NCBI RefSeq assembly: GCF_000522985.1
Contig: NZ_CP007128.1
Span: 4,634,220 to 4,698,219 of the forward strand
Reading direction: 5' to 3'
Length of the DNA: 64,000 nt
DNA from: Gemmatirosa kalamazoonensis
Lineage (GTDB): Bacteria > Gemmatimonadota > Gemmatimonadetes > Gemmatimonadales > Gemmatimonadaceae
Part shown: positions 1 through 64,000 of the stretch, piece after piece
Position numbering within the stretch: position 1 is the stretch's first letter
Layout of the letters: each line of letters begins with the position of its first letter
Program-made: the position numbers and the translations under genes
Notes under the pieces: generated by a model
What the model saw: the letters and a program-made list of their open reading frames with translations, nothing else
Told to the model about the DNA's origin: nothing
Databases searched by the model: none

Positions 1-1010
1 CGGACGTCTCGCGCCGGCTTGTCGTCGCGCACCCCGACGAAGATCGGCTGCCGCAGCCGACCGTCGGCGGTCCACTCGCTGAACTTCACCTCGACGACCA
101 CCTCCGGCCGCACCCAGTGCGCGGGCGCGTTCGTCTTGATCGCCTCGGTGAACGGCGATGTGGCGCGCGCGAGCGGCCTGAGGCGCCGCGCCATGTCGGC
201 CAGGCCGGCGTGCGTGAACCCGCCGCCGGTATGGCCCGCGTAGACGAAGCGGCCGTCGCGGTCGTAGTAGCCGAGCAGCAGCGCGCCGAGATGCTTGCGG
301 CTCTCGCGCGGCTCCGTGTAGCCGCCGACGACGAACTCCTGGCGCTGCTCCACCTTCAGCTTGAGCCAGTGGCGGGTGCGCACGCCGGGCGCATACGTGG
401 CGTCGGTGCGCTTGGCGAGGATCCCCTCCCACCCCGCGTCGCGTGCGCGTGCGAGCAGCGCCGCACCGTCGGCCTCGGTGTGGCCGAGTCGCAGGCGGCC
501 CCCCTTCCCGCCGCGCCCCCGGCGCCCGAGGACGCGCTCGAGCCGCGTCCGGCGCTCGCGCCACGGGCGCGCGATCAGCGGCTCGTCGCCGTCGAGCAGC
601 AGGTCGAACGCGACGAGCGCGCTCGGCGCCTGCGTGGCGTGCAGCGCGACCGCACGCGGATCCTCCACGTGCATGCGCGACTGCAGCGCCTGGAAGCGCG
701 CGGGCTCGCCCGCATCGAGCGCGACGACCTCGCCGTCGAGCACCAGCGAGCGGCCTGCCCGCGCGGCGAGCGCGCGGAGCGCGGCGGCGATCTCGGGGAA
801 CTGGCGGGACTTGTCGTTGCCGTTCCGCGTGAACAGGCGCGCCTCGCCGGCGGTCGCGACGGCGATCACGCGGATGCCATCGTACTTCGGCTCGAACGTC
901 CAGCCCGGACCCGTCGGCAGCGTCGCGCCGGTGCTCGCGTACATCGGCTCGACGGGCGCCACCCGTCCGGCCGCGACCGGCGCCGCCGTTAGGCGCTCAG
1001 CCGCAGGCAC
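1..1010 (-). CDS. ATP-dependent DNA ligase, LigD-ligase-domain type (3' end cut by window edge)
   Basis: Seals DNA nicks using ATP; with Ku and the LigD-type polymerase nearby it would complete non-homologous end joining. Reading leftwards from 944 the protein has the nucleotidyltransferase motif E-P-K-Y-D-G-I-R, whose lysine (residue 20 counted from the ATG at 944) is the adenylation nucleophile. Later come the ligase motif L-V-L-D-G-E-V-V and the OB-fold end motif F-V-G-V-R-D-D-K-P-A-R just before the edge. About 314-336 residues are visible, so the gene is nearly complete. The conserved P-V-E-P-M-Y-A-S lead-in argues for a start upstream of the ATG; I chose GTG 1010, which overlaps the upstream gene's stop by 14 bases, but GTG 962 and ATG 944 are possible. 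There is no fused polymerase domain, so LigD is split here. Family assignment is firm; the start is not. Confidence 0.9.
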   Translation of the reverse strand, partial: MPAAERLTAAPVAAGRVAPVEPMYASTGATLPTGPGWTFEPKYDGIRVIAVATAGEARLFTRNGNDKSRQFPEIAAALRALAARAGRSLVLDGEVVALDAGEPARFQALQSRMHVEDPRAVALHATQAPSALVAFDLLLDGDEPLIARPWRERRTRLERVLGRRGRGGKGGRLRLGHTEADGAALLARARDAGWEGILAKRTDATYAPGVRTRHWLKLKVEQRQEFVVGGYTEPRESRKHLGALLLGYYDRDGRFVYAGHTGGGFTHAGLADMARRLRPLARATSPFTEAIKTNAPAHWVRPEVVVEVKFSEWTADGRLRQPIFVGVRDDKPARDV

Positions 1011-1410
1011 GCCCCGTGCCCGTCCCACGCGGCGCCGGCAGCACGCATCCCGCGTCGTCGATCGGGATGCCGAACGGATCGGGGCCGATCACCGACTCCC
1101 ACGCGTGCTCCTCGCGGACCGTCGCGCGCAGCTCCTCCTCGGTCATGCGGCGCAGCTCCAGCCTCACGGTGGCATCGTCGTCCTGCACCTGGAGCACGAG
1201 GTGCGGCGTGAGCTGGACGAACGCCGTGACGACGACCTCCTCGTCGTAGAGCACGACGCGCGGCGCGTCGGCGAGGTACCGGTTCACCCGGGACATCTCG
1301 CCCTCGAACAGGCCGCCTAACACTTCGATGACTGCGGGCCGGAACGGCTCCGCGGCGTCGCGCCCGGTCGCGCCGCGCGGCGCGCCTGGCGAGTCGACGA
1401 ATCCGACCAC
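997..1410 (-). CDS. hypothetical protein upstream of the ligase
   Basis: Not recognised. It encodes 137 residues with an ordinary protein-like middle (alternating hydrophobic strands around D-E-E-V-V-V-T-A-F-V-Q-L) and a highly acidic helix-like segment (R-M-T-E-E-E-L-R-A-T-V-R-E-E-H). I chose GTG 1410 because a clear GGAGG lies five bases before it; an in-frame ATG at 1455 lacks a ribosome binding site. Its stop overlaps the most likely start of the DNA ligase gene, suggesting translational coupling and perhaps a shared role. It contains one copy of the over-represented GTTAGGC heptamer at about 1315. No signal peptide or membrane segment is visible. Confidence 0.6.
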   Translation of the reverse strand: MVGFVDSPGAPRGATGRDAAEPFRPAVIEVLGGLFEGEMSRVNRYLADAPRVVLYDEEVVVTAFVQLTPHLVLQVQDDDATVRLELRRMTEEELRATVREEHAWESVIGPDPFGIPIDDAGCVLPAPRGTGTGRACG

Positions 1411-1505
1411 GTGTACCTCCGCCGGTGAGCGTGTCGGGCCGTGTGGCCCGATCACGCCTCGGCGAGAGTCCCGTGCCAGCGCGTCAAATGCGCGTCACGC
1501 GCGTC

Positions 1506-1991
1506 TCAGGCGGGTGCCGCGCCGACGGAGAATCCGGAGAGCGCGGCGGGCCACGCGGCGCGTGCTCGCTCGAGCCGGGTCACGAGCGCGGCGGGGAGCT
1601 GGACGGCGCCGAACTCGTGGGCGGTCCAGATGAGATCCACGACGCGCCGGTGCTCGTTCGCCGCGTCGAGCAGCTCGCGCAGTGCGGCCGAGGAGCCGAA
1701 TGTGCTGCCGATCACACCGTCGATCGGCGCCGCCATCGGCAGCGGGTCCGCGGTCGCGTCGGTGCCGCGCGCGGCGAGCATCGGGGCGGCGGGCGGCGGC
1801 GGTTCGTCGTCCGCGACGAGCGTGAGCCAACGGCGCGGCTCGTCGCGTACCCTGGCGTACGGAGCGTCCGCCCCCAGATTGCAGGAAACGGTCGGGTCGA
1901 GCGTCGGATCACCATCCGACGGGAGAGGCGCCGCGGCGACTGCCGACGGCTCCCCGATCCGCAGGGCTACTGCGGGGTCACTCGTACGCAT
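1506..1991 (-). CDS. hypothetical protein
   Basis: Not recognised. About 161 residues from ATG 1991; the frame stays open further upstream to 2072, but that extension is low-complexity. The N-terminal half is Ala/Pro rich. The C-terminal half looks folded and helical: one segment (L-R-E-L-L-D-A-A-N-E-H-R-R-V-V-D-L-I) is followed by another ending in L-E-R-A-R-A-A-W. It lies upstream of, and in the same direction as, the small gene and ligase at 1-1410, with a gap of about 95 bases. No signal peptide or membrane segment. Support rests on frame-specific protein-like composition only. Confidence 0.5.
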   Translation of the reverse strand: MRTSDPAVALRIGEPSAVAAAPLPSDGDPTLDPTVSCNLGADAPYARVRDEPRRWLTLVADDEPPPPAAPMLAARGTDATADPLPMAAPIDGVIGSTFGSSAALRELLDAANEHRRVVDLIWTAHEFGAVQLPAALVTRLERARAAWPAALSGFSVGAAPA

Positions 1992-2454
1992 CGTGAGACG
2001 GAGGCGTGCCGACGCGTGCGTCGGCGGTGGGATAGAGGCAGCGTGCGACGCGGCACCTGCGTTGGTGCACACGACCGCGGATCGTCTCGCTCGCGGCGTT
2101 CACGCCCATCGTGGTCGACAGCGATGATGCGTTCGCGTGGTGCGGGGTCGGTGAATATACACGACTGATACGTGCGCGCTACCTGCGCGATAGGCGTCTC
2201 TCGCTGCCACTCTGACGGCGCAGATTGCGCGCGGCGCTGGCACGGAACTGTAAGTAGATCGCGAGCACGACCGCACGCGCGACACACGCGAGTATTGAGG
2301 GTGTAGCACACGATGGCACACGGTCGTCACACGAACGTCGGCACGAACGAGCACACCTGCACAGCGATGAACGCGTCACCTGCACTCCTCGTCCGCGCGC
2401 GACCGCTCGCGCCGTGTCGATCGTCACCCGCACTTCCACTTCGGATGCGCTGCC
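1992..2454. other. intergenic stretch between divergent genes
   Basis: No gene I can support. The stretch is less GC-rich than its surroundings, with short A/T-containing patches around 2150-2165 and 2235-2330. It separates a minus-strand gene (start 1991) from a plus-strand gene (start 2455), so it probably carries both promoters. I could not pick out a convincing -35/-10 pair. Confidence 0.4.
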
Positions 2455-3650
2455 ATGGCCCGTACGCCTTCCGCCGCAACGGACTCGTCGAGCGACGCGG
2501 CTGACATCGAGCTCGCGGCGCGCATGGTGGTCGAGGACCACTGGGCCGTCGCCGCGCTGACGATCTCGGACCGCCAGCGCGCGCGCGCGCGCTCGTCAAG
2601 CGCGCCTGGCGCCGCGGCGCGCCGCGCCTGCGCGACGCGTGGAGCGCCCGCGATACGGAGCTGCTCACGCGCGTCGCCGATGCGTACGAGCTGGCCGCGC
2701 TGGAGCAGGCCGATCGACTCGAGCTCGCGATGCGCGAGCTCGATCGCGCAGGCCTCACGCCCACACTCCCGACGCCCCCCGAGGACGTCATCCCACCGAG
2801 CGACGACGTCGAGCGCGCCGGAGCCGCCGACGCCGGCGGCGCTCCCGCACCGACGCTGGCGGGACACGCGACGCACACGAGCTCGAGCCATCAGGCGGAG
2901 CTCGCGCAGGTCGCATCGGCACTCGCCGCGCTGCGCGGCGCGAGCGACGTCGCGTTCACGTTCGTGCGCACGCGTCCGCTGCCGCCCCCGTGGGATCCCG
3001 CCCACCTGCCGCACGTGCTGCGTGCGCTGAGCATCGGCGCGCTCGGCGCCGACCGGGTCGCGCTGCGGCAGTGGATCGCCGCGGCGCGTGACGCGCGACA
3101 CGAGACCACCGGCCTCGCGGCGGACGACGGCACGCACCAGCTGCTCGCGCGGTGGGATGCGCGGCTGCGCGACGCGCTCGTCGACGTGTGGCTCGAGATC
3201 GCCGAGCACGTGCTCACCGGCGACGAGTCGGGCGACACCGACGCGGTGCAGCGCGCGTTCGAGCGGCTCGGCGAGATGCGGGAGGCGCGCGCGACGCACG
3301 AGGCGCAGCTGCTCGTCACGCTGTCGGGCGACATGGTGCCGGTCATGCGCACCTACCTGCAGATCCTCTACGCGCTCGCCGACGCGACGGCACACACCGT
3401 CGTGTGGGCGCGGCGCGGCGTCACCGCGCTCGCGGTGCCGCGGGCCCGCATGGCGCTCGCGTCGGCCGGCACGCTCACCGCCGGCGATCGGACGCTCGAC
3501 ACGGCGTACCAGTGGCTCACGACCGCGCTCGAGGTGCCGATGATCGTCGCCGGTCTTCCCGCGCCGGCCGGCACGCTCGGCGAGCGCGGGGCGTCAGTCG
3601 TCGAGCCGGACCGCCACGGCGCGCCAGCGCGACGTCGTTCGCGCGGGTAG
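2455..3650 (+). pseudogene. hypothetical protein, frame-shifted at a (GC)n run
   Basis: Not recognised. The reading frame opens at ATG 2455 and is protein-like up to D-R-Q-R-A-R-A. It then turns into low-complexity sequence, while good coding (L-V-K-R-A-W-R-R-G-A-P) appears in another frame from 2592 and continues to the stop at 3650. The junction is the alternating G/C run at 2577-2592. Removing one GC unit joins the two halves into a single protein of about 397 residues, mostly helical (E-L-A-A-L-E-Q-A-D-R-L-E), with hydrophobic segments near the C-terminus (Y-L-Q-I-L-Y-A-L-A-D-A-T). It may be an intact gene with a sequencing error, a decayed gene or a slippage site. Its 3' end overlaps the convergent gene by 57 bases. 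Confidence 0.6.
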
Positions 3651-4082
3651 GCTCCCCGGAAAGACGAGTGACTCGACGGCCGCGGCGACCACCGCGGCCG
3701 TCGTCGCTCGCAGCAGCGCCTCGCCTTCGGCCGGCGCGCCGCGCCGCGGCGTGCGCACGTAGCAGAACGACGGTCGCGGCGCACCGCTCGCCCACCGCCC
3801 GGCGAGCCCCATCCGCCTAACGCCCGCCTCGGCGCCCACGTGCTCTTCCCCGGCGCCGTCGCCGCCGGTCGGCTCGGCGTCGATGCGGTACCACGCGTCG
3901 CGCAGTCGCGCGTGCAGATAGTACGGCTCGTCGGCGTCGCTCGCGTCCCAGTACGCGTCCCAGCACGATAGATCGTCGTCGCCGACGGACGCGATCAGCT
4001 CCACGGCCGCCGACGTCATGGGCGCGTCTTCGAGCGCGACGAGCAGTGCACCGATGGGAGCCGCGCACGCGACGAGACGCAT
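3594..4082 (-). CDS. hypothetical protein
   Basis: Not recognised. 162 residues from ATG 4082. The middle contains an acidic, aromatic stretch (D-D-D-L-S-C-W-D-A-Y-W-D-A-S-D). The last third (A-T-T-A-A-V-V-A-A-A-V-E-S-L-V-F-P) is hydrophobic and helical. The N-terminus is mildly hydrophobic without a clean signal cleavage site. It overlaps the 3' end of the convergent gene at 2455-3650 by 57 bases. A GTTAGGC heptamer lies at about 3817. An alternative ATG three codons upstream of 4082 is possible. Confidence 0.5.
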   Translation of the reverse strand: MRLVACAAPIGALLVALEDAPMTSAAVELIASVGDDDLSCWDAYWDASDADEPYYLHARLRDAWYRIDAEPTGGDGAGEEHVGAEAGVRRMGLAGRWASGAPRPSFCYVRTPRRGAPAEGEALLRATTAAVVAAAVESLVFPGSLPARTTSRWRAVAVRLDD

Positions 4083-4221
4083 GGCATCGCTGGGGTGAGA
4101 AGTGCGGAGGGAGTGCCTAACGGGCACCGGCGCGCAGTCGTCATTCGTTACGCGCCCGGGAAGAATACGAGCGCGCGCGACATTCGCAACGGCAATGCGC
4201 AGCGTCGTGCGTTGTGCACAC

Positions 4222-4276
4222 GTTCTCCACAGCATGTGCACAACTCGCTGTGCACAACGCTGTGCACAAGCACGCG
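4222..4276. promoter_or_regulatory. palindrome-rich element, copy A
   Basis: Begins GTTCTCCAC and then carries TGTGCACAA-type sites at 4235, 4249 and 4261. A further TGTGCACA lies just before, at 4213. TGTGCACA is its own reverse complement. The layout and most bases match copy B 301 bases downstream, but the palindrome core is GTGCAC here against GTCGAC there. It resembles an operator cluster or degenerate DnaA boxes. The binding factor is unknown. Confidence 0.5.
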
Positions 4277-4522
4277 TGTCGCGCGCGGCATCGCGCAGGG
4301 AGCGCCAGCGCACACGCGGACGTCGCGCGCGTCGCGATCCATACGGCGTGAACGTCGGCGCCCCCGCGCGCGAGGCGAGCTGCGCGCCGATCGGCCCCAT
4401 CACCGCTGCGTGCGCCGCGGCCATCGAGCGGGAGTTCCAGCGTTCACACTGGCCGGCGCCGTGTGCGCTGGCGTGCCCTGACCCCAGAGCGCGTACGCTT
4501 TGTCGCATTGTGATACGCATTC

Positions 4523-4580
4523 GTTCTCCACGCGCATGTCGACAACTCACGTGGACAACATGTGGAATGTCGACAACGCG
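4523..4580. promoter_or_regulatory. palindrome-rich element, copy B, just upstream of Ku
   Basis: Begins GTTCTCCAC, then carries TGTCGACA palindromes at 4537 and 4568 (31 bases apart) with CGTGGACAAC between them. It ends 82 bases before the Ku start. The sequence and spacing parallel copy A. GTTGTCCAC on the minus strand is close to actinobacterial-type DnaA boxes (TTGTCCACA), but no origin genes are present. It most simply looks like an operator for Ku. Confidence 0.5.
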
Positions 4581-4662
4581 ATGTGCGGCCCGTCGTCTGC
4601 ACCTCCGGGCCTTCCCCTGCGACTCGCACGACGCATCTTCACCTCGGACGGGACGCGACACA

Positions 4663-5547
4663 GTGGCGACGATCTGGAAAGGCGCGGTGAGCTTCGGGCT
4701 CGTGAACATCCCGGTGCGCGCGGAGCCCGCGACACGCGACACGGAGAGCGTGAGCTTCCGACAGCTCGACAAGCACAACCTCGCGCCCATCAAGATGCGG
4801 CGCGTGAACTCCGTCACCGGCGACGACGTGGAGTGGAAGGATCTCGTGAAGGGATACGAGTACACGAAGGGCAAGTTCGTCGTCGTCACGCAGGAGGAGC
4901 TCGACGCGCTCAAGGTGCCCACCGGGCGCACGCTCGACCTCGTGGCGTTCGTCGACGCCGGCGAGATCGACCCTCGACACTACGAGACGCCGTACTTCCT
5001 CATTCCCGAGTCGACCGCGGGGCGCGCGTACGCGTTGCTGCGCGAAGCCATCCGCGACAGCGGCGTCGTCGGCGTGGGACGCGTGACGATGCGGCAGCGC
5101 ACGCACCTCGTCACCGTGCGCGTGATCGAGGACGCGCTCGTGATGGACGTCATCCGCCCCGCATCGGCGCTCGTCGATCCGCGTGCGCTCGACCTGCCGA
5201 GCGCGGAGAGCGTGCGCGCGCCGGAGAAGGCGATGGCCGAGCAGCTCATCTCGCACCTGCACGCGCCGTTCGACGCGTCCGACTTCACCGACGAGTACCA
5301 GGTCGCGGTGCGCAAGCTCGTCGAGTCGAAGCTCACCGGCGTGGACCTCGAGACCGACAGCGACGTCGACGCGGTCGGCACGCCGGTCATCGACCTCATG
5401 TCGCGCCTCAAGGAGAGCCTCGCGGCCACGGGGTCCGATGCGAAGCGGGAGCGCGCGGAGCCGCACGAGACCGAGACGCGCAAGCGCGGACGCGCCTCGC
5501 ACGGCGCGCCCACGAAGAAGGCGGCGCCGCGCCGGCGCACCGCCTGA
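4663..5547 (+). CDS. ku: Ku protein (non-homologous end joining)
   Basis: Homodimeric ring that binds DNA ends and recruits LigD-type enzymes. The start is GTG 4663, giving V-A-T-I-W-K-G-A-V-S-F-G-L-V-N-I-P-V, the classic bacterial Ku N-terminus; the longer open frame upstream is not homologous. 294 residues, normal for the family. Residues 1 to about 200 are the Ku core (Y-E-Y-T-K-G-K-F-V-V-V and P-Y-F-L-I-P-E-S are recognisable). The C-terminal 40 residues are Lys/Arg rich, as in other bacterial Ku proteins, where the tail contacts DNA or LigD. The polymerase gene starts 22 bases after the stop, so the two are probably one transcript. Upstream lie the two palindrome-rich elements. Confidence 0.95.
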   Translation: MATIWKGAVSFGLVNIPVRAEPATRDTESVSFRQLDKHNLAPIKMRRVNSVTGDDVEWKDLVKGYEYTKGKFVVVTQEELDALKVPTGRTLDLVAFVDAGEIDPRHYETPYFLIPESTAGRAYALLREAIRDSGVVGVGRVTMRQRTHLVTVRVIEDALVMDVIRPASALVDPRALDLPSAESVRAPEKAMAEQLISHLHAPFDASDFTDEYQVAVRKLVESKLTGVDLETDSDVDAVGTPVIDLMSRLKESLAATGSDAKRERAEPHETETRKRGRASHGAPTKKAAPRRRTA

Positions 5548-5569
5548 TCCCATCTCACCACACCGCCCG

Positions 5570-6853
5570 ATGTCGCTCAAGCGCGCCGCCGCCGATCGTC
5601 CCACCATCACGGGTCCCGTGCGCGGAACCATCGCCCGACCGACGACGCGATCGCCGATCGTCGCGGGAGTCGACAGCCCGAGCCCGCCCCCGCGACGACG
5701 CGGACGCGCGCGCGTGCCTCGCATGCCGTGGTCGGACGCGCTCGCCGGCGTGCCCGATCTCGTCGCGCTCGGACTCGGCGCGACGCGCGAGGCGCTCGAT
5801 CTGCTGCTCGCGAGCGAAGCGGCCGAGTCGCACGGCGCGAAGACGCGACTGCGCCTCGCCGTCGCCGACGTGTCGGCGATCGCGCCCGAGCACTTCGGCG
5901 TGAACATCCCGACGCTCGACGAGTGCGTCGACCCGTACGGCTGGCGGTGGGTCGTGCGCGCGCCGCTCGCGCTCGGCGTCACGCATCTCGGGCGCGCCGT
6001 CGGTGCGAGCGCGACGAAGGCGGATCTGCTGCGCTACTATCTCGCCGTCGCGCCGTACCTGCTGCGCGCGATCGCCGGACGGCCGCTCGTGCTGCGCCGT
6101 CACACCGATGCGGGCGAGCGCGGCGCGTTCTACCAGCAGCACGTGAACGCCGAGCCGCCCGACGGCGTGCGCACGGCGCGCGTCGACGGCGACACGAAGC
6201 CGCGCTTCGTCGGTGGCGGTCTCGTGACGCTGCTGTATCACGTGCAGCTCGGCGCGGTGTCGATGGATCCGTGGCACGGACGCGCCGATGCCCCGGAGCT
6301 CGTCGACTACGCGATCATCGATCTCGACCCCGGGCCCGAGGCGCCGTTCGGGCGCGTCGTCGATGTCGCGCGGTGGGTGCACGACGAGCTCCTCACGCTC
6401 GGACTCGCGAGCCTGCCGAAGACGTCCGGCGCGTCGGGGATCCACGTCGTCGTGCCGCTGCCGAGCGACACGACCGCCGACGCAGCGCGGCTGCTCTCGG
6501 AGCTCGTCGCCACGCAGGTCGCGGCCCGCCATCGACACGCGGCCACGGTGGTGCGCGCGGTACGCGAGCGTCCGTCGGCGAGCGTGTACGTCGACTACCT
6601 GCAGAACATCGCCGGGAAGACGGTCGCCAGCGTGTACTCGGCGCGCGCGACGCCCACGCTCACCGTGTCCACGCCGCTGAACTGGGAGGAGGTGACGCCG
6701 GCGCTCGACGCGGGCGACTGGAACATCCGCACGGTGCCCGAGCGCATCGCGCGCGTGGGCGACCTGTGGGCCGACGCGATGCAGCGCGGCAACGACCTCG
6801 AGGCGCTGCGCCGCGTGCTGCACACGTCGCACGCGGCCGGAGGTCGGCGATGA
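5570..6853 (+). CDS. LigD-type polymerase/primase domain protein
   Basis: Archaeo-eukaryotic-primase-type polymerase that fills and extends ends during NHEJ; normally a domain of LigD, here a stand-alone protein of 427 residues. The first 60 residues are a basic Pro/Arg-rich leader. Visible catalytic motifs are I-I-D-L-D-P-G (Asp251 and Asp253, metal ligands), S-G-A-S-G-I-H-V-V-V-P-L (His292) and the late T-P-L-N-W-E-E-V motif. The Y-Q-Q-H region (about residues 185-190) matches the family's template/phosphate contact. ATG 5570 lies 22 bases after Ku. The stop overlaps the next start as ATGA. The ligase activity is presumably supplied by the gene at 1-1010; no phosphoesterase domain is seen in the window. 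Confidence 0.93.
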   Translation: MSLKRAAADRPTITGPVRGTIARPTTRSPIVAGVDSPSPPPRRRGRARVPRMPWSDALAGVPDLVALGLGATREALDLLLASEAAESHGAKTRLRLAVADVSAIAPEHFGVNIPTLDECVDPYGWRWVVRAPLALGVTHLGRAVGASATKADLLRYYLAVAPYLLRAIAGRPLVLRRHTDAGERGAFYQQHVNAEPPDGVRTARVDGDTKPRFVGGGLVTLLYHVQLGAVSMDPWHGRADAPELVDYAIIDLDPGPEAPFGRVVDVARWVHDELLTLGLASLPKTSGASGIHVVVPLPSDTTADAARLLSELVATQVAARHRHAATVVRAVRERPSASVYVDYLQNIAGKTVASVYSARATPTLTVSTPLNWEEVTPALDAGDWNIRTVPERIARVGDLWADAMQRGNDLEALRRVLHTSHAAGGRR

Positions 6854-7368
6854 GGCGCCCCGTCTCGGCCGAGGAACTCGTCGACGCGCTCGCGCCGCGC
6901 TCGCGCATCCCGCTGCCGCCGCTGGCGCGGGGAACGCGCCGCGCGCCGCGTGCGCTGCGGGGCGTGCTCCCACCAGGCGTCACGCGCAGCGACGCGCGCG
7001 AGGCGCTCCGCGCGCTGCTGGAGCGGAAGGGCCAGTTGCGCACGTCGGAGGCGCTGCTGGTGGTGGTGTGCTGGCTGGAGCAGGCCGGGCTCGAGTGCGT
7101 GCCGGCGCCGTCGGTGCGCGCCGTGTACCCCGACACGGGGCCGGCGCTCGGGACGATGCCGCACTACCTGCAGCACCTCGTGTCGGTCGGGCTGCTGGAG
7201 CGCGTCGCGACGGCGGTCTACCGCGCGACGCCGTTAGGCCGGGCGGTCGCCGACGCGCTTCCCGACCGCTCCGCCGTGCGCGCGCTGCGCGCCATGCGGC
7301 TCACTCCGCCGAGCCCGCGCCGGCTGCCGCGCGGCGGGTTCGACGACGCGTCGGAGTCGGCGAGCTGA
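6850..7368 (+). CDS. small protein translationally coupled to the LigD-type polymerase
   Basis: Not recognised. 172 residues. ATG 6850 overlaps the polymerase TGA (ATGA), so it is very likely co-translated. The N-terminal third is basic and Pro/Arg rich. The middle (S-E-A-L-L-V-V-V-C-W-L-E-Q-A-G, then Y-L-Q-H-L-V-S-V-G-L-L-E-R) has the helix-helix-strand look of a winged-helix domain, with T-A-V-Y-R-A-T-P-L-G-R-A as a possible wing. The coupling suggests a DNA-end-joining accessory or a regulator; this is inference from position. A GTTAGGC heptamer at about 7232 encodes part of the wing-like segment. Confidence 0.7.
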   Translation: MRRPVSAEELVDALAPRSRIPLPPLARGTRRAPRALRGVLPPGVTRSDAREALRALLERKGQLRTSEALLVVVCWLEQAGLECVPAPSVRAVYPDTGPALGTMPHYLQHLVSVGLLERVATAVYRATPLGRAVADALPDRSAVRALRAMRLTPPSPRRLPRGGFDDASESAS

Positions 7369-7531
7369 GGCCGCCACGCGAGGCCGCGCTGCCACCGCGC
7401 GGCGCATTGACTTCGGTCTTCGTTCGGGCTAATTCTCGCCAATGGACGGAGCAGATCCGTTGACATGGGACTCCAATGGTTGCAAGACACGGGAGCACGC
7501 CGGACGTCGCTCCGGGGCCCGCGCGCCGACC

Positions 7532-8071
7532 ATGCCTGACATCCCGAGAGACCCCACCGAAGAGATGCACCGGCACGCGGTGCGCACGCCGCCGCGCGTG
7601 CCGCGCCGAGATGCGGACGTCCTGAAGCTGCCCCGCCGCGCGTCGATCGAGGGCCTTGGGCTCGGCTGCCCGGCCGACCGGCCGGCGCTCCCGGGGCCGG
7701 TCACCGCGGACGCGGCGGCGACGTGGTACCGCGACGTGTTCGACGGGCTGCCGACGGCGACGCTCGTCACCACGCTCGACGGCGTCGTGACCCACGCGAA
7801 CACGGCTGCCTGTCTCCTGCTCCGCCGTCCGCCGGACGCGCTGCTCGGGCATCCGATCGCGACGTTCGTTCCCGCCCCGCACCGTACGGCGTACGAGGCG
7901 CTGCTGGAGCGCGCGCAGCAGACGGCGCACGTCGTGGACTTCGCGTTGTGGGTGTCGCCGAGCGACGCGGCGCCCGTGGACTGCCGCGCGTGGGTGCGGC
8001 GCATCCTGACGCTCGGCGAGCCGACGACCGTGCTCGCGTGGACGCTCGCTCCGCTCGTGCCGGCCTTCTGA
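7532..8071 (+). CDS. PAS domain protein
   Basis: A stand-alone sensory domain protein of about 179 residues from ATG 7532; an in-frame ATG at 7442 would add a low-complexity leader. Residues roughly 65-170 form a PAS fold: F-D-G-L-P-T-A-T-L-V-T-T-L-D-G, then H-A-N-T-A-A-C-L-L-L-R-R-P-P-D-A-L-L-G and a final strand L-G-E-P-T-T-V-L-A-W-T-L. No kinase, GGDEF or HTH output domain follows, so it must act through a partner or be a truncated sensor. The ligand is unknown. Neighbours give no clear pathway. Confidence 0.75.
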   Translation: MPDIPRDPTEEMHRHAVRTPPRVPRRDADVLKLPRRASIEGLGLGCPADRPALPGPVTADAAATWYRDVFDGLPTATLVTTLDGVVTHANTAACLLLRRPPDALLGHPIATFVPAPHRTAYEALLERAQQTAHVVDFALWVSPSDAAPVDCRAWVRRILTLGEPTTVLAWTLAPLVPAF

Positions 8072-8108
8072 GAGCTGCGAGGGTGCGCGGCCGCGTAGAT
8101 TGCGGGCC

Positions 8109-8543
8109 ATGAACATCCTCTACCATGCCCATTCGGGGCTCCGCTACCTCGTGCTCCTCGTGGGCGTGCTCGCGGCGCTCGTCTTCGCGTACGGCCTCGT
8201 CGCGCGCCGTCCCGTCGGCGCGGCGCGCGGGCTCACCGCGGCGTTCACCGGCCTGCTCGACCTCCAGATCCTGCTCGGCGTCGCGCTCGTGATCGGCGGC
8301 GTCTTCTACGGCGCGTTGATCGGCCACCTCGCGACGATGCTCGTGGCCGCGGTCGTCGCCCACGGCTCGTCGGTGATGGCGCGGCGCGCGACCGAGGAGC
8401 GGCGCGCGCTGACGATCCGACTGCTCGGCGTCGTCGCCACGCTGCTGCTCATCGCCGTCGGCATCACGGCGATCGGGCGCGGCGTGCTCGGCTCGGGGCC
8501 GCAGACGCCGGCGCACACGCAGCCCGCCCCGGTCAGCCGTTAG
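8109..8543 (+). CDS. small integral membrane protein
   Basis: 144 residues with about four membrane helices (roughly residues 12-32, 45-65, 72-92, 105-125). It opens with H-A-H-S-G-L-R-Y-L-V-L-L and has further histidines near helix ends (G-H-L-A-T-M, A-H-G-S-S-V). The pattern recalls cytochrome-b-like small membrane proteins, but I cannot assign heme binding. ATG 8109 is preferred over the in-frame GTG/ATG nine bases earlier. The stop codon TAG is part of a GTTAGGC heptamer at 8538. The gene overlaps the convergent mpl gene by 11 bases. Confidence 0.7.
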   Translation: MNILYHAHSGLRYLVLLVGVLAALVFAYGLVARRPVGAARGLTAAFTGLLDLQILLGVALVIGGVFYGALIGHLATMLVAAVVAHGSSVMARRATEERRALTIRLLGVVATLLLIAVGITAIGRGVLGSGPQTPAHTQPAPVSR

Positions 8544-10050
8544 GCGCGTCCTGCGCGCGGCGCGCCGCGCGTGAGGCGAGCGCGTCGAGCAGCGACGGGA
8601 TGAAGCCGCCGAACGCGCCGTTGCTCATCACGAGCACGACGTCGCCCGGCGCGGCGGTGTCGGCGACGCACTGCACGAGCGTCGGCACCGGCTCGTGCAC
8701 CTCGGCCTCGATGCCGTGGGCCTCGAGCGCGCGCACGACCGCGTGCGCGTCGAGCCGCTGATCGACGGGCACCTTGTCGTGCGGCTCGGGCTCGCGCAGG
8801 AAGACGTGCTGCGCGCCCTCGAACGCCTCGCCGTACTCGGCCTGGTGCAGGTTGCGGCGGCTCGTGTTCGACCGCGGCTCGAAGACGGCGAGCAGGCGGC
8901 GGTCGGGGTAGCGCGCCCGCACGGCCGCGACGGTCTCGCGCACCGCGGTCGGGTGGTGCGCGAAGTCGTCGAGCACGAGCACGCCGCCGATCTCGCCGCG
9001 CGGCTCCTGGCGCCGCTTCACGCCGGCGAACGTCGCGAACCCCGGCGCGATCTGCTCGTCGGTGAGGCCCAACGCGCGCGCCGCGACGTACACCCCGACC
9101 GCGTTCTCGACGTTGTGATAGCCGGCCATCGGCAGATGGTACTCCGGCGAGGTGCTTCCCCGCTCCGCGTCGCGCACGCGGAACCGCGCGCCGTCGGGAC
9201 CGAGCCGCACGTCGACGGCCTGGAACCGCGTGTCGGGCACCTCGTGCGGCGCCGCGGCGTAGGTGACCACCGGCGCCTCGCCGTGCGCGCGCGCGATCGC
9301 GACGAGCCGCGGGTACTGCGCGCTGACGATGAGCTGCCCCTCGGGCGGCACGACGGCGGCGAACCGCTCGAACGCCGACTCGTAGTGCGGCAGGTCGCGG
9401 TAGATGTCGGCGTGGTCGAACTCGAGGCTCGTGAGAATCGCCGTGCGCGCGCGGTAGTGCATGAACTTCGGGCCCTTGTCGAAGTACGCCGTGTCGTACT
9501 CGTCGCCCTCGACGACGGCGTGCGGGCCCTTGCCGAGCCGGAAGTTGCTGTCGTAGTTGCGCGTCACGCCGCCGACGAGGAACGTCGGGTCGAGACCGGC
9601 GGCGGCCAGCACGTGCGCCATGAGCGCGGACGTCGTCGTCTTGCCGTGCGTGCCGGCGACGACGACGGAGTGGCGCGTCGCGAGGATGAGCGACCCGAAC
9701 GCCGCAGGAAAGCTCATGCTCGGCAGGCCGCGCTCGCGCACCGCGGTGGCCTCGGGGTTCTCGCGGCGGATCACATTGCCGACGATGACCAGGTCGGGGC
9801 GCGCACGGTCGAGGTTCGCGGGGTCGTACGGCGTCATCACGTCGATCTCCCACGCGCGCAGCATGTCGCTCATCGGCGGGTAGACGTTCGTGTCGCTGCC
9901 GGTGACGTCGTAGCCGGCGGCCTTCAGCATGCCCGCGAACGCGCCCATGCCGGTCCCGGCGACGCCTAACAGGTGGATGCGGCGCACCGACGCGCCGTCG
10001 ATGGTCTCGAGGACGTTGCCGTTCGGCGCGGGAGTGGTGGTCGTCGACAT
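8533..10050 (-). CDS. mpl: UDP-N-acetylmuramate:L-alanyl-gamma-D-glutamyl-meso-diaminopimelate ligase
   Basis: Cytoplasmic Mur-ligase-family enzyme that reattaches recycled tripeptide to UDP-MurNAc in peptidoglycan recycling. 505 residues, slightly longer than the usual 450-460. Domains in order: N-terminal Rossmann UDP-binding (G-V-A-G-T-G-M-G, residues 29-36), central ATPase with P-loop G-T-H-G-K-T-T-T (133-140) and E-G-D-E-Y-D-T-A-Y-F, and a C-terminal domain beginning near P-R-G-E-I-G-G-V-L-V-L-D-D-F-A-H-H-P-T. The late motif M-S-N-G-A-F-G-G-F separates Mpl from MurC. Alternative: MurC itself, but MurC lacks the late motif. It appears monocistronic. Confidence 0.9.
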   Translation of the reverse strand: MSTTTTPAPNGNVLETIDGASVRRIHLLGVAGTGMGAFAGMLKAAGYDVTGSDTNVYPPMSDMLRAWEIDVMTPYDPANLDRARPDLVIVGNVIRRENPEATAVRERGLPSMSFPAAFGSLILATRHSVVVAGTHGKTTTSALMAHVLAAAGLDPTFLVGGVTRNYDSNFRLGKGPHAVVEGDEYDTAYFDKGPKFMHYRARTAILTSLEFDHADIYRDLPHYESAFERFAAVVPPEGQLIVSAQYPRLVAIARAHGEAPVVTYAAAPHEVPDTRFQAVDVRLGPDGARFRVRDAERGSTSPEYHLPMAGYHNVENAVGVYVAARALGLTDEQIAPGFATFAGVKRRQEPRGEIGGVLVLDDFAHHPTAVRETVAAVRARYPDRRLLAVFEPRSNTSRRNLHQAEYGEAFEGAQHVFLREPEPHDKVPVDQRLDAHAVVRALEAHGIEAEVHEPVPTLVQCVADTAAPGDVVLVMSNGAFGGFIPSLLDALASRAARRAQDAPNG

Positions 10051-10093
10051 AGCGCGGAATGTATCTCGGCGGGCGGCCGCGACGTCACCTCGG

Positions 10094-10558
10094 CTAGATG
10101 CCGGGGCCGCTCAGCGGGCGGCGGTCGGGGGGCGCGGACGCGACCTGCACGCCGGTGGAGCTGATGAGCAGGTGGAACGTGCGCCTAACGTCGCAGCTCT
10201 TGCCCTGCGCGTCGGTGAGCGTCGACTCGACGAGGAAGTCGACGCGCGCGGTGCTCGGTGTCTCGAGCTGCGCGCGCACGACCAGCGAGTCGCCGGCGAG
10301 CCGCGGCAGCGCGGTCGTGGTCACGGTGGCGCCGACCGCCTCGCCGACGCTCGTCACCTGCCACCCGACCGCGAAGCTGACGGTACGGATCGTGACGATC
10401 ACCACGTTGCCCACGTGCTGCGCTCCCGCGGTGAGCGTCTGCCCCGCGTCGATGTCGCTGCAGACGAGCGGCGGCGGCGGGTCCACGGCGGTGCGGCCGC
10501 CTCCGCCACAGCTGCTCGGGCCCAGCATCGCCGCGGCGATGACGGCGACGCGCTTCAC
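10094..10558 (-). CDS. small lipoprotein, unknown function
   Basis: 154 residues from GTG 10558 (K-R-V-A-V-I-A-A-A-M-L-G-P-S-S-C); the cysteine at residue 17 ends a hydrophobic leader and is the likely lipidation site, though the -3 position is Pro rather than Leu. The mature part is a beta-rich domain of about 130 residues (N-V-V-I-V-T-I-R-T-V-S-F-A-V, D-S-L-V-V-R-A-Q-L-E). It has one further Cys pair, C-S-D near the start and S-C-D-V-R-R later, that could form a disulfide. Not recognised. It is divergent from the monooxygenase-like gene, with an 81-base gap that should hold both promoters. Confidence 0.65.
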   Translation of the reverse strand: MKRVAVIAAAMLGPSSCGGGGRTAVDPPPPLVCSDIDAGQTLTAGAQHVGNVVIVTIRTVSFAVGWQVTSVGEAVGATVTTTALPRLAGDSLVVRAQLETPSTARVDFLVESTLTDAQGKSCDVRRTFHLLISSTGVQVASAPPDRRPLSGPGI

Positions 10559-10639
10559 GTCCGGACGATGCGGTGCCAGCCGCACGCGAGCACCTCCTGG
10601 CAGGGTAGCGAGTCCAGACGAATGTAGTACCGTGCACGG

Positions 10640-11755
10640 GTGAGCGACGTCGCACCCACGCCCGCCGCGGGGCTGCGCCTGCGGACCGAGATCGTCGTCG
10701 TCGGCGCCGGGCAGGCGGGGCTGTCGGCGGCGTACCACCTGAAGCGCCGCGGCCTAACGCCGCTGCGCGGCCTCGTGGTGCTCGATCGGTCGCCGAGCCC
10801 GGGCGGCGCGTGGCAGCATCGGTGGCCGAGCCTCACGCTCAGCACCGTGAACCGCATCCACGACCTGCCCGGAATGCGCTTCGCCGACGCGGTGGACACC
10901 GAGGCGGCGGAGGTGCCCGCGGCCGTCGCCGTGCCGCGCTACTTCGCCGCGTACGAGCGGGCGTTCGAGCTGCCGGTCTACCGCCCGGTCACGGTGACGG
11001 TGGTGTGCCAGCGCGGCGATCGCCTCGTCGTCGAGACGGACCACGGCGAGATCTCGGCGCGCGGCATCGTCAACGCGACGGGCACGTGGGAGACGCCGTA
11101 CGTCCCGGAGTATCCGGGCGCCGAGCGCTTCCGGGGGCGACAGCTCCATACGAAGGACTACCGCACGGCAGCGGAGTTCATCGGCCGGCACGTCATCGTC
11201 GTCGGGGCCGGCATCTCCGCGATCCAGCTGCTCGACGAGATCTCGCGCGTGACGACGACGACGTGGGTGACGCGCCGCCCACCGGAGTTCCGCACGGGGC
11301 CGTTCGACGAGGCGGCGGGGCGCGCGGCGGTGGCGATGGTGGAGGACCGCGTGCGCCATGGGCTGCCGCCGCTGTCGGTCGTGTCGGTGACCGGGCTGCC
11401 GGTGACGCCGGCGGTGGAGGACATGCGCGCGCGCGGCGTGCTGCACCGCCTCCCGATGTTCGCCGAGATCCTCGACGACGGCGTGCGGTGGCCCGACGGG
11501 ACGACGATGCGCGCCGACGTCATCCTGTGGTGCACCGGCTTCCGCTCCTCGCTCGACCACCTCGCGCCGCTCATGCTGCGCGAGCCTAACGGCGGCATCG
11601 TGATGACCGGCCGGCTCGCGACGCAGGTGGCGAAGCACCCCCGCGTACACCTCGTCGGCTACGGTCCGTCGGCGTCGACGATCGGCGCCAACCGCGCGGG
11701 CGGCGCCGCGGCGGAGGAGCTCATGGCGTTCCTCGGCCTGCGTGCGTCGCGGTAG
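10640..11755 (+). CDS. FAD-dependent NAD(P)-binding oxidoreductase, flavin monooxygenase-like
   Basis: Two-dinucleotide-binding flavoprotein of 371 residues. The N-terminal FAD motif V-V-V-G-A-G-Q-A-G-L-S-A-A-Y-H-L is followed by D-R-S-P-S-P-G-G-A-W-Q-H-R-W as in FMO/CzcO-type proteins. The second nucleotide motif is V-I-V-V-G-A-G-I-S-A-I-Q-L-L near residue 188. The late A-T-G motif (I-L-W-C-T-G-F-R) closes the FAD site. The start is GTG 10640. Substrate unknown; related proteins oxygenate small amines, sulfides or ketones or act as putative metal-cation-linked oxidoreductases. It is followed by the asparagine-synthetase-like gene 39 bases later, so the two may share a transcript. Confidence 0.85.
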   Translation: MSDVAPTPAAGLRLRTEIVVVGAGQAGLSAAYHLKRRGLTPLRGLVVLDRSPSPGGAWQHRWPSLTLSTVNRIHDLPGMRFADAVDTEAAEVPAAVAVPRYFAAYERAFELPVYRPVTVTVVCQRGDRLVVETDHGEISARGIVNATGTWETPYVPEYPGAERFRGRQLHTKDYRTAAEFIGRHVIVVGAGISAIQLLDEISRVTTTTWVTRRPPEFRTGPFDEAAGRAAVAMVEDRVRHGLPPLSVVSVTGLPVTPAVEDMRARGVLHRLPMFAEILDDGVRWPDGTTMRADVILWCTGFRSSLDHLAPLMLREPNGGIVMTGRLATQVAKHPRVHLVGYGPSASTIGANRAGGAAAEELMAFLGLRASR

Positions 11756-11794
11756 ATTTCGCGCTCACCTCCGTCTCCTCCGTCCCCTCCGCGC

Positions 11795-13126
11795 ATGCAA
11801 TACCCGATCGCCCGCGTCATCGAGCTGGTGCGCCCCGAGTCGCAGCACCTGTGGGGCATGGACGAGTCGGAGGCGCGACGCCGCCTCCTCTCCGCCGACC
11901 CGAGCGACGTCCTCGCCATCGACGGCTCGTTCGCGCTCGTCGCGCGCGACGGCGAGCGCGTGCTGCTCGCGCGGAGCCTCGACCGGCCGCTGCGCTACTT
12001 CCTCGCGAAGGCCGCCGACGGGCCGGTGCTCATCGTGGCGGAGCGGATCGACGAGATCGCGGCGGAGCTCGCGCGGCTCGGCTGGGGCGACCAGTTCCAC
12101 CCGAGCTACACGCGCATGGTGCCGGCGCACCACGTCACCACGCTGCGGCTCGTCGGCTGCCCCGATCCGAACCCCGTGCACCGCCGCTTCTTCGACCCGC
12201 CGCGCGGGACGCTGCCTAACGACCTGGACGTCATCGGCGAGCGCTACGTGTCGGCGCTGTACGGCGAGGTGCGCCGGTGGCTCGCCCAGCAGGAGCCCGA
12301 GGCGCCGATCGGCGTGCCGTTCTCGGGCGGGATCGACAGCGGGTCGGTGCTGCTCGCGCTGAATCGCGCGCTGCTCGACGCGGGGCAGTCGCCGGCGCGG
12401 CTCAAGGCGTTCACGCTCAGCGTGGACGGCGGGGGCGACGACGCGCGCCAGGCGCGCGAGTTCCTCACCCGCACGGGGCTCGAGATGCTCGGCGAGACGG
12501 TGGACGTGCCGTCGTCGGCGCTCGACCCGCTGCGCGCGGTCGGGGTGATCGAGGACTACAAGCCGCTCGACGTCGAGTGCGCCGCGGTGAACCTCGCGCT
12601 GCTCGGCGCGCTGCGCGAGCGCTACCCGGACTGGCGGCTGCTCGTCGACGGCGACGGCGGCGACGAGAACCTGAAGGACTATCCCATCGAGGAGAACAGC
12701 GAGCTCACGATCCGCAGCGTCGTGAACAACCGCATGCTGTACCAGGAAGGCTGGGGCGTCGAGTCCATCAAGCACTCGCTCACGTACTCGGGCGGCTACA
12801 GCCGCGGATGCGTGCGCGGCTACGCGTGCGCGCAGGCACACGGCTTCATCACGTTCAGCCCGTACACGCGGCCGTCGGTGATCGCGGTGGCGGAGGCCAT
12901 CCCGTTCGCCGCGCTCACGGCGGGCTCGCACGAGCGGCTCTACGCGCTCAAGGGCGAGATCGTGTCGCGCGGCATGCGCACCGTGCTCGGCGTCGAGATG
13001 CCGGTATTTCCGAAGCGCCGCTTCCAGCACGGCGCGGTGGAGTCGGAGCAGGTGCCGCGACTGTTCCCGCGCAACGAGGCGCGCTACCGGCGCCGGTTCG
13101 AGGCGCTGCACGCGGCGATGGCGTGA
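11795..13126 (+). CDS. asparagine-synthetase-like amidotransferase homologue lacking the N-terminal cysteine
   Basis: 443 residues. The C-terminal two thirds is an asparagine-synthase ATP-pyrophosphatase domain: PP-loop V-P-F-S-G-G-I-D-S-G-S (Ser177-Ser182), then D-G-D-G-G-D-E-N near residue 289. The N-terminal Ntn-hydrolase-like half is shorter than usual and begins M-Q-Y-P-I instead of M-C-G-I, so the glutaminase nucleophile Cys2 is absent. Hence it probably uses free ammonia or another nucleophile, as beta-lactam synthetase and other adenylating amide-forming relatives do; this is inference. Its TGA overlaps the next start (GTGA), coupling it to a radical SAM enzyme. Substrate unknown. Confidence 0.85.
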   Translation: MQYPIARVIELVRPESQHLWGMDESEARRRLLSADPSDVLAIDGSFALVARDGERVLLARSLDRPLRYFLAKAADGPVLIVAERIDEIAAELARLGWGDQFHPSYTRMVPAHHVTTLRLVGCPDPNPVHRRFFDPPRGTLPNDLDVIGERYVSALYGEVRRWLAQQEPEAPIGVPFSGGIDSGSVLLALNRALLDAGQSPARLKAFTLSVDGGGDDARQAREFLTRTGLEMLGETVDVPSSALDPLRAVGVIEDYKPLDVECAAVNLALLGALRERYPDWRLLVDGDGGDENLKDYPIEENSELTIRSVVNNRMLYQEGWGVESIKHSLTYSGGYSRGCVRGYACAQAHGFITFSPYTRPSVIAVAEAIPFAALTAGSHERLYALKGEIVSRGMRTVLGVEMPVFPKRRFQHGAVESEQVPRLFPRNEARYRRRFEALHAAMA

Positions 13127-14061
13127 CGACCGTCGACCGTCGCATCCGCGCGCTGCGCCCGCCGAAGCCGCCCGTCGACGCGTACCGGGCGCACGGCACC
13201 GCCGTGGACGTGGAGCGACGGCCCGACGGGACGCTGGAGCGCGCGCTCACGATCTTTCTCGCGGGCGCGGAGTGCCCGTTCACCTGCTCGTTCTGCGATC
13301 TGTGGCGGTGGACGATCGAGGGGCCGACGCCGCCCGGCGCGCTGCCGCGACAGGTGGCAGACGTGCTCGAAGCGTTCGACGGCGCACTGCCCGACCGAGT
13401 CAAGCTGTACAACGCGAGCAACTTCTTCGACCGGCGCGCGGTGCCGCCGGAAGATCTGCCGGCCCTCGCGTCGTTAGGCGCGCGGTTCCGCGGCGTGACG
13501 GTGGAGTCGCACGCGAGCACGGTGGGGCCGGCGACGGTCGCGTTCGCGCGGTCGATCCCGGGCCGGCTCGAGGTGGCGATGGGTCTCGAGACGATCCACC
13601 CGGCGGCGGCGGCGCGCATCAACAAGCGGCTCGACGTCGATCGCTTCGATCGCGCGGCGGCGTATCTCGCGGCGCACGACGTGGATCTGCGCGTGTTCGT
13701 GCTGCTCGGCGCGCCGTCGGTGCCCGTCGCGGAGAGCGTGGAGTGGACGGTGCGCGCGGTGGAGCACGCGGCGGCGCGGGGCGCGGCGATGGCGTGCGTC
13801 ATCCCGGTGCGCGGCGGCAACGGCGAGATGGAGCGGCTCGCCGCACTCGGCGAGTTCACGCCGCCGACGCTCGCGCAGCTCGAGGATGTGCTCGACCGGT
13901 GCCTCGCGTTCGGGCCCACCGTCGTGACGGTGGATCTGTGGGACGCGGCGCGGCTGCCGGCGTGCGAGGTGTGTCGGTCGGCACGCATCGAGCGGCTGGG
14001 ACGGATCAACGTCACGGGACACGCCGAGCCGCGGATCCGCTGCGAGGCGTGCGGCGCGTGA
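13123..14061 (+). CDS. radical SAM protein with C-terminal four-cysteine site
   Basis: 312 residues from GTG 13123, overlapping the stop of the asparagine-synthetase-like gene by four bases. The [4Fe-4S]/SAM motif is C-P-F-T-C-S-F-C (Cys51, 55, 58), typical of the superfamily. Conserved-looking segments are V-K-L-Y-N-A-S-N-F-F-D and the glycine-rich M-G-L-E-T-I-H-P. At the C-terminus two Cys pairs (C281/C284 and C307/C310) could bind zinc or a second cluster. The K-L-Y-N-A-S-N-F-F-D region recalls RaSEA-like (archaeosine synthase beta) radical SAM proteins, but I am not certain. Coupling suggests that the two enzymes modify one substrate. Confidence 0.85.
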   Translation: MTTVDRRIRALRPPKPPVDAYRAHGTAVDVERRPDGTLERALTIFLAGAECPFTCSFCDLWRWTIEGPTPPGALPRQVADVLEAFDGALPDRVKLYNASNFFDRRAVPPEDLPALASLGARFRGVTVESHASTVGPATVAFARSIPGRLEVAMGLETIHPAAAARINKRLDVDRFDRAAAYLAAHDVDLRVFVLLGAPSVPVAESVEWTVRAVEHAAARGAAMACVIPVRGGNGEMERLAALGEFTPPTLAQLEDVLDRCLAFGPTVVTVDLWDAARLPACEVCRSARIERLGRINVTGHAEPRIRCEACGA

Positions 14062-14078
14062 TGCCGTTCGGATCTTAC

Positions 14079-14302
14079 GCGGAGGCGCGGAGAACGCGGA
14101 GAATTCTTGAACCGCAGAGGACCGCAGAGGGCCGCAGAGAACGGCAACTACTTCAACGGCTTCTTACCACGGAGGACACAGAGGACACAGAGGAGAACCA
14201 GTCTTGTTGGTTTCCTTCGTGTCCTCCGTGTCCTCTGTGGTTCAACTCAACAGGACAGTCCTCTGCGGCCCTCTGCGGTTCGATTCAGAGCGCTAGTTCT
14301 CC
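14079..14302. repeat. 3'-end inverted tandem-repeat array 1 (9-base units, nested)
   Basis: Starts 18 bases after the radical SAM stop. Three nested arm pairs can be read: GGAGGCGCGG/TTCTCCGCCTCC outermost, GAACCGCAGAGG.../CCTCTGCGGTTC in the middle, and ACCACGGAGGACACAGAGG.../CCTCTGTGGTT inside. Arms are built from 9-base units of the GGACACAGA type. No protein coding is supported; short peptides in it are repeat artefacts. It is probably a folded 3' UTR or terminator. Confidence 0.8.
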
Positions 14303-14339
14303 GCCTCCCCGCTGCGCGTGAGCGAACGGAGCCACGCCG

Positions 14340-15941
14340 ATGACTCGCCGTGAGATCGCCGTCGTCGGCAGCGGCTTCGCCGGGTCGCTCGCGGCGCGGG
14401 TGCTGGCGGTGCTCGGCCACGACGTCGTGCTGCTGGAGCGCGGGACGCATCCGCGGTTCGCGATCGGCGAGTCGACGACGCCGCTCGCCAACCTGTCGCT
14501 GGAGCGGCTGGCGCGGCGCTACGGGCTGGCCGACTGCTGGCATCTCGCGACGCACGGGCGATGGCTCGCACACCACGCGGGCGTGCGGCGTGGTCTCAAG
14601 CGCGGGTTCACGTTCTACCGGCACCATCCGGGGCGCCCATTCGAGAACGCGGGGCTCGACTCGGAGCGGCTGCTCGTCGCCGCGAGCCCGAGCGACGACA
14701 TCGCCGACACGCACTGGCTGCGCGCCGACGTCGACCACCACTTCGTGCGCGAGGCCGTCGCCGCGGGCGTCGACTACCGCGACCGCGTGGAGCTGACGGG
14801 CGCCGAGCGTGCGCCCGGCGGGTGGCGGCTGACGGGCACGCGCGGCGGCGAGCCGCTCGGTCTGCGCGCGGAATTCGTCGTCGACGCGTCGGGGCCCGGC
14901 GGATTCCTCGCGCGGCAGCTCGCGATCCCGTCGGCGCTCGACCGTGTGGAGACGCAGTCGGCGCTCGTGTACTCGCACTTCGACGGCGTGCGGACGATGC
15001 CGGACGTCGTGCCGGGACTGCCCGACGGACCCTACCCCGACGACCGCGCCGCCGTGCACCACGTCATCGACGAGGGGTGGATGTACGCGCTGCGCTTCGA
15101 CGACGACGTGACGAGCGCGGGGTTCCTGCTCACGCCGCGCGGCCTCGCGTCGCTCGGCGCCGACGCGCCGGATCCGGCGGCCCTCTGGCGCGCGGTGGTC
15201 GAGCGCTATCCGACGATCGGCGCCGCGTACGACGACGCGACGCCGCGCACGCCGATCGGGTTCGTGCCGCGGGTGCAGCACCGGCTCGCGCGCGCCGCCG
15301 GCGATGGCTGGCTGCTGCTGCCGCATGCGTACGCGTTCGTCGACCCGCTGTTCTCGACCGGGATCGCGTGGGGCCTGCGCGCCGTCGAGCGGCTGGCGCT
15401 CGCGTTCGAGCACGGAGTGCCTAACGCGGCGTGGCTCGCGCGCTACGACGCGGCGCTCGCGGCGGAGGCGACGCAGATCGACCGGCTCGTCGCCGGCGCG
15501 TACGAGGCGATGGCGCACTTCGAGCTGCTCGCCGCGCACGCGATGCTCTACTTCGCGACGGTGTCGTTCGCCGAGGTGGGGCAGCGGCTGGCGCCCGAGG
15601 ACGACGCGACGTGGAGCGGCTTCCTCGGCGTCGGCGATGCCGTCACGGAGCCGCTGCCGGGCGAGGCGCTGCGCCGGCTGCGGACGCTGTCGCCGGCGGA
15701 CGCGGACGCGCGGCGGGCGTTCGCGGCGTGGGTGGCCGACGCGATCCATCCGCGGAACGTCGCGGGGCTCGCCGACCCGTCCCGGCACAACCTCTACCCG
15801 GTAGACCTCGACACGCTCATCGACCGGCACGCGCTGCTGGGGATGACGCGCGCCGCGGTGCTCGCCGCGCTGCCGGCGCTGCGCGGAATGGGGCCGGAGC
15901 CCGACCTGTCCCAGATTGCGGGGATCGGGTCCCGACGTTAG
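14340..15941 (+). CDS. FAD-dependent oxidoreductase, flavin halogenase-like
   Basis: 533 residues. N-terminal FAD motif V-V-G-S-G-F-A-G-S-L-A-A-R-V-L (residues 8-22), followed by L-L-E-R-G and the A-I-G-E-S-T-T-P motif that flavin-dependent halogenases and geranylgeranyl-reductase-type proteins share. A second flavin motif sits near P-L-F-S-T-G-I-A-W-G. The halogenase signature W-x-W-x-I-P is not seen; the corresponding region reads G-W-M-Y-A-L-R-F, so halogenation is unproven. It has the same direction as the radical SAM pair, separated by repeat array 1. It could act on the same unknown product. No signal peptide, so it is cytoplasmic. Confidence 0.8.
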   Translation: MTRREIAVVGSGFAGSLAARVLAVLGHDVVLLERGTHPRFAIGESTTPLANLSLERLARRYGLADCWHLATHGRWLAHHAGVRRGLKRGFTFYRHHPGRPFENAGLDSERLLVAASPSDDIADTHWLRADVDHHFVREAVAAGVDYRDRVELTGAERAPGGWRLTGTRGGEPLGLRAEFVVDASGPGGFLARQLAIPSALDRVETQSALVYSHFDGVRTMPDVVPGLPDGPYPDDRAAVHHVIDEGWMYALRFDDDVTSAGFLLTPRGLASLGADAPDPAALWRAVVERYPTIGAAYDDATPRTPIGFVPRVQHRLARAAGDGWLLLPHAYAFVDPLFSTGIAWGLRAVERLALAFEHGVPNAAWLARYDAALAAEATQIDRLVAGAYEAMAHFELLAAHAMLYFATVSFAEVGQRLAPEDDATWSGFLGVGDAVTEPLPGEALRRLRTLSPADADARRAFAAWVADAIHPRNVAGLADPSRHNLYPVDLDTLIDRHALLGMTRAAVLAALPALRGMGPEPDLSQIAGIGSRR

Positions 15942-15989
15942 TAGACACGGACCCCACCCGCGCCGGTGCCGCCGGCGCGCCCGCCCCGC

Positions 15990-17660
15990 ATGCCTTCCCC
16001 GATGTCCGCACCCTCCACGCGCGACCGCATCCCGCATTCGGCCGGGGTCACGTTCAACAGCCCCGCGGCGTTCTGGTTAGGCACCGCCGCCGTCGTGGCC
16101 GGCGTGCTCGCGCACGTGCCGGACTTCGCGGAGGCATCGGGCATGGGCTTCCACATGCGCGGCATGTCGATGTCGACGCTCATGCTCGCGGGGATGGCGC
16201 TCATCGTCGGCGGGCTCGCCCTGGCGACCTACGGCATCGTGCCGCTCGGCCGCGCAGCCGCCGTGGTGCCGCACGCGCCGCGCGTGCACGTGCGCGCGCT
16301 CGACGGCGCGCGGCTCACGCGGCAGCACTGGGGGCTGCTGTTCATCCTCGGCGTCGCGCTCATCGTCGACGTGATGAAGCCGGCGACGCTCGGCTTCGTT
16401 GCGCCCGGGATGAAGTCGGAGTACGGGGTCACCACGAAGCAGATCGCCAGCCTGCCGCTCGTCGCGCTCATCGGCACGACCATCGGCTCGCTGCTGTGGG
16501 GGGTGCTCGCCGACCGCGTCGGCCGACGCGCGGCGATCCTGCTCGCGTCGATCCTGTTCATCGGCACGTCGATCTGCGGCTTCATGCCGTCGTACGGATG
16601 GAACCTGTTCATGTGCGGCCTCATGGGGATCGCCGCGGGCGGCATGCTGCCGATCGTCTACGCGCTCATGACGGAGTCGATGCCGGCGCGCGACCGCGGC
16701 TGGCTCGTGGTGCTGCACGGCGGGCTCGGGTCGGTGGGCGGCTACCTCGCGGCGAGCGGGCTCGCGGCGCTGCTGGAGCCGCACTTCACGTGGCGCATCC
16801 TCTGGTTCGCGGGTCTGCCGACGGGGCTCATCCTGCTCGTGCTGAATCGATGGATCCCCGAGTCGCCACGCTTCCTGCTCGCGCGCGGGCGCACGACGGA
16901 AGCGCACGAGGTGATGCGGCGCTACGGCGTCGTCGTGACGCAGGATCCGCCCGACGTGGCGCCGCCGACGGCGCAGGACGCGCCGCCGAGCGACTCGTCG
17001 CCCTCGCGGGTGCTGAGCCTGTTCCGCGGTCCGTACGTGCCCAACACGATCAGCGTCGGCGCCTACGCCCTCGGCTGGGGCCTCATGAACTGGGGGTTCG
17101 TGACGTTCACGCCGACGGTGCTGCGCGACCGCGGCCTGAGCGCGGCGAGCGCGAGCCGGCTGCTCTTCCTCGCGGCGCTCGTGTCGCTGCCGGCGACCGT
17201 GGCGGTGGCGTACCTGTACGGCCGCTGGAGCAGCAAGAAGAGCATGATCCTGTTCGCGGTCCTCACCGCCGCGGCGCTCGTCGCGTTCGCCGTGGTGGAT
17301 CCGGGCGCCGGAGGCCGCAACGCGGGATGGTTCCTGCCGCTCATGGTCGCCTTGCTCGTCGGTGGGAGCGGCATCACCGCGATGCTCTCGCCGTACACCG
17401 CGGAGGTGTACCCGACGCACCTGCGCGGCACGGGCAGCGGCTTCGCGGCGGCGTGCAGCAAGGTGGGCGGCGTGGTGGCGCCGCCGCTCGCCGCGGTGGT
17501 GCTCACGGCGGTGCCGGGCTTCACCGCGCTCGCGCTGGTGATGGCGGCGCCGGTCGCGCTCTCGGCGGTGATCCTCGCGGTCGCGGGCGTGGAGACGCGC
17601 GACCGCGCGCTGGAGGAGATGTCGCTGCCGAGCAACGTGGACGTCGCGCGCACCGCGTGA
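15990..17660 (+). CDS. major facilitator superfamily transporter
   Basis: 556 residues from ATG 15990. An unusual N-terminal part with about two extra hydrophobic segments (F-W-L-G-T-A-A-V-V-A-G-V and M-L-A-G-M-A-L-I-V-G-G-L) precedes twelve typical MFS helices. The loop 2-3 motif is G-V-L-A-D-R-V-G-R-R. P-E-S-P-R-F-L-L-A-R-G before the central loop is a sugar/organic-acid-porter hallmark. Y-P-T-H-L-R-G-T-G-S-G in the second half resembles the aromatic-acid or niacin transporter branch. Substrate not determinable. It is followed after 13 bases by the small protein and the AhpD-like gene, so it is probably the first gene of that operon. Confidence 0.88.
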   Translation: MPSPMSAPSTRDRIPHSAGVTFNSPAAFWLGTAAVVAGVLAHVPDFAEASGMGFHMRGMSMSTLMLAGMALIVGGLALATYGIVPLGRAAAVVPHAPRVHVRALDGARLTRQHWGLLFILGVALIVDVMKPATLGFVAPGMKSEYGVTTKQIASLPLVALIGTTIGSLLWGVLADRVGRRAAILLASILFIGTSICGFMPSYGWNLFMCGLMGIAAGGMLPIVYALMTESMPARDRGWLVVLHGGLGSVGGYLAASGLAALLEPHFTWRILWFAGLPTGLILLVLNRWIPESPRFLLARGRTTEAHEVMRRYGVVVTQDPPDVAPPTAQDAPPSDSSPSRVLSLFRGPYVPNTISVGAYALGWGLMNWGFVTFTPTVLRDRGLSAASASRLLFLAALVSLPATVAVAYLYGRWSSKKSMILFAVLTAAALVAFAVVDPGAGGRNAGWFLPLMVALLVGGSGITAMLSPYTAEVYPTHLRGTGSGFAAACSKVGGVVAPPLAAVVLTAVPGFTALALVMAAPVALSAVILAVAGVETRDRALEEMSLPSNVDVARTA

Positions 17661-17673
17661 ACGATCACGAGCG

Positions 17674-17979
17674 ATGACGAGCGATCCGTACGCGGCGCTG
17701 CGCGACGAGGTGATCGCCGGAGTGCTCGACGGCACGGGAGCGAGCGCCCCCGCCCTGCGGCGCGCCGCGGCGGATCGCGCGCGCGAGGTGCTCCCCGCCG
17801 ACCTGCGCGCGCTCGTCGACAAGATCCACGACCATGCCTACCGCGTGACGGACGACGACGTCGCGCGGCTGCGCGCGACGTACGGCGACGACCCGATGTT
17901 CGAGATCGTGGTCAGCGCCGCCCTCGGCGCGTCGCGCCGGAGACTCCTCGCCGGGCTGGATGCCCTGGACCTCGCATGA
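17674..17979 (+). CDS. small AhpD/CMD-type partner protein
   Basis: 101 residues. The second half (Y-R-V-T-D-D-D-V-A-R-L-R-A-T-Y-G-D-D, then F-E-I-V-V-S-A-A-L-G-A-S-R-R-R-L) has the helical pattern of carboxymuconolactone-decarboxylase-like proteins, but there is no C-x-x-C motif. Its TGA overlaps the ATG of the next gene (ATGA), so the two are co-translated. It is probably a structural or regulatory partner of the AhpD-like protein. The assignment comes from general resemblance plus context; the role is inference. Confidence 0.65.
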   Translation: MTSDPYAALRDEVIAGVLDGTGASAPALRRAAADRAREVLPADLRALVDKIHDHAYRVTDDDVARLRATYGDDPMFEIVVSAALGASRRRLLAGLDALDLA

Positions 17980-18554
17980 GACTGCCCAACGTGCACCGCG
18001 GACATCGCCTCCGCGACAAGCTGATGCTCGGCATGATGCGCGTCGTGATGGGCCACGCGCCCGGCGTCGTGCGCACGCTGCTGTATCGCAAGGAGTTCTT
18101 CGGCCGACCGTGGTCCGAGCTCACGCAGCGTGTGATGCGCGGCCCGTCGCCGTGGACGCCTGGCGAGCGCGAGACGTTCGCCGCGTTCGTCTCGCACCTG
18201 AACCAGTGCACGTTCTGAACGAATGCCCACTCCGCGGTCGCGGAGGCGGCGCTCGGCAGCGGGTCGATGCAACCGGTGCTCGCGAACTACCGGACGGCCC
18301 CGATCGACGAGAAGCTCCGGGCGATGCTCGGGCTGCTCGAGACGTTCACGCTCCACCCGGAGCTGCTCACGCCCGACGACGTGCGCGCGGTGCTCGCCAC
18401 CGGCGTGACGAAGGAAGCGATACGCGACGCGTTCTACGTCGCGTTCCTGTTCAACACGTACGACCGGCTCGCGGACACGTTGGGCTGGGAGCTGCCGGAT
18501 CCGGCGTACTACGCCAAGGCCGGGCGGTTCCTGCTGAGGAAAGGCTACTCGTGA
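17976..18554 (+). CDS. AhpD-like (carboxymuconolactone decarboxylase family) protein, candidate selenoprotein
   Basis: Peroxidase/disulfide-reductase-type fold. The frame from ATG 17976 runs 80 residues to a TGA at 18216-18218 and continues in the same frame without other stops to 18554. Across the TGA it reads N-Q-C-T-F-(UGA)-T-N-A-H-S-A-V-A. Family members have N-x-C-x-x-C-x-x-A-H, so the UGA takes the place of the second redox cysteine (position 81; partner Cys78, His85). The downstream part (A-I-R-D-A-F-Y-V-A-F-L-F-N-T-Y-D-R-L) is well conserved, arguing against decay. A hairpin with a GGUC loop follows the UGA. With Sec decoded the protein is 192 residues. Alternatives: a point nonsense mutation (TGC or TGT to TGA) or a sequencing error. 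No sel genes are in this window. Confidence 0.8.
18230..18245 (+). promoter_or_regulatory. bacterial SECIS-like hairpin
   Basis: Six-base-pair perfect stem CTCCGC/GCGGAG closed by the loop GGTC, inside the coding sequence. The loop begins 17 bases after the in-frame TGA. Bacterial SECIS elements lie in about this range and have a small loop starting with G; the E. coli fdhF element also presents GGUC in its loop. No bulged U is visible in the stem, unlike E. coli. It would bind SelB to place selenocysteine at the UGA. Confidence 0.6.
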
Positions 18555-19396
18555 GTTGAACGCCGCAGATCGAGCCACTTCGCCACCGGCCCGACGAGCC
18601 ACAGCGCGACGAGCGGCGGCGCCGCGTTGAACGCGGTGGGGAGTGGCGCGCCGCGGTCGGAGGCGTAGCGGATCAGCGCCTCCACCACCGCGATGACCAC
18701 GACGACGGCGATCTGTCGCTGACGGCCGCGCACCACGGTGCGCGGGTCGGTGATCATGAAGAACACGAAGAGCTGGTACATCGGCCCCGTGATCGGCGCG
18801 AGCTCCGGCGCCACCGGCTGGCCGAGCACGAGCGCGCGCAGCGTGTTGAGCGCGAAGAACGCCGCGACGTAGCTCAGCGTGATGTGCAGCACCCGCACGC
18901 GCGACGCGATGAGGAGGCCGAACGCCCAGATCACGAGGTTCGTCGCGAGGTCGTTCCCCCACTGGTGGCTCAGCACCGACACGCGCGACGGCGCCGCGAG
19001 CAGCAGCGTCACGATCGCGAAGTTCGTCGGGTTCCACAGGTGGTTGTTGCGGTAGCGCAGCACGTACTTCGACGCGATCGCGAGGAAGCCGCCGATCAGC
19101 ACCGGCCACAGCGCGCCGCCCTGCGGCTTCTCCAGCAGCGTGAGGCTGATGCCGCTGATGTACGCGCTCTGCAGGTTCACCACCTTGCCGCGGTCGAACC
19201 ACGACAGCACCGCCTCGGTGACCGTGCACGCGAGCAGCGCGAGCACCAGTCGGTCGTAGCCGCCGACGACGTGATAGCGCAGCTGCGCGACGACCAGCAC
19301 CAGCGTGATGAGGCCAGCGATGAGCAGCCGCGGGTCGAGATCCCGCGCCCACGACCGCGGTCCCGCCGGGGTCTCGGCGGCCTGCGTCGCGCTCAT
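18545..19396 (-). CDS. RnfD/NqrB-like integral membrane protein
   Basis: 283 residues, nearly all membrane-spanning (about 8-9 helices). The segment N-H-L-W-N-P-T-N-F-A-I-V-T-L-L-L and the later F-F-M-I-T-D-P-R-T-V match the NqrB/RnfD/ TM architecture, where such loops lie near flavin-attachment or quinone sites. The classical S-G-A-T covalent-FMN threonine motif is not seen. ATG 19396 overlaps the stop of the CRTAC1-like gene (ATGA), so it is co-translated with it. No other Rnf/Nqr subunits are near, so a full sodium pump is unlikely. It overlaps the AhpD-like gene's 3' end by 10 bases (convergent). Confidence 0.75.
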   Translation of the reverse strand: MSATQAAETPAGPRSWARDLDPRLLIAGLITLVLVVAQLRYHVVGGYDRLVLALLACTVTEAVLSWFDRGKVVNLQSAYISGISLTLLEKPQGGALWPVLIGGFLAIASKYVLRYRNNHLWNPTNFAIVTLLLAAPSRVSVLSHQWGNDLATNLVIWAFGLLIASRVRVLHITLSYVAAFFALNTLRALVLGQPVAPELAPITGPMYQLFVFFMITDPRTVVRGRQRQIAVVVVIAVVEALIRYASDRGAPLPTAFNAAPPLVALWLVGPVAKWLDLRRSTHE

Positions 19397-21165
19397 CGCG
19401 TCGGCTCCGTGATCGTGTGGAGCTGGTCCACGGCGAGGCCGTGCAGCACCTGCCGCGTGCCCGACGGCCAGCTCACGGTGATCGCGTCGACCCACTCGCG
19501 TCGCCCGAGCCCGAAGTGCAGCCGGCGGTCGTTCTGGCTCGCGAAGCCCATCCCGCCGTCGACGACGCGCCGCTGCGTCAACCCGCTCGCCTCGATCACG
19601 ACCTCGGCCCCGATCGCGCTGCGATTGCTGCGCGTGCCCACGAGACGGAAGCCGATCCAGTGGCTCGCGGGGTCCGGCTCGTCGCGATAGACGATCGCCG
19701 GCTGGTTCTGGTTCGCGACGATCACGTCGGTCGCGCCGCGGTTCCACAGGTCCGCGAGCGCCACGGCGCGGCCATCGTACGTGTCGGTGACGCCGACGGC
19801 GCCGGCGACGTCGACCCAGCCGGCGAGCCCGCGATTCACGTACACGCGCGAGCGCTCGTAGCCGGACAGGCTGGCGTTGCCGAACGCCGGCCACCGCGAC
19901 GCGTCCTCGAACAGCGCGCCGTTCGCGCCGGCGATCTTCGACATGCTGTACCAGTAGCTCGTGCCCCGGTCGCCGGAGATGAAGCCGTTCGCGACGAACA
20001 GCTCGTTCGCGCCGTCGTTGTTGAAGTCCCCGAACTGCGCGCCCCACGCCCATCCCGCGTCCGCCACCTGCGCGTCGGCGACGTTGCGGAACTTCCGCGA
20101 CTCGTCCATCTCGTTCAGCCGCAGGTTGTTGTTCTGGAACAGGTAGCCGCGGGCCGAGATGTTCGTCACGAACACGTCGAGCCGCCCGCGCCCGTACGCG
20201 TCGCCGAGCGACGCCGACATGCCGCTCTTCGACTCGCTCTCGAGCCCCGCCTTCGCCGGCACGAAGCGCTTGCCGTGGTCGTTGAGGTACAGCTCCTCGG
20301 GGCCGTAGTCGTTCGCGAGATACAGATCGGGCCACCCGTCGCCGTCGAAGTCGGCCGATGCGGCGGCGAGCGTCCACCGCGTGCTCCCGACGCCCATGCG
20401 GTCGGTGACGTCCTCGAAGCGGCCGCCGCCGACGTTGTGGAACAGCAGGTTCTTGCCGCCGTTCGTCGCGAACTCGAAGCTGTCGTGCATGATGCGCGTC
20501 GACGCGACGTGCCACAGGTCGACGTCGCTGCGGAAGTACGCCGTGACGTAGAGGTCGAGCCGCCCGTCGCGGTCGTAGTCGAGCCAGATCGCGCCGTTGC
20601 TGTTGACCCATCGGCGCAGCCCCGCGCGCTCGGTGACGTCCTCGAACGTGCCGCCGCCGCGGTTGCGGAACAGCGCGAGGTAGCCGTAGCGGTACACGAG
20701 CACGTCCTCGCGTCCGTCGCCGTCCATGTCGCCCCAGATGCTTCCCATCGACACGCCCTCGCCGGGCCGATTGAGGTCGGCGAGTCCGGCGCGCGCCGCG
20801 ACGTCCTCGAACGTGCCGTCGCGTCGATTGCGGTACAGCGCGTTGGGCGCGCCGAAGCGGCTGTTCGTGAAGTAGAGATCCGGCCACCCGTCGCCGTCCA
20901 CGTCGGTCACGGCGACCCCCGCGCCGACGGCGGCGATGTGTGGCTCGACGTTCGCGAGCTTCGGGTCGAGCGTGGCGCGATGGTGGACGAAGTGGATCCC
21001 CGCCGCCGCGGTGACGTCGCGCATCGCGAACCCCGGGTGGCCGGGATCGACGCGTCCGCCGAACGGCTCGCGGTCGAGGCGCGCCGCGAGCGCGATCGCG
21101 GCGACGAACGGCACGGCGATGATCGCGCGTCTGATGGCGGGGCGGGAGCGCAGCGGGGGGTGCAT
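19393..21165 (-). CDS. CRTAC1-like FG-GAP/VCBS repeat protein with ASPIC/UnbV C-terminus
   Basis: 590 residues from ATG 21165; the longer open frame upstream is translated repeat array. An N-terminal signal anchor (A-I-I-A-V-P-F-V-A-A-I-A-L-A-A-R) is followed by M-R-D-V-T-A-A-A-G-I-H-F. At least seven beta-propeller blades carry Ca-binding D-x-D-x-D-G-x-x-D loops (D-V-D-G-D-G-W-P-D-L, D-M-D-G-D-G-R-E-D, D-Y-D-R-D-G-R-L-D, D-F-D-G-D-G-W-P-D). The final 90 residues have the ASPIC/UnbV pattern (H-W-I-G-F-R-L-V-G-T and a closing W-P-S-G). It is extracytoplasmic. Its coupling with an RnfD-like membrane protein points to a membrane-anchored surface or periplasmic complex. Confidence 0.85.
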   Translation of the reverse strand: MHPPLRSRPAIRRAIIAVPFVAAIALAARLDREPFGGRVDPGHPGFAMRDVTAAAGIHFVHHRATLDPKLANVEPHIAAVGAGVAVTDVDGDGWPDLYFTNSRFGAPNALYRNRRDGTFEDVAARAGLADLNRPGEGVSMGSIWGDMDGDGREDVLVYRYGYLALFRNRGGGTFEDVTERAGLRRWVNSNGAIWLDYDRDGRLDLYVTAYFRSDVDLWHVASTRIMHDSFEFATNGGKNLLFHNVGGGRFEDVTDRMGVGSTRWTLAAASADFDGDGWPDLYLANDYGPEELYLNDHGKRFVPAKAGLESESKSGMSASLGDAYGRGRLDVFVTNISARGYLFQNNNLRLNEMDESRKFRNVADAQVADAGWAWGAQFGDFNNDGANELFVANGFISGDRGTSYWYSMSKIAGANGALFEDASRWPAFGNASLSGYERSRVYVNRGLAGWVDVAGAVGVTDTYDGRAVALADLWNRGATDVIVANQNQPAIVYRDEPDPASHWIGFRLVGTRSNRSAIGAEVVIEASGLTQRRVVDGGMGFASQNDRRLHFGLGRREWVDAITVSWPSGTRQVLHGLAVDQLHTITEPTR

Positions 21166-21206
21166 GGGGTCAATCTGGGGCCCGGGCAAGCTTGACGACA
21201 GGCGCC

Positions 21207-21376
21207 TCACGCGGAGACGCGGAGGACGCGGAGAACGGACCCTTTGGATTGAACCGCGGAGGACGCAGAGGGCCGCCGAGGACTGCACATGATGTCCTCT
21301 GCGGCCCTCTGCGTCCTCTGCGGTTCATTCACCCAGCGGAGGAAGTTCTCCGCGTCCTCCGCGTCTCCGCGTGCGA
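21207..21376. repeat. 3'-end inverted tandem-repeat array 2 (9-base units, nested)
   Basis: Lies 10 bases beyond the stop of the minus-strand TPR/VCBS gene. The outer arms are ACGCGGAGACGCGGAGGACG and a matching right arm near 21360; the inner arms begin GAACCGCGGAGGACGCAG and end CTGCGTCCTCTGCGGTTC. Same unit family as arrays 1, 3 and 4. No gene; a start codon for the downstream gene lies just beyond it. Confidence 0.8.
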
Positions 21377-21386
21377 CATGCCCTGC

Positions 21387-24300
21387 CTAACGTCTCCCGA
21401 CCACGCGCGTCTGGTACTCCCGAAGGAACCGCGCGTGCATCGGGTCCGTGGGGTACGCGTCGCCGGGTCCGTAGGGATACGACTTCACCGCGTGGAACGG
21501 CAGCGGGCCGACGGTCGTGCCGTGCGCCGTGTTCAGGTCGGAGTCCTTGATCCAGCCGTCGGTGTAGAGCAGGAAGTCGCGCTTCCACCCCTTCGGCAGC
21601 GCGCGCTCGGAGCTCGCGTCGAACGCGAGCGTCGTCTCGTCGCCGGGGGCCATCACGACGTACATGTCGTCCGCGGTCCCGACGAGCGACCGCACGTCGC
21701 CGAAGCGCGTGAACGCGCCCGTGATCGCGCGCCACGGCGACGCCTTCGTCACGTCGTCGTACGCGAACCAGTACGGGCCGTAGCGGCCGCCCTTGCGGTA
21801 CGTGCGCGAGAACCCGCGGTAGTGCAGGTCGGCCGACGTGGGAGCGAGCGTCGCGATCGTCGTCGGACTCGATGCGACGTCGGCCGCGACGAACGCCTGG
21901 TCCCAGTAGATCTGCATCGTCGTGCGCAGCCGCACATGATGATCGCTCGTCGGAAACAGGCCGCCGAGCTCGATCACCATCGTCTTGTCCTTCCCGGACG
22001 GGAAGCCGAGGCTCGCGATCGCGGTCACCCAGCGTCCGCGCGCGTCGCGCACCTCGAGCGACGGCGGCACGGCCTGCACCGCGGACTGCTGCGACAGCGC
22101 GACGTTGATGCTCGCGTCGGTCGGGTAGATCCACCCGCGCAGGAACAGCGCCGTCCCCGCCTTCCCCGCCTCGTCGCCGAGGTCGAGCACGAGGTCGTGC
22201 GGCTCGACGACGCCCTGGTAGCGCGTCGGCGTGAGGTCGGACACGTACACGTCGTCACTCTTCAGCAGCGCGGGCAGCACGTCGGTGCCGCGCTCGTCGA
22301 CCGCGCTCCGCGGCGCCTGCCGGCGCGCCACCTGATACAGCCGCAGCTTCAGCGGCGGTCCCGGGGGCACGAATCGCTCGTCGACGAACACGTCGACCGA
22401 GTCGGGGTGATCCACGGTGAGGAGCTTCACCTCGTCGGCGTACGCGGTCTCCCACAGCTCCTCGGTGAGCTGCAGCAGGTAGCGACCGTCCTTCGGCCGC
22501 AGCGCGTCGCCGGGGATGCGCACGTACTCCTGCGACGCGCCGGCGGGCGCGAACGCGCTGCCCCGCCCACCCGCCATGAGACCGAGCGGCATGCCTAACG
22601 CGCTGCGCCACATCGCGTCCGTCACGAAGCGGAAGCGCGTGCCGTCCCAGGTGTAGGCGAACGCGCACGAGCCCTTCAGCGCCTCCATCTCCAGCACGTC
22701 CTGGTCGGTGCCCGGGAAGTAGATCGTCTGCGGCATCCCGTTCGGCCACTCGGTGCGCAGCACGTCGGCCTTCAGATGCGGCCCGAGCCCGAAGTGCGTC
22801 ACGCGGTCGGTCACCACGCGCGTCTGCTGCAGCTCCCCTGCCCGCAGCTCGAGCCGCGCGCCGATACCGAAGTCGTTGTTCTTCCCGCTGCCCGTGCGCA
22901 GCGCCTTCAATTGCACGTTCAGCGCGAGATTGTGGTTCCCGTTGACGTTGCGCAGCAGGCGCACGTCGCCCGACGCGTCGGCGAGCAGCAGATCCAGGTC
23001 GCCGTCGTCGTCGACGTCCGTCGGCAGCACCGCCGTGGCGGCGCGCACCGCGTCCGGCAACGCGCTCGCCCGGTCGACGAAGCCGGCGCCGCGCTCGTTG
23101 TGCAGCAGCACGACGCCGCGCCCGTCAGGCTCTCGTGCCGCGCCGACGGCGACGACGTCGAGCCACCCGTCGTTGTCGTAGTCGAGGAACCGCAGCGCCG
23201 CCGCCGACGTGCCGCGCAGCGGCGCCAGCCCGGCCTCCGCGCGTGCGTCGCGCGCGAACGTGCCGTCGCCGTGGTTGTGCCAGAGCACCGCGCCGTTCGC
23301 GCCGGCGACGAGCACGTCGAGCGCGCCGTCGTTGTCGTAGTCGCCGACCGCCACCGCCGTCGAGCCGGTCGACGCCACGCCGCTCTCCGCGGTCGCGTCG
23401 CGCAGCCGCGACGCACCGTCGTTGCGGAACAGCATGTCCGTGACGCCCGCGACGAACAGGTCCACGCGCCCGTCGCCGTCGAAGTCGCCGAACGCGACGT
23501 CGCGCGCCTCGCGTGCTTCACCACCGGTGAGGCCGAACGCGGCCGTCGCCTCGGTGAACGTGCCGTCCAGATTGTTGCGGTACACGGTGCGCTGCGCGCC
23601 GCCGACGAGCACGAGATCGAGATCGCCGTCGTGATCGAGATCGACGAACAGCGCCCGTCGCGCCCCGCGCACGTCCCCGACGCCCGCTTTCGCCGTGACG
23701 TCCTCGAACCGCCCGTCGCCGCGGTTGCGCAGCAGCCGCCCACGCCCGTCGCCGCCGATCGCGAACAGGTCGAGCCAGCCGTCGTTGTCGACATCGGCGA
23801 ACGTCGCGTCCACCACGCCGTCCGGCAGCGCGAGCGCCGAGCGCGTCGAGACGTCGGCGAACAGGCCGCCGCGCGCGTTGTAGAGCCGCGCGACCGACTT
23901 CCGCTGCGCCGCCGACCACGCGGCGACGAGATACTCGTCGGTCCCGTCGCCGTCCACGTCGCCCGCCGCGAGCACCGCCGGCGCGCTCCCCGACGCGTTA
24001 GGCGCCTGCGCGCCCGGCGCGATGCCGGCGTCGCTCGTCGCGTCGACGAACCGCACCGGCGCCGCGCTGTCGTTGCGCGCGAGCGTGCGGAGCGTGATGA
24101 AGTCCTTCGGGCTGAAGGTGAGCGACTGCCGGCCGACGAGCGGGCCCTCCACCCATCGCACCGCGTCGAGCGAAGCCTGATAGGGCGCGGTCAGCTCCAG
24201 CGCGCGCGCGAGCCGGTCGATCGACGTGCGCGCCTCGGCCACCTGCCCCGCCCGGAGACGCAGCAGCGCGCTGTCGAGCGCCATGCGCGCCGGCTCCGGC

Positions 24301-24950
24301 GCTTCCGGTGGCGTTCGGCGCAGCTCCTCGAGCTGCTGCACGGCGGCGTCGGCCGCGCCTCGGCGCGCGAGCGCGGCCGCCAGCTCCACCTTCACCGCGA
24401 GGTTCGCCGGCACCGCGCCGAGCACGTCGCGCAGCCGCTGCTCGTAGCGTGCGGCGCCCGCCGCGTCGGTGGCCTTCGCGTCGAGCTGCGCGAGCGCGTA
24501 CAGCACGTGCGCGTCGCGCGGTGCGCCCTTGCGGAGCGACTCGAGCAGCTCGCGCGCGTCGTCGGTGCGCTTCGTGAGCGCGAGAAGCTTCGCGAGCGCG
24601 AGGCCGGCGTCGATGCTCGCCGGGTCGAGCTTGCGCGCGCGGCGCAGCGGCGCCTCGGCCTCCGCGAGCCGCCCCTCCTGCAGGTACGTGAGCCCGAGAT
24701 CGGTGTAGCCGAGCGGGTCGTCCGGCGCGAGCTCGGTGAGCTGCTTGAACTGCGCCTCGGCCTCCGGCAGCTCGCCGCGCGAGAGTCGCGCGAGCCCCTC
24801 GCCGCGAATGACCATCAGCTCGGCCACGCTCCGCTTCGGCTTCTCGCGACACGCGCTCGCCACGACGAGCGCGACGAGCGACAGCAGGACGACGACGAGG
24901 CGAGGACGAGATCCGATGCGCACCGGGGACTGGCTGGAGGGAGGAGTCAC
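21387..24950 (-). CDS. large lipoprotein: TPR domain, VCBS/FG-GAP propeller, ASPIC/UnbV domain
   Basis: 1187 residues. The lipoprotein signal ends L-V-V-A-S-A-C (Cys34). Residues about 45-240 are tetratricopeptide repeats (E-A-E-A-Q-F-K-Q-L, then Y-T-D-L-G-L-T-Y-L-Q-E-G). From about 300 to 690 come VCBS/FG-GAP blades with D-V-D-G-D-G-T-D-E, D-V-D-N-D-G-W-L-D, D-F-D-G-D-G-R-V-D and D-V-D-D-D-G-D-L-D loops. An ASPIC-like section follows (F-G-I-G-A-R-L-E-L, W-P-N-G-M-P-Q). The last 400 residues are unrecognised and beta-rich. Outer-membrane or periplasmic; probably protein- or polymer-binding. It belongs with the downstream CRTAC1-like/RnfD-like pair, separated by array 2. Confidence 0.85.
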   Translation of the reverse strand: MTPPSSQSPVRIGSRPRLVVVLLSLVALVVASACREKPKRSVAELMVIRGEGLARLSRGELPEAEAQFKQLTELAPDDPLGYTDLGLTYLQEGRLAEAEAPLRRARKLDPASIDAGLALAKLLALTKRTDDARELLESLRKGAPRDAHVLYALAQLDAKATDAAGAARYEQRLRDVLGAVPANLAVKVELAAALARRGAADAAVQQLEELRRTPPEAPEPARMALDSALLRLRAGQVAEARTSIDRLARALELTAPYQASLDAVRWVEGPLVGRQSLTFSPKDFITLRTLARNDSAAPVRFVDATSDAGIAPGAQAPNASGSAPAVLAAGDVDGDGTDEYLVAAWSAAQRKSVARLYNARGGLFADVSTRSALALPDGVVDATFADVDNDGWLDLFAIGGDGRGRLLRNRGDGRFEDVTAKAGVGDVRGARRALFVDLDHDGDLDLVLVGGAQRTVYRNNLDGTFTEATAAFGLTGGEAREARDVAFGDFDGDGRVDLFVAGVTDMLFRNDGASRLRDATAESGVASTGSTAVAVGDYDNDGALDVLVAGANGAVLWHNHGDGTFARDARAEAGLAPLRGTSAAALRFLDYDNDGWLDVVAVGAAREPDGRGVVLLHNERGAGFVDRASALPDAVRAATAVLPTDVDDDGDLDLLLADASGDVRLLRNVNGNHNLALNVQLKALRTGSGKNNDFGIGARLELRAGELQQTRVVTDRVTHFGLGPHLKADVLRTEWPNGMPQTIYFPGTDQDVLEMEALKGSCAFAYTWDGTRFRFVTDAMWRSALGMPLGLMAGGRGSAFAPAGASQEYVRIPGDALRPKDGRYLLQLTEELWETAYADEVKLLTVDHPDSVDVFVDERFVPPGPPLKLRLYQVARRQAPRSAVDERGTDVLPALLKSDDVYVSDLTPTRYQGVVEPHDLVLDLGDEAGKAGTALFLRGWIYPTDASINVALSQQSAVQAVPPSLEVRDARGRWVTAIASLGFPSGKDKTMVIELGGLFPTSDHHVRLRTTMQIYWDQAFVAADVASSPTTIATLAPTSADLHYRGFSRTYRKGGRYGPYWFAYDDVTKASPWRAITGAFTRFGDVRSLVGTADDMYVVMAPGDETTLAFDASSERALPKGWKRDFLLYTDGWIKDSDLNTAHGTTVGPLPFHAVKSYPYGPGDAYPTDPMHARFLREYQTRVVGRR

Positions 24951-25004
24951 GACACGACGCGGCTGCTCAATCTTGCCCGCGTGTCCACGCGTAAGCCAGC
25001 GCGC

Positions 25005-26636
25005 TCAGGCTTCCGAGCGACTGGACCGCGCGATCGGGCGCGGCGCGTGACGGGCGAGCACGCGGGCGAGCGCGAAGAGGAGGAACGTGACGCTCGCGCC
25101 GACCGCGGCGCGGAGCGCGCGTGGCACGCGGTCGTCCAGCGCGACGCGCCACCAGAGCTGGCTCGAGTAGCGCACGCCGTGGTACTCGAACATGCCGACG
25201 GACAGCGTCACCACGAACGCGGCGCCGATGCCGACCACCCATCCGGCGGCGAACGGCTCGCGCAGCAGGTCGCCCGGCTGGCGGTGCGGGAACTTTCGCT
25301 CCGCGACCACGAGCACGAGAAGCGCCGCGAGCAACCCCGCGGCGAGCCGTACGTCCGCCGCGCGTAGCAGCGACGCGACGATGCCGAGGCCGTAGAGCGC
25401 GACGGCGAGGTGGTACGCCGAGCGCGCGCGTCGCTCCAGCCCCCACGCGACGATCAGCATCGCCGCGCCGAGCACACTGGCGAGGAAGTGCGACGCCTCG
25501 ACGAGCGCGAGCGGCAGCACGTGCGACAGCCACGCGAGGCGTCGCTCGTCCGTCGCCAGCGTCCCCGTGACGAGCAGCAGCCATCCGGAGAGGAACGTCG
25601 TGAGCGACACGAGCCGCGGCGCCGCGTGCAGCAGCTGATCGACGATCCATCGACCCGGACGCACGCCGCCTCGGCCCGCACGCCGCACCGCGGCGGCGAG
25701 CAGCAGCGCGCCCGCGGCGACGAGCGGCAGCAGGTAGTACACGACGCGATACACCAGCAGCGCGGCGAGCACGCGCGGCGCCGGCGTGCCGCTCGACGTG
25801 AGGTACAGCACCACCGCCTCGAACACGCCGAGCCCACCGGGAATCGGCACGACGAGCGACACGACCGCCGCGACGAGGAATCGCGTGAGGAACGCGAGGT
25901 ACGGCAGCCGCCCCACGTCGGCGAGCAGCACGTACAGCGCGCCCGACGAGAGGATCCAGTCCGCCGCCGAGACCGCGAGCTGCGCGAGCGCCAGCTGCGG
26001 CGACGGCATGCGCAGGTCGCGGCCGAACAGCCGCAGCGGACGGCGCCACGCGACCGCGACGACGAAGTACGCGACCACGACGACGAGCAGCACCACACCG
26101 AGCGTGCGTCCGGACACGGCCGCCCACGCGGGCGCCGCCTCGCTCGCGCCGGGTCCCGCCACGAGCGCGATCCCGCTCAGCGCGAGCAGCCCCACCACGT
26201 ACGTCACGACGTCGAACCCCGCGACGGCGGCCGCCTGCTTCACGGTGAGGCCATGCCTCGCGTACACGCGATAGCGCACGCCGCCGCCCGTGAGCACCGA
26301 CGCCGGCGCGCTGTTCGCCACCGCGAAGCTCACGAACGACGGCACGAGCATCGCACGCAGCGGCAGCGGCCGCTCGATGAAGCGGAACGCGACGTAGTCG
26401 TAGCCGACGAGCGCGAGGTAGCCGAGCGCCGTCGTCGCGAGCGAGAGCAGCAGCGCGCCGGGCCGGACCGCCGACACCGCGCTCACGACCTCGTGGAGAT
26501 CGTAGTCCGCGAGCAGCCGCTGCAGCGCCCACAGCGCCGCGGCGAACAGCAGCAGCGGGAACAGCGGCTGGACCACCACCATCGTCGACCGCCAGAGACG
26601 GACGAGCCGACGCTTCGTGGGCGACGCCTCTGACAT
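25005..26636 (-). CDS. MprF-like flippase-domain membrane protein (lysylphosphatidylglycerol synthetase TM region)
   Basis: 543 residues with about 12-14 membrane helices. The N-terminal half matches the UPF0104/MprF flippase core, with V-S-F-A-V-A-N-S-A-P and L-T-G-G-G-V-R-Y-R-V-Y as the hallmark segment around residues 107-125. The cytoplasmic GNAT-like aminoacyl-transferase domain that makes lysyl-PG is missing, so it is a transporter-only relative that may flip a lipid. Its ATG is immediately after the alcohol dehydrogenase TAG (one base between), so the two form an operon. The family is confident, the substrate is not. Confidence 0.83.
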   Translation of the reverse strand: MSEASPTKRRLVRLWRSTMVVVQPLFPLLLFAAALWALQRLLADYDLHEVVSAVSAVRPGALLLSLATTALGYLALVGYDYVAFRFIERPLPLRAMLVPSFVSFAVANSAPASVLTGGGVRYRVYARHGLTVKQAAAVAGFDVVTYVVGLLALSGIALVAGPGASEAAPAWAAVSGRTLGVVLLVVVVAYFVVAVAWRRPLRLFGRDLRMPSPQLALAQLAVSAADWILSSGALYVLLADVGRLPYLAFLTRFLVAAVVSLVVPIPGGLGVFEAVVLYLTSSGTPAPRVLAALLVYRVVYYLLPLVAAGALLLAAAVRRAGRGGVRPGRWIVDQLLHAAPRLVSLTTFLSGWLLLVTGTLATDERRLAWLSHVLPLALVEASHFLASVLGAAMLIVAWGLERRARSAYHLAVALYGLGIVASLLRAADVRLAAGLLAALLVLVVAERKFPHRQPGDLLREPFAAGWVVGIGAAFVVTLSVGMFEYHGVRYSSQLWWRVALDDRVPRALRAAVGASVTFLLFALARVLARHAPRPIARSSRSEA

Positions 26637-26637
26637 G

Positions 26638-27639
26638 CTACGCGACGCCGCTGGCAGAGGGCCGGAGCACCGCGGCCCCCGTCACGCGCCCCGCGCGCAG
26701 ATCGTCGAGCGCGTCGTTCGCGCGGTCGAGCGCGTACGCCCGCACCTCCGTGCGCACCGGCACGCGCGGCGCGAGCGCCATGAACTCCTCGCCGTCGCGG
26801 CGCGTGAGGTTCGCGACCGACCGCACGGTGCGCTCGCCCCACAGGATCTCGTACGGCATGCTCGGGATGTCGCTCATGTGGATCCCGGCGCACACCACCA
26901 CGCCTCCCCTGTCCACCGCGCGCAGCGCCGCGGGCACCAGCGCGCCCACCGGCGCGAAGATGATGGCCGCGTCCACCGGCTCCGGCGGACCCTCCTCCGA
27001 GCTGCCCGCCCACGCCGCGCCTAACGCGCGCGCGAAGCGCTGCCCGTCCTCGTCGCCGGGGCGCGTGAGCGCGAAGACGCGCCGCCCCTCGTGTCGCGCG
27101 ACCTGGGCGACGATGTGCGCCGCGGCGCCGAAGCCGTACAGCGCGACCGTCGCCGGATCGCCGGCCGCGCGCAGCGCGCGGTGGCCGATGAGCCCCGCGC
27201 ACAGCAGCGGCGCCGCGTGCTCGTCGTCGTACGCGTCGGGCACCGGGAGACAGAACCGCTCGTCGGCCACGACGTACTCCGCGTAGCCGCCGTCGAGCGT
27301 GTAGCCGGTGAACCGCGCGCGCTCGCACAGGTTCTCGCGTCCGGCCCGGCAGTAGCGACACACGCCGCACGTCCAGCCCAGCCACGGCACACCGACGCGC
27401 GCGCCGACTGCGTAGCGCGACGCGCCGTCGCCGGCCCGCACCACCTCGCCGACGATCTCGTGTCCCGGGGTGACGGGGCGCTTCGCGTCGTGCAGGTCGC
27501 CGTCGACGACGTGCAGGTCGGTGCGGCAGACGCCGCAGGCGCGCACCCGCAGCAGGAGCTGCCCCGCGCCGACGGACGGCACCGGCAGCTCGGCCGCGCG
27601 CAGGCGCCCGCCCGGCACCTCGAGGATCATCGCGTGCAC
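26638..27639 (-). CDS. zinc-dependent alcohol dehydrogenase
   Basis: Medium-chain dehydrogenase, 333 residues, normal length. Catalytic zinc ligands: Cys38 in C-G-V-C-R-T-D-L-H and G-H-E at 59-61. The structural zinc site is C-G-V-C-R-Y-C-R-A-G-R-E-N-L-C (four cysteines). The Rossmann motif is degenerate: V-A-L-Y-G-F-G-A-A-A-H-I. The late I-H-M-S-D-I-P-S-M-P-Y segment is typical of the AdhP/YahK-like branch with alcohol/aldehyde substrates. Cytoplasmic, NAD(P)H-linked. It is the first gene of an operon with the MprF-like protein. A GTTAGGC heptamer lies at 27019. Confidence 0.9.
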   Translation of the reverse strand: MHAMILEVPGGRLRAAELPVPSVGAGQLLLRVRACGVCRTDLHVVDGDLHDAKRPVTPGHEIVGEVVRAGDGASRYAVGARVGVPWLGWTCGVCRYCRAGRENLCERARFTGYTLDGGYAEYVVADERFCLPVPDAYDDEHAAPLLCAGLIGHRALRAAGDPATVALYGFGAAAHIVAQVARHEGRRVFALTRPGDEDGQRFARALGAAWAGSSEEGPPEPVDAAIIFAPVGALVPAALRAVDRGGVVVCAGIHMSDIPSMPYEILWGERTVRSVANLTRRDGEEFMALAPRVPVRTEVRAYALDRANDALDDLRAGRVTGAAVLRPSASGVA

Positions 27640-27756
27640 GCTGCGATGTTAAGCGCCGTCACGCCGCGGCGCACGGGGCGCGGCCGTGGGTCGTTCGACC
27701 CTTGGTCGGGGGACGCCGAGGCCCATAGTGGCCCCACACCACACGCGGAGCGTCCC

Positions 27757-27975
27757 ATGAGCACCAAGCGCGAGACCCGTCGCGAGCCCGCCGCCTACAC
27801 CAGCGCCGTCCCGCGCGAGGTGCTGCTCGCCGAGGCGATCAGCTGCATCCTGAACGGCCGTCCGTACCCCGCGGGGCTGCGCGCGCCGTCGTTCCAGCCG
27901 CCGCGCCCGATGTCCGTCACGGAGGGGATCCGCTGGATCCTCGGGAACCCGCGCGCGGTCAGAACCCCGTCGTGA
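27757..27975 (+). CDS. small hypothetical protein
   Basis: 72 residues from ATG 27757. Basic N-terminus, then V-P-R-E-V-L-L-A-E-A-I-S-C-I-L-N-G-R and a C-terminal S-V-T-E-G-I-R-W-I-L-G, both amphipathic helix-like. Not recognised. It lies on the opposite strand to its neighbours, between the alcohol dehydrogenase start (divergent, 117 bases away) and the TonB receptor 3' end, which it overlaps by 17 bases. A GAGCG sequence before the start is a weak ribosome binding site. I consider it likely but not certain. Confidence 0.45.
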   Translation: MSTKRETRREPAAYTSAVPREVLLAEAISCILNGRPYPAGLRAPSFQPPRPMSVTEGIRWILGNPRAVRTPS

Positions 27976-30088
27976 GCGACACGCGCACGGTGCGCGTCGC
28001 GCCGGGCATGATGTTGTTGTTCCCGTTCGAGACGCCGTAGTAGCGCGCGTCGAGCACGTTCTCGACGTTGAGCTGCGCGCGCACGTTCCGCGCGAGCCCC
28101 ACGTACACCGCGCCGTCGACACGCGTGAACCCCGGCAGCGTCACCGCGTCGTCGATCGCCGCGTACACGTCGCTCTGCCGCACGATGCCGACGCCGGCGC
28201 CGAGCGCGGGGAGGATCTGGTAGCGGTTCCACAGCGACAGCGTGCGACGCGGCACGAGCGGCACGGTCTGCCCGGCCTTCGCGGCGCTCGTCGTGCTCAC
28301 GATGCGCGCCCGCTGCGCCGCGAGACCGCCGGCGATCTGCCAGGCGCGCGTCACGTTGCCGGTGACGCCGAGCTCCATGCCGGTCGTGCGCTGGGCGCCG
28401 GTCTGCACCACCTTCGCCGGGTCCGACGGATCGGGCGCCGAGGTGTTCGTGCGGTCGAGGCGATACGCCGCCGCCGTGAGCGCGAGATCCGCGCGCGCGT
28501 CCCACTTCGCGCCGATCTCGCGGTTCGTGAACCGCTCCGGCTCCAGCGTCTGCGACGTCACCGTGAGCGCGGTGAACTGGTCGCCGGAGCTCGGCAGGAA
28601 CGACACGCCGTAGCTCCCGTAGAGCGAGAGCGGTGTCGCGGGCTTCAGCACGAGTCCCGCGCGCGGCGACACCAGGCGGTCGGTGCGCGAGAGGCGCTGC
28701 CCCGTGCGATCGTTGTGGTACGCGATCGCGAAGCGGTCGTAGCGCACGCCGACGACAGCCTGCACGTGCTCGCCGAGCGCGAGCTGGTCCTGCAGGTACG
28801 CGGCGGCGACGGTGGCGCGCGCGAGGTTGTCGGCGTCGGTCGCGCTCGGCCGGAACGTCACCGGCGTCTCGACCGTCGGCTGCGCGAACGGCACGCTGAG
28901 CGACGTCGCGATGCCATCGAAGTACCCGGTCTGCCGCACCTGGTCGGTGCGCTGCCGGCCGACCTCCGCGCCGACGAGCAGCGTGTGGCGCGCGGCGCCG
29001 GTGCCTAACGGCAGCACGACGTCCGTCTGATTGAACAGGTTGCGGCGGCGGAGCGCGTGGTTGTACGCCGAGAGCGACACCTGCGTGCCCGCGGCGTTCA
29101 CCGCACCCGGGTAGGTGTTCTGGTAGAACTTGTCGTAGTCGGCGAGACGCGTGCGGTTCGTGACACGCAGGCCGCGCGCGGCCACGTGCTCGATCGTCGT
29201 GCTGCCCTGGTGCACGTGCGCGAACGCGCGGTTCACCGCCGGGTTGCCGAAGAACGTGCGCACGTCGGCCGGCGACGGGCGCCCCTGGAACGACGGGATG
29301 CCGCGGTCCACGGTGCGGTCGTCGTCGAAGTACTCGTAGCTCGCGCGCAGCGTGGTGCTCGGCGAGAGCGCGAGCGCGGCGGTCGGGTTCACGCCGTAGC
29401 GCCGGAAGCCGGGCACATCGCGGAACACGCCCGACTTCTCGTACACGCCGTCGAGCCGCACCGCGGCGCGGCCGAGCGCGGCTCCGACGTCGAGCGCGCC
29501 GCGCTTGTGGTCGAACGAGCCGCCCTCGACGGTGATGGTGCGCGTCGGCGCCCACTCCGCCTGCTTCATCACGCGGTTGATGACGCCCCCACCGCCGCCG
29601 CGGCCGAAGATCATCGCGTTCGACCCCTTCAGCGCCTCCACCCGCTCGACGTTGTACAGGTCGCGGTAGTACTGCGCGTCGTCGCGGACGCCGTCGACGA
29701 AGAAGTCGGCGGTGGACGAGTTGCCGCGGATGGTGGGCTGGTCGCGGTGCCCCTCGCCGCCGCTCATCGACACGCCGGGCACGTAGCGGACGACGTCGGC
29801 CATTCCCTGCATGGCCTGGTCGGCGATGAGCTGCCGGGTGACCACGGAGACCGCCTGCGGGGTGTCGCGGAGCGGGGTGTCGGTCTTCGTCGCCGTGGCG
29901 GTGCGTGCGGGGGCATAGGCGCCGGTCCGGGCGCGGCCCGCGGTCACGCGCATGGCGGCGAGCGCCTGGGCGGTGGAGTCGGGTCGCCGACGCGGCGCGC
30001 TGTCGGGCGTCGTCTGGGCGGCCAGGGGAGCGCCGAGCGCGAGGCTGCCGAGGAGGAGCAGCGCGTGGCGGGGACGGGTCGTGGGCAT
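27959..30088 (-). CDS. TonB-dependent siderophore receptor
   Basis: Outer-membrane gated channel for ferric siderophores, 709 residues. The signal peptide is L-L-L-L-G-S-L-A-L-G-A-P-L-A-A-Q. The plug domain begins with the TonB-box-like region and T-P-L-R-D-T-P-Q-A-V-S-V-V, a hallmark of FhuA/FpvA-type siderophore receptors. It continues with R-G-N-S-S-T-A-D-F-F-V-D-G-V-R-D-D and V-E-A-L-K-G-S-N-A-M-I-F-G-R-G. The beta-barrel fills the rest and ends with aromatic F (T-T-G-F), as usual for BAM recognition. A Fur-box-like palindrome lies 28 bases upstream, so iron repression is likely. Confidence 0.9.
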   Translation of the reverse strand: MPTTRPRHALLLLGSLALGAPLAAQTTPDSAPRRRPDSTAQALAAMRVTAGRARTGAYAPARTATATKTDTPLRDTPQAVSVVTRQLIADQAMQGMADVVRYVPGVSMSGGEGHRDQPTIRGNSSTADFFVDGVRDDAQYYRDLYNVERVEALKGSNAMIFGRGGGGGVINRVMKQAEWAPTRTITVEGGSFDHKRGALDVGAALGRAAVRLDGVYEKSGVFRDVPGFRRYGVNPTAALALSPSTTLRASYEYFDDDRTVDRGIPSFQGRPSPADVRTFFGNPAVNRAFAHVHQGSTTIEHVAARGLRVTNRTRLADYDKFYQNTYPGAVNAAGTQVSLSAYNHALRRRNLFNQTDVVLPLGTGAARHTLLVGAEVGRQRTDQVRQTGYFDGIATSLSVPFAQPTVETPVTFRPSATDADNLARATVAAAYLQDQLALGEHVQAVVGVRYDRFAIAYHNDRTGQRLSRTDRLVSPRAGLVLKPATPLSLYGSYGVSFLPSSGDQFTALTVTSQTLEPERFTNREIGAKWDARADLALTAAAYRLDRTNTSAPDPSDPAKVVQTGAQRTTGMELGVTGNVTRAWQIAGGLAAQRARIVSTTSAAKAGQTVPLVPRRTLSLWNRYQILPALGAGVGIVRQSDVYAAIDDAVTLPGFTRVDGAVYVGLARNVRAQLNVENVLDARYYGVSNGNNNIMPGATRTVRVSLTTGF

Positions 30089-30115
30089 CGGGTCGTGGAG
30101 GTCGGGACGACTCGT

Positions 30116-30130
30116 TGAGAATGCTTCTCA
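30116..30130. promoter_or_regulatory. Fur-box-like palindrome upstream of the TonB receptor
   Basis: TGAGAATGCTTCTCA, a 7-1-7 inverted repeat with one mismatch; the consensus Fur core is TGATAATNATTATCA. It is centred about 35 bases before the receptor start on the minus strand and about 120 bases before the divergent regulator gene. It is AT-rich for this genome. It would repress both or either gene in iron-replete cells. Confidence 0.7.
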
Positions 30131-30241
30131 TGTAGCATCGTCGCCTGCATCCTACGGCCGGCCCGCGCGGCGGGGCATTCGGCAGTTCTACCGAACCGGC
30201 GCCCCTTCCACGTGCCCGGAATCCGGAGTGATATTCTCCCG

Positions 30242-30871
30242 ATGCGCTCGGGTACGCCGGACGACACCACCATCCTCCTCGTGGCGGAGCACGCCCTCGT
30301 GCGTGCCGGCCTGCGGGCCGTGATCGGAGCGACCCCCGGGTTGGCGGTCGTGGCCGAGGCGGCGGACGTCGAGGAGAGCGTGCCCGTGGCCGGGCGGTGC
30401 CGGCCGGACGTCGTGCTGCTCGCCGCCGCGCCGTCGGGCGCCGCCGAGGCCGCGGGGCTCGACGCGCTGCGCCGCGCCGCCCCCGCCGCGTGCCTCCTGC
30501 GCCTGGGCGACGCCCCCGCCGACGGCGGCGCCGCCCTCCCCTGCGTCCCCCGCGACGCCGGCGTGGAGGAGCTCTGCGCCACGATCGGGACGCTGCTCGG
30601 CGGGCGGTGCGCCGCGTGCGCGCTCCGCGCCCAGTGCCCGGCGCCGCGCGTCGCCGGGGCGCTCAGCCGCCGCGAGCGGCAGGTCGCGGTGCGCGTGGCC
30701 GCGGGTCTCACCACGAAGCAGATCGCCGCGGCGCTCGGCGTCGGCGTGCGCACCGTGAACACGTACCGCGAGAGCCTCGCCCGGAAGCTCGGCGCGTCGT
30801 CCGCCGCGGTGGTGACGCGCTACGTGCTGGAGCACGGGATCGACACCGACGGCGTGGCGGCGATCCGTTAG
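30242..30871 (+). CDS. LuxR-type regulator with degenerate receiver and cysteine-rich linker
   Basis: 209 residues. Residues 10-120 look like a response-regulator receiver, but the acidic pair is replaced (L-L-V-A-E-H) and the phospho-acceptor position after P-D-V-V-L-L is Ala61, so phosphorylation is unlikely. The linker has three cysteines (C123, C126, C132 in G-R-C-A-A-C-A-L-R-A-Q-C) that could bind metal or sense redox. The C-terminal LuxR HTH begins L-S-R-R-E-R-Q-V-A and includes T-T-K-Q-I-A-A-A-L-G-V-G-V-R-T-V-N. It is divergent from the TonB receptor across the Fur-box-like site. The start ATG 30242 is preferred because 30212 adds no homology. Its stop directly abuts the convergent gene's stop. 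Confidence 0.8.
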   Translation: MRSGTPDDTTILLVAEHALVRAGLRAVIGATPGLAVVAEAADVEESVPVAGRCRPDVVLLAAAPSGAAEAAGLDALRRAAPAACLLRLGDAPADGGAALPCVPRDAGVEELCATIGTLLGGRCAACALRAQCPAPRVAGALSRRERQVAVRVAAGLTTKQIAAALGVGVRTVNTYRESLARKLGASSAAVVTRYVLEHGIDTDGVAAIR

Positions 30872-31597
30872 TCAGCGCGCGGGCGTCGGCGCGGCGAGCA
30901 GCACGCGCGACGACTGCAGCGAGCCGTCGGCCCGCCGCGTCGCGAGCACGACGACGTTCGCGCCGGCGCGCAGCGGCGCGGTGGTCGGCGCGAGCGCGGT
31001 CACCGTCACGTTGGGCGGAACCGTGATCGTCTGCGACCCGCCGTTGTATTCGACGGAGAGCGTGCCGCCCGACTGCGCGCGCACGGCGCCGTTGGTCATG
31101 CGCGACGCGCCCGCGGCCACCGTGCCGTTGGTCATCGTGCGTCCGCCCGTGCCCGACGCCGCGCCCATCGGACGACTGCCCTCGCCGAGCCCGCGCAGCG
31201 CCTCGGGGAAGATGTGGATCTCCGTCGCGCGCTGACTGCCGTCGGGCTGCGCGACCGACGTCACGCCGACGAACGACCGCTCCGTCACGCGCGACAGGTC
31301 CGCCTTCTCGCGCGCGAACACCGTGACCGGCGACGCGAGCGCGACGCGCACCTGACCGCCGTCGGCCGCGCGGATCGTGAGCACGGTGTCGGTCACGCTG
31401 GCGACCGTACCGCGCACGAGCGTGTCGCTCGTCGCCGGGGCCGCGGCCGCTGGCGCTGGGGCCGGCGTCGCGGGCGCGGCGGACGTCGCGGCGGTGTCGG
31501 CCGCGGACGATGCGTCGCGCTTGGAGCACGCGGCGATCGTGACGAGCGAGGCGAGCGTGGCGACCGCCGCGCCGTAGACGCGATGAGACGAGTGCAT
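30872..31597 (-). CDS. lipoprotein with DUF5666-like beta domain
   Basis: 241 residues. The lipoprotein signal A-S-L-V-T-I-A-A-C gives Cys24. An Ala/Pro-rich spacer (about residues 30-60) precedes a beta-rich section, V-R-G-T-V-A-S-V-T-D-T-V-L-T-I and V-R-V-A-L-A-S-P-V-T-V-F, which resembles OB-like DUF5666-type repeats. A second copy appears near the end (T-V-P-P-N-V-T-V-T-A-L). Function unknown; envelope location is clear. It converges with the LuxR-type regulator with no gap. Confidence 0.7.
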   Translation of the reverse strand: MHSSHRVYGAAVATLASLVTIAACSKRDASSAADTAATSAAPATPAPAPAAAAPATSDTLVRGTVASVTDTVLTIRAADGGQVRVALASPVTVFAREKADLSRVTERSFVGVTSVAQPDGSQRATEIHIFPEALRGLGEGSRPMGAASGTGGRTMTNGTVAAGASRMTNGAVRAQSGGTLSVEYNGGSQTITVPPNVTVTALAPTTAPLRAGANVVVLATRRADGSLQSSRVLLAAPTPAR

Positions 31598-31688
31598 CGA
31601 TCCTCCGTCGTTGGAGACTGACTACCGAACCGGAGCCATGGGGCGCATTCTAGCGACCGCTCGCCTCACCGCTCACCGGAGGTCGTCG

Positions 31689-33905
31689 ATGCTACGCCGA
31701 GAGTTCGTCGGGCGCTCGCTCGCGCTGTGCGGTGCCGCCGCGCTGCGCGAGCCGACCCCGGCCGGCGCCGCGCCCGCGCCGTGGTACCGACGCGTGCTCC
31801 GGTGGGGCCAGACGAACGTGCGCGAGATCGACGTCGCGAGCTACGACGTCGCGTGGTGGCGCCAGCACTGGAAGCGCACCGCGACGCAGGGCGTCATCGT
31901 GAACGCGGGTGGCATCGTCGCGTACTACCCGAGCCGCTTCCCGCTCCACTACCGCGCCGCGGGACTCGGCGACCGCGACCTGTTCGGCGAGCTGGCGCGC
32001 GCCGCGCACGACGATGGGCTCGCAGTGCTCGCGCGCATGGACTCCAACCGCGCGCACGAGGACTTCTATCGCGCGCATCCCGACTGGTTCGCCGTCGACG
32101 CGGACGGGAAGCCGTACCGCGACACGGATCTCTACGTCGCGTGCGTCAACAGCCCGTATTACGACGAGTACATCCCGTCGGTGCTGCGCGAGATCGTCGA
32201 GCGGTCGCACCCCGAGGGGTTCGCCGACAACAACTGGAACGGGCTGCGCCGCGACAGCATCTGCCACTGCGCGAACTGCGAGCGGAAGTTCGGGACCCTG
32301 CCGCGCGCGCGGGACTGGAACGACCCGACGTACCGCCGGTGGATCGCGTGGAGCTACGCGCGCCGCCTCGAGATCTGGGACCTGTTCAACCACACGACGC
32401 GCGACGTGGGCGGACCGGACTGCCTGTGGATCGGCATGAACAGCGGGTCCATCTCCGGGCAGTCGAGCGCGTTCCGCGACTTCAAGGCGATCTGCGAGCG
32501 CTCCGAGCTCGTGCTGCTGGACCACCAGTTCCGCACGAACGCGAGCGGCTTCCAGAGCAACGGCGACGCCGGAAAGCTGGTGCACGGGCTGCTCGGCTGG
32601 GACAGGGTCGTTCCCGAGAGCATGGCGATGTACCAGGCCGGCCCGAGCCAGTTCCGCCTCGCGGCCAAGCCGCCTAACGAGGCCCGGATGTGGATGCTCG
32701 ACGGCATCGCCGGCGGCATCCAGCCGTGGTGGCACCACGTCGGCGCCGCGCACGAGGACCGGCGCATGTTCCGCACGGCGGAGCCGGTGACGCGCTGGCA
32801 CGCCGCGCACGAGCGGTATCTCGTCGGCCGCACGCCCGTCGCCACGGTCGGCATCGTGTGGTCGCAGACGAACGGCGACTTCTACGGGCGCGACGCGGTG
32901 GACGACCTCGTGGAGCTGCCGCGCCGCGGGTGGACGAACGCGCTCGTGCGCGCACGCATCCCGTACCTGCCGGTGCACGCGGACCACCTCGCGCGCGACG
33001 GCCACCGCTTCTCGGCCCTCATCCTCCCCGACGTCGGCGCGATGACGACGGCGCAGGTGGACGCGGTGCGCGGCTTCGTCGCCGCCGGCGGCGCGGTGAT
33101 CGCGACGGGCGAGAGCAGCCGCTTCGACGAGTGGGGCGACGCGCGCCCCGACTACGCGCTCGCCGATCTGTTCGGCGCGCACGCGGCGGCGGAGAGCATC
33201 GTACGTCGCCAGGCGGGGCGCACCGAGCACACGTACCTGCGCCTGCTCCCCGCGTCGCGCGCGTGGGGATACGGCCCGGGTGCGCCGCGCACGCCGTCCA
33301 CCGGCGCACGCCACGCCGCGCTCGCGGGCTTCGACGAGACGGACATCCTCGCGTTCGGCGGCGTGCTGCAGCCGCTCCGCGTCGAGCCCTCGGCACGGGT
33401 GCTCGCGACGTGGATTCCCCCGTCGCCGACGTTCCCGCCGGAGGAGGCGTGGATGCGCGAGCCGCGCACCGACGTGCCGGCGCTGCTCGTGAACGGCCGC
33501 GTCGCCTTCCTCCCCGCGGACCTCGACCGGCGGTACGCCCGCGACAACCTGCCCGACCACGGCGACCTGCTCGCGAACCTCGTGCGGTGGGCGGCGGCCG
33601 ACACGATCCCGCTGCACGTCGACGGCGCCGGCTTCGTCGACTGCCACCTGTACCGGCAGCCGGGACGCCTCGTGCTGCACGTCGTGAACCTCACGAGCGC
33701 GGGCACGTGGCGCGCGCCGGTGGACGAGCTGATTCGCGTGGGGCCGCTGCGCGTGCGCGTGCGGGCCGGCGACGTGCGCGCGAGCCGCGTACGGCTGCTC
33801 GTCGCGAACGTCGACGTGGCCGCTGTGAGCCGTGACGGCTGGGTCGAGTTCGAGCTGCCATCGGTGCTGGATCACGAGGTCGCGGTCGTCGGTCGGACCG
33901 ACTGA
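31689..33905 (+). CDS. Tat-exported glycoside-hydrolase-like protein
   Basis: 738 residues. The start is ATG 31689 with a Tat-like signal L-R-R-E-F-V-G-R-S-L-A-L-C-G-A-A-A. The first half resembles the hypothetical glycosyl-hydrolase (GHL6/GH42-like TIM-barrel) families: W-G-Q-T-N-V-R-E, then a three-Cys motif C-H-C-A-N-C-E-R-K-F. The second half contains a beta-galactosidase trimerization-like Rossmann section (A-L-I-L-P-D-V-G-A-M-T, then G-F-V-A-A-G-G-A-V-I-A-T-G-E) and a C-terminal beta domain. The enzyme's substrate is unknown; it may degrade polysaccharide outside the cytoplasm. It ends in repeat array 3. Confidence 0.75.
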   Translation: MLRREFVGRSLALCGAAALREPTPAGAAPAPWYRRVLRWGQTNVREIDVASYDVAWWRQHWKRTATQGVIVNAGGIVAYYPSRFPLHYRAAGLGDRDLFGELARAAHDDGLAVLARMDSNRAHEDFYRAHPDWFAVDADGKPYRDTDLYVACVNSPYYDEYIPSVLREIVERSHPEGFADNNWNGLRRDSICHCANCERKFGTLPRARDWNDPTYRRWIAWSYARRLEIWDLFNHTTRDVGGPDCLWIGMNSGSISGQSSAFRDFKAICERSELVLLDHQFRTNASGFQSNGDAGKLVHGLLGWDRVVPESMAMYQAGPSQFRLAAKPPNEARMWMLDGIAGGIQPWWHHVGAAHEDRRMFRTAEPVTRWHAAHERYLVGRTPVATVGIVWSQTNGDFYGRDAVDDLVELPRRGWTNALVRARIPYLPVHADHLARDGHRFSALILPDVGAMTTAQVDAVRGFVAAGGAVIATGESSRFDEWGDARPDYALADLFGAHAAAESIVRRQAGRTEHTYLRLLPASRAWGYGPGAPRTPSTGARHAALAGFDETDILAFGGVLQPLRVEPSARVLATWIPPSPTFPPEEAWMREPRTDVPALLVNGRVAFLPADLDRRYARDNLPDHGDLLANLVRWAAADTIPLHVDGAGFVDCHLYRQPGRLVLHVVNLTSAGTWRAPVDELIRVGPLRVRVRAGDVRASRVRLLVANVDVAAVSRDGWVEFELPSVLDHEVAVVGRTD

Positions 33906-33942
33906 CGCGCGCTCCGCACGGCTCCACGTACGTGTTTCGTGT

Positions 33943-34041
33943 AGGACTGAAGGAGGACTGAAGGAGGACTGAAGAAGGACCAACCACAACTTCTTTGTTG
34001 TTGTCCTGCTTCAGTCCTCCTTCAGTCCTCCTTCAGTCCCC
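33943..34041. repeat. 3'-end inverted tandem-repeat array 3 (11-base units)
   Basis: Starts 37 bases after the glycoside-hydrolase-like stop. About three copies of AGGACTGAAGG face inverted copies of CCTTCAGTCCT. The loop is an A/T-rich stretch with ACAAC and GTTGT halves that can pair. A different unit sequence from arrays 1, 2, 4 and 8, but the same architecture. Confidence 0.8.
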
Positions 34042-34089
34042 CGAAGACGAGTACGTGGAGTCCTGAACGGCGCACCGGGAGAGCACACC

Positions 34090-35115
34090 ATGAGGAGACC
34101 CATCGCAGCAGCGTTGGCGCTCGCGACGTGGCTCGCGACGCCGCTCGCGGCGCAGCCCACGAAGGCCGGCAGCCCCGAGGCGCACCTGCCGCCGAACATC
34201 ACGCAGCTCACCGCGTTCGGCGAGCGCGCCGTCTGGTCGCCCGACGGGCGGCGCATCGCGTTCATGGGCAAGAGCTTCGGCGACGCGTTCGAGATCGACC
34301 TGCGCACGCGGCTCGTGCGCATGCTCACCGCGCACTTCCGCCACGCGGGCTTCCTGCGCGTGCACTACCTGCCTAACGGCGATCTGCTGCTCATCGGCGC
34401 GCGCGACTTCAAGGACATCCGCACGACGCGCGACCGCGACGAGGAGCTGTGGGTGATGAAGCCCGACGCGCAGTCGCCGCCCGTGGCGCTCGGCCAGAAG
34501 CTCTCAGAGGGCGTGGCCGTGTCGCGCTCGCGCCTGCGCATCGCCTGGTCGAACACGCACGGCCAGTACCCCGACTCGGTGGCGGAGGGCGAGTCGGTGA
34601 TGTACGTCGCCGACGTCGTGTACGAGAACGGCGCGCCGCGGCTCGCGAACCGCACCGAGGTGCTTCGCGCGCGGCGGCCCGCGTGCACGCTCGAGGCGCA
34701 GGACTTCCGCCGCGACGACCGGGAGCTCGTCTACACGTGCTACCGCGACGGCGGAAAGGCCGACGTGTTCGGCATCGACCTCGCCACGCATGCCGTCACC
34801 ACGTACCGCAAGGTGGACGGCGAGTACAACGAGGGCGAGGGCGTCTCCCCCGACGGCGCGTGGGAGCTCGTGGAGTCCAGCCGCGACCAGGGCGGACCGG
34901 AACGGCAGAACGCGAGCTACATCGACCTGTGGAAGATGCGGCTCGTGCCTAACAGCACGGAGTTCGTGCGCATGACGCGGTGGGGCGACTACGAGGGCTA
35001 CAAGGCATCCAACCCCTCGGTCAGCCCCGACGGAAAGTTCTTCGCGTTCCAGTCGGCGCGCAGCAGGGACCCCGCGGGCGTGGGCTACGGGATCTTCCTG
35101 TACCGACTGAAGTAG
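34090..35115 (+). CDS. secreted beta-propeller protein (PD40/TolB-like)
   Basis: 341 residues. The signal peptide is R-R-P-I-A-A-A-L-A-L-A-T-W-L-A-T-P-L-A-A-Q, cleaved after A-A-Q or similar. Repeats of the W-S-P-D-G-R-R-I-A-F type (also V-S-P-D-G-A-W-E, V-S-P-D-G-K-F-F-A-F) mark WD40-like PD40 beta-propeller blades, as in TolB and Xaa-Pro peptidase N-domains. No catalytic domain follows, so it is a binding or scaffolding protein in the periplasm. Two GTTAGGC heptamers occur (34371, 34948). It is preceded by array 3, which may act as its 5' leader as well. Confidence 0.75.
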   Translation: MRRPIAAALALATWLATPLAAQPTKAGSPEAHLPPNITQLTAFGERAVWSPDGRRIAFMGKSFGDAFEIDLRTRLVRMLTAHFRHAGFLRVHYLPNGDLLLIGARDFKDIRTTRDRDEELWVMKPDAQSPPVALGQKLSEGVAVSRSRLRIAWSNTHGQYPDSVAEGESVMYVADVVYENGAPRLANRTEVLRARRPACTLEAQDFRRDDRELVYTCYRDGGKADVFGIDLATHAVTTYRKVDGEYNEGEGVSPDGAWELVESSRDQGGPERQNASYIDLWKMRLVPNSTEFVRMTRWGDYEGYKASNPSVSPDGKFFAFQSARSRDPAGVGYGIFLYRLK

Positions 35116-35122
35116 CCGCGCG

Positions 35123-35614
35123 TCAGCGCTCCGACGACCGCGCCGGCCGACCCGAGAGGGAGCTCGGCGCGTCGAGGTGCGCACCGTCGTCGACGCCGAC
35201 GCCGAGTCGGTTCACCAGCTCGCCGCCGAGCCATCCGGTGACGAGCGCGAGGCCGCCGCCGAGGAGCGAGAGCACGAACGCCGTCGACGGGGGATTCGCG
35301 GGATCGTCGCGCCGCAGCCACCAGCTCGCGAGGAAGAGCACCACGACGACGACGTTCCCGAGCCCGTGCCGCGCGCCGACCCCCTTCGCGCGGGTGCTGC
35401 CGGGGATCGCCGACCAGTCGACGAGGCCGAACACCGCAGCCACGAGGCCCGCGACGACGCCCGCGGCGATCATGTGAAAGACCGTGGTGCCGAGCGCCCA
35501 GCCGGCGGCGACGCGCAGCACGTCGAAGATGACCGCCATCCCGAGCAGGCCGAGTGGGAAGACGATCAGGATCTGGTGGATCGGGTGCCCGAGCAGCTTC
35601 GCCTTGCTCTCCAT
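35123..35614 (-). CDS. DUF2231 membrane protein
   Basis: 163 residues from ATG 35614; longer in-frame starts upstream are not homologous. Four membrane helices, with the DUF2231 N-terminal motif L-L-G-H-P-I-H-Q-I-L-I-V-F-P-L-G. The last 20 residues are polar. DUF2231 proteins are inner-membrane, of unknown function, sometimes linked to redox or heme. It converges with the beta-propeller gene (7 bases between stops) and is divergent from the glycogen-debranching-type gene with a 94-base gap. Confidence 0.85.
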   Translation of the reverse strand: MESKAKLLGHPIHQILIVFPLGLLGMAVIFDVLRVAAGWALGTTVFHMIAAGVVAGLVAAVFGLVDWSAIPGSTRAKGVGARHGLGNVVVVVLFLASWWLRRDDPANPPSTAFVLSLLGGGLALVTGWLGGELVNRLGVGVDDGAHLDAPSSLSGRPARSSER

Positions 35615-35708
35615 CGCCACCCTCCGCGGCGCAGAAGGAACGGGTCGTGCAACCGGAGCGGAATACCGCAGATTCTCATTGACTATCTGTCTGCAAGAAG
35701 GGGTCCGG

Positions 35709-37958
35709 GTGCCGCTCAACCTCAGCCGCTCGCACGTCGCCGCGCACCAGCGCCACGCCTGGCACGGCACGTCGCTGCTCGTCACGAACGCACGCGGGGA
35801 GTGCGGCGACGACGACGCGCTGACCGGCTACTACTACCGCGAGGCGCGCCACCTGCGCGCGCTCCGTCTCACGGTCAACGGGGTGGCGCCATGGCTGTGC
35901 GCCGACGCGTCGGCCGCGCACGACGAGCTCGCGATGGTGCTCGCCTACCCCGAGCTCACGCACTTCGGCGGCGGCGGCACCGACGTCTCCGACGACACGA
36001 CCTGGCGCGATCCGCACGGCGTCCCGCAGCGCGCGATCGACGTGCGGCTGCACCACCGCGTCGGCCCGGCATCGCTCGTCGCCAGCGCCACGCTCACGAA
36101 CCGCGCGCAGGAGCCGGTGACGCTGGAGGTCGCGTGGGAGGTCGCGGCGGACTTCGCCGACATCCAGGAGGCGTTCTCCGGCGAGCGACAGCAGGACGCG
36201 GCGGTGCGCGATGCGACGGAAGACGCGGCGACGCTCCGCTTCGACTACACGCACCCGCAGCTGCCGATCGGCACGCGCATCCGCGCGGAGGGGGCGGCGG
36301 AGTGGCGCATCACGCCGGGGCGCCTAACGACGCGCGTCGATCTCGCGCCGCGCGCGAGCGCGACGCTGGCGCTGCGCGTCGTGCCACTCGGCGCCGGCGT
36401 GCCGGACGACGCGGGCGAGGCGGCGCGGCGCGGGCGGCTCGAGGCGTGGCGCGCATCGCTCGCCCGCGTGGAGGTGCCGGCCGGCGACGACGTCGGCGTG
36501 GCCGCGCTCGTGAACCAGGGCGCCGACGACGTGGTGTCGCTCGCGCTGCTCGACGGCGCGCCCGACGAGTGGCGGGCGATCCAGGCGGGGATCCCGCTCT
36601 ACCCCGCCCTGTTCGGCCGTGACGCGCTCACGGTGGGCTGGCAGACGGCGATGTTCGATCGCGCCGAGCTGCTCGACGCGAGCCTCGCGCGGCTCGGCCG
36701 CATGCAGAGCGACCACACCGACGACTGGCGCGACGCGCAGCCCGGGCGCATCCCGTATCAGGTCCGCAGCGGCCCGCTCGCGCGGCTCGGCCTCAACCCG
36801 TACGACGCGTACTACGCCGACTTCGCGAGCCCGCTGCTGTTCGTGATCGGGCTCGGCAACCTGTTCGCGTGGACCGGCGACGCGGCGTGCGTGCGCCGGC
36901 ACTGGGACGTCGCGCGCCGCATCCTCGACTGGGCGCGTACGCTCGGCGATCCGGACCAGGACGGCTTTCTCGAGTATCAGACGCGGTCGCCGAAGGGGAC
37001 GAAGAACCAGGGGTGGAAGGACAGCGGCAACGCGATCCTCTACGAGGACGGCACGCCGGTGCCGGCGCCGTTAGGCACCTGCGAGCTGCAGGCGTACTGG
37101 TTCGCGGCGCAGCAGCTCACCGCCGGGATGTGTCTCGCCCTCGGCGCGACCGAGGATGCGAAGGCGTGGTGGCGCTCCGCGTCGGAGCTGCGCGAGCGGT
37201 TCAACCGCGACTGGTGGCTCCCCGAGGACGGCTTCTTCGCGCTCGCGCTCGACGCCGACAAGCGGCCGGCGCGCAGCGCGTCGTCGAACGTGGGGCACTG
37301 CCTCGCGGCGGGAATCGTCGCGCCGGACCACGTGCCGCCGGTGGTGGGGCGGCTGTTCGCGCCGGACCTGTTCAGCGGGTGGGGGATCCGCACGCTGTCG
37401 TCGGCGCACGTGGCGTACAACCCGCTCGCCTATCACCTCGGCAGCGTGTGGCCGGTGGAGAACGCGACCACCGTGTTCGGCCTGCGCCGCTTCGGCTTCG
37501 ACGGGCGCGCGCTGGAGCTCACCCGCGCCGTGGTCGACCTCGCGACGCTGTACGAGCGCGGACGCATTCCCGAGTGCGTCGGCGGCTACGCGCGCTCGGA
37601 GTTCCCGCAGCCGGGCGCGTACCCGCGCGCGAACCCGATGCAGGCGTGGAACCAGAGCGCATACACCATGCTGCTGCAGTCGCTGCTCGGCCTGCAGCCG
37701 GTCGCGCCGCTCGAGCTGCTCGTCGTCGACCCCGTGCTGCCCGAATGGCTGCCGGAGGTCACCGTGCGCGACCTGCGTCTCGCCGGCGCGACGGCGACGC
37801 TGCGCTTCGTGCGCGACGCGTCGTCGGGACGCGCGCACGCCGAGGTCGTGGAGAAGCGCGGCACGCTGCACGTCGTCCACCAGCCGCCGCCGGAGTCGCT
37901 GCACGCGGGCGTCGGCGACCGCGTGCGCGCGCTGTTCGAGTCACTCATGCATCACTGA
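35709..37958 (+). CDS. amylo-alpha-1,6-glucosidase / glycogen-debranching-type enzyme
   Basis: 749 residues from GTG 35709 (P-L-N-L-S-R-S-H-V). The N-terminal 250 residues match the GDE_N_bis-type beta domain (T-G-Y-Y-Y-R-E-A-R-H-L-R). The rest is a six-hairpin (alpha/alpha)6 barrel with catalytic-looking segments (Y-P-A-L-F-G-R-D-A-L-T, then E-Y-Q-T-R-S, G-W-K-D-S-G-N). E-Y and D-S carry the likely acids, but I cannot name the catalytic residues with certainty. It may debranch glycogen or hydrolyse an oligosaccharide. Cytoplasmic. It is followed after 19 bases by an SDR with a strong GGAGG ribosome binding site, so the two are likely co-transcribed. The heptamer occurs at 36322 and 37069. 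Confidence 0.82.
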   Translation: MPLNLSRSHVAAHQRHAWHGTSLLVTNARGECGDDDALTGYYYREARHLRALRLTVNGVAPWLCADASAAHDELAMVLAYPELTHFGGGGTDVSDDTTWRDPHGVPQRAIDVRLHHRVGPASLVASATLTNRAQEPVTLEVAWEVAADFADIQEAFSGERQQDAAVRDATEDAATLRFDYTHPQLPIGTRIRAEGAAEWRITPGRLTTRVDLAPRASATLALRVVPLGAGVPDDAGEAARRGRLEAWRASLARVEVPAGDDVGVAALVNQGADDVVSLALLDGAPDEWRAIQAGIPLYPALFGRDALTVGWQTAMFDRAELLDASLARLGRMQSDHTDDWRDAQPGRIPYQVRSGPLARLGLNPYDAYYADFASPLLFVIGLGNLFAWTGDAACVRRHWDVARRILDWARTLGDPDQDGFLEYQTRSPKGTKNQGWKDSGNAILYEDGTPVPAPLGTCELQAYWFAAQQLTAGMCLALGATEDAKAWWRSASELRERFNRDWWLPEDGFFALALDADKRPARSASSNVGHCLAAGIVAPDHVPPVVGRLFAPDLFSGWGIRTLSSAHVAYNPLAYHLGSVWPVENATTVFGLRRFGFDGRALELTRAVVDLATLYERGRIPECVGGYARSEFPQPGAYPRANPMQAWNQSAYTMLLQSLLGLQPVAPLELLVVDPVLPEWLPEVTVRDLRLAGATATLRFVRDASSGRAHAEVVEKRGTLHVVHQPPPESLHAGVGDRVRALFESLMHH

Positions 37959-37977
37959 GCTACACGGAGGATCAGCC

Positions 37978-39018
37978 ATGCACATCTCCCTGCGTCCGAT
38001 CGGAGAGCAGGTCGTCGTCGTGGTCGGCGCGTCGAGCGGGATCGGCCGCACGACGGCGCGACCCGCGGCGGAGCGCGGGGCGCGCGTCGTGCTCGCCGCG
38101 CGCAACGAGCACGACCTCGCGTCGGCGGTCGACGAGATCCGCGCGCGCGGCGGACGCGCCGTCCACCAGGTGGCCGACGTCGCGGACGCCGGGCAGGTGG
38201 AGCGCATCGCGGAGACGGCGGTGCGCGAGTTCGGCCGCATCGACACGTGGGTGAACGCGGCGGGCGTCGGCCTCTACGGCAAGGTGATGGACGTGTCGAT
38301 GGAGGACATGCGCCGACAGTTCGACGTCATCTACTGGGGCACGGTGCACGGCAGCCGCACGGCGGTGCAGCGCATGGGACGCGACGGCGGCGCGATCGTG
38401 AACGTGGCGAGCGCGCTCGCCGACCGCGCGATCCCGCTGCAGGGGAACTACTGCGCGGCGAAGCACGCGGTGAAGGCCTTCACCGACGCGCTGCGCATGG
38501 AGCTGCACGCCGACGGCGTCCCCATCTCGATCACGCTCATCAAGCCGGCGTCGATCGACACGCCACTGTTCCAGAAGGCGAAGAGCTACATGGGCGTCGA
38601 GCCGCAGCCGATCCCGCCGGTGTACGTGCCCGAGGTCGTCGCGGAGGCGATCCTCGAGGCGGCGGCGAAGCCGGTGCGCGAGCTGATCGCCGGCGGCGCG
38701 GCGGTCCAGCTGCCGATCGCGGAGGCGCTCGCACCGGGGCTCACGGATCGGTACATGGAGCGCAAGATGTTCGACACCCAGAAGACCGATCGACCGGTGG
38801 GCGAGCGCCCCGACAACCTGTACGCGCCGGTGGCGGACGACGGCGGAGAGCGCGGCCGCAACTGGGAGGGCGACACGAAGGACTCGAGCCTGTACACGAG
38901 CGCGGTGCTGCACCCTCGGCTCACGGCCGTGGCGGGCGCGGTCGGCGTCGGCGTGCTGCTCGCCGGCGTGTTAGGCGCGCGCCGCCGGAGCGAGGCGCCG
39001 CCGGCCGAGTCGGTGTAG
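37978..39018 (+). CDS. short-chain dehydrogenase with C-terminal membrane helix
   Basis: 346 residues, longer than the usual 250. The Rossmann motif is V-V-V-V-G-A-S-S-G-I-G-R-T, the N-A-A-G motif is N-A-A-G-V-G-L-Y, and the catalytic residues are Ser in V-N-V-A-S-A-L and Y-C-A-A-K in G-N-Y-C-A-A-K-H. The extra C-terminal 100 residues end in a hydrophobic helix (A-V-A-G-A-V-G-V-G-V-L-L-A-G-V-L), suggesting membrane association. It prefers NAD(P)H; substrate unknown. ATG 37978 is fixed by GGAGG at spacing 9. It follows the debranching-type gene. Confidence 0.85.
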   Translation: MHISLRPIGEQVVVVVGASSGIGRTTARPAAERGARVVLAARNEHDLASAVDEIRARGGRAVHQVADVADAGQVERIAETAVREFGRIDTWVNAAGVGLYGKVMDVSMEDMRRQFDVIYWGTVHGSRTAVQRMGRDGGAIVNVASALADRAIPLQGNYCAAKHAVKAFTDALRMELHADGVPISITLIKPASIDTPLFQKAKSYMGVEPQPIPPVYVPEVVAEAILEAAAKPVRELIAGGAAVQLPIAEALAPGLTDRYMERKMFDTQKTDRPVGERPDNLYAPVADDGGERGRNWEGDTKDSSLYTSAVLHPRLTAVAGAVGVGVLLAGVLGARRRSEAPPAESV

Positions 39019-39027
39019 CTTTCGCGC

Positions 39028-39900
39028 GTGACGCCGCCTCCCACCGCCCCACGCACGCTCGGCCGGGTGGCCGAGCTGCGCGTGTACCCGATCAAGTCGC
39101 TCGGCGGCGTGCGGCTCGAGCGCGCCACCGTCGGCGACCTCGGATTCGCCGGCGACCGGCGCTGGATGCTGGTGGCCGACGACGGCGTGTTCTACACGCA
39201 GCGCGCGCTGCCGCGGATGGCGCTCGTGCACGCCACCCCGACCGACGGCGGCGTGCACGTCACCGCCCCGGGCCAGGAGCCGCTGACCGTCGCGCCGCCG
39301 CCGCCCGGCACCACGCGCCGCCGCGTGCGCGTGTGGGCCGACATCGTGGACGCGGAGACGTACGGCGGCGACGTCGACGCGTGGTTCTCCGAGGCGCTCG
39401 GCCGACCCGCGCATCTCGTGTACATGCCCGACGACGTGCGCCGCCGCGTCGATCCGACGTACGCCGGTCCCGACGACCGTGCCGCGTTCGCCGACGCGTT
39501 CCCGGTGCTGATCGTGTCGCGCGAGTCGCTGGCCGACCTCAACGCGCACCTCGTCGCACACGGCGCGAGCGCGGTCGGCATGGAGCGGTTCCGCCCGAAC
39601 GTCGTGGTGGAGGGCGTCGACGCGCCGTTCGCCGAGGACGGCTGGCGCGACGTGTCGTTAGGCGGCGTGGCGCTGCGCGTGGCGAAGCCGTGCGCGCGCT
39701 GCGTGCTCACGACGGTGGACCCCGCCACCGGGCGCGCGTCGGCGCGCGGCGAGCCGCTGCGCACGCTCGCCACGTACCGGCGCCGCGGCGAGAACGTCCT
39801 CTTCGCGCAGAACGCCCTCGTCGTGCGCGGCGGCGACGTCGCGGTCGGTGATGTCGTGACGGAGAGCGGGCGGCGGGCAACGGTGCCGGACAACGACTAG
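39028..39900 (+). CDS. MOSC domain protein
   Basis: 290 residues from GTG 39028. The N-terminal beta-barrel half (R-V-Y-P-I-K-S-L-G-G-V) and the C-terminal MOSC half with P-C-A-R-C-V-L-T-T-V-D-P-A-T-G are both present. In mARC/YcbX-type proteins the cysteine in C-x-R-C binds molybdenum cofactor or transfers sulfur. No fused ferredoxin domain follows, so it may be a molybdenum-dependent reductase lacking its electron donor domain, or a sulfur carrier. Cytoplasmic. It starts 9 bases after the SDR stop. The heptamer is at 39657. Confidence 0.85.
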   Translation: MTPPPTAPRTLGRVAELRVYPIKSLGGVRLERATVGDLGFAGDRRWMLVADDGVFYTQRALPRMALVHATPTDGGVHVTAPGQEPLTVAPPPPGTTRRRVRVWADIVDAETYGGDVDAWFSEALGRPAHLVYMPDDVRRRVDPTYAGPDDRAAFADAFPVLIVSRESLADLNAHLVAHGASAVGMERFRPNVVVEGVDAPFAEDGWRDVSLGGVALRVAKPCARCVLTTVDPATGRASARGEPLRTLATYRRRGENVLFAQNALVVRGGDVAVGDVVTESGRRATVPDND

Positions 39901-39974
39901 CTGATGTACTGGTTGACGTGCTTGCCGACGTACGTACCGACGATCGGCGCCGTCACCCGCCCCCGCGGACCAGA

Positions 39975-40232
39975 TCAGGGCTTCTTCGTCGCCGACGTGT
40001 CCGGCCGCGCGCCCGTCGTGGCGCCGGGCGCGGTACCGGGCGCGGCGCCCGTCGTCGCGCCCGCGGCCGCCGCGCTGTCGGTCGGGGTCGTCGTCGGCGC
40101 CGTCATGGCGGGCGCACTGGCCGACGCGCCGACGCCCGCGGCCGCCGCGCTGTCCGTCGTCACGGCGCTGTCCTTCTTGCCGCACGCGCCGACGAGGAAC
40201 ATGCCGCCGATCAGTAGGAGTGCTCGCTTCAT
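39975..40232 (-). CDS. small lipoprotein
   Basis: 85 residues from ATG 40232. M-K-R-A-L-L-L-I-G-G-M-F-L-V-G-A-C is a textbook lipoprotein signal with Cys17. The mature part is a low-complexity Ala/Thr/Pro-rich spacer with no fold. It may be an envelope filler or anchor. Convergent with the MOSC gene. The in-frame ATG at 40274 is upstream and lacks support. Confidence 0.6.
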   Translation of the reverse strand: MKRALLLIGGMFLVGACGKKDSAVTTDSAAAAGVGASASAPAMTAPTTTPTDSAAAAGATTGAAPGTAPGATTGARPDTSATKKP

Positions 40233-40446
40233 CGTGGAGAGTCCTCGGTGGTCTGGGAGCGCGCCGCCCGGCACCGCCGGACGCGCCTAACTCGCCCCCG
40301 GCTGCGCAACGACCGTACCGCCGACCTTTGGAATCCCACTTTTGCGCGCCCCGGCCGCCGAGCCCGGCGCGGCTCGTGCGCTACCCCCGGTGCACGCCGC
40401 CCCGTTACGTTCGCCCGCGTACCGACACCGAGTCCCGAGCCCCGAC

Positions 40447-41847
40447 ATGCCCGGCCCGACCCGCACCGCTCCGCCCCCCGCGCTGCTCACCGACCTGTAC
40501 GAGCTCACGATGGCGTACAGCTACTGGCGCGCCGGGCGCGACGCGCACGAGGCGGCGTTCCACCTGTACTTCCGCACCCTGCCGTTCGACGGCGGCTACG
40601 CCGTGGCGTGCGGGCTGGGCCCGGTCTGCGACTTCCTGGAGCGGTTCTGCTTCGGCGACGACGACCTCGCGTATCTCGCAGGGCTCACCGGGGCCGACGA
40701 CGCGCCGCTGTTCGACCGCGCCTTCCTCGACTGGCTCGGCGACCTGCGCCTAACGCTGGACGTCGATGCGGTCGACGAGGGCGCCGTGGTGTTCCCGAAC
40801 GAGCCGCTCGTGCGCGTCGTCGGGCCGATCGCGCAGGCGCAGCTCGTGGAGACGACGCTGCTCACGCTCGTCGGCTTCTCCACGCTCGTCGCCACGAAGG
40901 CGGCGCGCGTGCGCCACGCGGCCGGCGACGACGCGGTGCTGGAGTTCGGCCTGCGACGCGCGCAGGGCCCCGACGGCGGGCTGTCGGCGAGCCGCGCCGC
41001 GTACGTCGGCGGCTGCTCGGCCACGTCCGACGTGCTCGCGGGAAAGCTGTACGGCATCCCGGTCAGCGGCACGCACGCGCACAGCTGGGTCATGTCGTTC
41101 GACTCGGAGCGCGAGGCGTTCTCCGCGTACGCCGACGCGATGCCGAACAACGGCGTGTTCCTCGTCGACACGTACGACACGCTCGACGGCGTGCGCAACG
41201 CGATCGAGATGGGACGGCGCCTGCGCGCACGCGGGCAGCGGCTGCTCGGCGTGCGCCTCGACTCCGGCGACCTGTGCGCGCTCAGCGTCGCCGCGCGCGC
41301 GCTGCTCGACGATGCGGGCTTTCCCGACGCGAAGGTGCTCGCGACGAACGATCTCGACGAGCATCGCATCGCCGAGCTGAAGGCGGCCGGCGCGCGCATC
41401 GACGTGTGGGGCGTGGGCACGCGGCTCGCCACCGCGTACGACGAGCCCGCGCTCGGCGCGGTGTACAAGCTCGCCGCGGTGCGCGAGCCGGGCGGCGCGT
41501 GGGAGCCGCGCGTGAAGCACTCCGAGCAGGCCGCGAAGGCGAGCACGCCCGGCATGCTGCAGGTGCGCCGCTACTCGGCGGGCGGCACGGCGGTGCGCGA
41601 CGTGATCTGGGACGAGCTCTCCGGGCCGCCCGAGGGCGACGGCGTGGAGCTGCTCCGGCCCGCGTTCCGCGGCGGACGACGCGTGCGCGCCGACGAGCCG
41701 CTGGACGTCGCGCGCGACCGCGCGCTGTCGTCGTGCGCCGCGCTCCCGGCGGACGTGCGCCGACTCGTGAACCCCGTGCCCTATCCCGTGGCACTGGAGC
41801 ATCGCCTCGCCGAGCGGCGCGAGGCGATGCTCCGCGAGGACCGTTAG
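40447..41847 (+). CDS. pncB: nicotinate phosphoribosyltransferase
   Basis: NAD salvage enzyme joining nicotinate and PRPP, 466 residues. The N-terminal L-L-T-D-L-Y-E-L-T-M-A-Y and central G-T-H-A-H-S-W-V-M-S-F segments identify the family; the histidine in the latter region is the usual phosphorylatable site. Later V-D-T-Y-D-T and R-L-D-S-G-D-L belong to the PRPP pocket, and K-L-A-A-V-R is also family-typical. The stop codon TAG is part of a GTTAGGC heptamer. It converges with the serine hydrolase gene six bases later. Confidence 0.92.
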   Translation: MPGPTRTAPPPALLTDLYELTMAYSYWRAGRDAHEAAFHLYFRTLPFDGGYAVACGLGPVCDFLERFCFGDDDLAYLAGLTGADDAPLFDRAFLDWLGDLRLTLDVDAVDEGAVVFPNEPLVRVVGPIAQAQLVETTLLTLVGFSTLVATKAARVRHAAGDDAVLEFGLRRAQGPDGGLSASRAAYVGGCSATSDVLAGKLYGIPVSGTHAHSWVMSFDSEREAFSAYADAMPNNGVFLVDTYDTLDGVRNAIEMGRRLRARGQRLLGVRLDSGDLCALSVAARALLDDAGFPDAKVLATNDLDEHRIAELKAAGARIDVWGVGTRLATAYDEPALGAVYKLAAVREPGGAWEPRVKHSEQAAKASTPGMLQVRRYSAGGTAVRDVIWDELSGPPEGDGVELLRPAFRGGRRVRADEPLDVARDRALSSCAALPADVRRLVNPVPYPVALEHRLAERREAMLREDR

Positions 41848-41853
41848 GCGGCG

Positions 41854-43209
41854 CTACGGCAGTCGCTTGATCGTGAGCGAATCGCCGTTCGCGCGCCGCA
41901 CCACGCTCGGCGACGGCGTACCGGCGGTGAACGCGAACTCGATGTCGTCGTTGTCCTCGCGCACGAAGCGATCGCCGCCGATGTGCTTCAGCGCGACCGG
42001 CGGCTGCGTCCCGGTCTGCATGCGGAGCTGCCCGTTCTCGGCGAACACCCTCACGCGCCCGTTCGGCAGCGCGTACTCGCCGGTGAGGCGCGCCAGCCCC
42101 GCCGCGTCGATCGCCACGACGGGCAGATCCTGCACGCCGAGCGCGCGGCGCGCGATGACGCGCTCCAGCTCGGGCGCCGTGAGATTCATGACGTTCGTCA
42201 GCACCACGACGACCAGCGAGTCGTCGACGTAGTTGTGCAGCTCGGAGATGAAGCCGTTGATGCCGCCGTTGTGGCTCACCTGTCGATGGCCGCGCAGGGT
42301 GCCGACGCCGAGCCCGAACCCGTACGTGAGCGGCTTGCCGTCGTTCAGCGTGCCCGGGGTGGTCATCTGTCGATACGACGCCGGGCTCACGACCTTGCCC
42401 GACGAGAGCGCGAGCGTCCACGCCGCGAGGTCGGTGACCGTGGAGCAGAGCGACCCCGCCGCATAGGGCTGCGTCATGCTGAGCGGCTCGGCGTTCACGA
42501 ACTGCCCGCCGGGCTTCGGGGCGTATCCCTGCGCGCGGTGCTTGATGAGCGGCGCCTGGTCGCAGTACACCGTGCCCGTCAGGCCTAACGGCGTGAAGAA
42601 CTCGTCCTGCACGTACTGCCCGTACGGCTTCCCGCTCAGCTTCTCGATGACCATGCCGAGCAGGAAGTAGCCGGAGTTGTCGTACGACCACCGATCGCCC
42701 GGCTTGAAGTCGAACGGCTCGCTCGCGAACAGCGCGACGAGCGAATCGGGCACGAGGTCGATGCGCATGACCCGCGCCCACTTCGGGCCGAGGTTCGTGT
42801 AGCTCTTGATCCCCGACGTGTGGTTCAGGAGGTGGCGGATGGTGACGCGATTCCCCTGCGTCGGGAACCCGGGCAGGAACTTCTGCAGCGTGTCGTCCAG
42901 CGAGAGCTTCCCCTGCTCCATGAGCCGCATGATCCCCGCGGCCGTGAACTGCTTCGTGATGGAGCCGATGCGATAGACCGTGTTCGGGGCGGCCGGCACG
43001 TCGTTCTCGAGGTCCGCGTAGCCGTAGCCCTTCGCCAGCACGGTGCGTCCGCGCCGCACGATCGCGACCGACACGCCCGGCGTCTTGTGGGCGGAGACGG
43101 CGGCGTTCGCGACGGAGTCGACGAACGCGACGAGCTTGCGCTCGTCCTGGGCGCGCGCGGACGAGGCGACCGTGAGAGCGAGCAGCGAGGCGGCGAGGAG
43201 ACTGCGCAT
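41854..43209 (-). CDS. beta-lactamase-family serine hydrolase
   Basis: 451 residues from ATG 43209, with signal peptide L-L-A-A-S-L-L-A-L-T-V-A-S-S-A-R-A-Q. The S-x-x-K motif is S-I-T-K (Ser83-Lys86), Y-D-N serves as the Y-x-N motif and S-H-N-G-G is the third. It belongs to the class C/D-Ala-D-Ala carboxypeptidase-like Pfam beta-lactamase family (PF00144), whose members include esterases and peptidases, so antibiotic resistance should not be assumed. The C-terminal 100 residues form an extra beta domain (DUF3471-like). Periplasmic. Repeat array 4 precedes it. Confidence 0.85.
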   Translation of the reverse strand: MRSLLAASLLALTVASSARAQDERKLVAFVDSVANAAVSAHKTPGVSVAIVRRGRTVLAKGYGYADLENDVPAAPNTVYRIGSITKQFTAAGIMRLMEQGKLSLDDTLQKFLPGFPTQGNRVTIRHLLNHTSGIKSYTNLGPKWARVMRIDLVPDSLVALFASEPFDFKPGDRWSYDNSGYFLLGMVIEKLSGKPYGQYVQDEFFTPLGLTGTVYCDQAPLIKHRAQGYAPKPGGQFVNAEPLSMTQPYAAGSLCSTVTDLAAWTLALSSGKVVSPASYRQMTTPGTLNDGKPLTYGFGLGVGTLRGHRQVSHNGGINGFISELHNYVDDSLVVVVLTNVMNLTAPELERVIARRALGVQDLPVVAIDAAGLARLTGEYALPNGRVRVFAENGQLRMQTGTQPPVALKHIGGDRFVREDNDDIEFAFTAGTPSPSVVRRANGDSLTIKRLP

Positions 43210-43334
43210 GGGTCGTGGAGATGCGGTGGGGACCAGGCGGGAGTCGCGAAGCTGCGACGCGTGCATGGAGTTGTCCATGCCGTTCGTCTCACGCGGAGCC
43301 GCGGAGCCCGCGGGGAACTGCCTTGGCTGTGTGA

Positions 43335-43492
43335 ACGAACCGCGGAGGACGCAGAGGGCCGCAGAGAACATCGACCGCAGAGACCTGGGGATGAAAGGAT
43401 CCCAGGATCCCTCAGGATCCTTTCATCCCCAGAGCTTCTGCTATTCGAAGAGGCAGTCCTCTGCGACCCTCTGCGTCCTCCGCGGTTCGATT
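43335..43492. repeat. 3'-end inverted tandem-repeat array 4 (9-base units) enclosing an 18-bp hairpin
   Basis: It runs up to the stop of the minus-strand FUSC gene. Outer arms are GAACCGCGGAGGACGCAG and an inverted CTGCGTCCTCCGCGGTTC. Inside lies a separate perfect 18-bp hairpin with arms at 43385-43402 and 43415-43432 and a 12-base loop, built of unrelated sequence (GGATGAAAGGATCC). This looks like one array inserted into another. Confidence 0.8.
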
Positions 43493-45774
43493 CAACCCGC
43501 GTACACGCGCGCCGCCGCCGCGTGCAGCACGCCCACCTGGCGCGCGAGCCGCTCGAGCCCCACGCCGACGGCGGGCAGCTCGTGCGTGCTGCGCAGCGCG
43601 CGACGGTCGCGCGGCACGGTCGGGTCCGCGCGGCGGTGGGCGAGGCGCGCGACCGGCTCGGGGAGCGGCGGCGGGGCGCGCTCCTCGCGCACCGCGTCGC
43701 CGAGGTCCGCGAGCGCGACGTCGAGCGCGCGGGCGAGCACCAGGTGCTCCGCGGACGTGGGCCGCAGCCCGCCGCCGCTCACCGCGATCGTCGTCAGCGC
43801 GCCGGCCATGCGCCGCACGAACGTCAGCATCGTCATCAGCGACTCGACGTCGGCGACGCGTCCGGGTGGCTCACCGAGGAACCGCTGGATCGCCGCGTCG
43901 ACGTTGTTGCTCGCGAGCCCCACGGCGCGTCGCGCTGCCGCGACCTGCTCCTGCGACGCCGACTCGGCGCCGACGGCGCGCCACTCCACCGCGCGGAAGA
44001 AGCCGCGCAGCGCGTCGAGCATCCGGCCGAGCTCCGACGGCAGGCGGCGGTACTCCCAGCTCGGCCACAGCACGCGGCTCGCCACGAGCGCGAGCGCGCC
44101 GCCTAACAGCGTGTCGAGCCCGCGCACGAGCGCCACCGACCAGTCCCCCGCCGCCGGCTCGGCGAGCAGCACGAATACCGGCGTGAGGAAGAACGTGAAC
44201 AGCCCGTAGTGCGATGCGCGCACCGCGATGCTCGCCACGGCGAGTGGGAACATGATCGCCCCGATCGCGAGCCGGTCGCGCACCACGGCCGCGAGCAGCG
44301 CGGATACGAGCCCGCCGAGCAGCGTCCACGTGAGCCGCTCGAGGCCACGCCGCTGCGTGAGCCCCGCGTACGGCTGCAGCACGATGAGCGCCGTCGTCGT
44401 CACCCACGTCGCGTGCGGCAGGCGCGCCACGGCCCCGAGCCAGGTGGCCACCGCCGCGACGACGGCGACGCGCATCGCGTGGCGCATCGCGAGCGAGTCG
44501 GGCGTGAGGTTCGCGCGCAGGACCGTCCATGGGGCCGGCTGCGCGGCGCGCAGGTCGGCGTCGAGATCCTGCGCCGGCGCGCGCGGTGTGCCGGCCGGCG
44601 CCTGTCCGCCGCTGAGGAGCGACGCGGCCGCCTCCGCGCCGGTGTCGACGAGCGTGACGGCGTGCTCCAGCAGCGCGGCCGCGTTGCGCGCTGCGGTCGC
44701 GCGCGGCGACGACGGATCGTGCTCCGTCTCGGCGGCCTCCCACAGCGCGACGATCGCGCGGTCGGCGCGGTGCGCGGTGGGCGGCGGCGACGCGCGCCAC
44801 CGACCGATCACGGGGATGGAGTCGGCGACGGACGTGAGCGCGTCGCCCACCGCGTCCACCGCGTCGACGAGCGCGTGCACGAGGCGGTCGTCGGACGGCT
44901 GCGCGTCGGCCGTGCCGCCGGCGCGCCGGTCGCTCGCCGCGCGCGCGGTCGCCTCCACCTGGTCCGCCGCGGCAACGAGCGTCTCGAACAGCAGCTCCGC
45001 CGACTCGAGCAGCACGACGAGGTCCTCGCCGCGCCGGCTCGACCCGACGCGCGTGCGCCGCGTCTCGCCGAACGTCACGCGGGCCGTCTCGATCGCCGTG
45101 CGGATGGCCGCGTGCTCGCGGAGCGCGAGGTCGTGCCACGGCGCGCCGCCGTTAGGCGCCGACGCGATCGCCGCCGCCATGCCGCGCGCGTAGCCCGCGA
45201 GCAGGTCGTAGCACGCGGCGATGGTGCGGCGCGCGGGCTGCCACGGGCGCAGCGGCCACACGAACAGCGTGAGCAGCATCGCCCACGCGCACCCGGCGAG
45301 GAGCAGCGCCGCGCGGGCCGCCGCGCCGCGCACGTCGGTGGCGGTGCCGAGCGACGCGACGAACGTCACGGCGAGCAGGCTTCCCACGCTCGTCGCGGCG
45401 TCGCCGAACAGTCGCAGCAGCGCGCCGCCCGCCGCCCACACGAACACGAGGACCACCGACGTGAGCGGCGCGCGGGCGGCGAGCGCGCCGACGAAGCACG
45501 ACACCGCACCGCCCACGGCGAAGGCCGCGAGATGCCGCGCGCGCGCCCGGTACGCGCCGCCGGTGTCCGCGAACGTCGAGAGCCACCCGCCCATCGCCGC
45601 CCAGATGAGGATCGGCCTCGCCGTGGCGTACGCGGCGAGGATCGGGAGCACGGTCGCCATCCCCGCGCGGAGCCCGCCAAGCAGCGTGGCGAGCGTCGCG
45701 ATGCGGCTAGTCGGCAGCTTCAGCGTCGACGTCAGCACGTCGCGCGTGCGGGTGGCGAGTCGCGGTGTGGGCAC
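43492..45774 (-). CDS. FUSC-family membrane protein
   Basis: 760 residues. An N-terminal block of about six helices ([29 protein letters not shown]) and a second block after residue 420 ([15 protein letters not shown]) match the two membrane halves of FUSC/YccS-type proteins. A large cytoplasmic region lies between them. The family is an aromatic-carboxylate or lipid efflux relative; substrate unknown. It ends in repeat array 4. The heptamer occurs at 44101 and 45152. Confidence 0.85.
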
Positions 45775-45936
45775 GGCGCACGATCACGAGGGCCCCCCGC
45801 GAGAAGCAAGGGCGACGACTGCAGGCGACGGCCACGGGCGACGACTGCCGGCGAGGACCCGGGGCGGCGCTCAAGGCGCCGCGGCCGGATGCCGAGACTC
45901 CCACGGACTCGTCACGCCGTTCCGTCACCCTCCGCC

Positions 45937-47442
45937 ATGCGGCTCCAGCTCCCCATCGCTCGCGTCGGTCTGCGCGCGCGGCTCTCGTTAGGCATCGGCG
46001 CCGTCGTCGCCGTCGTCGCAACGCACGCCGTCGTCGTGTACGTCGTCGTGCGCCTCGCCCCCGCGCTGCTCGTTCCGGCGCTGCTGGGCGGGATGGCCGC
46101 CGTCGTCGGGTGCGGGATCGCGCTCGCCCGCGCCGCCGTCCGGCGCGTCGTGGATCCGCTGGCGTCGCTCGCCGACCACGCGCGTCGCCTCGCGTACGGC
46201 GACCTCGGGGACCCGGAGCGCGACCCGGAGCGCGAGCTGCCGACGTTCGACGGCGGTGACGAGATCGCGGCGCTCGCCGACGCGCTGCGCGACGTCGTCG
46301 CGTATCAGCGCGAGGTGGCCGCCGCCGCGGAGCGGCTCGCGCGCGGCGACCTGTCGGGCGGGCTCGAGCCGCGGTCGCCCGACGACGTGGTGGCGCTACG
46401 CATGAACGCCGTGCGGGACGACGTGCGCGAGGTCATCGACACGACGCGCGCGATCGCCGCCGCGGCGCGCGCGGGACGGCTCGCCGAACGCGCCGAGTCG
46501 TGGCGCGCCGCGGGCGCGTACCGGATGCTGCTCGAGGAGCTGAACGCGACCGTGGACGCGGTCGTCGCTCCGGTCCATCGCGCGGTGAGCACGAGCGCCG
46601 AGGATCTCGACCGGCTGCGCGGCGAGGTCGCGGCGATCGCGCGGCGGCTGTCGGACACGTCGTCGCGCATCGGCGGCGAGAGCGACGCGCTCGCCCGCCA
46701 CGCCGTCGAGCAGAGCACGTCGCTCGACGGGATCGCGACGAGCCTCGCCGCGCTCGCCGCCGCGACGGCGCGCCACTCGGCGACGGCGGCGGAGGTGCGT
46801 GGGCTCGTCGAGGGCGCGTGCGCGGTGGCCGACGACGGCGCGGCGGGCATGGCGCGCCTCACGAGCACGATCGCGGAGGTGGCGACGGCGGCGACGGCGA
46901 CGCGGAAGGCGCTGAAGACGATCGACGCGATCGCGTTCCAGACGAACCTCCTCGCGCTGAACGCGGCGGTCGAGGCGGCGCGCGCCGGCGACGCCGGTCG
47001 CGGCTTCGCCGTCGTCGCGGAGGAGGTGCGCGCGCTGGCCGGGCGGTCGGCCGCGGCGGCGCGGGAGACGGCGGCGCTCGTCGACACCGCGGCCGGGCAC
47101 GCGACCGCCGCCGTCGCGCTGAACGGCGCCGTCGAGGCGCGGCTGGCCGAGATCGCGGAGCAGGTGCGGCGCGTCGGGGCCGTCGTCGCCGCCGGCGCGG
47201 GAACGGGCGAGGCGCAGGCGATGCGCGTGCGGCAGGTCGGCGCCGCGCTGGAGGCGTTGCGCGCCGGCACGTCGCGGTGCGTCGCGCACGCGGACGCGTC
47301 GGCGGGCGCCGCGGCGGCGCTCGACGCGGAGAGCCGCGCGCTCGCGGCGCTCGTGACCGGCAGCGCGCCGCCGCCCGATCCGGCGCGGAAGCCGACCGGG
47401 TTCCGCAAGGAGCGGCGGCGGTCGGTGTGGGGCGACAACTGA
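45937..47442 (+). CDS. methyl-accepting chemotaxis protein-like receptor
   Basis: 501 residues. Two adjacent membrane segments near the N-terminus ([18 protein letters not shown] and [12 protein letters not shown]) have almost no periplasmic loop. A HAMP domain with [12 protein letters not shown] follows. The cytoplasmic MCP core contains the hairpin-tip signature [19 protein letters not shown] (residues about 332-350) and [10 protein letters not shown]. No ligand domain, so it may sense membrane or cytoplasmic state. No CheA/CheW/CheY in the window. Confidence 0.88.
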
Positions 47443-47577
47443 CCTCGCGACTGACCCCCCGCTGACGCCCCGCGCGGGCCTCAGCGCTTTGCAGCGCTAG
47501 CACGTCATAGGTACGAACTCCCGAACACCGGCCGATCCGTCGGCCGGGGTCGTTTCCTCGTACCGCGTGCCAACCGC

Positions 47578-50199
47578 ATGACGAACCGAGTAGTCCCCCT
47601 GCTGGCGATCGCGGCCGCCGTCGCCGCGTGCTCGCACCAGGCAGCGAAGCCCGCCCCCACTCCCACGCCCACGCCGGGTGCGGCGCGCGGCGGCATCTCG
47701 CAGAATCCGGCCCCCGAGGGGCAGCCGCCCGCCGGCGACTCGACCGGCGCCGGCGGTGCCGGCGGTGGCGTCGCCGGACGCGGCGGCGTCCCCGGGCAGC
47801 CGCGCCCGTACAACCGCGTCATCACGCCCGGCGCGCGCACGCGGCGCGGCATGTTCGCCGTGCACCGCGTGAACGACCGGCTGTACTTCGAGATCCCGAC
47901 GCGGGAGCTGAACAAGGACATGCTCGTCGTCGGCCGCTACACGCGCGCCGCGGCGTCGAACCCCACGACCGGCCAGGGCGGCGGCTTCGGCGAGTATGCC
48001 GGCGACCAGTTCAGCGAGCGCACGCTGCGCTGGGAGCGCAACGGCAACCGCGTCATCCTGCGCTCGCCGTCGTTCGCCATCACCGCGGACACCGCGGCGT
48101 CGGTGTATCGCGCGGTGGAGAACTCTAACTACGGGCCGATCATCGCGGTGCTGAACGTCGAGGCGTACGGCCCGGACAGCGCGGCCGTCGTCGACGTGAC
48201 GCGGCTGTTCACGACGTTCGTGCCGGAGTTCGCGGCGATCCGCGGCAACACGCCGCAGACGATCGACCCGACGCGCTCGTACATCGAGCGCGCGCTCGCC
48301 TTCCCCGACAACGTGGAGGTCGAGGCGACGCAGACCGGTACGCCGGCGGCCGCCGGCGGCCCGGGCGGCGGGGGCGGGGGCGCGGGCGCCGGCGGCGCCG
48401 CGCGCAGCGCGCAGAGCGTGCTCGCGCACTGGTCGATCGTGCGGCTGCCGGAGCAGCCGATGATGCCGCGTCGGTTCGACGAGCGCGTCGGCTTCTTCTC
48501 CATCCGCAACGTGGACTTCGGCACGAACGAGCAGCGCTCGGCGCGCCGCGAGTACATCACGAAGTACCGTCTGGAGTGCGCCGGCGCGCCGGACGCGCAG
48601 GGGCTGTGCACGCCGAAGAAGCCGATCGTCTACTACGTCGACCCGGCGACGCCGGAGTGGCTCAAGCCGTGGATGCGCCGCGCGATCCTCGACTGGCAGC
48701 CGGCGTTCGAGGCGGCGGGCTTCCGCGACGGCATCGTCGCCGCGGACCCCCCGGCGAACGATCCCGACTGGTCGCCCGAGGACATCCGCCACACGGTGAT
48801 CCGCTGGCTGCCGTCGACGGTGGAGAACGCGGTCGGTCCGCACGTCAGCGACCCGCGCACGGGCGAGATCCTGAACGGCTCGACGCGCATCTTCCACAAC
48901 GTGATGAACCTCGCGCGCGAGTGGTACTTCACGCAGGTCTCACCGCTCGACCCGCGCGCGCAGCGGCTCCCGCTCCCCGACTCGCTCGTCGGCAAGCTGA
49001 TGGAGTTCGTCGTCGCGCACGAGATCGGCCACACGTTGGGCCTCCAGCACGACCAGATCGGCTCCTCGACGTATCCGGCCGACAGCGTGCGCAGCGCGTC
49101 GTGGGTGCACCGCATGGGGCACTCGCCGTCGATCATGGACTACTCGCGCTTCAACTACGTCGCGCAGCCCGAGGACAAGATCGACGTGAACGACCTCGGC
49201 CCGAAGGTCGGCCCGTACGACAAGTTCGCGATCATGTGGGGCTACAAGCCGATCCCCGGCGCCCGTACGCCGGACCAGGAGCGGCCGACGCTCGAGTCGT
49301 GGGCGCGCATGCAGGACACGATCCCGTGGTATCGCTTCTCGGCCAACAACGAGTTCGGTCAGTTCGGCACGCTGAACGAGGCGGTGGGCGACGCCGACCC
49401 GGTGAAGTCCACGGCGTTAGGCTTCAAGAACCTCAAGCGCGTCGTGGGCTACGTGTACGACGCGACCGTCAGGCCGGGCGAGGACAACGACGAGCTGCAG
49501 GAGGTCTACGGGCGCGTCGTCAGCCAGTGGGCGACCGAGGCCGGCCACGTCGCGACGATGATCGGCGGCGGCACCGTGCAGTACAAGTCGGGCAGCCAGA
49601 AGGGCGCCGTGTACGAGCGCCTCTCGCGCGAGCGTCAGGCGGCGGCGGTGCGCTTCCTGAACGAGAACGTGTTCGAGACGCCGACGTGGCTCATCCGCCC
49701 CGAGATCGCGTCGCGCATCGAGGCGAGCGGCATGATCCAGCGCATCAACGGCGCGCAGACGCGCGTGCTCACGGCGGTGCTGAACGACGGGCGGCTCAAC
49801 CGCCTGCTCGAGGGCGAGGCGCTGAACCCGACGAGCGCGTACAAGCTCGCGAACATGCTCGACGACCTGCGCCACGGCATCTGGTCGGAGATCTACACGG
49901 GCCGTCCGGTGATCGACGCGTACCGCCGCGAGCTGCAGAACGACTTCCTGACGCAGATCGACCGCAAGATCAACCCGCCGGCGACGCCCGCCGCGGGCGG
50001 TCAGGGCGGCGGTGGCGGCGGCTTCGGCCAGCCGCAGGCCCCGCTCGCCGACGACGCGAAGTCGCAGCTGCGCGGCGAGCTCGTGACGCTGCGCAACGAC
50101 ATCCAGCGCGCGATCGGCTCCGCCGGTGACCGCGCGACGACGCTGCACCTGCAGGGCATGGTGCACCGCATCGCGGACATCCTGGAGCCGAAGAAGTAA
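47578..50199 (+). CDS. zinc-dependent metalloprotease (DUF5117/DUF5118 family)
   Basis: 873 residues. Lipoprotein signal [11 protein letters not shown]. Gly/Ala-rich spacer (to about residue 75), then the DUF5118/DUF5117 region. The metzincin motif [11 protein letters not shown] (His481, Glu482, His485, His491) with Met-turn S-I-M-D-Y-S gives strong evidence of zinc peptidase activity. The C-terminal domain is unassigned ([14 protein letters not shown]). Envelope-exposed. It is followed five bases later by repeat array 5. The heptamer occurs at 49417. Confidence 0.88.
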
Positions 50200-50204
50200 C
50201 CTCC

Positions 50205-50297
50205 GCTGCGTCGCTGCGTCGCTGCGTCGCTGCGTGGCTGCGTGGCTGCGTGGCTGCGTGCTCGCGTGATCTCACGCAGCCACGCAGCCACGCAGCG
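50205..50297. repeat. 3'-end inverted tandem-repeat array 5 (8-base units)
   Basis: Starts five bases after the DUF5117 stop. Seven or eight copies of GCTGCGTC/GCTGCGTG face about three copies of the inverted CACGCAGC. The left arm is longer than the right. It then runs towards the zinc-ribbon start at 50381. Confidence 0.8.
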
Positions 50298-50380
50298 CGT
50301 TTGGCACCCTGCGTTCGACGAGATCCGATCCGCAGCGCCACGGATTGGTCGCGCATCGGAGGCGGCGTTATGATGCGTGC

Positions 50381-50911
50381 ATGAGCGAACAGACCGTCCA
50401 GCCAGGAGAGGCGCCGAGCTGCCCGAAGTGCGGCGGCGCGATGTGGGACAACCGCGAGTCGAAGCGCAACCCGCGCGCGCCCGACTTCAAGTGCCGCGAC
50501 AAGGCGTGCGACGGCGTGATCTGGCCGCCGCGCGATGCGGTGCCGGCGCCCGCCGCGGCGACGGACACGACGTACGAGCCGCGCCAGTGGCCCGCTCCCG
50601 CCGGCACGCCCGACGACCCCGCGTGCCCCGTCTGCGGCGGCAAGATGTGGGACGACCGCACGTCCAAGCGCAACCCGCGGGCGCCGGACTTCAAGTGCCG
50701 CAACAAGCCCAAGGTCATGGGCGGTCCCGGCTGCCCCGGCGTCATCTGGCCGCCGCGCGAGGGCGAGTCGCGCGCCCCCGCGGCGGCCGGCGCGCGTCCG
50801 GCCGCGCCGCGCCCCGCCGCCCGCCCCGCTCCGCCGCCGCCCGCCCACGACGCGCCGCCGCCGTCGGACAACGACTATCCCGGCTACGACGACGAGGACC
50901 TGCCCTTCTAG
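50381..50911 (+). CDS. double zinc-ribbon protein with SSB-like acidic C-terminal tail
   Basis: 176 residues. Two near-identical zinc ribbons (Cys14/17/38/43 and the copy with C-P-V-C and a later Cys pair) contain the same M-W-D-[ND]-R-x-S-K-R-N-P-R-A-P-D-F-K-C segment. They are followed by an Ala/Pro linker of about 50 residues and an end that reads Y-D-D-E-D-L-P-F. This acidic-hydrophobic tip resembles the D-D-D-I-P-F end of single-stranded-DNA-binding protein SSB, which recruits replication and repair enzymes. No OB fold is present. A nucleic-acid-binding adaptor is a reasonable inference. ATG 50381 is preferred over 50345. Repeat array 6 follows at its stop. Confidence 0.75.
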   Translation: MSEQTVQPGEAPSCPKCGGAMWDNRESKRNPRAPDFKCRDKACDGVIWPPRDAVPAPAAATDTTYEPRQWPAPAGTPDDPACPVCGGKMWDDRTSKRNPRAPDFKCRNKPKVMGGPGCPGVIWPPREGESRAPAAAGARPAAPRPAARPAPPPPAHDAPPPSDNDYPGYDDEDLPF

Positions 50912-50992
50912 GGCAGGAGGGCAGGAGGGCAGGAGGGCACGAGGAGCGATCAGCCTCTCGTGCCCTCCTGCGCTCCTGCCCTCGTGCCCTCG
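50911..50992. repeat. 3'-end inverted tandem-repeat array 6 (8-base units)
   Basis: It begins with the stop codon of the zinc-ribbon gene. GGGCAGGA copies face CTCCTGCC/CTCGTGCC copies, around a GAGCGATCAGCCTCTC centre. It also encodes the last dozen residues of the convergent gene at 50950-51714, so the array extends into coding sequence. It shares its centre with array 9 at 57518. Confidence 0.8.
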
Positions 50993-51714
50993 ACGTACCC
51001 CGCCAGCCGGTCGGCGAGTGACGAGAGCTGACCGGCGCGGCGGCGGACGATGCGCGTGAAGATCGTGCGCGCGAGGCCGTAGCTGCCGGCGATCAGCAAC
51101 CCCCACAGCCCGGCGGCGGCGAGGGCGGAGTGCAGCACGGCGAGTCCGGTCCCGACGGCGATGCCGCTCCCCCCGCCGCCGACGCCGCCCATGATGCCCC
51201 CGAACAGGCCGCCGGCGAGCGACGTCACCCGCTCCTCGACACGGATGGCCGTGCGGCCGCCACGCGCGACCACGGTGACGCTGACCTGGCGCGACCCCGC
51301 CTGCCCTCGCTGCATCGCCGGGGTCGAGCCCCACGCGAGCGTGCGCCCCAGCATGCTGAACGTGCCGACGTCGTTCATGGAGCGGCGGATCTCGTCGACG
51401 AGCACGTCGTACTCCGCGGGCGGCACCTCGCCGTCGACGACGCGCTCGTAGCGCAGCAGCGTCGGCGCGCCAAGGAAGCCACCGCCGGGGCCCGGGAGCG
51501 CCGCGGCGGCCGCGTCGCGCGGCGACAGCTCGGCCGCCGCCTGGCGCACGAGCGCCGGGTCGAGCCCCGCCTCGCGCGCCACCGACTCGAGGTCGGCGAG
51601 CGACATCCCACCGGCGTCGCTCTGCCGCGCCTCCTGCAGCTCCCCCGCCCGGCGCAGGATGAGCGACACCTCGTCGTCGTCGAATCGGCGGCCGTCGGGC
51701 GGCGGGCTGGTCAT
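50950..51714 (-). CDS. membrane protein with Gly-rich segment
   Basis: 254 residues from ATG 51714. The N-terminal section (L-A-D-L-E-S-V-A-R-E-A-G-L-D-P, then A-A-E-L-S) is a SHOCT/helical-like motif. The middle is beta-rich (Q-V-S-V-T-V-V-A-R-G-G-R-T-A-I-R-V-E-E-R). Two C-terminal hydrophobic segments are Gly-rich (G-G-G-S-G-I-A-V-G-T-G and L-W-G-L-L-I-A-G-S). Not recognised. The last residues (E-G-T-R-A-G-A-Q-E-G-T-R-G) are translated from array 6 repeats, so the true end may differ. Confidence 0.65.
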   Translation of the reverse strand: MTSPPPDGRRFDDDEVSLILRRAGELQEARQSDAGGMSLADLESVAREAGLDPALVRQAAAELSPRDAAAAALPGPGGGFLGAPTLLRYERVVDGEVPPAEYDVLVDEIRRSMNDVGTFSMLGRTLAWGSTPAMQRGQAGSRQVSVTVVARGGRTAIRVEERVTSLAGGLFGGIMGGVGGGGSGIAVGTGLAVLHSALAAAGLWGLLIAGSYGLARTIFTRIVRRRAGQLSSLADRLAGYVEGTRAGAQEGTRG

Positions 51715-51870
51715 GCCCCGAATGTACAAGGGACAAACGGAACTCGGGTGTTACCCGTGGAGTGGGCGAGGCTGCTCGATTCGTGACGCGGCGTGCCTCT
51801 TGCCCGGTCCGTGGAAGTCGGGTGCGTCTTCCACGATCTCGCGCCGGACACCTCCAAGTCATACACCGCC

Positions 51871-53064
51871 ATGCGATTCCCTCGTTTCGGGGTCCTCGCC
51901 GCGACGGCGCTCGTCGCGGCCTGCGGCTCGAAGGACAACGGCACCACCGAGCCGGTCACGCCGACGACCGGGATGTCGACGACGGCGCGCGCGTACCTCA
52001 CGGAAGCGCTCGACTTCGAGCAGGACGTCTTCTACTGGGGCGACAAGATCAACTGGACGACGATGCGCGCCGACGTCATGTCGAAGGCGGCGAACGCGCA
52101 GAAGCCGTCGGACACGTACAACGCCATCCAGTACTCGATCGACCACTACTTCCGGCCGCTCGGCGACTTCCACAGCGGCTTCTGGCCGCCGAGCGAGGCA
52201 CCCGGGCGCACCGACAGCCCGCCGAACAACCCGCTGTACCTCGTGCAGGGGCAGATGCTCGGCAAGGTCGCCTATCTGTACGTGCCGACGTTCGCCGGCC
52301 TGAACCCGAAGGGGCGCGCCGACACGACGCTCGCGATGATCAAGGCGCTCGACGCGAACAAGCCGTGCGGCTGGATCATCGACCTGCGCACGAACCCCGG
52401 CGGCACGTGGGCGGCGATGTTCGCCGGCCTGAACCCGCTCGTCGGCGACGGCCAGTTCGCGGGTCTCGTCGACAACACGAACGCGAAGGCGTACTTCTAC
52501 GTCCAGAACGGCGAGGCCGGGATCTACGACCCGTCGACGCGGAAGAACTACCCGCAGGTCACCGCGTCGAGCACGTACACGCTCAATCATCCCAACCCGC
52601 CGGTCGCGCTGCTCCAGGGCCCGTGGACGGCGAGCGCGGGCGAGATCATCCTGCTCGCGTTCAAGGGCTATCCGAACGCGACGAGGTCGTTCGGCACGAA
52701 CTCCTCGGGCGACACCACGGTGCCCGCGGGCGAGTACCTGCCGCCGGACAGCGCGTACCTGAACATCACCGCGGCGATCATGTTCGACCGCACCGGAAAG
52801 CTCTACGGCAACGCGATCACGCCGGACCAGGTCATCCCGTCCGACACGACGTACAACCGCTCCCCCGGCGCCAGGGACCTCTCCACGACGGCGGCGTTGA
52901 ACTGGCTCGCCACGCGGCCGGAGTGCGGCGGCACCGGCTCGACGCAGGACCTGCCGGCGCTGCGCGCGAACCCGGACGCGTTCCCGCAGTCCACCGGCCC
53001 GCGCACGCGGCCGCTCAACGTGAGCCCGTACTTCCTCACGAACCGGGCGGCGACGACGTTCTGA
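51871..53064 (+). CDS. S41-family peptidase, lipoprotein
   Basis: 397 residues. The signal L-A-A-T-A-L-V-A-A-C ends in Cys18. The S41 (tail-specific protease/C-terminal processing peptidase) domain shows L-R-T-N-P-G-G-T-W and the nucleophile region W-T-A-S-A-G-E, where Ser255 is the likely catalytic serine; a paired lysine or histidine could not be placed firmly. No PDZ domain is visible. Periplasmic or surface. ATG 51871 is preferred; 51793 adds a non-homologous leader. Repeat array 7 follows. Confidence 0.8.
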   Translation: MRFPRFGVLAATALVAACGSKDNGTTEPVTPTTGMSTTARAYLTEALDFEQDVFYWGDKINWTTMRADVMSKAANAQKPSDTYNAIQYSIDHYFRPLGDFHSGFWPPSEAPGRTDSPPNNPLYLVQGQMLGKVAYLYVPTFAGLNPKGRADTTLAMIKALDANKPCGWIIDLRTNPGGTWAAMFAGLNPLVGDGQFAGLVDNTNAKAYFYVQNGEAGIYDPSTRKNYPQVTASSTYTLNHPNPPVALLQGPWTASAGEIILLAFKGYPNATRSFGTNSSGDTTVPAGEYLPPDSAYLNITAAIMFDRTGKLYGNAITPDQVIPSDTTYNRSPGARDLSTTAALNWLATRPECGGTGSTQDLPALRANPDAFPQSTGPRTRPLNVSPYFLTNRAATTF

Positions 53065-53180
53065 CGGCGACCTTGTAACGGCGACCTGCGAACGGCGACC
53101 TTGTCAGTGCGACAGGTCGCCGTTTTCAGTCGCCGTTCACGGGTCGCCCTGCTCGTGCCGCCCTCACAAGGTCGCCGTCG
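53065..53180. repeat. 3'-end inverted tandem-repeat array 7 (about 15-base units)
   Basis: Directly after the S41 stop. Copies of CGGCGACCTTGTAACGGCGAC face ACAAGGTCGCCG, with a further AGTGCGACAGGTCGCC region in the middle. Arms are less regular than in other arrays. It ends just before the M13 start at 53190. Confidence 0.7.
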
Positions 53181-53189
53181 ACAGCCCCC

Positions 53190-55235
53190 ATGCGTCTCCT
53201 CGCTCTCGCCGCCCTCGTCGCCGTCAGTGAGGCGGCCGCGCAGCCGCCCGCGTCGATCGTTCCCGTCCCGCTGAAGGTGGTCGATCCGGCGTTCGTCGAC
53301 ACCACGGCGAAGGCGTGCACGGACTTCTTCCAGTACGCGAACGGTGCGTGGCTGGCGAAGGACACCATCCCCGCCGCGTACTCGTCGTCGGGCGTCGGCC
53401 GCGACATGAGCGACCGCAACGAGCTCGTCGTGCGCTCGGTGCTCGAGGACGTGCTGGCGCGGCGCGCGACGCTCGCGGCGGAGACCACGCCGCACAAGCT
53501 CGCGACGTTCTACGGCACGTGCATGGACTCGACGGCCGCGGAGCGCACGGGCGTGTCGGCGGTGAAGCCGCTGCTCACGGCGATCGACGGCATCGCGTCG
53601 CGCGCGGGGCTCGTGCAGCAGATCGCGGCGCTGCAGGCGCAGGGCGTCAACGTCGCGTTCGGGTTCGGCCCCGAGGTCGGGCGGCACGACGCGGCCCACT
53701 ACGTCGCCGGCGTCTACCAGGGCGGGCTCGGTCTCCCCGACCGCGACTACTACTTCGAGAAGGGCGCCGCCGGCGACTCCACGCGGCGCGCGTACGTCAC
53801 GTACCTCGCGCGGCTGCTCGAGCTCGCGGGCACGCCGGCCGCCGAGTCGCGGCGCGTCGCGGGGCGCGTGCTCGCGTTCGAGACGTCGCTCGCCGCCGCG
53901 TCGATGACGCGCGTCGCGCAGCGCGACCCGGCGGCGACGGACCATCTCATGCCGTTAGGCCGCCTGCGCGCGCTCGCCCCGCACGTCGCGTGGACGGACT
54001 ACTTCAGCGCGGTGGGGATCACGTCGCCGGTGCAGCAGGTGAACGTCGGCATGCCCGACTTCGTGAAGCGCGTCGACAGCCTCGTCGCGCGCGCGCCGCT
54101 GTCGGACTGGCGCGCGTACCTGCGCGCGCACGTGCTCGCCGAGACGGCGCCGTGGCTCAGCGCGCCGTTCGTCGACGAGAGCTTCGCGTTCACGTCGCGC
54201 TTCACGGGAGCGAAGGCACAGCTGCCCCGCTGGAAGCGCTGCCTGCGCGAGGCCGACGCGGACCTCGGCGAGGCGCTCGGCGAGAGCTACGTCGCGAAGA
54301 CGTTCTCGCCCGAGGCGCGCGCGCGGGCGAAGGCGGTCATCGACGACATCCGCGCCGCGTTCGGCGAGCGGCTCAAGCGGCTCACGTGGATGTCGGACTC
54401 CACGCGCGCGCAGGCGCTCGACAAGCTCGCGCGGATGGGCGAGAAGGTCGGCTACCCGGAGCGGTGGCGCGACTACGGGAAGCTCGACGTGCAGGACGGG
54501 CCGTTCGCGCTGAACGTGCTGCGCGCGCACTCGTTCGAGTGGCAGCGCACGATCAACCGCCCCGGAGCGCCGGTGGACACGACGGAGTGGAACATGACCG
54601 TGCCCACCGTGAACGCGTACTACGACCCGTCGAAGAACGAGATGGTGTTCCCCGCCGGCGCGCTCGCGCCGCAGACGTTCGATCCCGCGGCCGACGACGG
54701 CGCGAACTACGGCGCGTTAGGCGGCAGCTGGGCCGGCCACGAGCTGACGCACGGCTTCGACGACGAGGGCCGCCACTTCGATGCCGCGGGCAACCAGCGC
54801 GATTGGTGGACGCCGACGGACTCGCTCCGCTTCACGCAGCAGGCGCAGCGCGTCGTCGACCAGTTCGACACGTACGTGCAGGTGGACACGTTCCACGTGA
54901 ACGGCAAGCTGACGTTGGGCGAGAACATCGCCGACTACGGCGGCGTGCTCACCGGGTTCGACGCGCTGCAGCGCGCGCTCGCACGCAACGGGCGGCCGGC
55001 GCTCATGGACGGCTACACGCCCGAGCAGCGCTTCTTCCTCGGCTACGCGCAGAGCTGGCGCGAGCACACGCGGCCCGAGGCGATGCGCACGCGCGTGACG
55101 ACGGACCCACACGCGCCGGCGCGCTGGCGCGTGAACGGCCCGCTGTCGAACAGCGAGGCGTTCGCGCGCGCGTGGGGGTGCAAGCCGGGCGATCCCATGG
55201 TCCGGCCGCGCGAGGTCGTGCCGCAGATCTGGTAA
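53190..55235 (+). CDS. M13-family zinc metallopeptidase
   Basis: Neprilysin-type endopeptidase, 681 residues. The signal peptide is R-L-L-A-L-A-A-L-V-A-V-S-E-A-A-A-Q. The N-terminal M13_N domain (Y-A-N-G-A-W-L-A-K-D-T) fills residues 40 to about 420. The catalytic zinc motif is H-E-L-T-H (His517, Glu518, His521), and the third ligand is Glu578 in G-E-N-I-A-D-Y-G-G. The C-terminal W motif (V-N-G-P-L-S-N) is present. Periplasmic. The heptamer occurs twice, at 53955 and 54717. It is followed after 8 bases by repeat array 8. Confidence 0.92.
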   Translation: MRLLALAALVAVSEAAAQPPASIVPVPLKVVDPAFVDTTAKACTDFFQYANGAWLAKDTIPAAYSSSGVGRDMSDRNELVVRSVLEDVLARRATLAAETTPHKLATFYGTCMDSTAAERTGVSAVKPLLTAIDGIASRAGLVQQIAALQAQGVNVAFGFGPEVGRHDAAHYVAGVYQGGLGLPDRDYYFEKGAAGDSTRRAYVTYLARLLELAGTPAAESRRVAGRVLAFETSLAAASMTRVAQRDPAATDHLMPLGRLRALAPHVAWTDYFSAVGITSPVQQVNVGMPDFVKRVDSLVARAPLSDWRAYLRAHVLAETAPWLSAPFVDESFAFTSRFTGAKAQLPRWKRCLREADADLGEALGESYVAKTFSPEARARAKAVIDDIRAAFGERLKRLTWMSDSTRAQALDKLARMGEKVGYPERWRDYGKLDVQDGPFALNVLRAHSFEWQRTINRPGAPVDTTEWNMTVPTVNAYYDPSKNEMVFPAGALAPQTFDPAADDGANYGALGGSWAGHELTHGFDDEGRHFDAAGNQRDWWTPTDSLRFTQQAQRVVDQFDTYVQVDTFHVNGKLTLGENIADYGGVLTGFDALQRALARNGRPALMDGYTPEQRFFLGYAQSWREHTRPEAMRTRVTTDPHAPARWRVNGPLSNSEAFARAWGCKPGDPMVRPREVVPQIW

Positions 55236-55243
55236 CGACATCC

Positions 55244-55423
55244 AACCGCGGAGGCCGCAGAGGGCCGCGGAGGACTGCCTCTTCGTATTGAACCACAGAG
55301 GACACGGAGGACACGGAGGAGAACCCTTCAAGAGCGTGGGTTTCCTCCGTGTCCTCCGTGTCCTCTGTGGTAAGAAGCCGTTGCCGTTCTCTGCGGCCCT
55401 CTGCGGCCCTCTGCGGTTCAACC
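55244..55423. repeat. 3'-end inverted tandem-repeat array 8 (9-base units, nested)
   Basis: Begins 8 bases after the M13 stop. Outer arms ACCGCGGAGGCCGCAGAG and CTCTGCGGCCCTCTGCGG; inner arms ACCACAGAGGACACGGAGG and CCTCCGTGTCCTCTGTGGT. Same unit family as arrays 1, 2 and 4. The stretch 55424-55555 after it has no gene; it carries the promoter region for the kinase. Confidence 0.8.
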
Positions 55424-55555
55424 GAAGCGGTCCTGCCTTGCGGCCATTCCCGGGCCGCGAGAGCTTAGCGCAGGGACCGCCCGCGCGGAGCGGCCCGAAG
55501 CCGTTCTCCTCCTTCACCGGAGTGCTGCGCCGCTTCGGCGGCGGCGGCGACCGAC

Positions 55556-57525
55556 ATGAACGCGGACGACATGGAAGTGCCGGAGGTCTCCGCGCTGGAA
55601 CCGCTTCCCATCGGTGAGGAGCGAGCCGAGGACTGGCCGCTCCTCGACCGGCGGAGCGCGGATCGACCGCGCGCGACGCCCACGGACGCCGAGACCGCGC
55701 TGCGCCGCGCTGCCGACCGGCTCGCGCGCCTCCAGTCGGTCACCGCATCGCTCGCCGCCGCCGTCGACACGGCGGCCATCGGCGACCGCGTCACGGACGC
55801 GCTGCTCGGCGCCACGGGGGCCGCCGCGGCCGCGCTCCGCGTGCTCGCGCGCGACGCCGACGGCGCGCCGGTCCTCCGACTGGTGCACGCGCGCGGCTAC
55901 TCCGACGACATGCTCGCCGCCGCCGACCTTCCGCTCGACGCGTCGACGATCGCCGCCGAGGCCGCGCGCGACGGCGCGCCGGTGTTCCTCGAGTCGCGCG
56001 CCGATTGGGAGCGGCGCTTTCAGCCGCACACCGAGCTGCACGCCGCGGCGGGCTTCGAGGGTGCGGCCGCGCTGCCGTGCGAGACGGAGGACGTGTCGTG
56101 CGTGCTCGCGATCAGCTTCGCCGGCCCGCATCCGTTCGACGCCGACGAGCGCGCGATGCTGCAGACGATGGCCGAGGAGACGGCGATCGCGCTCGGCCGC
56201 GCGCGGCTCGCCGAGCGTGCCGCGCGTCAGGCGCGCCGCTTCGCGTTCCTCGCCGACGTGTCGCGCGCGTTGTCGATGCCGACCGAGGTCGACGAGACGC
56301 TGGCGCTGATCGCGCGTCTGCCGGTGCCCGATCTCGCGGACTACTGCATCGTGTACCGGCTCGGCGCCGACGGTCGCGTGCACCGCGTCGCGCGCGCGCA
56401 CGCCGACTCGGCACGGGAGGCGGTACTCGACGCGCTCGAGCGACACTTCCCGCTCGACGCCGACTCCGAGCTGCCCGCCGCGCGCGTGATGCGCACCCAG
56501 CAGTCGGTGTTCTCGCCGCGGCTGCGCCCCGAGGATCTGCGCGCCGCCGCGCCCGACGCGCGCTACATGGAGCTGCTCGACCAGCTGGAGCTGCGCTCGG
56601 GCATCACGATCCCGCTCGTCGCGCGCGGCCGGTCGCTCGGCGCGATCGTGTTCGCGCGCAGCGCGGCGTCGAAGCGCGTGTTCGACGACGACGACCGCGA
56701 CGCGGCGCACGCGTTCGCCGAGCGCGCCGCGCTCGCGCTCGACACCACGCGTCTGCTCGCCGAGGCGCGCCAGGCGCACGCCGAGGCCGAGGTGGCGCGC
56801 GCGCAGGCCGAGCTGGCGCGCGCGCAGGCGGAGGCGGCGAGCCGCGCGCGCGAGGACTTCGTCGCGCGCATGAGCCACGAGCTGCGCACGCCGTTGAACG
56901 CCATCGGCGGCTACGCGGAGCTGATCGAGATGGGCGTGCGGGGCCCGGTCACCGAGCAGCAGCGCGAGGACCTGCGCCGGCTGCAGCGCGCGCAGCGGCA
57001 CCTGCTCGGCCTCATCAACCAGGTGCTCGCGTACGCACGCGCGGGAAGCGGCGGCATCACGTACGACATCACCGACGTGCCGATCGACGACGTGCTGCGC
57101 TCGGTGGAGGCGCTCATCGCGCCGCAGATCCGCGCGAAGGGGATCCTCTACGAGTACACGCCGTGCGACGGCGCGGCGACGCTGCGGGCCGACGCGGTGA
57201 AGCTGCGCCAGATCGTGCTCAACCTGCTCTCGAACGCGGTGAAGTTCACCGAGCCGGGGGGCCGCATCGGCGTGCAGTGCGAGCTGCAGGCCGACGTCGC
57301 GGCGATCCGCGTGCGCGACACGGGGCTCGGCGTGCCCCGGAGCAGCTCGAGGCGATCTTCGAGCCGTTCGTGCAGGCGGCACCGACGCACCGCGGCCTGC
57401 GCGACGGCGTCGGCCTCGGTCTCGCCATCAGCCGCGAGCTCGCCCGCGCGATGGGCGGCGACCTCACCGTGGAGAGCGCGTTAGGCGCCGGCTCCACGTT
57501 CACGCTGAAACTGAAGAGGGCATGA
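55556..57525 (+). pseudogene. GAF-domain sensor histidine kinase, frame-shifted near the ATP site
   Basis: About 656 residues when read through a frameshift at 57335-57338. Two GAF-like domains (about residues 50-210 and 230-400) precede the HisKA motif M-S-H-E-L-R-T-P-L-N (His441) and the HATPase_c N-box V-L-N-L-L-S-N-A-V-K-F. At V-R-D-T-G-L-G-V-P the expected next residues (E-Q-L-E-A-I-F-E-P-F) appear only in another frame after the run CCCC; one missing C explains it. The G2 region G-V-G-L-G-L-A-I-S-R-E and the end L-K-L-K-R-A are intact in that frame. Either a sequencing error or a recent inactivation. No response regulator adjoins. Confidence 0.85.
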
Positions 57526-57617
57526 GGGCATGAGGGCATGAGGGCAGGAGGGCGGGAGGGCAGGAGCGATCGCCTCTCCTGCCCTCCTGCCCTCCTGCCC
57601 TCCTGCCCTCCTGCCCT
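57518..57617. repeat. 3'-end inverted tandem-repeat array 9 (8-base units)
   Basis: Covers the kinase stop and reaches the stop of the convergent aldehyde dehydrogenase gene. Copies of GGGCATGA/GGGCAGGA face repeated CTCCTGCC. The centre GAGCGATCGCCTCTCC is nearly that of array 6. Two loci sharing the same unit and centre suggest the array spreads or is copied. Confidence 0.8.
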
Positions 57618-59051
57618 AGAGCCTCATCAGGCGGTCCACGAGCGCCCGCGTGCGCGCCGTGTACGGCGGCCACACGAGCTTCAGCGCGGAGAGTCTCGAC
57701 TGCAGCATGACGCCCTTCTTCTTGGAGAAGCGCTCGAAGCCGTCGAAGCCGTGGTAGTGGCCCATGCCGCTGGGCCCCACGCCGCCGAACGGGAGGTTGT
57801 CCTGGCCGAGGTGGTACACGACGTCGTTCACCGTCACGCCGCCGGACGTCGTGCGCTCGAGCACGAGGTTCACGCGTCGGCCGTCGTCGTCGAAGTAGTA
57901 CAGGGCGAGCGGACGCGGGCGCGCGTTCACGTAGTCGATCGCGTCCTCCAGCGCGTCGTACGGCACGAGCGGCAGCAGCGGGCCGAAGATCTCCTCCTGC
58001 ATGACCGCCAGATCCTCCGGCGGGTCGACGAGCAGCGTCGGCGGCAGCACGCGGTTGTCGATCGTGCACCGCTCGCCGGCGGGGTTCACCTCGACGACCT
58101 CCACGCCGCGGACGCGCGCCTCCTCGACGTAGCCGGCGAGCCGCGTCCAGTGCGCGGCGTTCACCACGCGCGTGTAGTCGCGTGTCTCGACGAGCCGCGG
58201 AAAGCGCTCGGCGACGAAGCGAGCGGCGGCGTCGCGGAATGCCGTCATGCGCGCGCGCGCGGCACGAGCACGTAGTCGGGCGCCACGCACGTCTGCCCGG
58301 CGTTGTACAGCTTCCCCATCAGGATGCGCTCGACCGCGCGCTCGAGCGGCGCGTCGGCGTGCACGATCGCCGGCGACTTGCCGCCCAGCTCCAGCGTCAC
58401 CGGCGTGAGGTGCTCGCTCGCGGCGCGCATCACGAGCTTGCCGACGCGCGTCGAGCCCGTGAACACGAGATGGTCGAACGGCAGCGCGGAGAACTCGGCG
58501 GCCACCTCGGGGCCGCCGGTGACGACCGCCACGCGCTCCGGCGGGAACCGCTCGGCGACGATCCGCGCGATGAGATCCGCGGTGCGCGGCGTGATCTCGC
58601 TCGGCTTCACGATGACGTGGTTCCCCGCCGCGAGCGCGCCGACGAGCGGCGAGAGCGTGAGCAGCACCTGATAGTTCCACGCGCCGATGACGCCGACGAC
58701 GCCTAACGGCTGGTACATCACGCGCGCCCGCGCCGGCAGCAGGAACCACGTCGGCCGCACGGCGCGCGGCTTCATCCACGCGCGCAGGTGGCGGCGTGCG
58801 TTGCGGAGTTCCTCGCGCAGCGGCAGCAGCTCGAGCAGCAGTGTCTCCTCGCGCGCCCGCCCACCGAAGTCCTCCGACACGCCGTCGGCGAGCTCCTCCT
58901 GGTGCGCCCGCAGCGCGTCGGCGAGCGACTCCAGCGCCTCGATGCGCGCGTCGTAGTCCGGCGCCCCCGCGGCGAACGCGCGCCGCTGCGCGTCGAGCAG
59001 CGACGCGAGCGATGGACGATCGACAGCGGGGGGCGCGGCCGTGACGGTCAT
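57616..59051 (-). pseudogene. aldehyde dehydrogenase (coniferyl aldehyde dehydrogenase type), frame-shifted at a (GC)n run
   Basis: NAD(P)-linked oxidation of aldehydes; about 477 residues when the frame is restored. The start is ATG 59051 with GCAGGAG upstream. N-terminal half from 58245: L-E-L-G-G-K-S-P and catalytic N-A-G-Q-T-C (Cys255). The frame then runs into a stop in an alternating GC stretch (58249-58261); the C-terminal half resumes at A-F-R-D-A-A-A-R-F and includes E-E-I-F-G-P-L and P-F-G-G-V-G-P-S-G. Removing one GC unit rejoins them. The Y-H-G-F-D-G-F-E-R-F-S region supports the coniferyl-ALDH subfamily. The gene appears otherwise intact. Confidence 0.85.
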
Positions 59052-59066
59052 GCAGGAGAAGATAGT

Positions 59067-59170
59067 CGGGACTCGGGACTCGGGACTCGGGACTCGGGAC
59101 TCGGGACTGGGGACTGGGGACTCGGGAGTCCGCAGCCCCGAGTCCCGAGTCCGGAGTCCCGAGTCCCGAC
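59067..59170. repeat. 3'-end inverted tandem-repeat array 10 (7-base units)
   Basis: Starts six bases beyond the stop of the minus-strand permease. GGGACTC repeated about five times, with two GGGACTG variants, faces AGTCCCG copies. It is also adjacent to the ribosome binding site of the downstream aldehyde dehydrogenase. The unit is the shortest in the set. Confidence 0.8.
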
Positions 59171-59176
59171 TACCTC

Positions 59177-61584
59177 TCACTCCGCGCGCAGCGCCCCGAT
59201 CGGATCCACGCGGCTGGCCCGCAGCGCGGGGACGAGGCACGCCGCGATGCCGGTGCCGCCGAGCACCGCGACGACGCCGAGCATCACGACCGGGTCGCCG
59301 GGCTTCACGCCGAACATCAGCCCGCGCAGGAGCTGCGACAGCCCCACGCCGAGCGCGAGGCCGAGCGCGCCACCGAGGGCCAGCTGCGCGCCGCCCTGGC
59401 GGAGCACGAGGCGCATCACGCCGCCCGTGGTCGCGCCGAGCGCCATGCGCACGCCCAGCTCGCGCGCGCGCGCCGCGCCACCGACGCGGCCATCACCGCG
59501 TACAGCCCGAGCGCGGCGAGGAACAGCGCCGTCGCGCCGAAGATGCTGAACGTGCCGCCGAACACGCGGTAGAACCACGTGCGCCGCGCGATGCGTCCGG
59601 CGAGCGTCTCGACCTCGCTCACCGCGACGTCCGGATCCACCGCGGCGACCGCGGCGCGCATGCGGGGCGCGAGCGACGTCGAGCCGTGCGCGCCGACGAC
59701 GATCCAGCGGTCCGGCCACTGGAGCAGCGGCACGTAGAACGCCTCCTGGATGCTGAGCGCGTTCGTGCCGCCGGGCGAGACGTCGGGCGCGATGCCGACG
59801 ATGGTGAGCGTGCGCGTGCGGTTCTCCGACCACCGGACCACGAGCCGCTGGCCGATCGGGTCCTTGCCGGCGAAGTGACGGCGCACGTACTCCGCGTTCA
59901 CGAGCGCCACGTCGGGCGCGCCGGCGCGGTCGCGCGCGTCGAAGTCGCGGCCCACCACCGGACGCGCGCCGACCGCGGCGAAGTACCCCGGCGACACCAC
60001 CACACGGAGCGCGATCTGCGGCCGGCCCTCGCGCTCGGGCTCCGTCTCCGGCCGCGTCGGGAGCACCGGCGAGCCGTCCGCCACCGGCATCGCGTTCGCC
60101 AGCGTCGCGTTAGGCACGCCCGCGGCGCGCAGCCGCGCCAGCAGGTCGTCGGCGAACCGCTGCACGCCGGACGAGTCGTGATCGTAGCGCGGCGGGAGCA
60201 TGAGGTTGGCCACCACCGTGCCGCGCGCGTCGACGCCGAAGTCGCGCGTGCGGAGCTTCGCGACCGTGCTCACCATCATCCCCGCGGCGACGAGGAGCCC
60301 GCACGACAGCGCCAGCTCCGCCACCACGAGCGCGCGGCTCACCCGCCCCACGCGGAAGCCCGACGTGCCGCGCATGCCATCCTTCAGCACCTCGCCGACG
60401 CCGGCGCGCGAGGCGTGCAGCGCCGGCAGGCACCCCGAGACGAGCGCCGCGGTCGCCGTCGCCGCGGCGACGAAGCCGAGCACGCGCGGGTCCATGCGGA
60501 GCACGATCCAGAACGGCGGCTCGGTGTCGACGATCGCGTGCGAGAACATCCGCATGCCGACCCACGCGATGCCGAGTCCCGCGATCGCTCCGACGGCCGC
60601 GAGCGCGAGCGACTCGGTGAGGAACAGCGCGACCACGCGTGCGCGCGACGCGCCCAGCGCCGACCGCACGGCGATCTCGCGCGCGCGGTGCGCCGCACGC
60701 GAGAGCAGCAGGTTCGCGACGTTCACGCACGCCACGACGAGCACCAGCATCACCGCGGCAAGCATCACCCACAGCAGCTTCGCGTCCTCGCCGCCGGTGA
60801 ACGCCGCGACGTATCCCTGCACCTCGGCGCGCGCGCCCTGCTCCGCGTCGCCGTGCTCGCGGTCGATCGCGGACTGCAGCGCGGTGAGCTCGCGCGTCGC
60901 CGCCTCCTTCGTGGCACCGGGGCGCAGGCGACCGAACACCTCGATCCACTGCCCCGCGTCGCGCTCGTACGCCGAGCGGTCGAGCCGCATCGGCACCCAC
61001 AGGTCGGACGTCACCGGGAACCGGAATCCCTTCGGCATCACTCCGATCACCGTCGCCGCCTCGCCGTCGACGCGGATCGATCTGCCGAGCACCTTCGGGT
61101 CCGCCTGGAATCGCGCGCGCCACACCTCGTCGCTCAGCACGGCGACGAGCGGCGCGCCCTTCACGTCGTCGCCGCTCGCGAAGTCGCGGCCGAGCGCGGG
61201 CTGCATGCGCAGCAGCGCGAACGCGCCCGCCGTGATGCGTGCGCCGCGCACGCGCTCGGGGCGGTCGTCGCCGCTCAGGTTCATCGGCGACTCCTCGAAC
61301 GCCGCGATCCCTTCCAGTGCGCGCTGCCGCTCGCGCATGGCGAGGAAGTCGCGCACGAGCACACCCATGCGCTGCCCCTTCTCGGGGATCATGCGCGTCA
61401 CCGTCACCACGCGGTCGCCCGCGGGGAACGGCAGCCCGCGCAGCATCGCGGCGTCGATGATGGAGTAGATCGCGGTCGTGAGGCCGATGCCGAGCGCCAT
61501 CGCGACGACGGCGGTCACGGCGAGCCACGGGCTCCCGCGGAGCGAGCGGACGGAGTAGCGGAGGTCGTGAACGAAGCCGTTCAT
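59177..61584 (-). pseudogene. MacB/FtsX-type ABC transporter permease (ADOP family), frame-shifted at a (GC)n run
   Basis: About 802 residues when read through. Start ATG 61584 (M-N-G-F-V-H-D-L-R-Y-S-V-R-S-L). N-terminal helix (A-V-T-A-V-V-A-M-A-L-G-I-G-L), MacB-type periplasmic core, three FtsX helices about residues 285-400, then a second copy of the same layout. The first frame ends in nonsense after S-V-A-R-R, and the true end (R-E-L-G-V-R-M-A-L-G-A-T, then L-R-A-S-R-V-D-P-I-G-A-L-R-A-E) is read from the other frame. The shift lies in the alternating GC run 59458-59471. No adjacent ATPase. Possibly intact in the cell. Confidence 0.85.
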
Positions 61585-61707
61585 GGCGCGCGACGGAAGC
61601 GGAATTCGACGGGGCCTGCCGGGAACGAGATCGTGTACGGCGATCGTGGTCGCCGCGTTTCGTTCACTGCGGGCGGAGGGACGAGGTCACGGCCGCTGGG
61701 GATGAAG

Positions 61708-61739
61708 CGATCGTCGGGATCTCGCGATCCGACCGATCG
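61708..61739. promoter_or_regulatory. imperfect inverted repeat between divergent genes
   Basis: Six plus five paired bases around three mismatches, closed by TCGC, with arms CGATCGTCGGGATC and GATCCGACCGATCG. It lies between the divergent permease (start 61584) and PEP carboxylase (start 61804). It could be an operator or a leader hairpin. No clear -10 or -35 is recognised. Confidence 0.35.
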
Positions 61740-61803
61740 CCTTTGGATCTCCGGAGAGTCCTCGCCTCGCCCCTGCCCCCTCATCGCCCGTACATTGCCG
61801 CGC

Positions 61804-64000
61804 ATGCCGACGACGGAATCCACACCGGCCCCGGCGCCCGAGCCGACGCCCCGCCCCGAGGACCTGCCGCTCCACGAGGACGTGCGCCGCCTCGCCGCGA
61901 CGCTCGGCCGCGTCATCCATCGCATCGAGGGCGAGGAGGCGTTCCGCACGGTGGAGGACCTGCGCCGCGCGTGTCGCGCACGCCGCCGCGGCGACGCGGG
62001 TGCGCTCGACCTCGACGCGCTGCTCGACCACGTCGACGCGCTGCCTCTCGCGCTGTGCGCGCTCTCGGCCCGCGCGTTCACGCTGTTCTTCCTGCTCATC
62101 AACACCGCCGAGCAAGTGCACCGCGTGCGGCGACGCGCGACGTACGCGCAGCACGAGGGCGGCGACGCACCGCAGGTGGCGTCCGCGCGGTGGACGATGC
62201 GGCGGCTGCGCGAGAGCGGCCGGAACGCCGCCGAGGTGGCGCGCGCCGTCGAGCGGCTCGACGTGCGTCCCGTGCTCACGGCGCACCCCACGGAGAGCAC
62301 GCGCCGCACGCTGCTCGGCCTGCAGGCGCGCGTCGCCGACCTGCTGCTGCGCCGCGCCGACGCGTCGGACTCCGAGCGGCGCGCGATCGACGATGCGCTC
62401 GAGGGCGAGGTGGAGCTGCTCTGGCTCACCGCGGAGGTGCGCCACGACCGCCCGTCGGTGCTCGACGAGGTGAGCACGGTGCTGTGGTACCTCGAGACGC
62501 GCCTGCTCGACGCGAGCGCGCGCACGCAGGACGCGCTCGTGCGCGCGTACGAGGCGGAGTTCGGCGCCGCGTCGGACGCCGTCAGGCTCGCCGTGCCGCT
62601 GCGCATCGGCAACTGGGTGGGCGGCGATCGCGACGGCAATCCGTTCGTGACGCCCGAGGTCACCGTCGCCGCGGCGCGCCGCGCGAGCCACGTCATCCTC
62701 GGCCGCTACCGCGACGTCGTGGACGGGTTGATCGAGCGGCTGTCGCTCGCCGCGCACATCGCGCCGCCGCCGGCTGCGCTGCTGGAGACGCTGGAGAGCG
62801 ACAGGGCGGTGCTCCCCGAGGTGTGGGAGGCGAACCGCCGCCGAAACGCCGACGAGCCGCTGCGGCTCAAGCTCACGTTCATGGCCGCCCGGCTCGACGC
62901 GACGCGGCGGCGCGTGGCGTCGCGCGACGCGGGACGGCCCGCGCACGAGCCGGCGGCGTACGACGACGTCGCGGCGTTCGAGCGCGACCTGCAGCTCGTG
63001 CGCGGCTACCTGCTCGACGCGGGCGCGGCGGAGGCGTGCCGCACCGCATTCGACCCGCTGCTCGCGCGCGTGCGCGCGTACGGCTTCCACGGGTTCCGCA
63101 TGGACGTCCGCGACCACGCCGACGTGCACGCCGCGGCGCTCGACGACCTCGCGGCGCAGGTCGGGTTAGGCACCCTGGACGCCGACGCGATGCGGCGCGA
63201 GCTGCTCGGCCGGCGTCCGCTCGTCGGACCGCACGTGCCGCTCGCCGACGCGACCCGCCGCGTGCTCGACACGTTCCGCGCCGTCCGCGTCGTGCAGGAC
63301 GAGAGCGGCGAGCCGGCGGCGTCCACGTACATCGTGTCGATGGCGACGTGCGCCGAGGATCTGCTGCGCGTGCTGGTGCTCGCGCGCGAGGCGGGGCTCG
63401 TCGATCTCGCGGCCGATCCGCCGGTCTCGCGCATCGACACCGTGCCGCTGTTCGAGACGCTCGACGATCTGGAGCGCGCGCCCGACGTGCTGCGCGCGCT
63501 GTTCGCCGACGAGGTGTACGCGCGGCAGCTCGCGGCGCGCGGCCGTCGGCAGCAGGTGATGATCGGCTACTCCGACTCGGGCAAGGACGCGGGGATGCTC
63601 GCGTCGTCGTGGGCGCTGTACCGCGCGCAGGAGATGCTCTCCGCGGTGTGCCGCGAGCACGGCATCGATCTGCGGCTGTTCCACGGCCGCGGCGGGAGCG
63701 TGGGACGCGGCGGGGGCTCGCCGGTGTACCGCGCGCTCGCCGCGCTGCCGCCAGGCACGAACGAAGGCCTCATCAAGATCACCGAGCAGGGCGAGATCAT
63801 CTCGCAGCAGTTCGGCCTCGCGCCGATCGCCGAGCGCACGTTCGAGGTGACGCTGAGCGGCACGCTGCTGCACGCGTTCACCGACTGGCGCGACCGCGTC
63901 GACCCGGCCGAGGTGGCGCGCTTCCGCGAGACGATGGACGCGCTGGCCGCGCGATCGCTCGACCTGTACCGCGACCTCGTGCATCATGGCGACGCGCTGT
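61804..64000 (+). CDS. ppc: phosphoenolpyruvate carboxylase (3' end cut by window edge)
   Basis: Carboxylates PEP to oxaloacetate to refill the TCA cycle. 732 residues are visible of a usual 880-970. Catalytic hallmark T-A-H-P-T-E-S-T-R-R-T with His161, the G-N-W-V-G-G-D-R-D-G-N-P motif, F-H-G-F-R-M-D-V-R-D-H, G-Y-S-D-S-G-K-D-A-G and F-H-G-R-G-G-S-V-G-R-G-G-G are all present. ATG 61804 is preceded by CCGTACATTGCCGCGC with no strong ribosome binding site. The N-terminus is short (about 20 residues) and lacks the phosphorylatable Ser of plant enzymes. The heptamer occurs at 63166. Confidence 0.93.
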   Translation, partial: MPTTESTPAPAPEPTPRPEDLPLHEDVRRLAATLGRVIHRIEGEEAFRTVEDLRRACRARRRGDAGALDLDALLDHVDALPLALCALSARAFTLFFLLINTAEQVHRVRRRATYAQHEGGDAPQVASARWTMRRLRESGRNAAEVARAVERLDVRPVLTAHPTESTRRTLLGLQARVADLLLRRADASDSERRAIDDALEGEVELLWLTAEVRHDRPSVLDEVSTVLWYLETRLLDASARTQDALVRAYEAEFGAASDAVRLAVPLRIGNWVGGDRDGNPFVTPEVTVAAARRASHVILGRYRDVVDGLIERLSLAAHIAPPPAALLETLESDRAVLPEVWEANRRRNADEPLRLKLTFMAARLDATRRRVASRDAGRPAHEPAAYDDVAAFERDLQLVRGYLLDAGAAEACRTAFDPLLARVRAYGFHGFRMDVRDHADVHAAALDDLAAQVGLGTLDADAMRRELLGRRPLVGPHVPLADATRRVLDTFRAVRVVQDESGEPAASTYIVSMATCAEDLLRVLVLAREAGLVDLAADPPVSRIDTVPLFETLDDLERAPDVLRALFADEVYARQLAARGRRQQVMIGYSDSGKDAGMLASSWALYRAQEMLSAVCREHGIDLRLFHGRGGSVGRGGGSPVYRALAALPPGTNEGLIKITEQGEIISQQFGLAPIAERTFEVTLSGTLLHAFTDWRDRVDPAEVARFRETMDALAARSLDLYRDLVHHGDAL

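Follow-up and report, generated by a model that had tools for sequence, protein, structure and literature searches.

The ku gene of Gemmatirosa kalamazoonensis is preceded by a non-coding region in which short palindromic motifs recur, and the locus raises the question of what reads these motifs and which of the flanking genes they serve. A preliminary description took them for an operator or a replication-type box cluster, possibly read by a regulator of end joining (NHEJ). We think it likely, with a probability of roughly 0.7, that they form a control region of DnaA boxes, conserved and separate from oriC, for a small lineage-specific gene that lies on the other side of the array from ku. 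The genome comprises 7.48 Mb in four contigs (main contig 5,311,527 bp; C4 1,040,503 bp), and positions below refer to the window, the whole 64,000-nucleotide stretch that was analyzed (C2:4634220-4698219).

Layout of the ku intergenic region

The 580-bp intergenic region (4083-4662) separates two divergent genes. On the right is ku (4663..5547, + strand, GTG start), whose 294-amino acid product has the Ku70/Ku80 beta-barrel, followed by a ligD primase-polymerase-domain gene with a predicted start (5570..6853, +). On the left is a small conserved gene (3594..4082, − strand) that encodes a 162-amino acid protein beginning MRLVACAAP. The window gave no hit in either an Rfam or a tRNA scan.

The region contains nine 9-mers with two or fewer mismatches to the DnaA box TTATCCACA, where 0.48 are expected and the maximum in 200 dinucleotide shuffles was three, which excludes chance. 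They fall into two tight groups, A (4212-4269) and B (4524-4576), the second of which ends 87 bp before the ku start. Genome-wide statistics are from pattern searches and an 800-kb sample of the genome; in that sample the densest 60-bp stretch, at dnaA, holds three such sites, compared with five and four in the array groups. Group A consists of TTGTGCACA (A1, 4212..4220, +), TTCTCCACA (A2, 4223..4231, +), which has one mismatch to TTATCCACA, and three more copies of TTGTGCACA on the − strand (A3, 4235..4243; A4, 4249..4257; A5, 4261..4269); A1 and A2 are in tandem with a 2-bp gap and A4 and A5 with a 3-bp gap. Group B consists of TTCTCCACG (B1, 4524..4532, +), TTGTCGACA (B2, 4537..4545, −), TTGTCCACG (B3, 4550..4558, −) and a second TTGTCGACA (B4, 4568..4576, −).

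Every site named in the preliminary description is present, as are the 301-base spacing and the 580-base non-coding region: GTTCTCCAC starts at 4222 and 4523, TGTGCACA at 4213, 4235, 4249 and 4261, TGTCGACA at 4537 and 4568, and CGTGGACAAC at 4549. The ACAAC-ending sites are also there, except that the 4261 copy ends in ACAAG, so that group A has two of them and group B three. The two groups had been described as near-copies of one element, and this does not hold, since each arranges one and the same 9-bp site in its own order and orientation, and they have in common a direct repeat of only 15 nt (87% identical). Both of the "swapped cores" exist, but rather than two related palindromes they are variants of a single oriented DnaA-box-like motif, close to GTTSTSSACR, that fits all of the array sites.

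The pattern GTTCTCCAC-N-TGTSSACAAC, for which a genome search had been suggested, is found in the 7.48 Mb only at the array; a tandem TGTSSACAAC pair occurs nowhere else in the genome, and 6 of the 25 genomic copies of GTTSTSSACA are inside the array region. The methylation motifs reported for this strain, ATGCAC and RGATCY (PMC3974934), are absent from the array.

Resemblance of the sites to DnaA boxes

The repeated motifs look like a conserved DnaA-box-type array, and the earlier alternative of an operator or replication-type box cluster was right in kind. Four of the five distinct 9-mers (TTCTCCACA, TTCTCCACG, TTGTCGACA and TTGTCCACG) recur identically in the 8 kb around dnaA/oriC, TTCTCCACA between dnaA and dnaN, TTCTCCACG and TTGTCGACA at oriC and TTGTCCACG upstream of dnaA. 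In 780 kb sampled elsewhere they have 0, 17, 1 and 1 copies, respectively, so TTCTCCACG is weak evidence for DnaA boxes and the other three are better. The fifth, TTGTGCACA, which has four copies in the array, was found neither in the 8-kb dnaA region nor in the 780-kb sample.

The strict consensus TTWTNCACA fits no array box in G. kalamazoonensis; the boxes deviate at position 3, which is G or C, and two of them have G at position 6. Several array boxes of relatives in genera g22 and g24 do fit it strictly, and the homologous arrays of these two Gemmatimonas-like genera carry the canonical TTATCCACA, TTTTCCACA and CTATCCACA. TTATCCACA is very rare: three complete genomes have 4, 8 and 10 copies, one of which lies at dnaA in each genome, and in two of the genomes one or two lie in the array. 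Sites with two or fewer mismatches number 8-13 in the arrays of g10, g15 and g20; for g22/g24 and g3 a clear excess is seen when no more than one mismatch is allowed (3-4 sites against about 0.1 expected) and not always with two. Tandem gaps in the G. kalamazoonensis array are 2, 3 and 4 bp, and E. coli DnaA prefers 2-3 bp between tandem boxes (PMC11317965).

With the strict consensus lost, a protein other than DnaA might read TTGTGCACAA, and in this species another transcription factor might have taken over the TTGTGCACAA and TTGTCGACA palindromes in place of DnaA. Such a takeover would agree with the absence of TTGTGCACA, common to four of the five A boxes, from the 8-kb dnaA region and the 780-kb sample, but it fits poorly with the recurrence of TTGTCGACA, TTCTCCACA and TTGTCCACG at oriC/dnaA and with the report that position 5 of the DnaA box shows no base preference (PMC5295017). 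We regard it as unlikely.

The array accompanies the small gene

The array could in principle belong to either flanking gene, and comparison with relatives, many of which are draft genomes, distinguishes between the two. The small-gene profile matches 46 of 179 genomes of the family in eight genera; both matches in g5 are weak and fall within long frames that look unrelated, and seven genera is therefore the safer count (g1, which is G. kalamazoonensis, g3, g10, g15, g20, g22 and g24). A phylum-wide search of 395 genomes returned the same seven genera (37 genomes) and did not find the gene outside the Gemmatimonadaceae. Pfam and NCBIfam have no family for the protein, and the AlphaFold2 model of it is poor, at a mean pLDDT of 57.5, and reaches fair confidence only over the N-terminal ~60 residues; a Foldseek search of the PDB with this low-confidence model gave no fold match.

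Where the small gene and ku are together (g1, g10, g15 and g20), 8-11 sites precede ku, and in g3, where they are also linked, the array is sparser. Other genera supplied about 20 ku loci that lack the small gene, and these have 0-2 sites. G. kalamazoonensis itself has three ku genes (C2:4638882, C2:697002 and C4:528841), of which one is carried by a large secondary replicon, and no array sites were found just upstream of the two that lie outside the window.

Conversely, the array is retained at 17 small-gene loci in g22/g24 where ku is not a known neighbor; in the part of these genomes that the ku search covered, ku was either not found or is on other contigs or far away. The complete genome G097 has its ku elsewhere, without an array. 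In G021, which has no ku match, the divergent neighbor has no Pfam match and precedes a circularly permuted ATP-grasp gene. G082 (g15) has a gene other than ku in the divergent position and keeps the whole array, its ku-side part included. A different arrangement is seen in G009, where two small-gene copies about 5 kb apart (C37:52414-52785 and 58121-58387) flank a ku-ligD block; the second has its own TTTTCCACA..TTATCCACA..CTATTGTGC promoter block, and each copy has DnaA boxes of its own.

Across the genomes compared, then, the array goes with the divergent small gene and not with ku, which is a common but dispensable neighbor. An operator through which a dedicated NHEJ regulator controls ku had the closeness of group B to ku to recommend it, and boxes together with a TGTTGATAGCAC motif also precede ku in g10, g15 and g20; yet about 20 ku loci in other genera and the other two ku genes of this genome have no array, and the array is kept where the neighbor is not ku. 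This linkage comparison led us to reject the NHEJ operator, which we now consider very improbable; the proposed regulator that reads two palindromes is likewise not supported.

Conserved architecture upstream of the small gene

The relatives share more than box number. A conserved spine runs GTTATCNACA - CTATCCACA - CAACNACTTA - TTGCG(C/T)-17-TAACAT/TAGGTT - small gene, so that boxes lie directly upstream of a conserved sigma-70-type promoter of that gene. The elements keep one order across g22/g24: opposed TGTGGANAA and next TTNTCCACA, a stretch of about 52 bp, then GTTATCCACA, TATCCACA, TCAACAACTTA and CGTATTGCG, and finally the promoter, in which 17 bp separate TTGCG(C/T) from TAACAT or a similar sequence and from which the ATG is about 75 bp away. 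Genera g15 and g20 have the same spine plus extra boxes, and box-pair gaps of 2, 6, 7, 4, 1 and 4 bp recur throughout g15 and, in part, in g20 and g10. Of 395 genomes of the phylum, 14 have the spaced pair TCCACA-N38-48-GTTATCNACA, and in 13 of these it lies at the small gene.

In G. kalamazoonensis the group on the small-gene side is compact and has no partner at 52-54 bp. Its putative small-gene promoter, which we tentatively assign to TTGCGA-16-TATTCT (4162..4189, −), occupies the place at which relatives have the strongly conserved TTGCG(C/T)-17-TAACAT or TAGGTT.

Position relative to oriC

A cluster of DnaA boxes might also mark an origin, and the box density at the array exceeds that around dnaA. 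A second or ancestral origin nevertheless seems extremely improbable, since neither a DnaA-trio nor an AT-rich unwinding element was noticed at the array, no initiator gene adjoins it, and it lies well away from dnaA, where the GC-skew minimum falls in the complete relatives G021 and G097. The skew of the G. kalamazoonensis genome is weak and only broadly consistent with this, and DnaA-trio-like repeats occur in the dnaA-dnaN regions of G. kalamazoonensis and g15. Skew, the trios at dnaA-dnaN and position together rule out the array as oriC.

The array is ~35.4% of the chromosome from dnaA in G. kalamazoonensis, 35% in G021, 36% in G097 and 38-39% in G047 (chromosome length approximate), three of these four complete chromosomes being from one genus. 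The similar distances may recall E. coli datA, DARS1 and DARS2, non-oriC DnaA-box clusters for which a conserved relative distance from oriC is reported (PMC4585315), and they are a point for the main rival to our reading, a site of the datA/DARS/DBC kind at which the array acts on DnaA itself by titration, ATP hydrolysis or nucleotide exchange and so times replication, the adjacent genes mattering little. The array is also non-coding and conserved in geometry, and E. coli, B. subtilis and Streptomyces all have known DnaA-box clusters away from oriC. Against this, a change of the other neighbor leaves the array together with the small gene and its promoter block, and the second small-gene copy has boxes of its own, both of which fit promoter control better; the distance match, in four genomes of which three are congeneric, may be coincidence. 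We take this rival seriously as a possibility while doubting that it is correct.

Two other features related to DnaA were seen. At about C2:1321735-1321821, just downstream of a parA-parB-like pair and ~112 kb from dnaA, are three DnaA-box 9-mers (TTTTCCACA, TTCTCCACA and TTGTCCACA), all of which differ from TTATCCACA by a single mismatch. The loci G021:C1:1693244-1694866, G047:C1:1881586-1883166 and G097:C1:1714214-1715791, beside an MglA-like GTPase-type gene, encode proteins with two Bac_DnaA ATPase domains in tandem, and G. kalamazoonensis has a weaker relative at C2:3559506. In these three complete relatives the gene is 60-110 kb from the array; the protein was set aside as a candidate reader of the array because only its ATPase domains were recognized and the G. 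kalamazoonensis relative is far away.

Proposed function and comparison with known systems

The reading we prefer is that the repeated motifs are the DnaA-box array of the small gene, which implies replication-linked control rather than a dedicated end-joining regulator. DnaA would most likely bind the array cooperatively, at tandem boxes 2-4 bp apart, and through the small-gene promoter would tie transcription of that gene to the replication cycle; in the ku-linked genera ku may be co-regulated through the boxes on its side. DnaA binding, transcriptional control and the sign of that control are what we infer from these comparisons.

Among known systems, the E. coli DnaA-regulated promoters nrdA, mioC and purH have double boxes 2-3 bp apart upstream of the promoter (PMC11317965); the array has more boxes, and its putative target is an uncharacterized small protein. 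The datA and DARS sites depend on IHF (and Fis) and change the nucleotide state of DnaA; the array differs from them in its linkage to a promoter that belongs to a lineage-specific gene. The DBC clusters of Bacillus subtilis and Streptomyces coelicolor, also outside oriC, restrain untimely initiation (PMC5295017, PMC4585315); they are described as close to oriC (PMC4585315), unlike the distant array of the Gemmatimonadaceae.

Replication control away from oriC is understood for a few model bacteria, and none was described for the Gemmatimonadota in the open-access literature searched. A more speculative extension, which we hold to be rather improbable as it stands, is that the small protein is a DnaA-controlled regulator of the replication cycle and the array, distant from oriC, its replication-dependent timer, which in some lineages also gates ku. 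If so, in the Gemmatimonadaceae the protein would play a part comparable to that of SirA, YabA or Hda, and end joining would be tuned to replication state where the array gates ku. The tempting reading of the locus as an NHEJ operator is corrected, and conserved array geometry, a conserved promoter block and a protein seen in one family together offer a directly testable entry to replication control.
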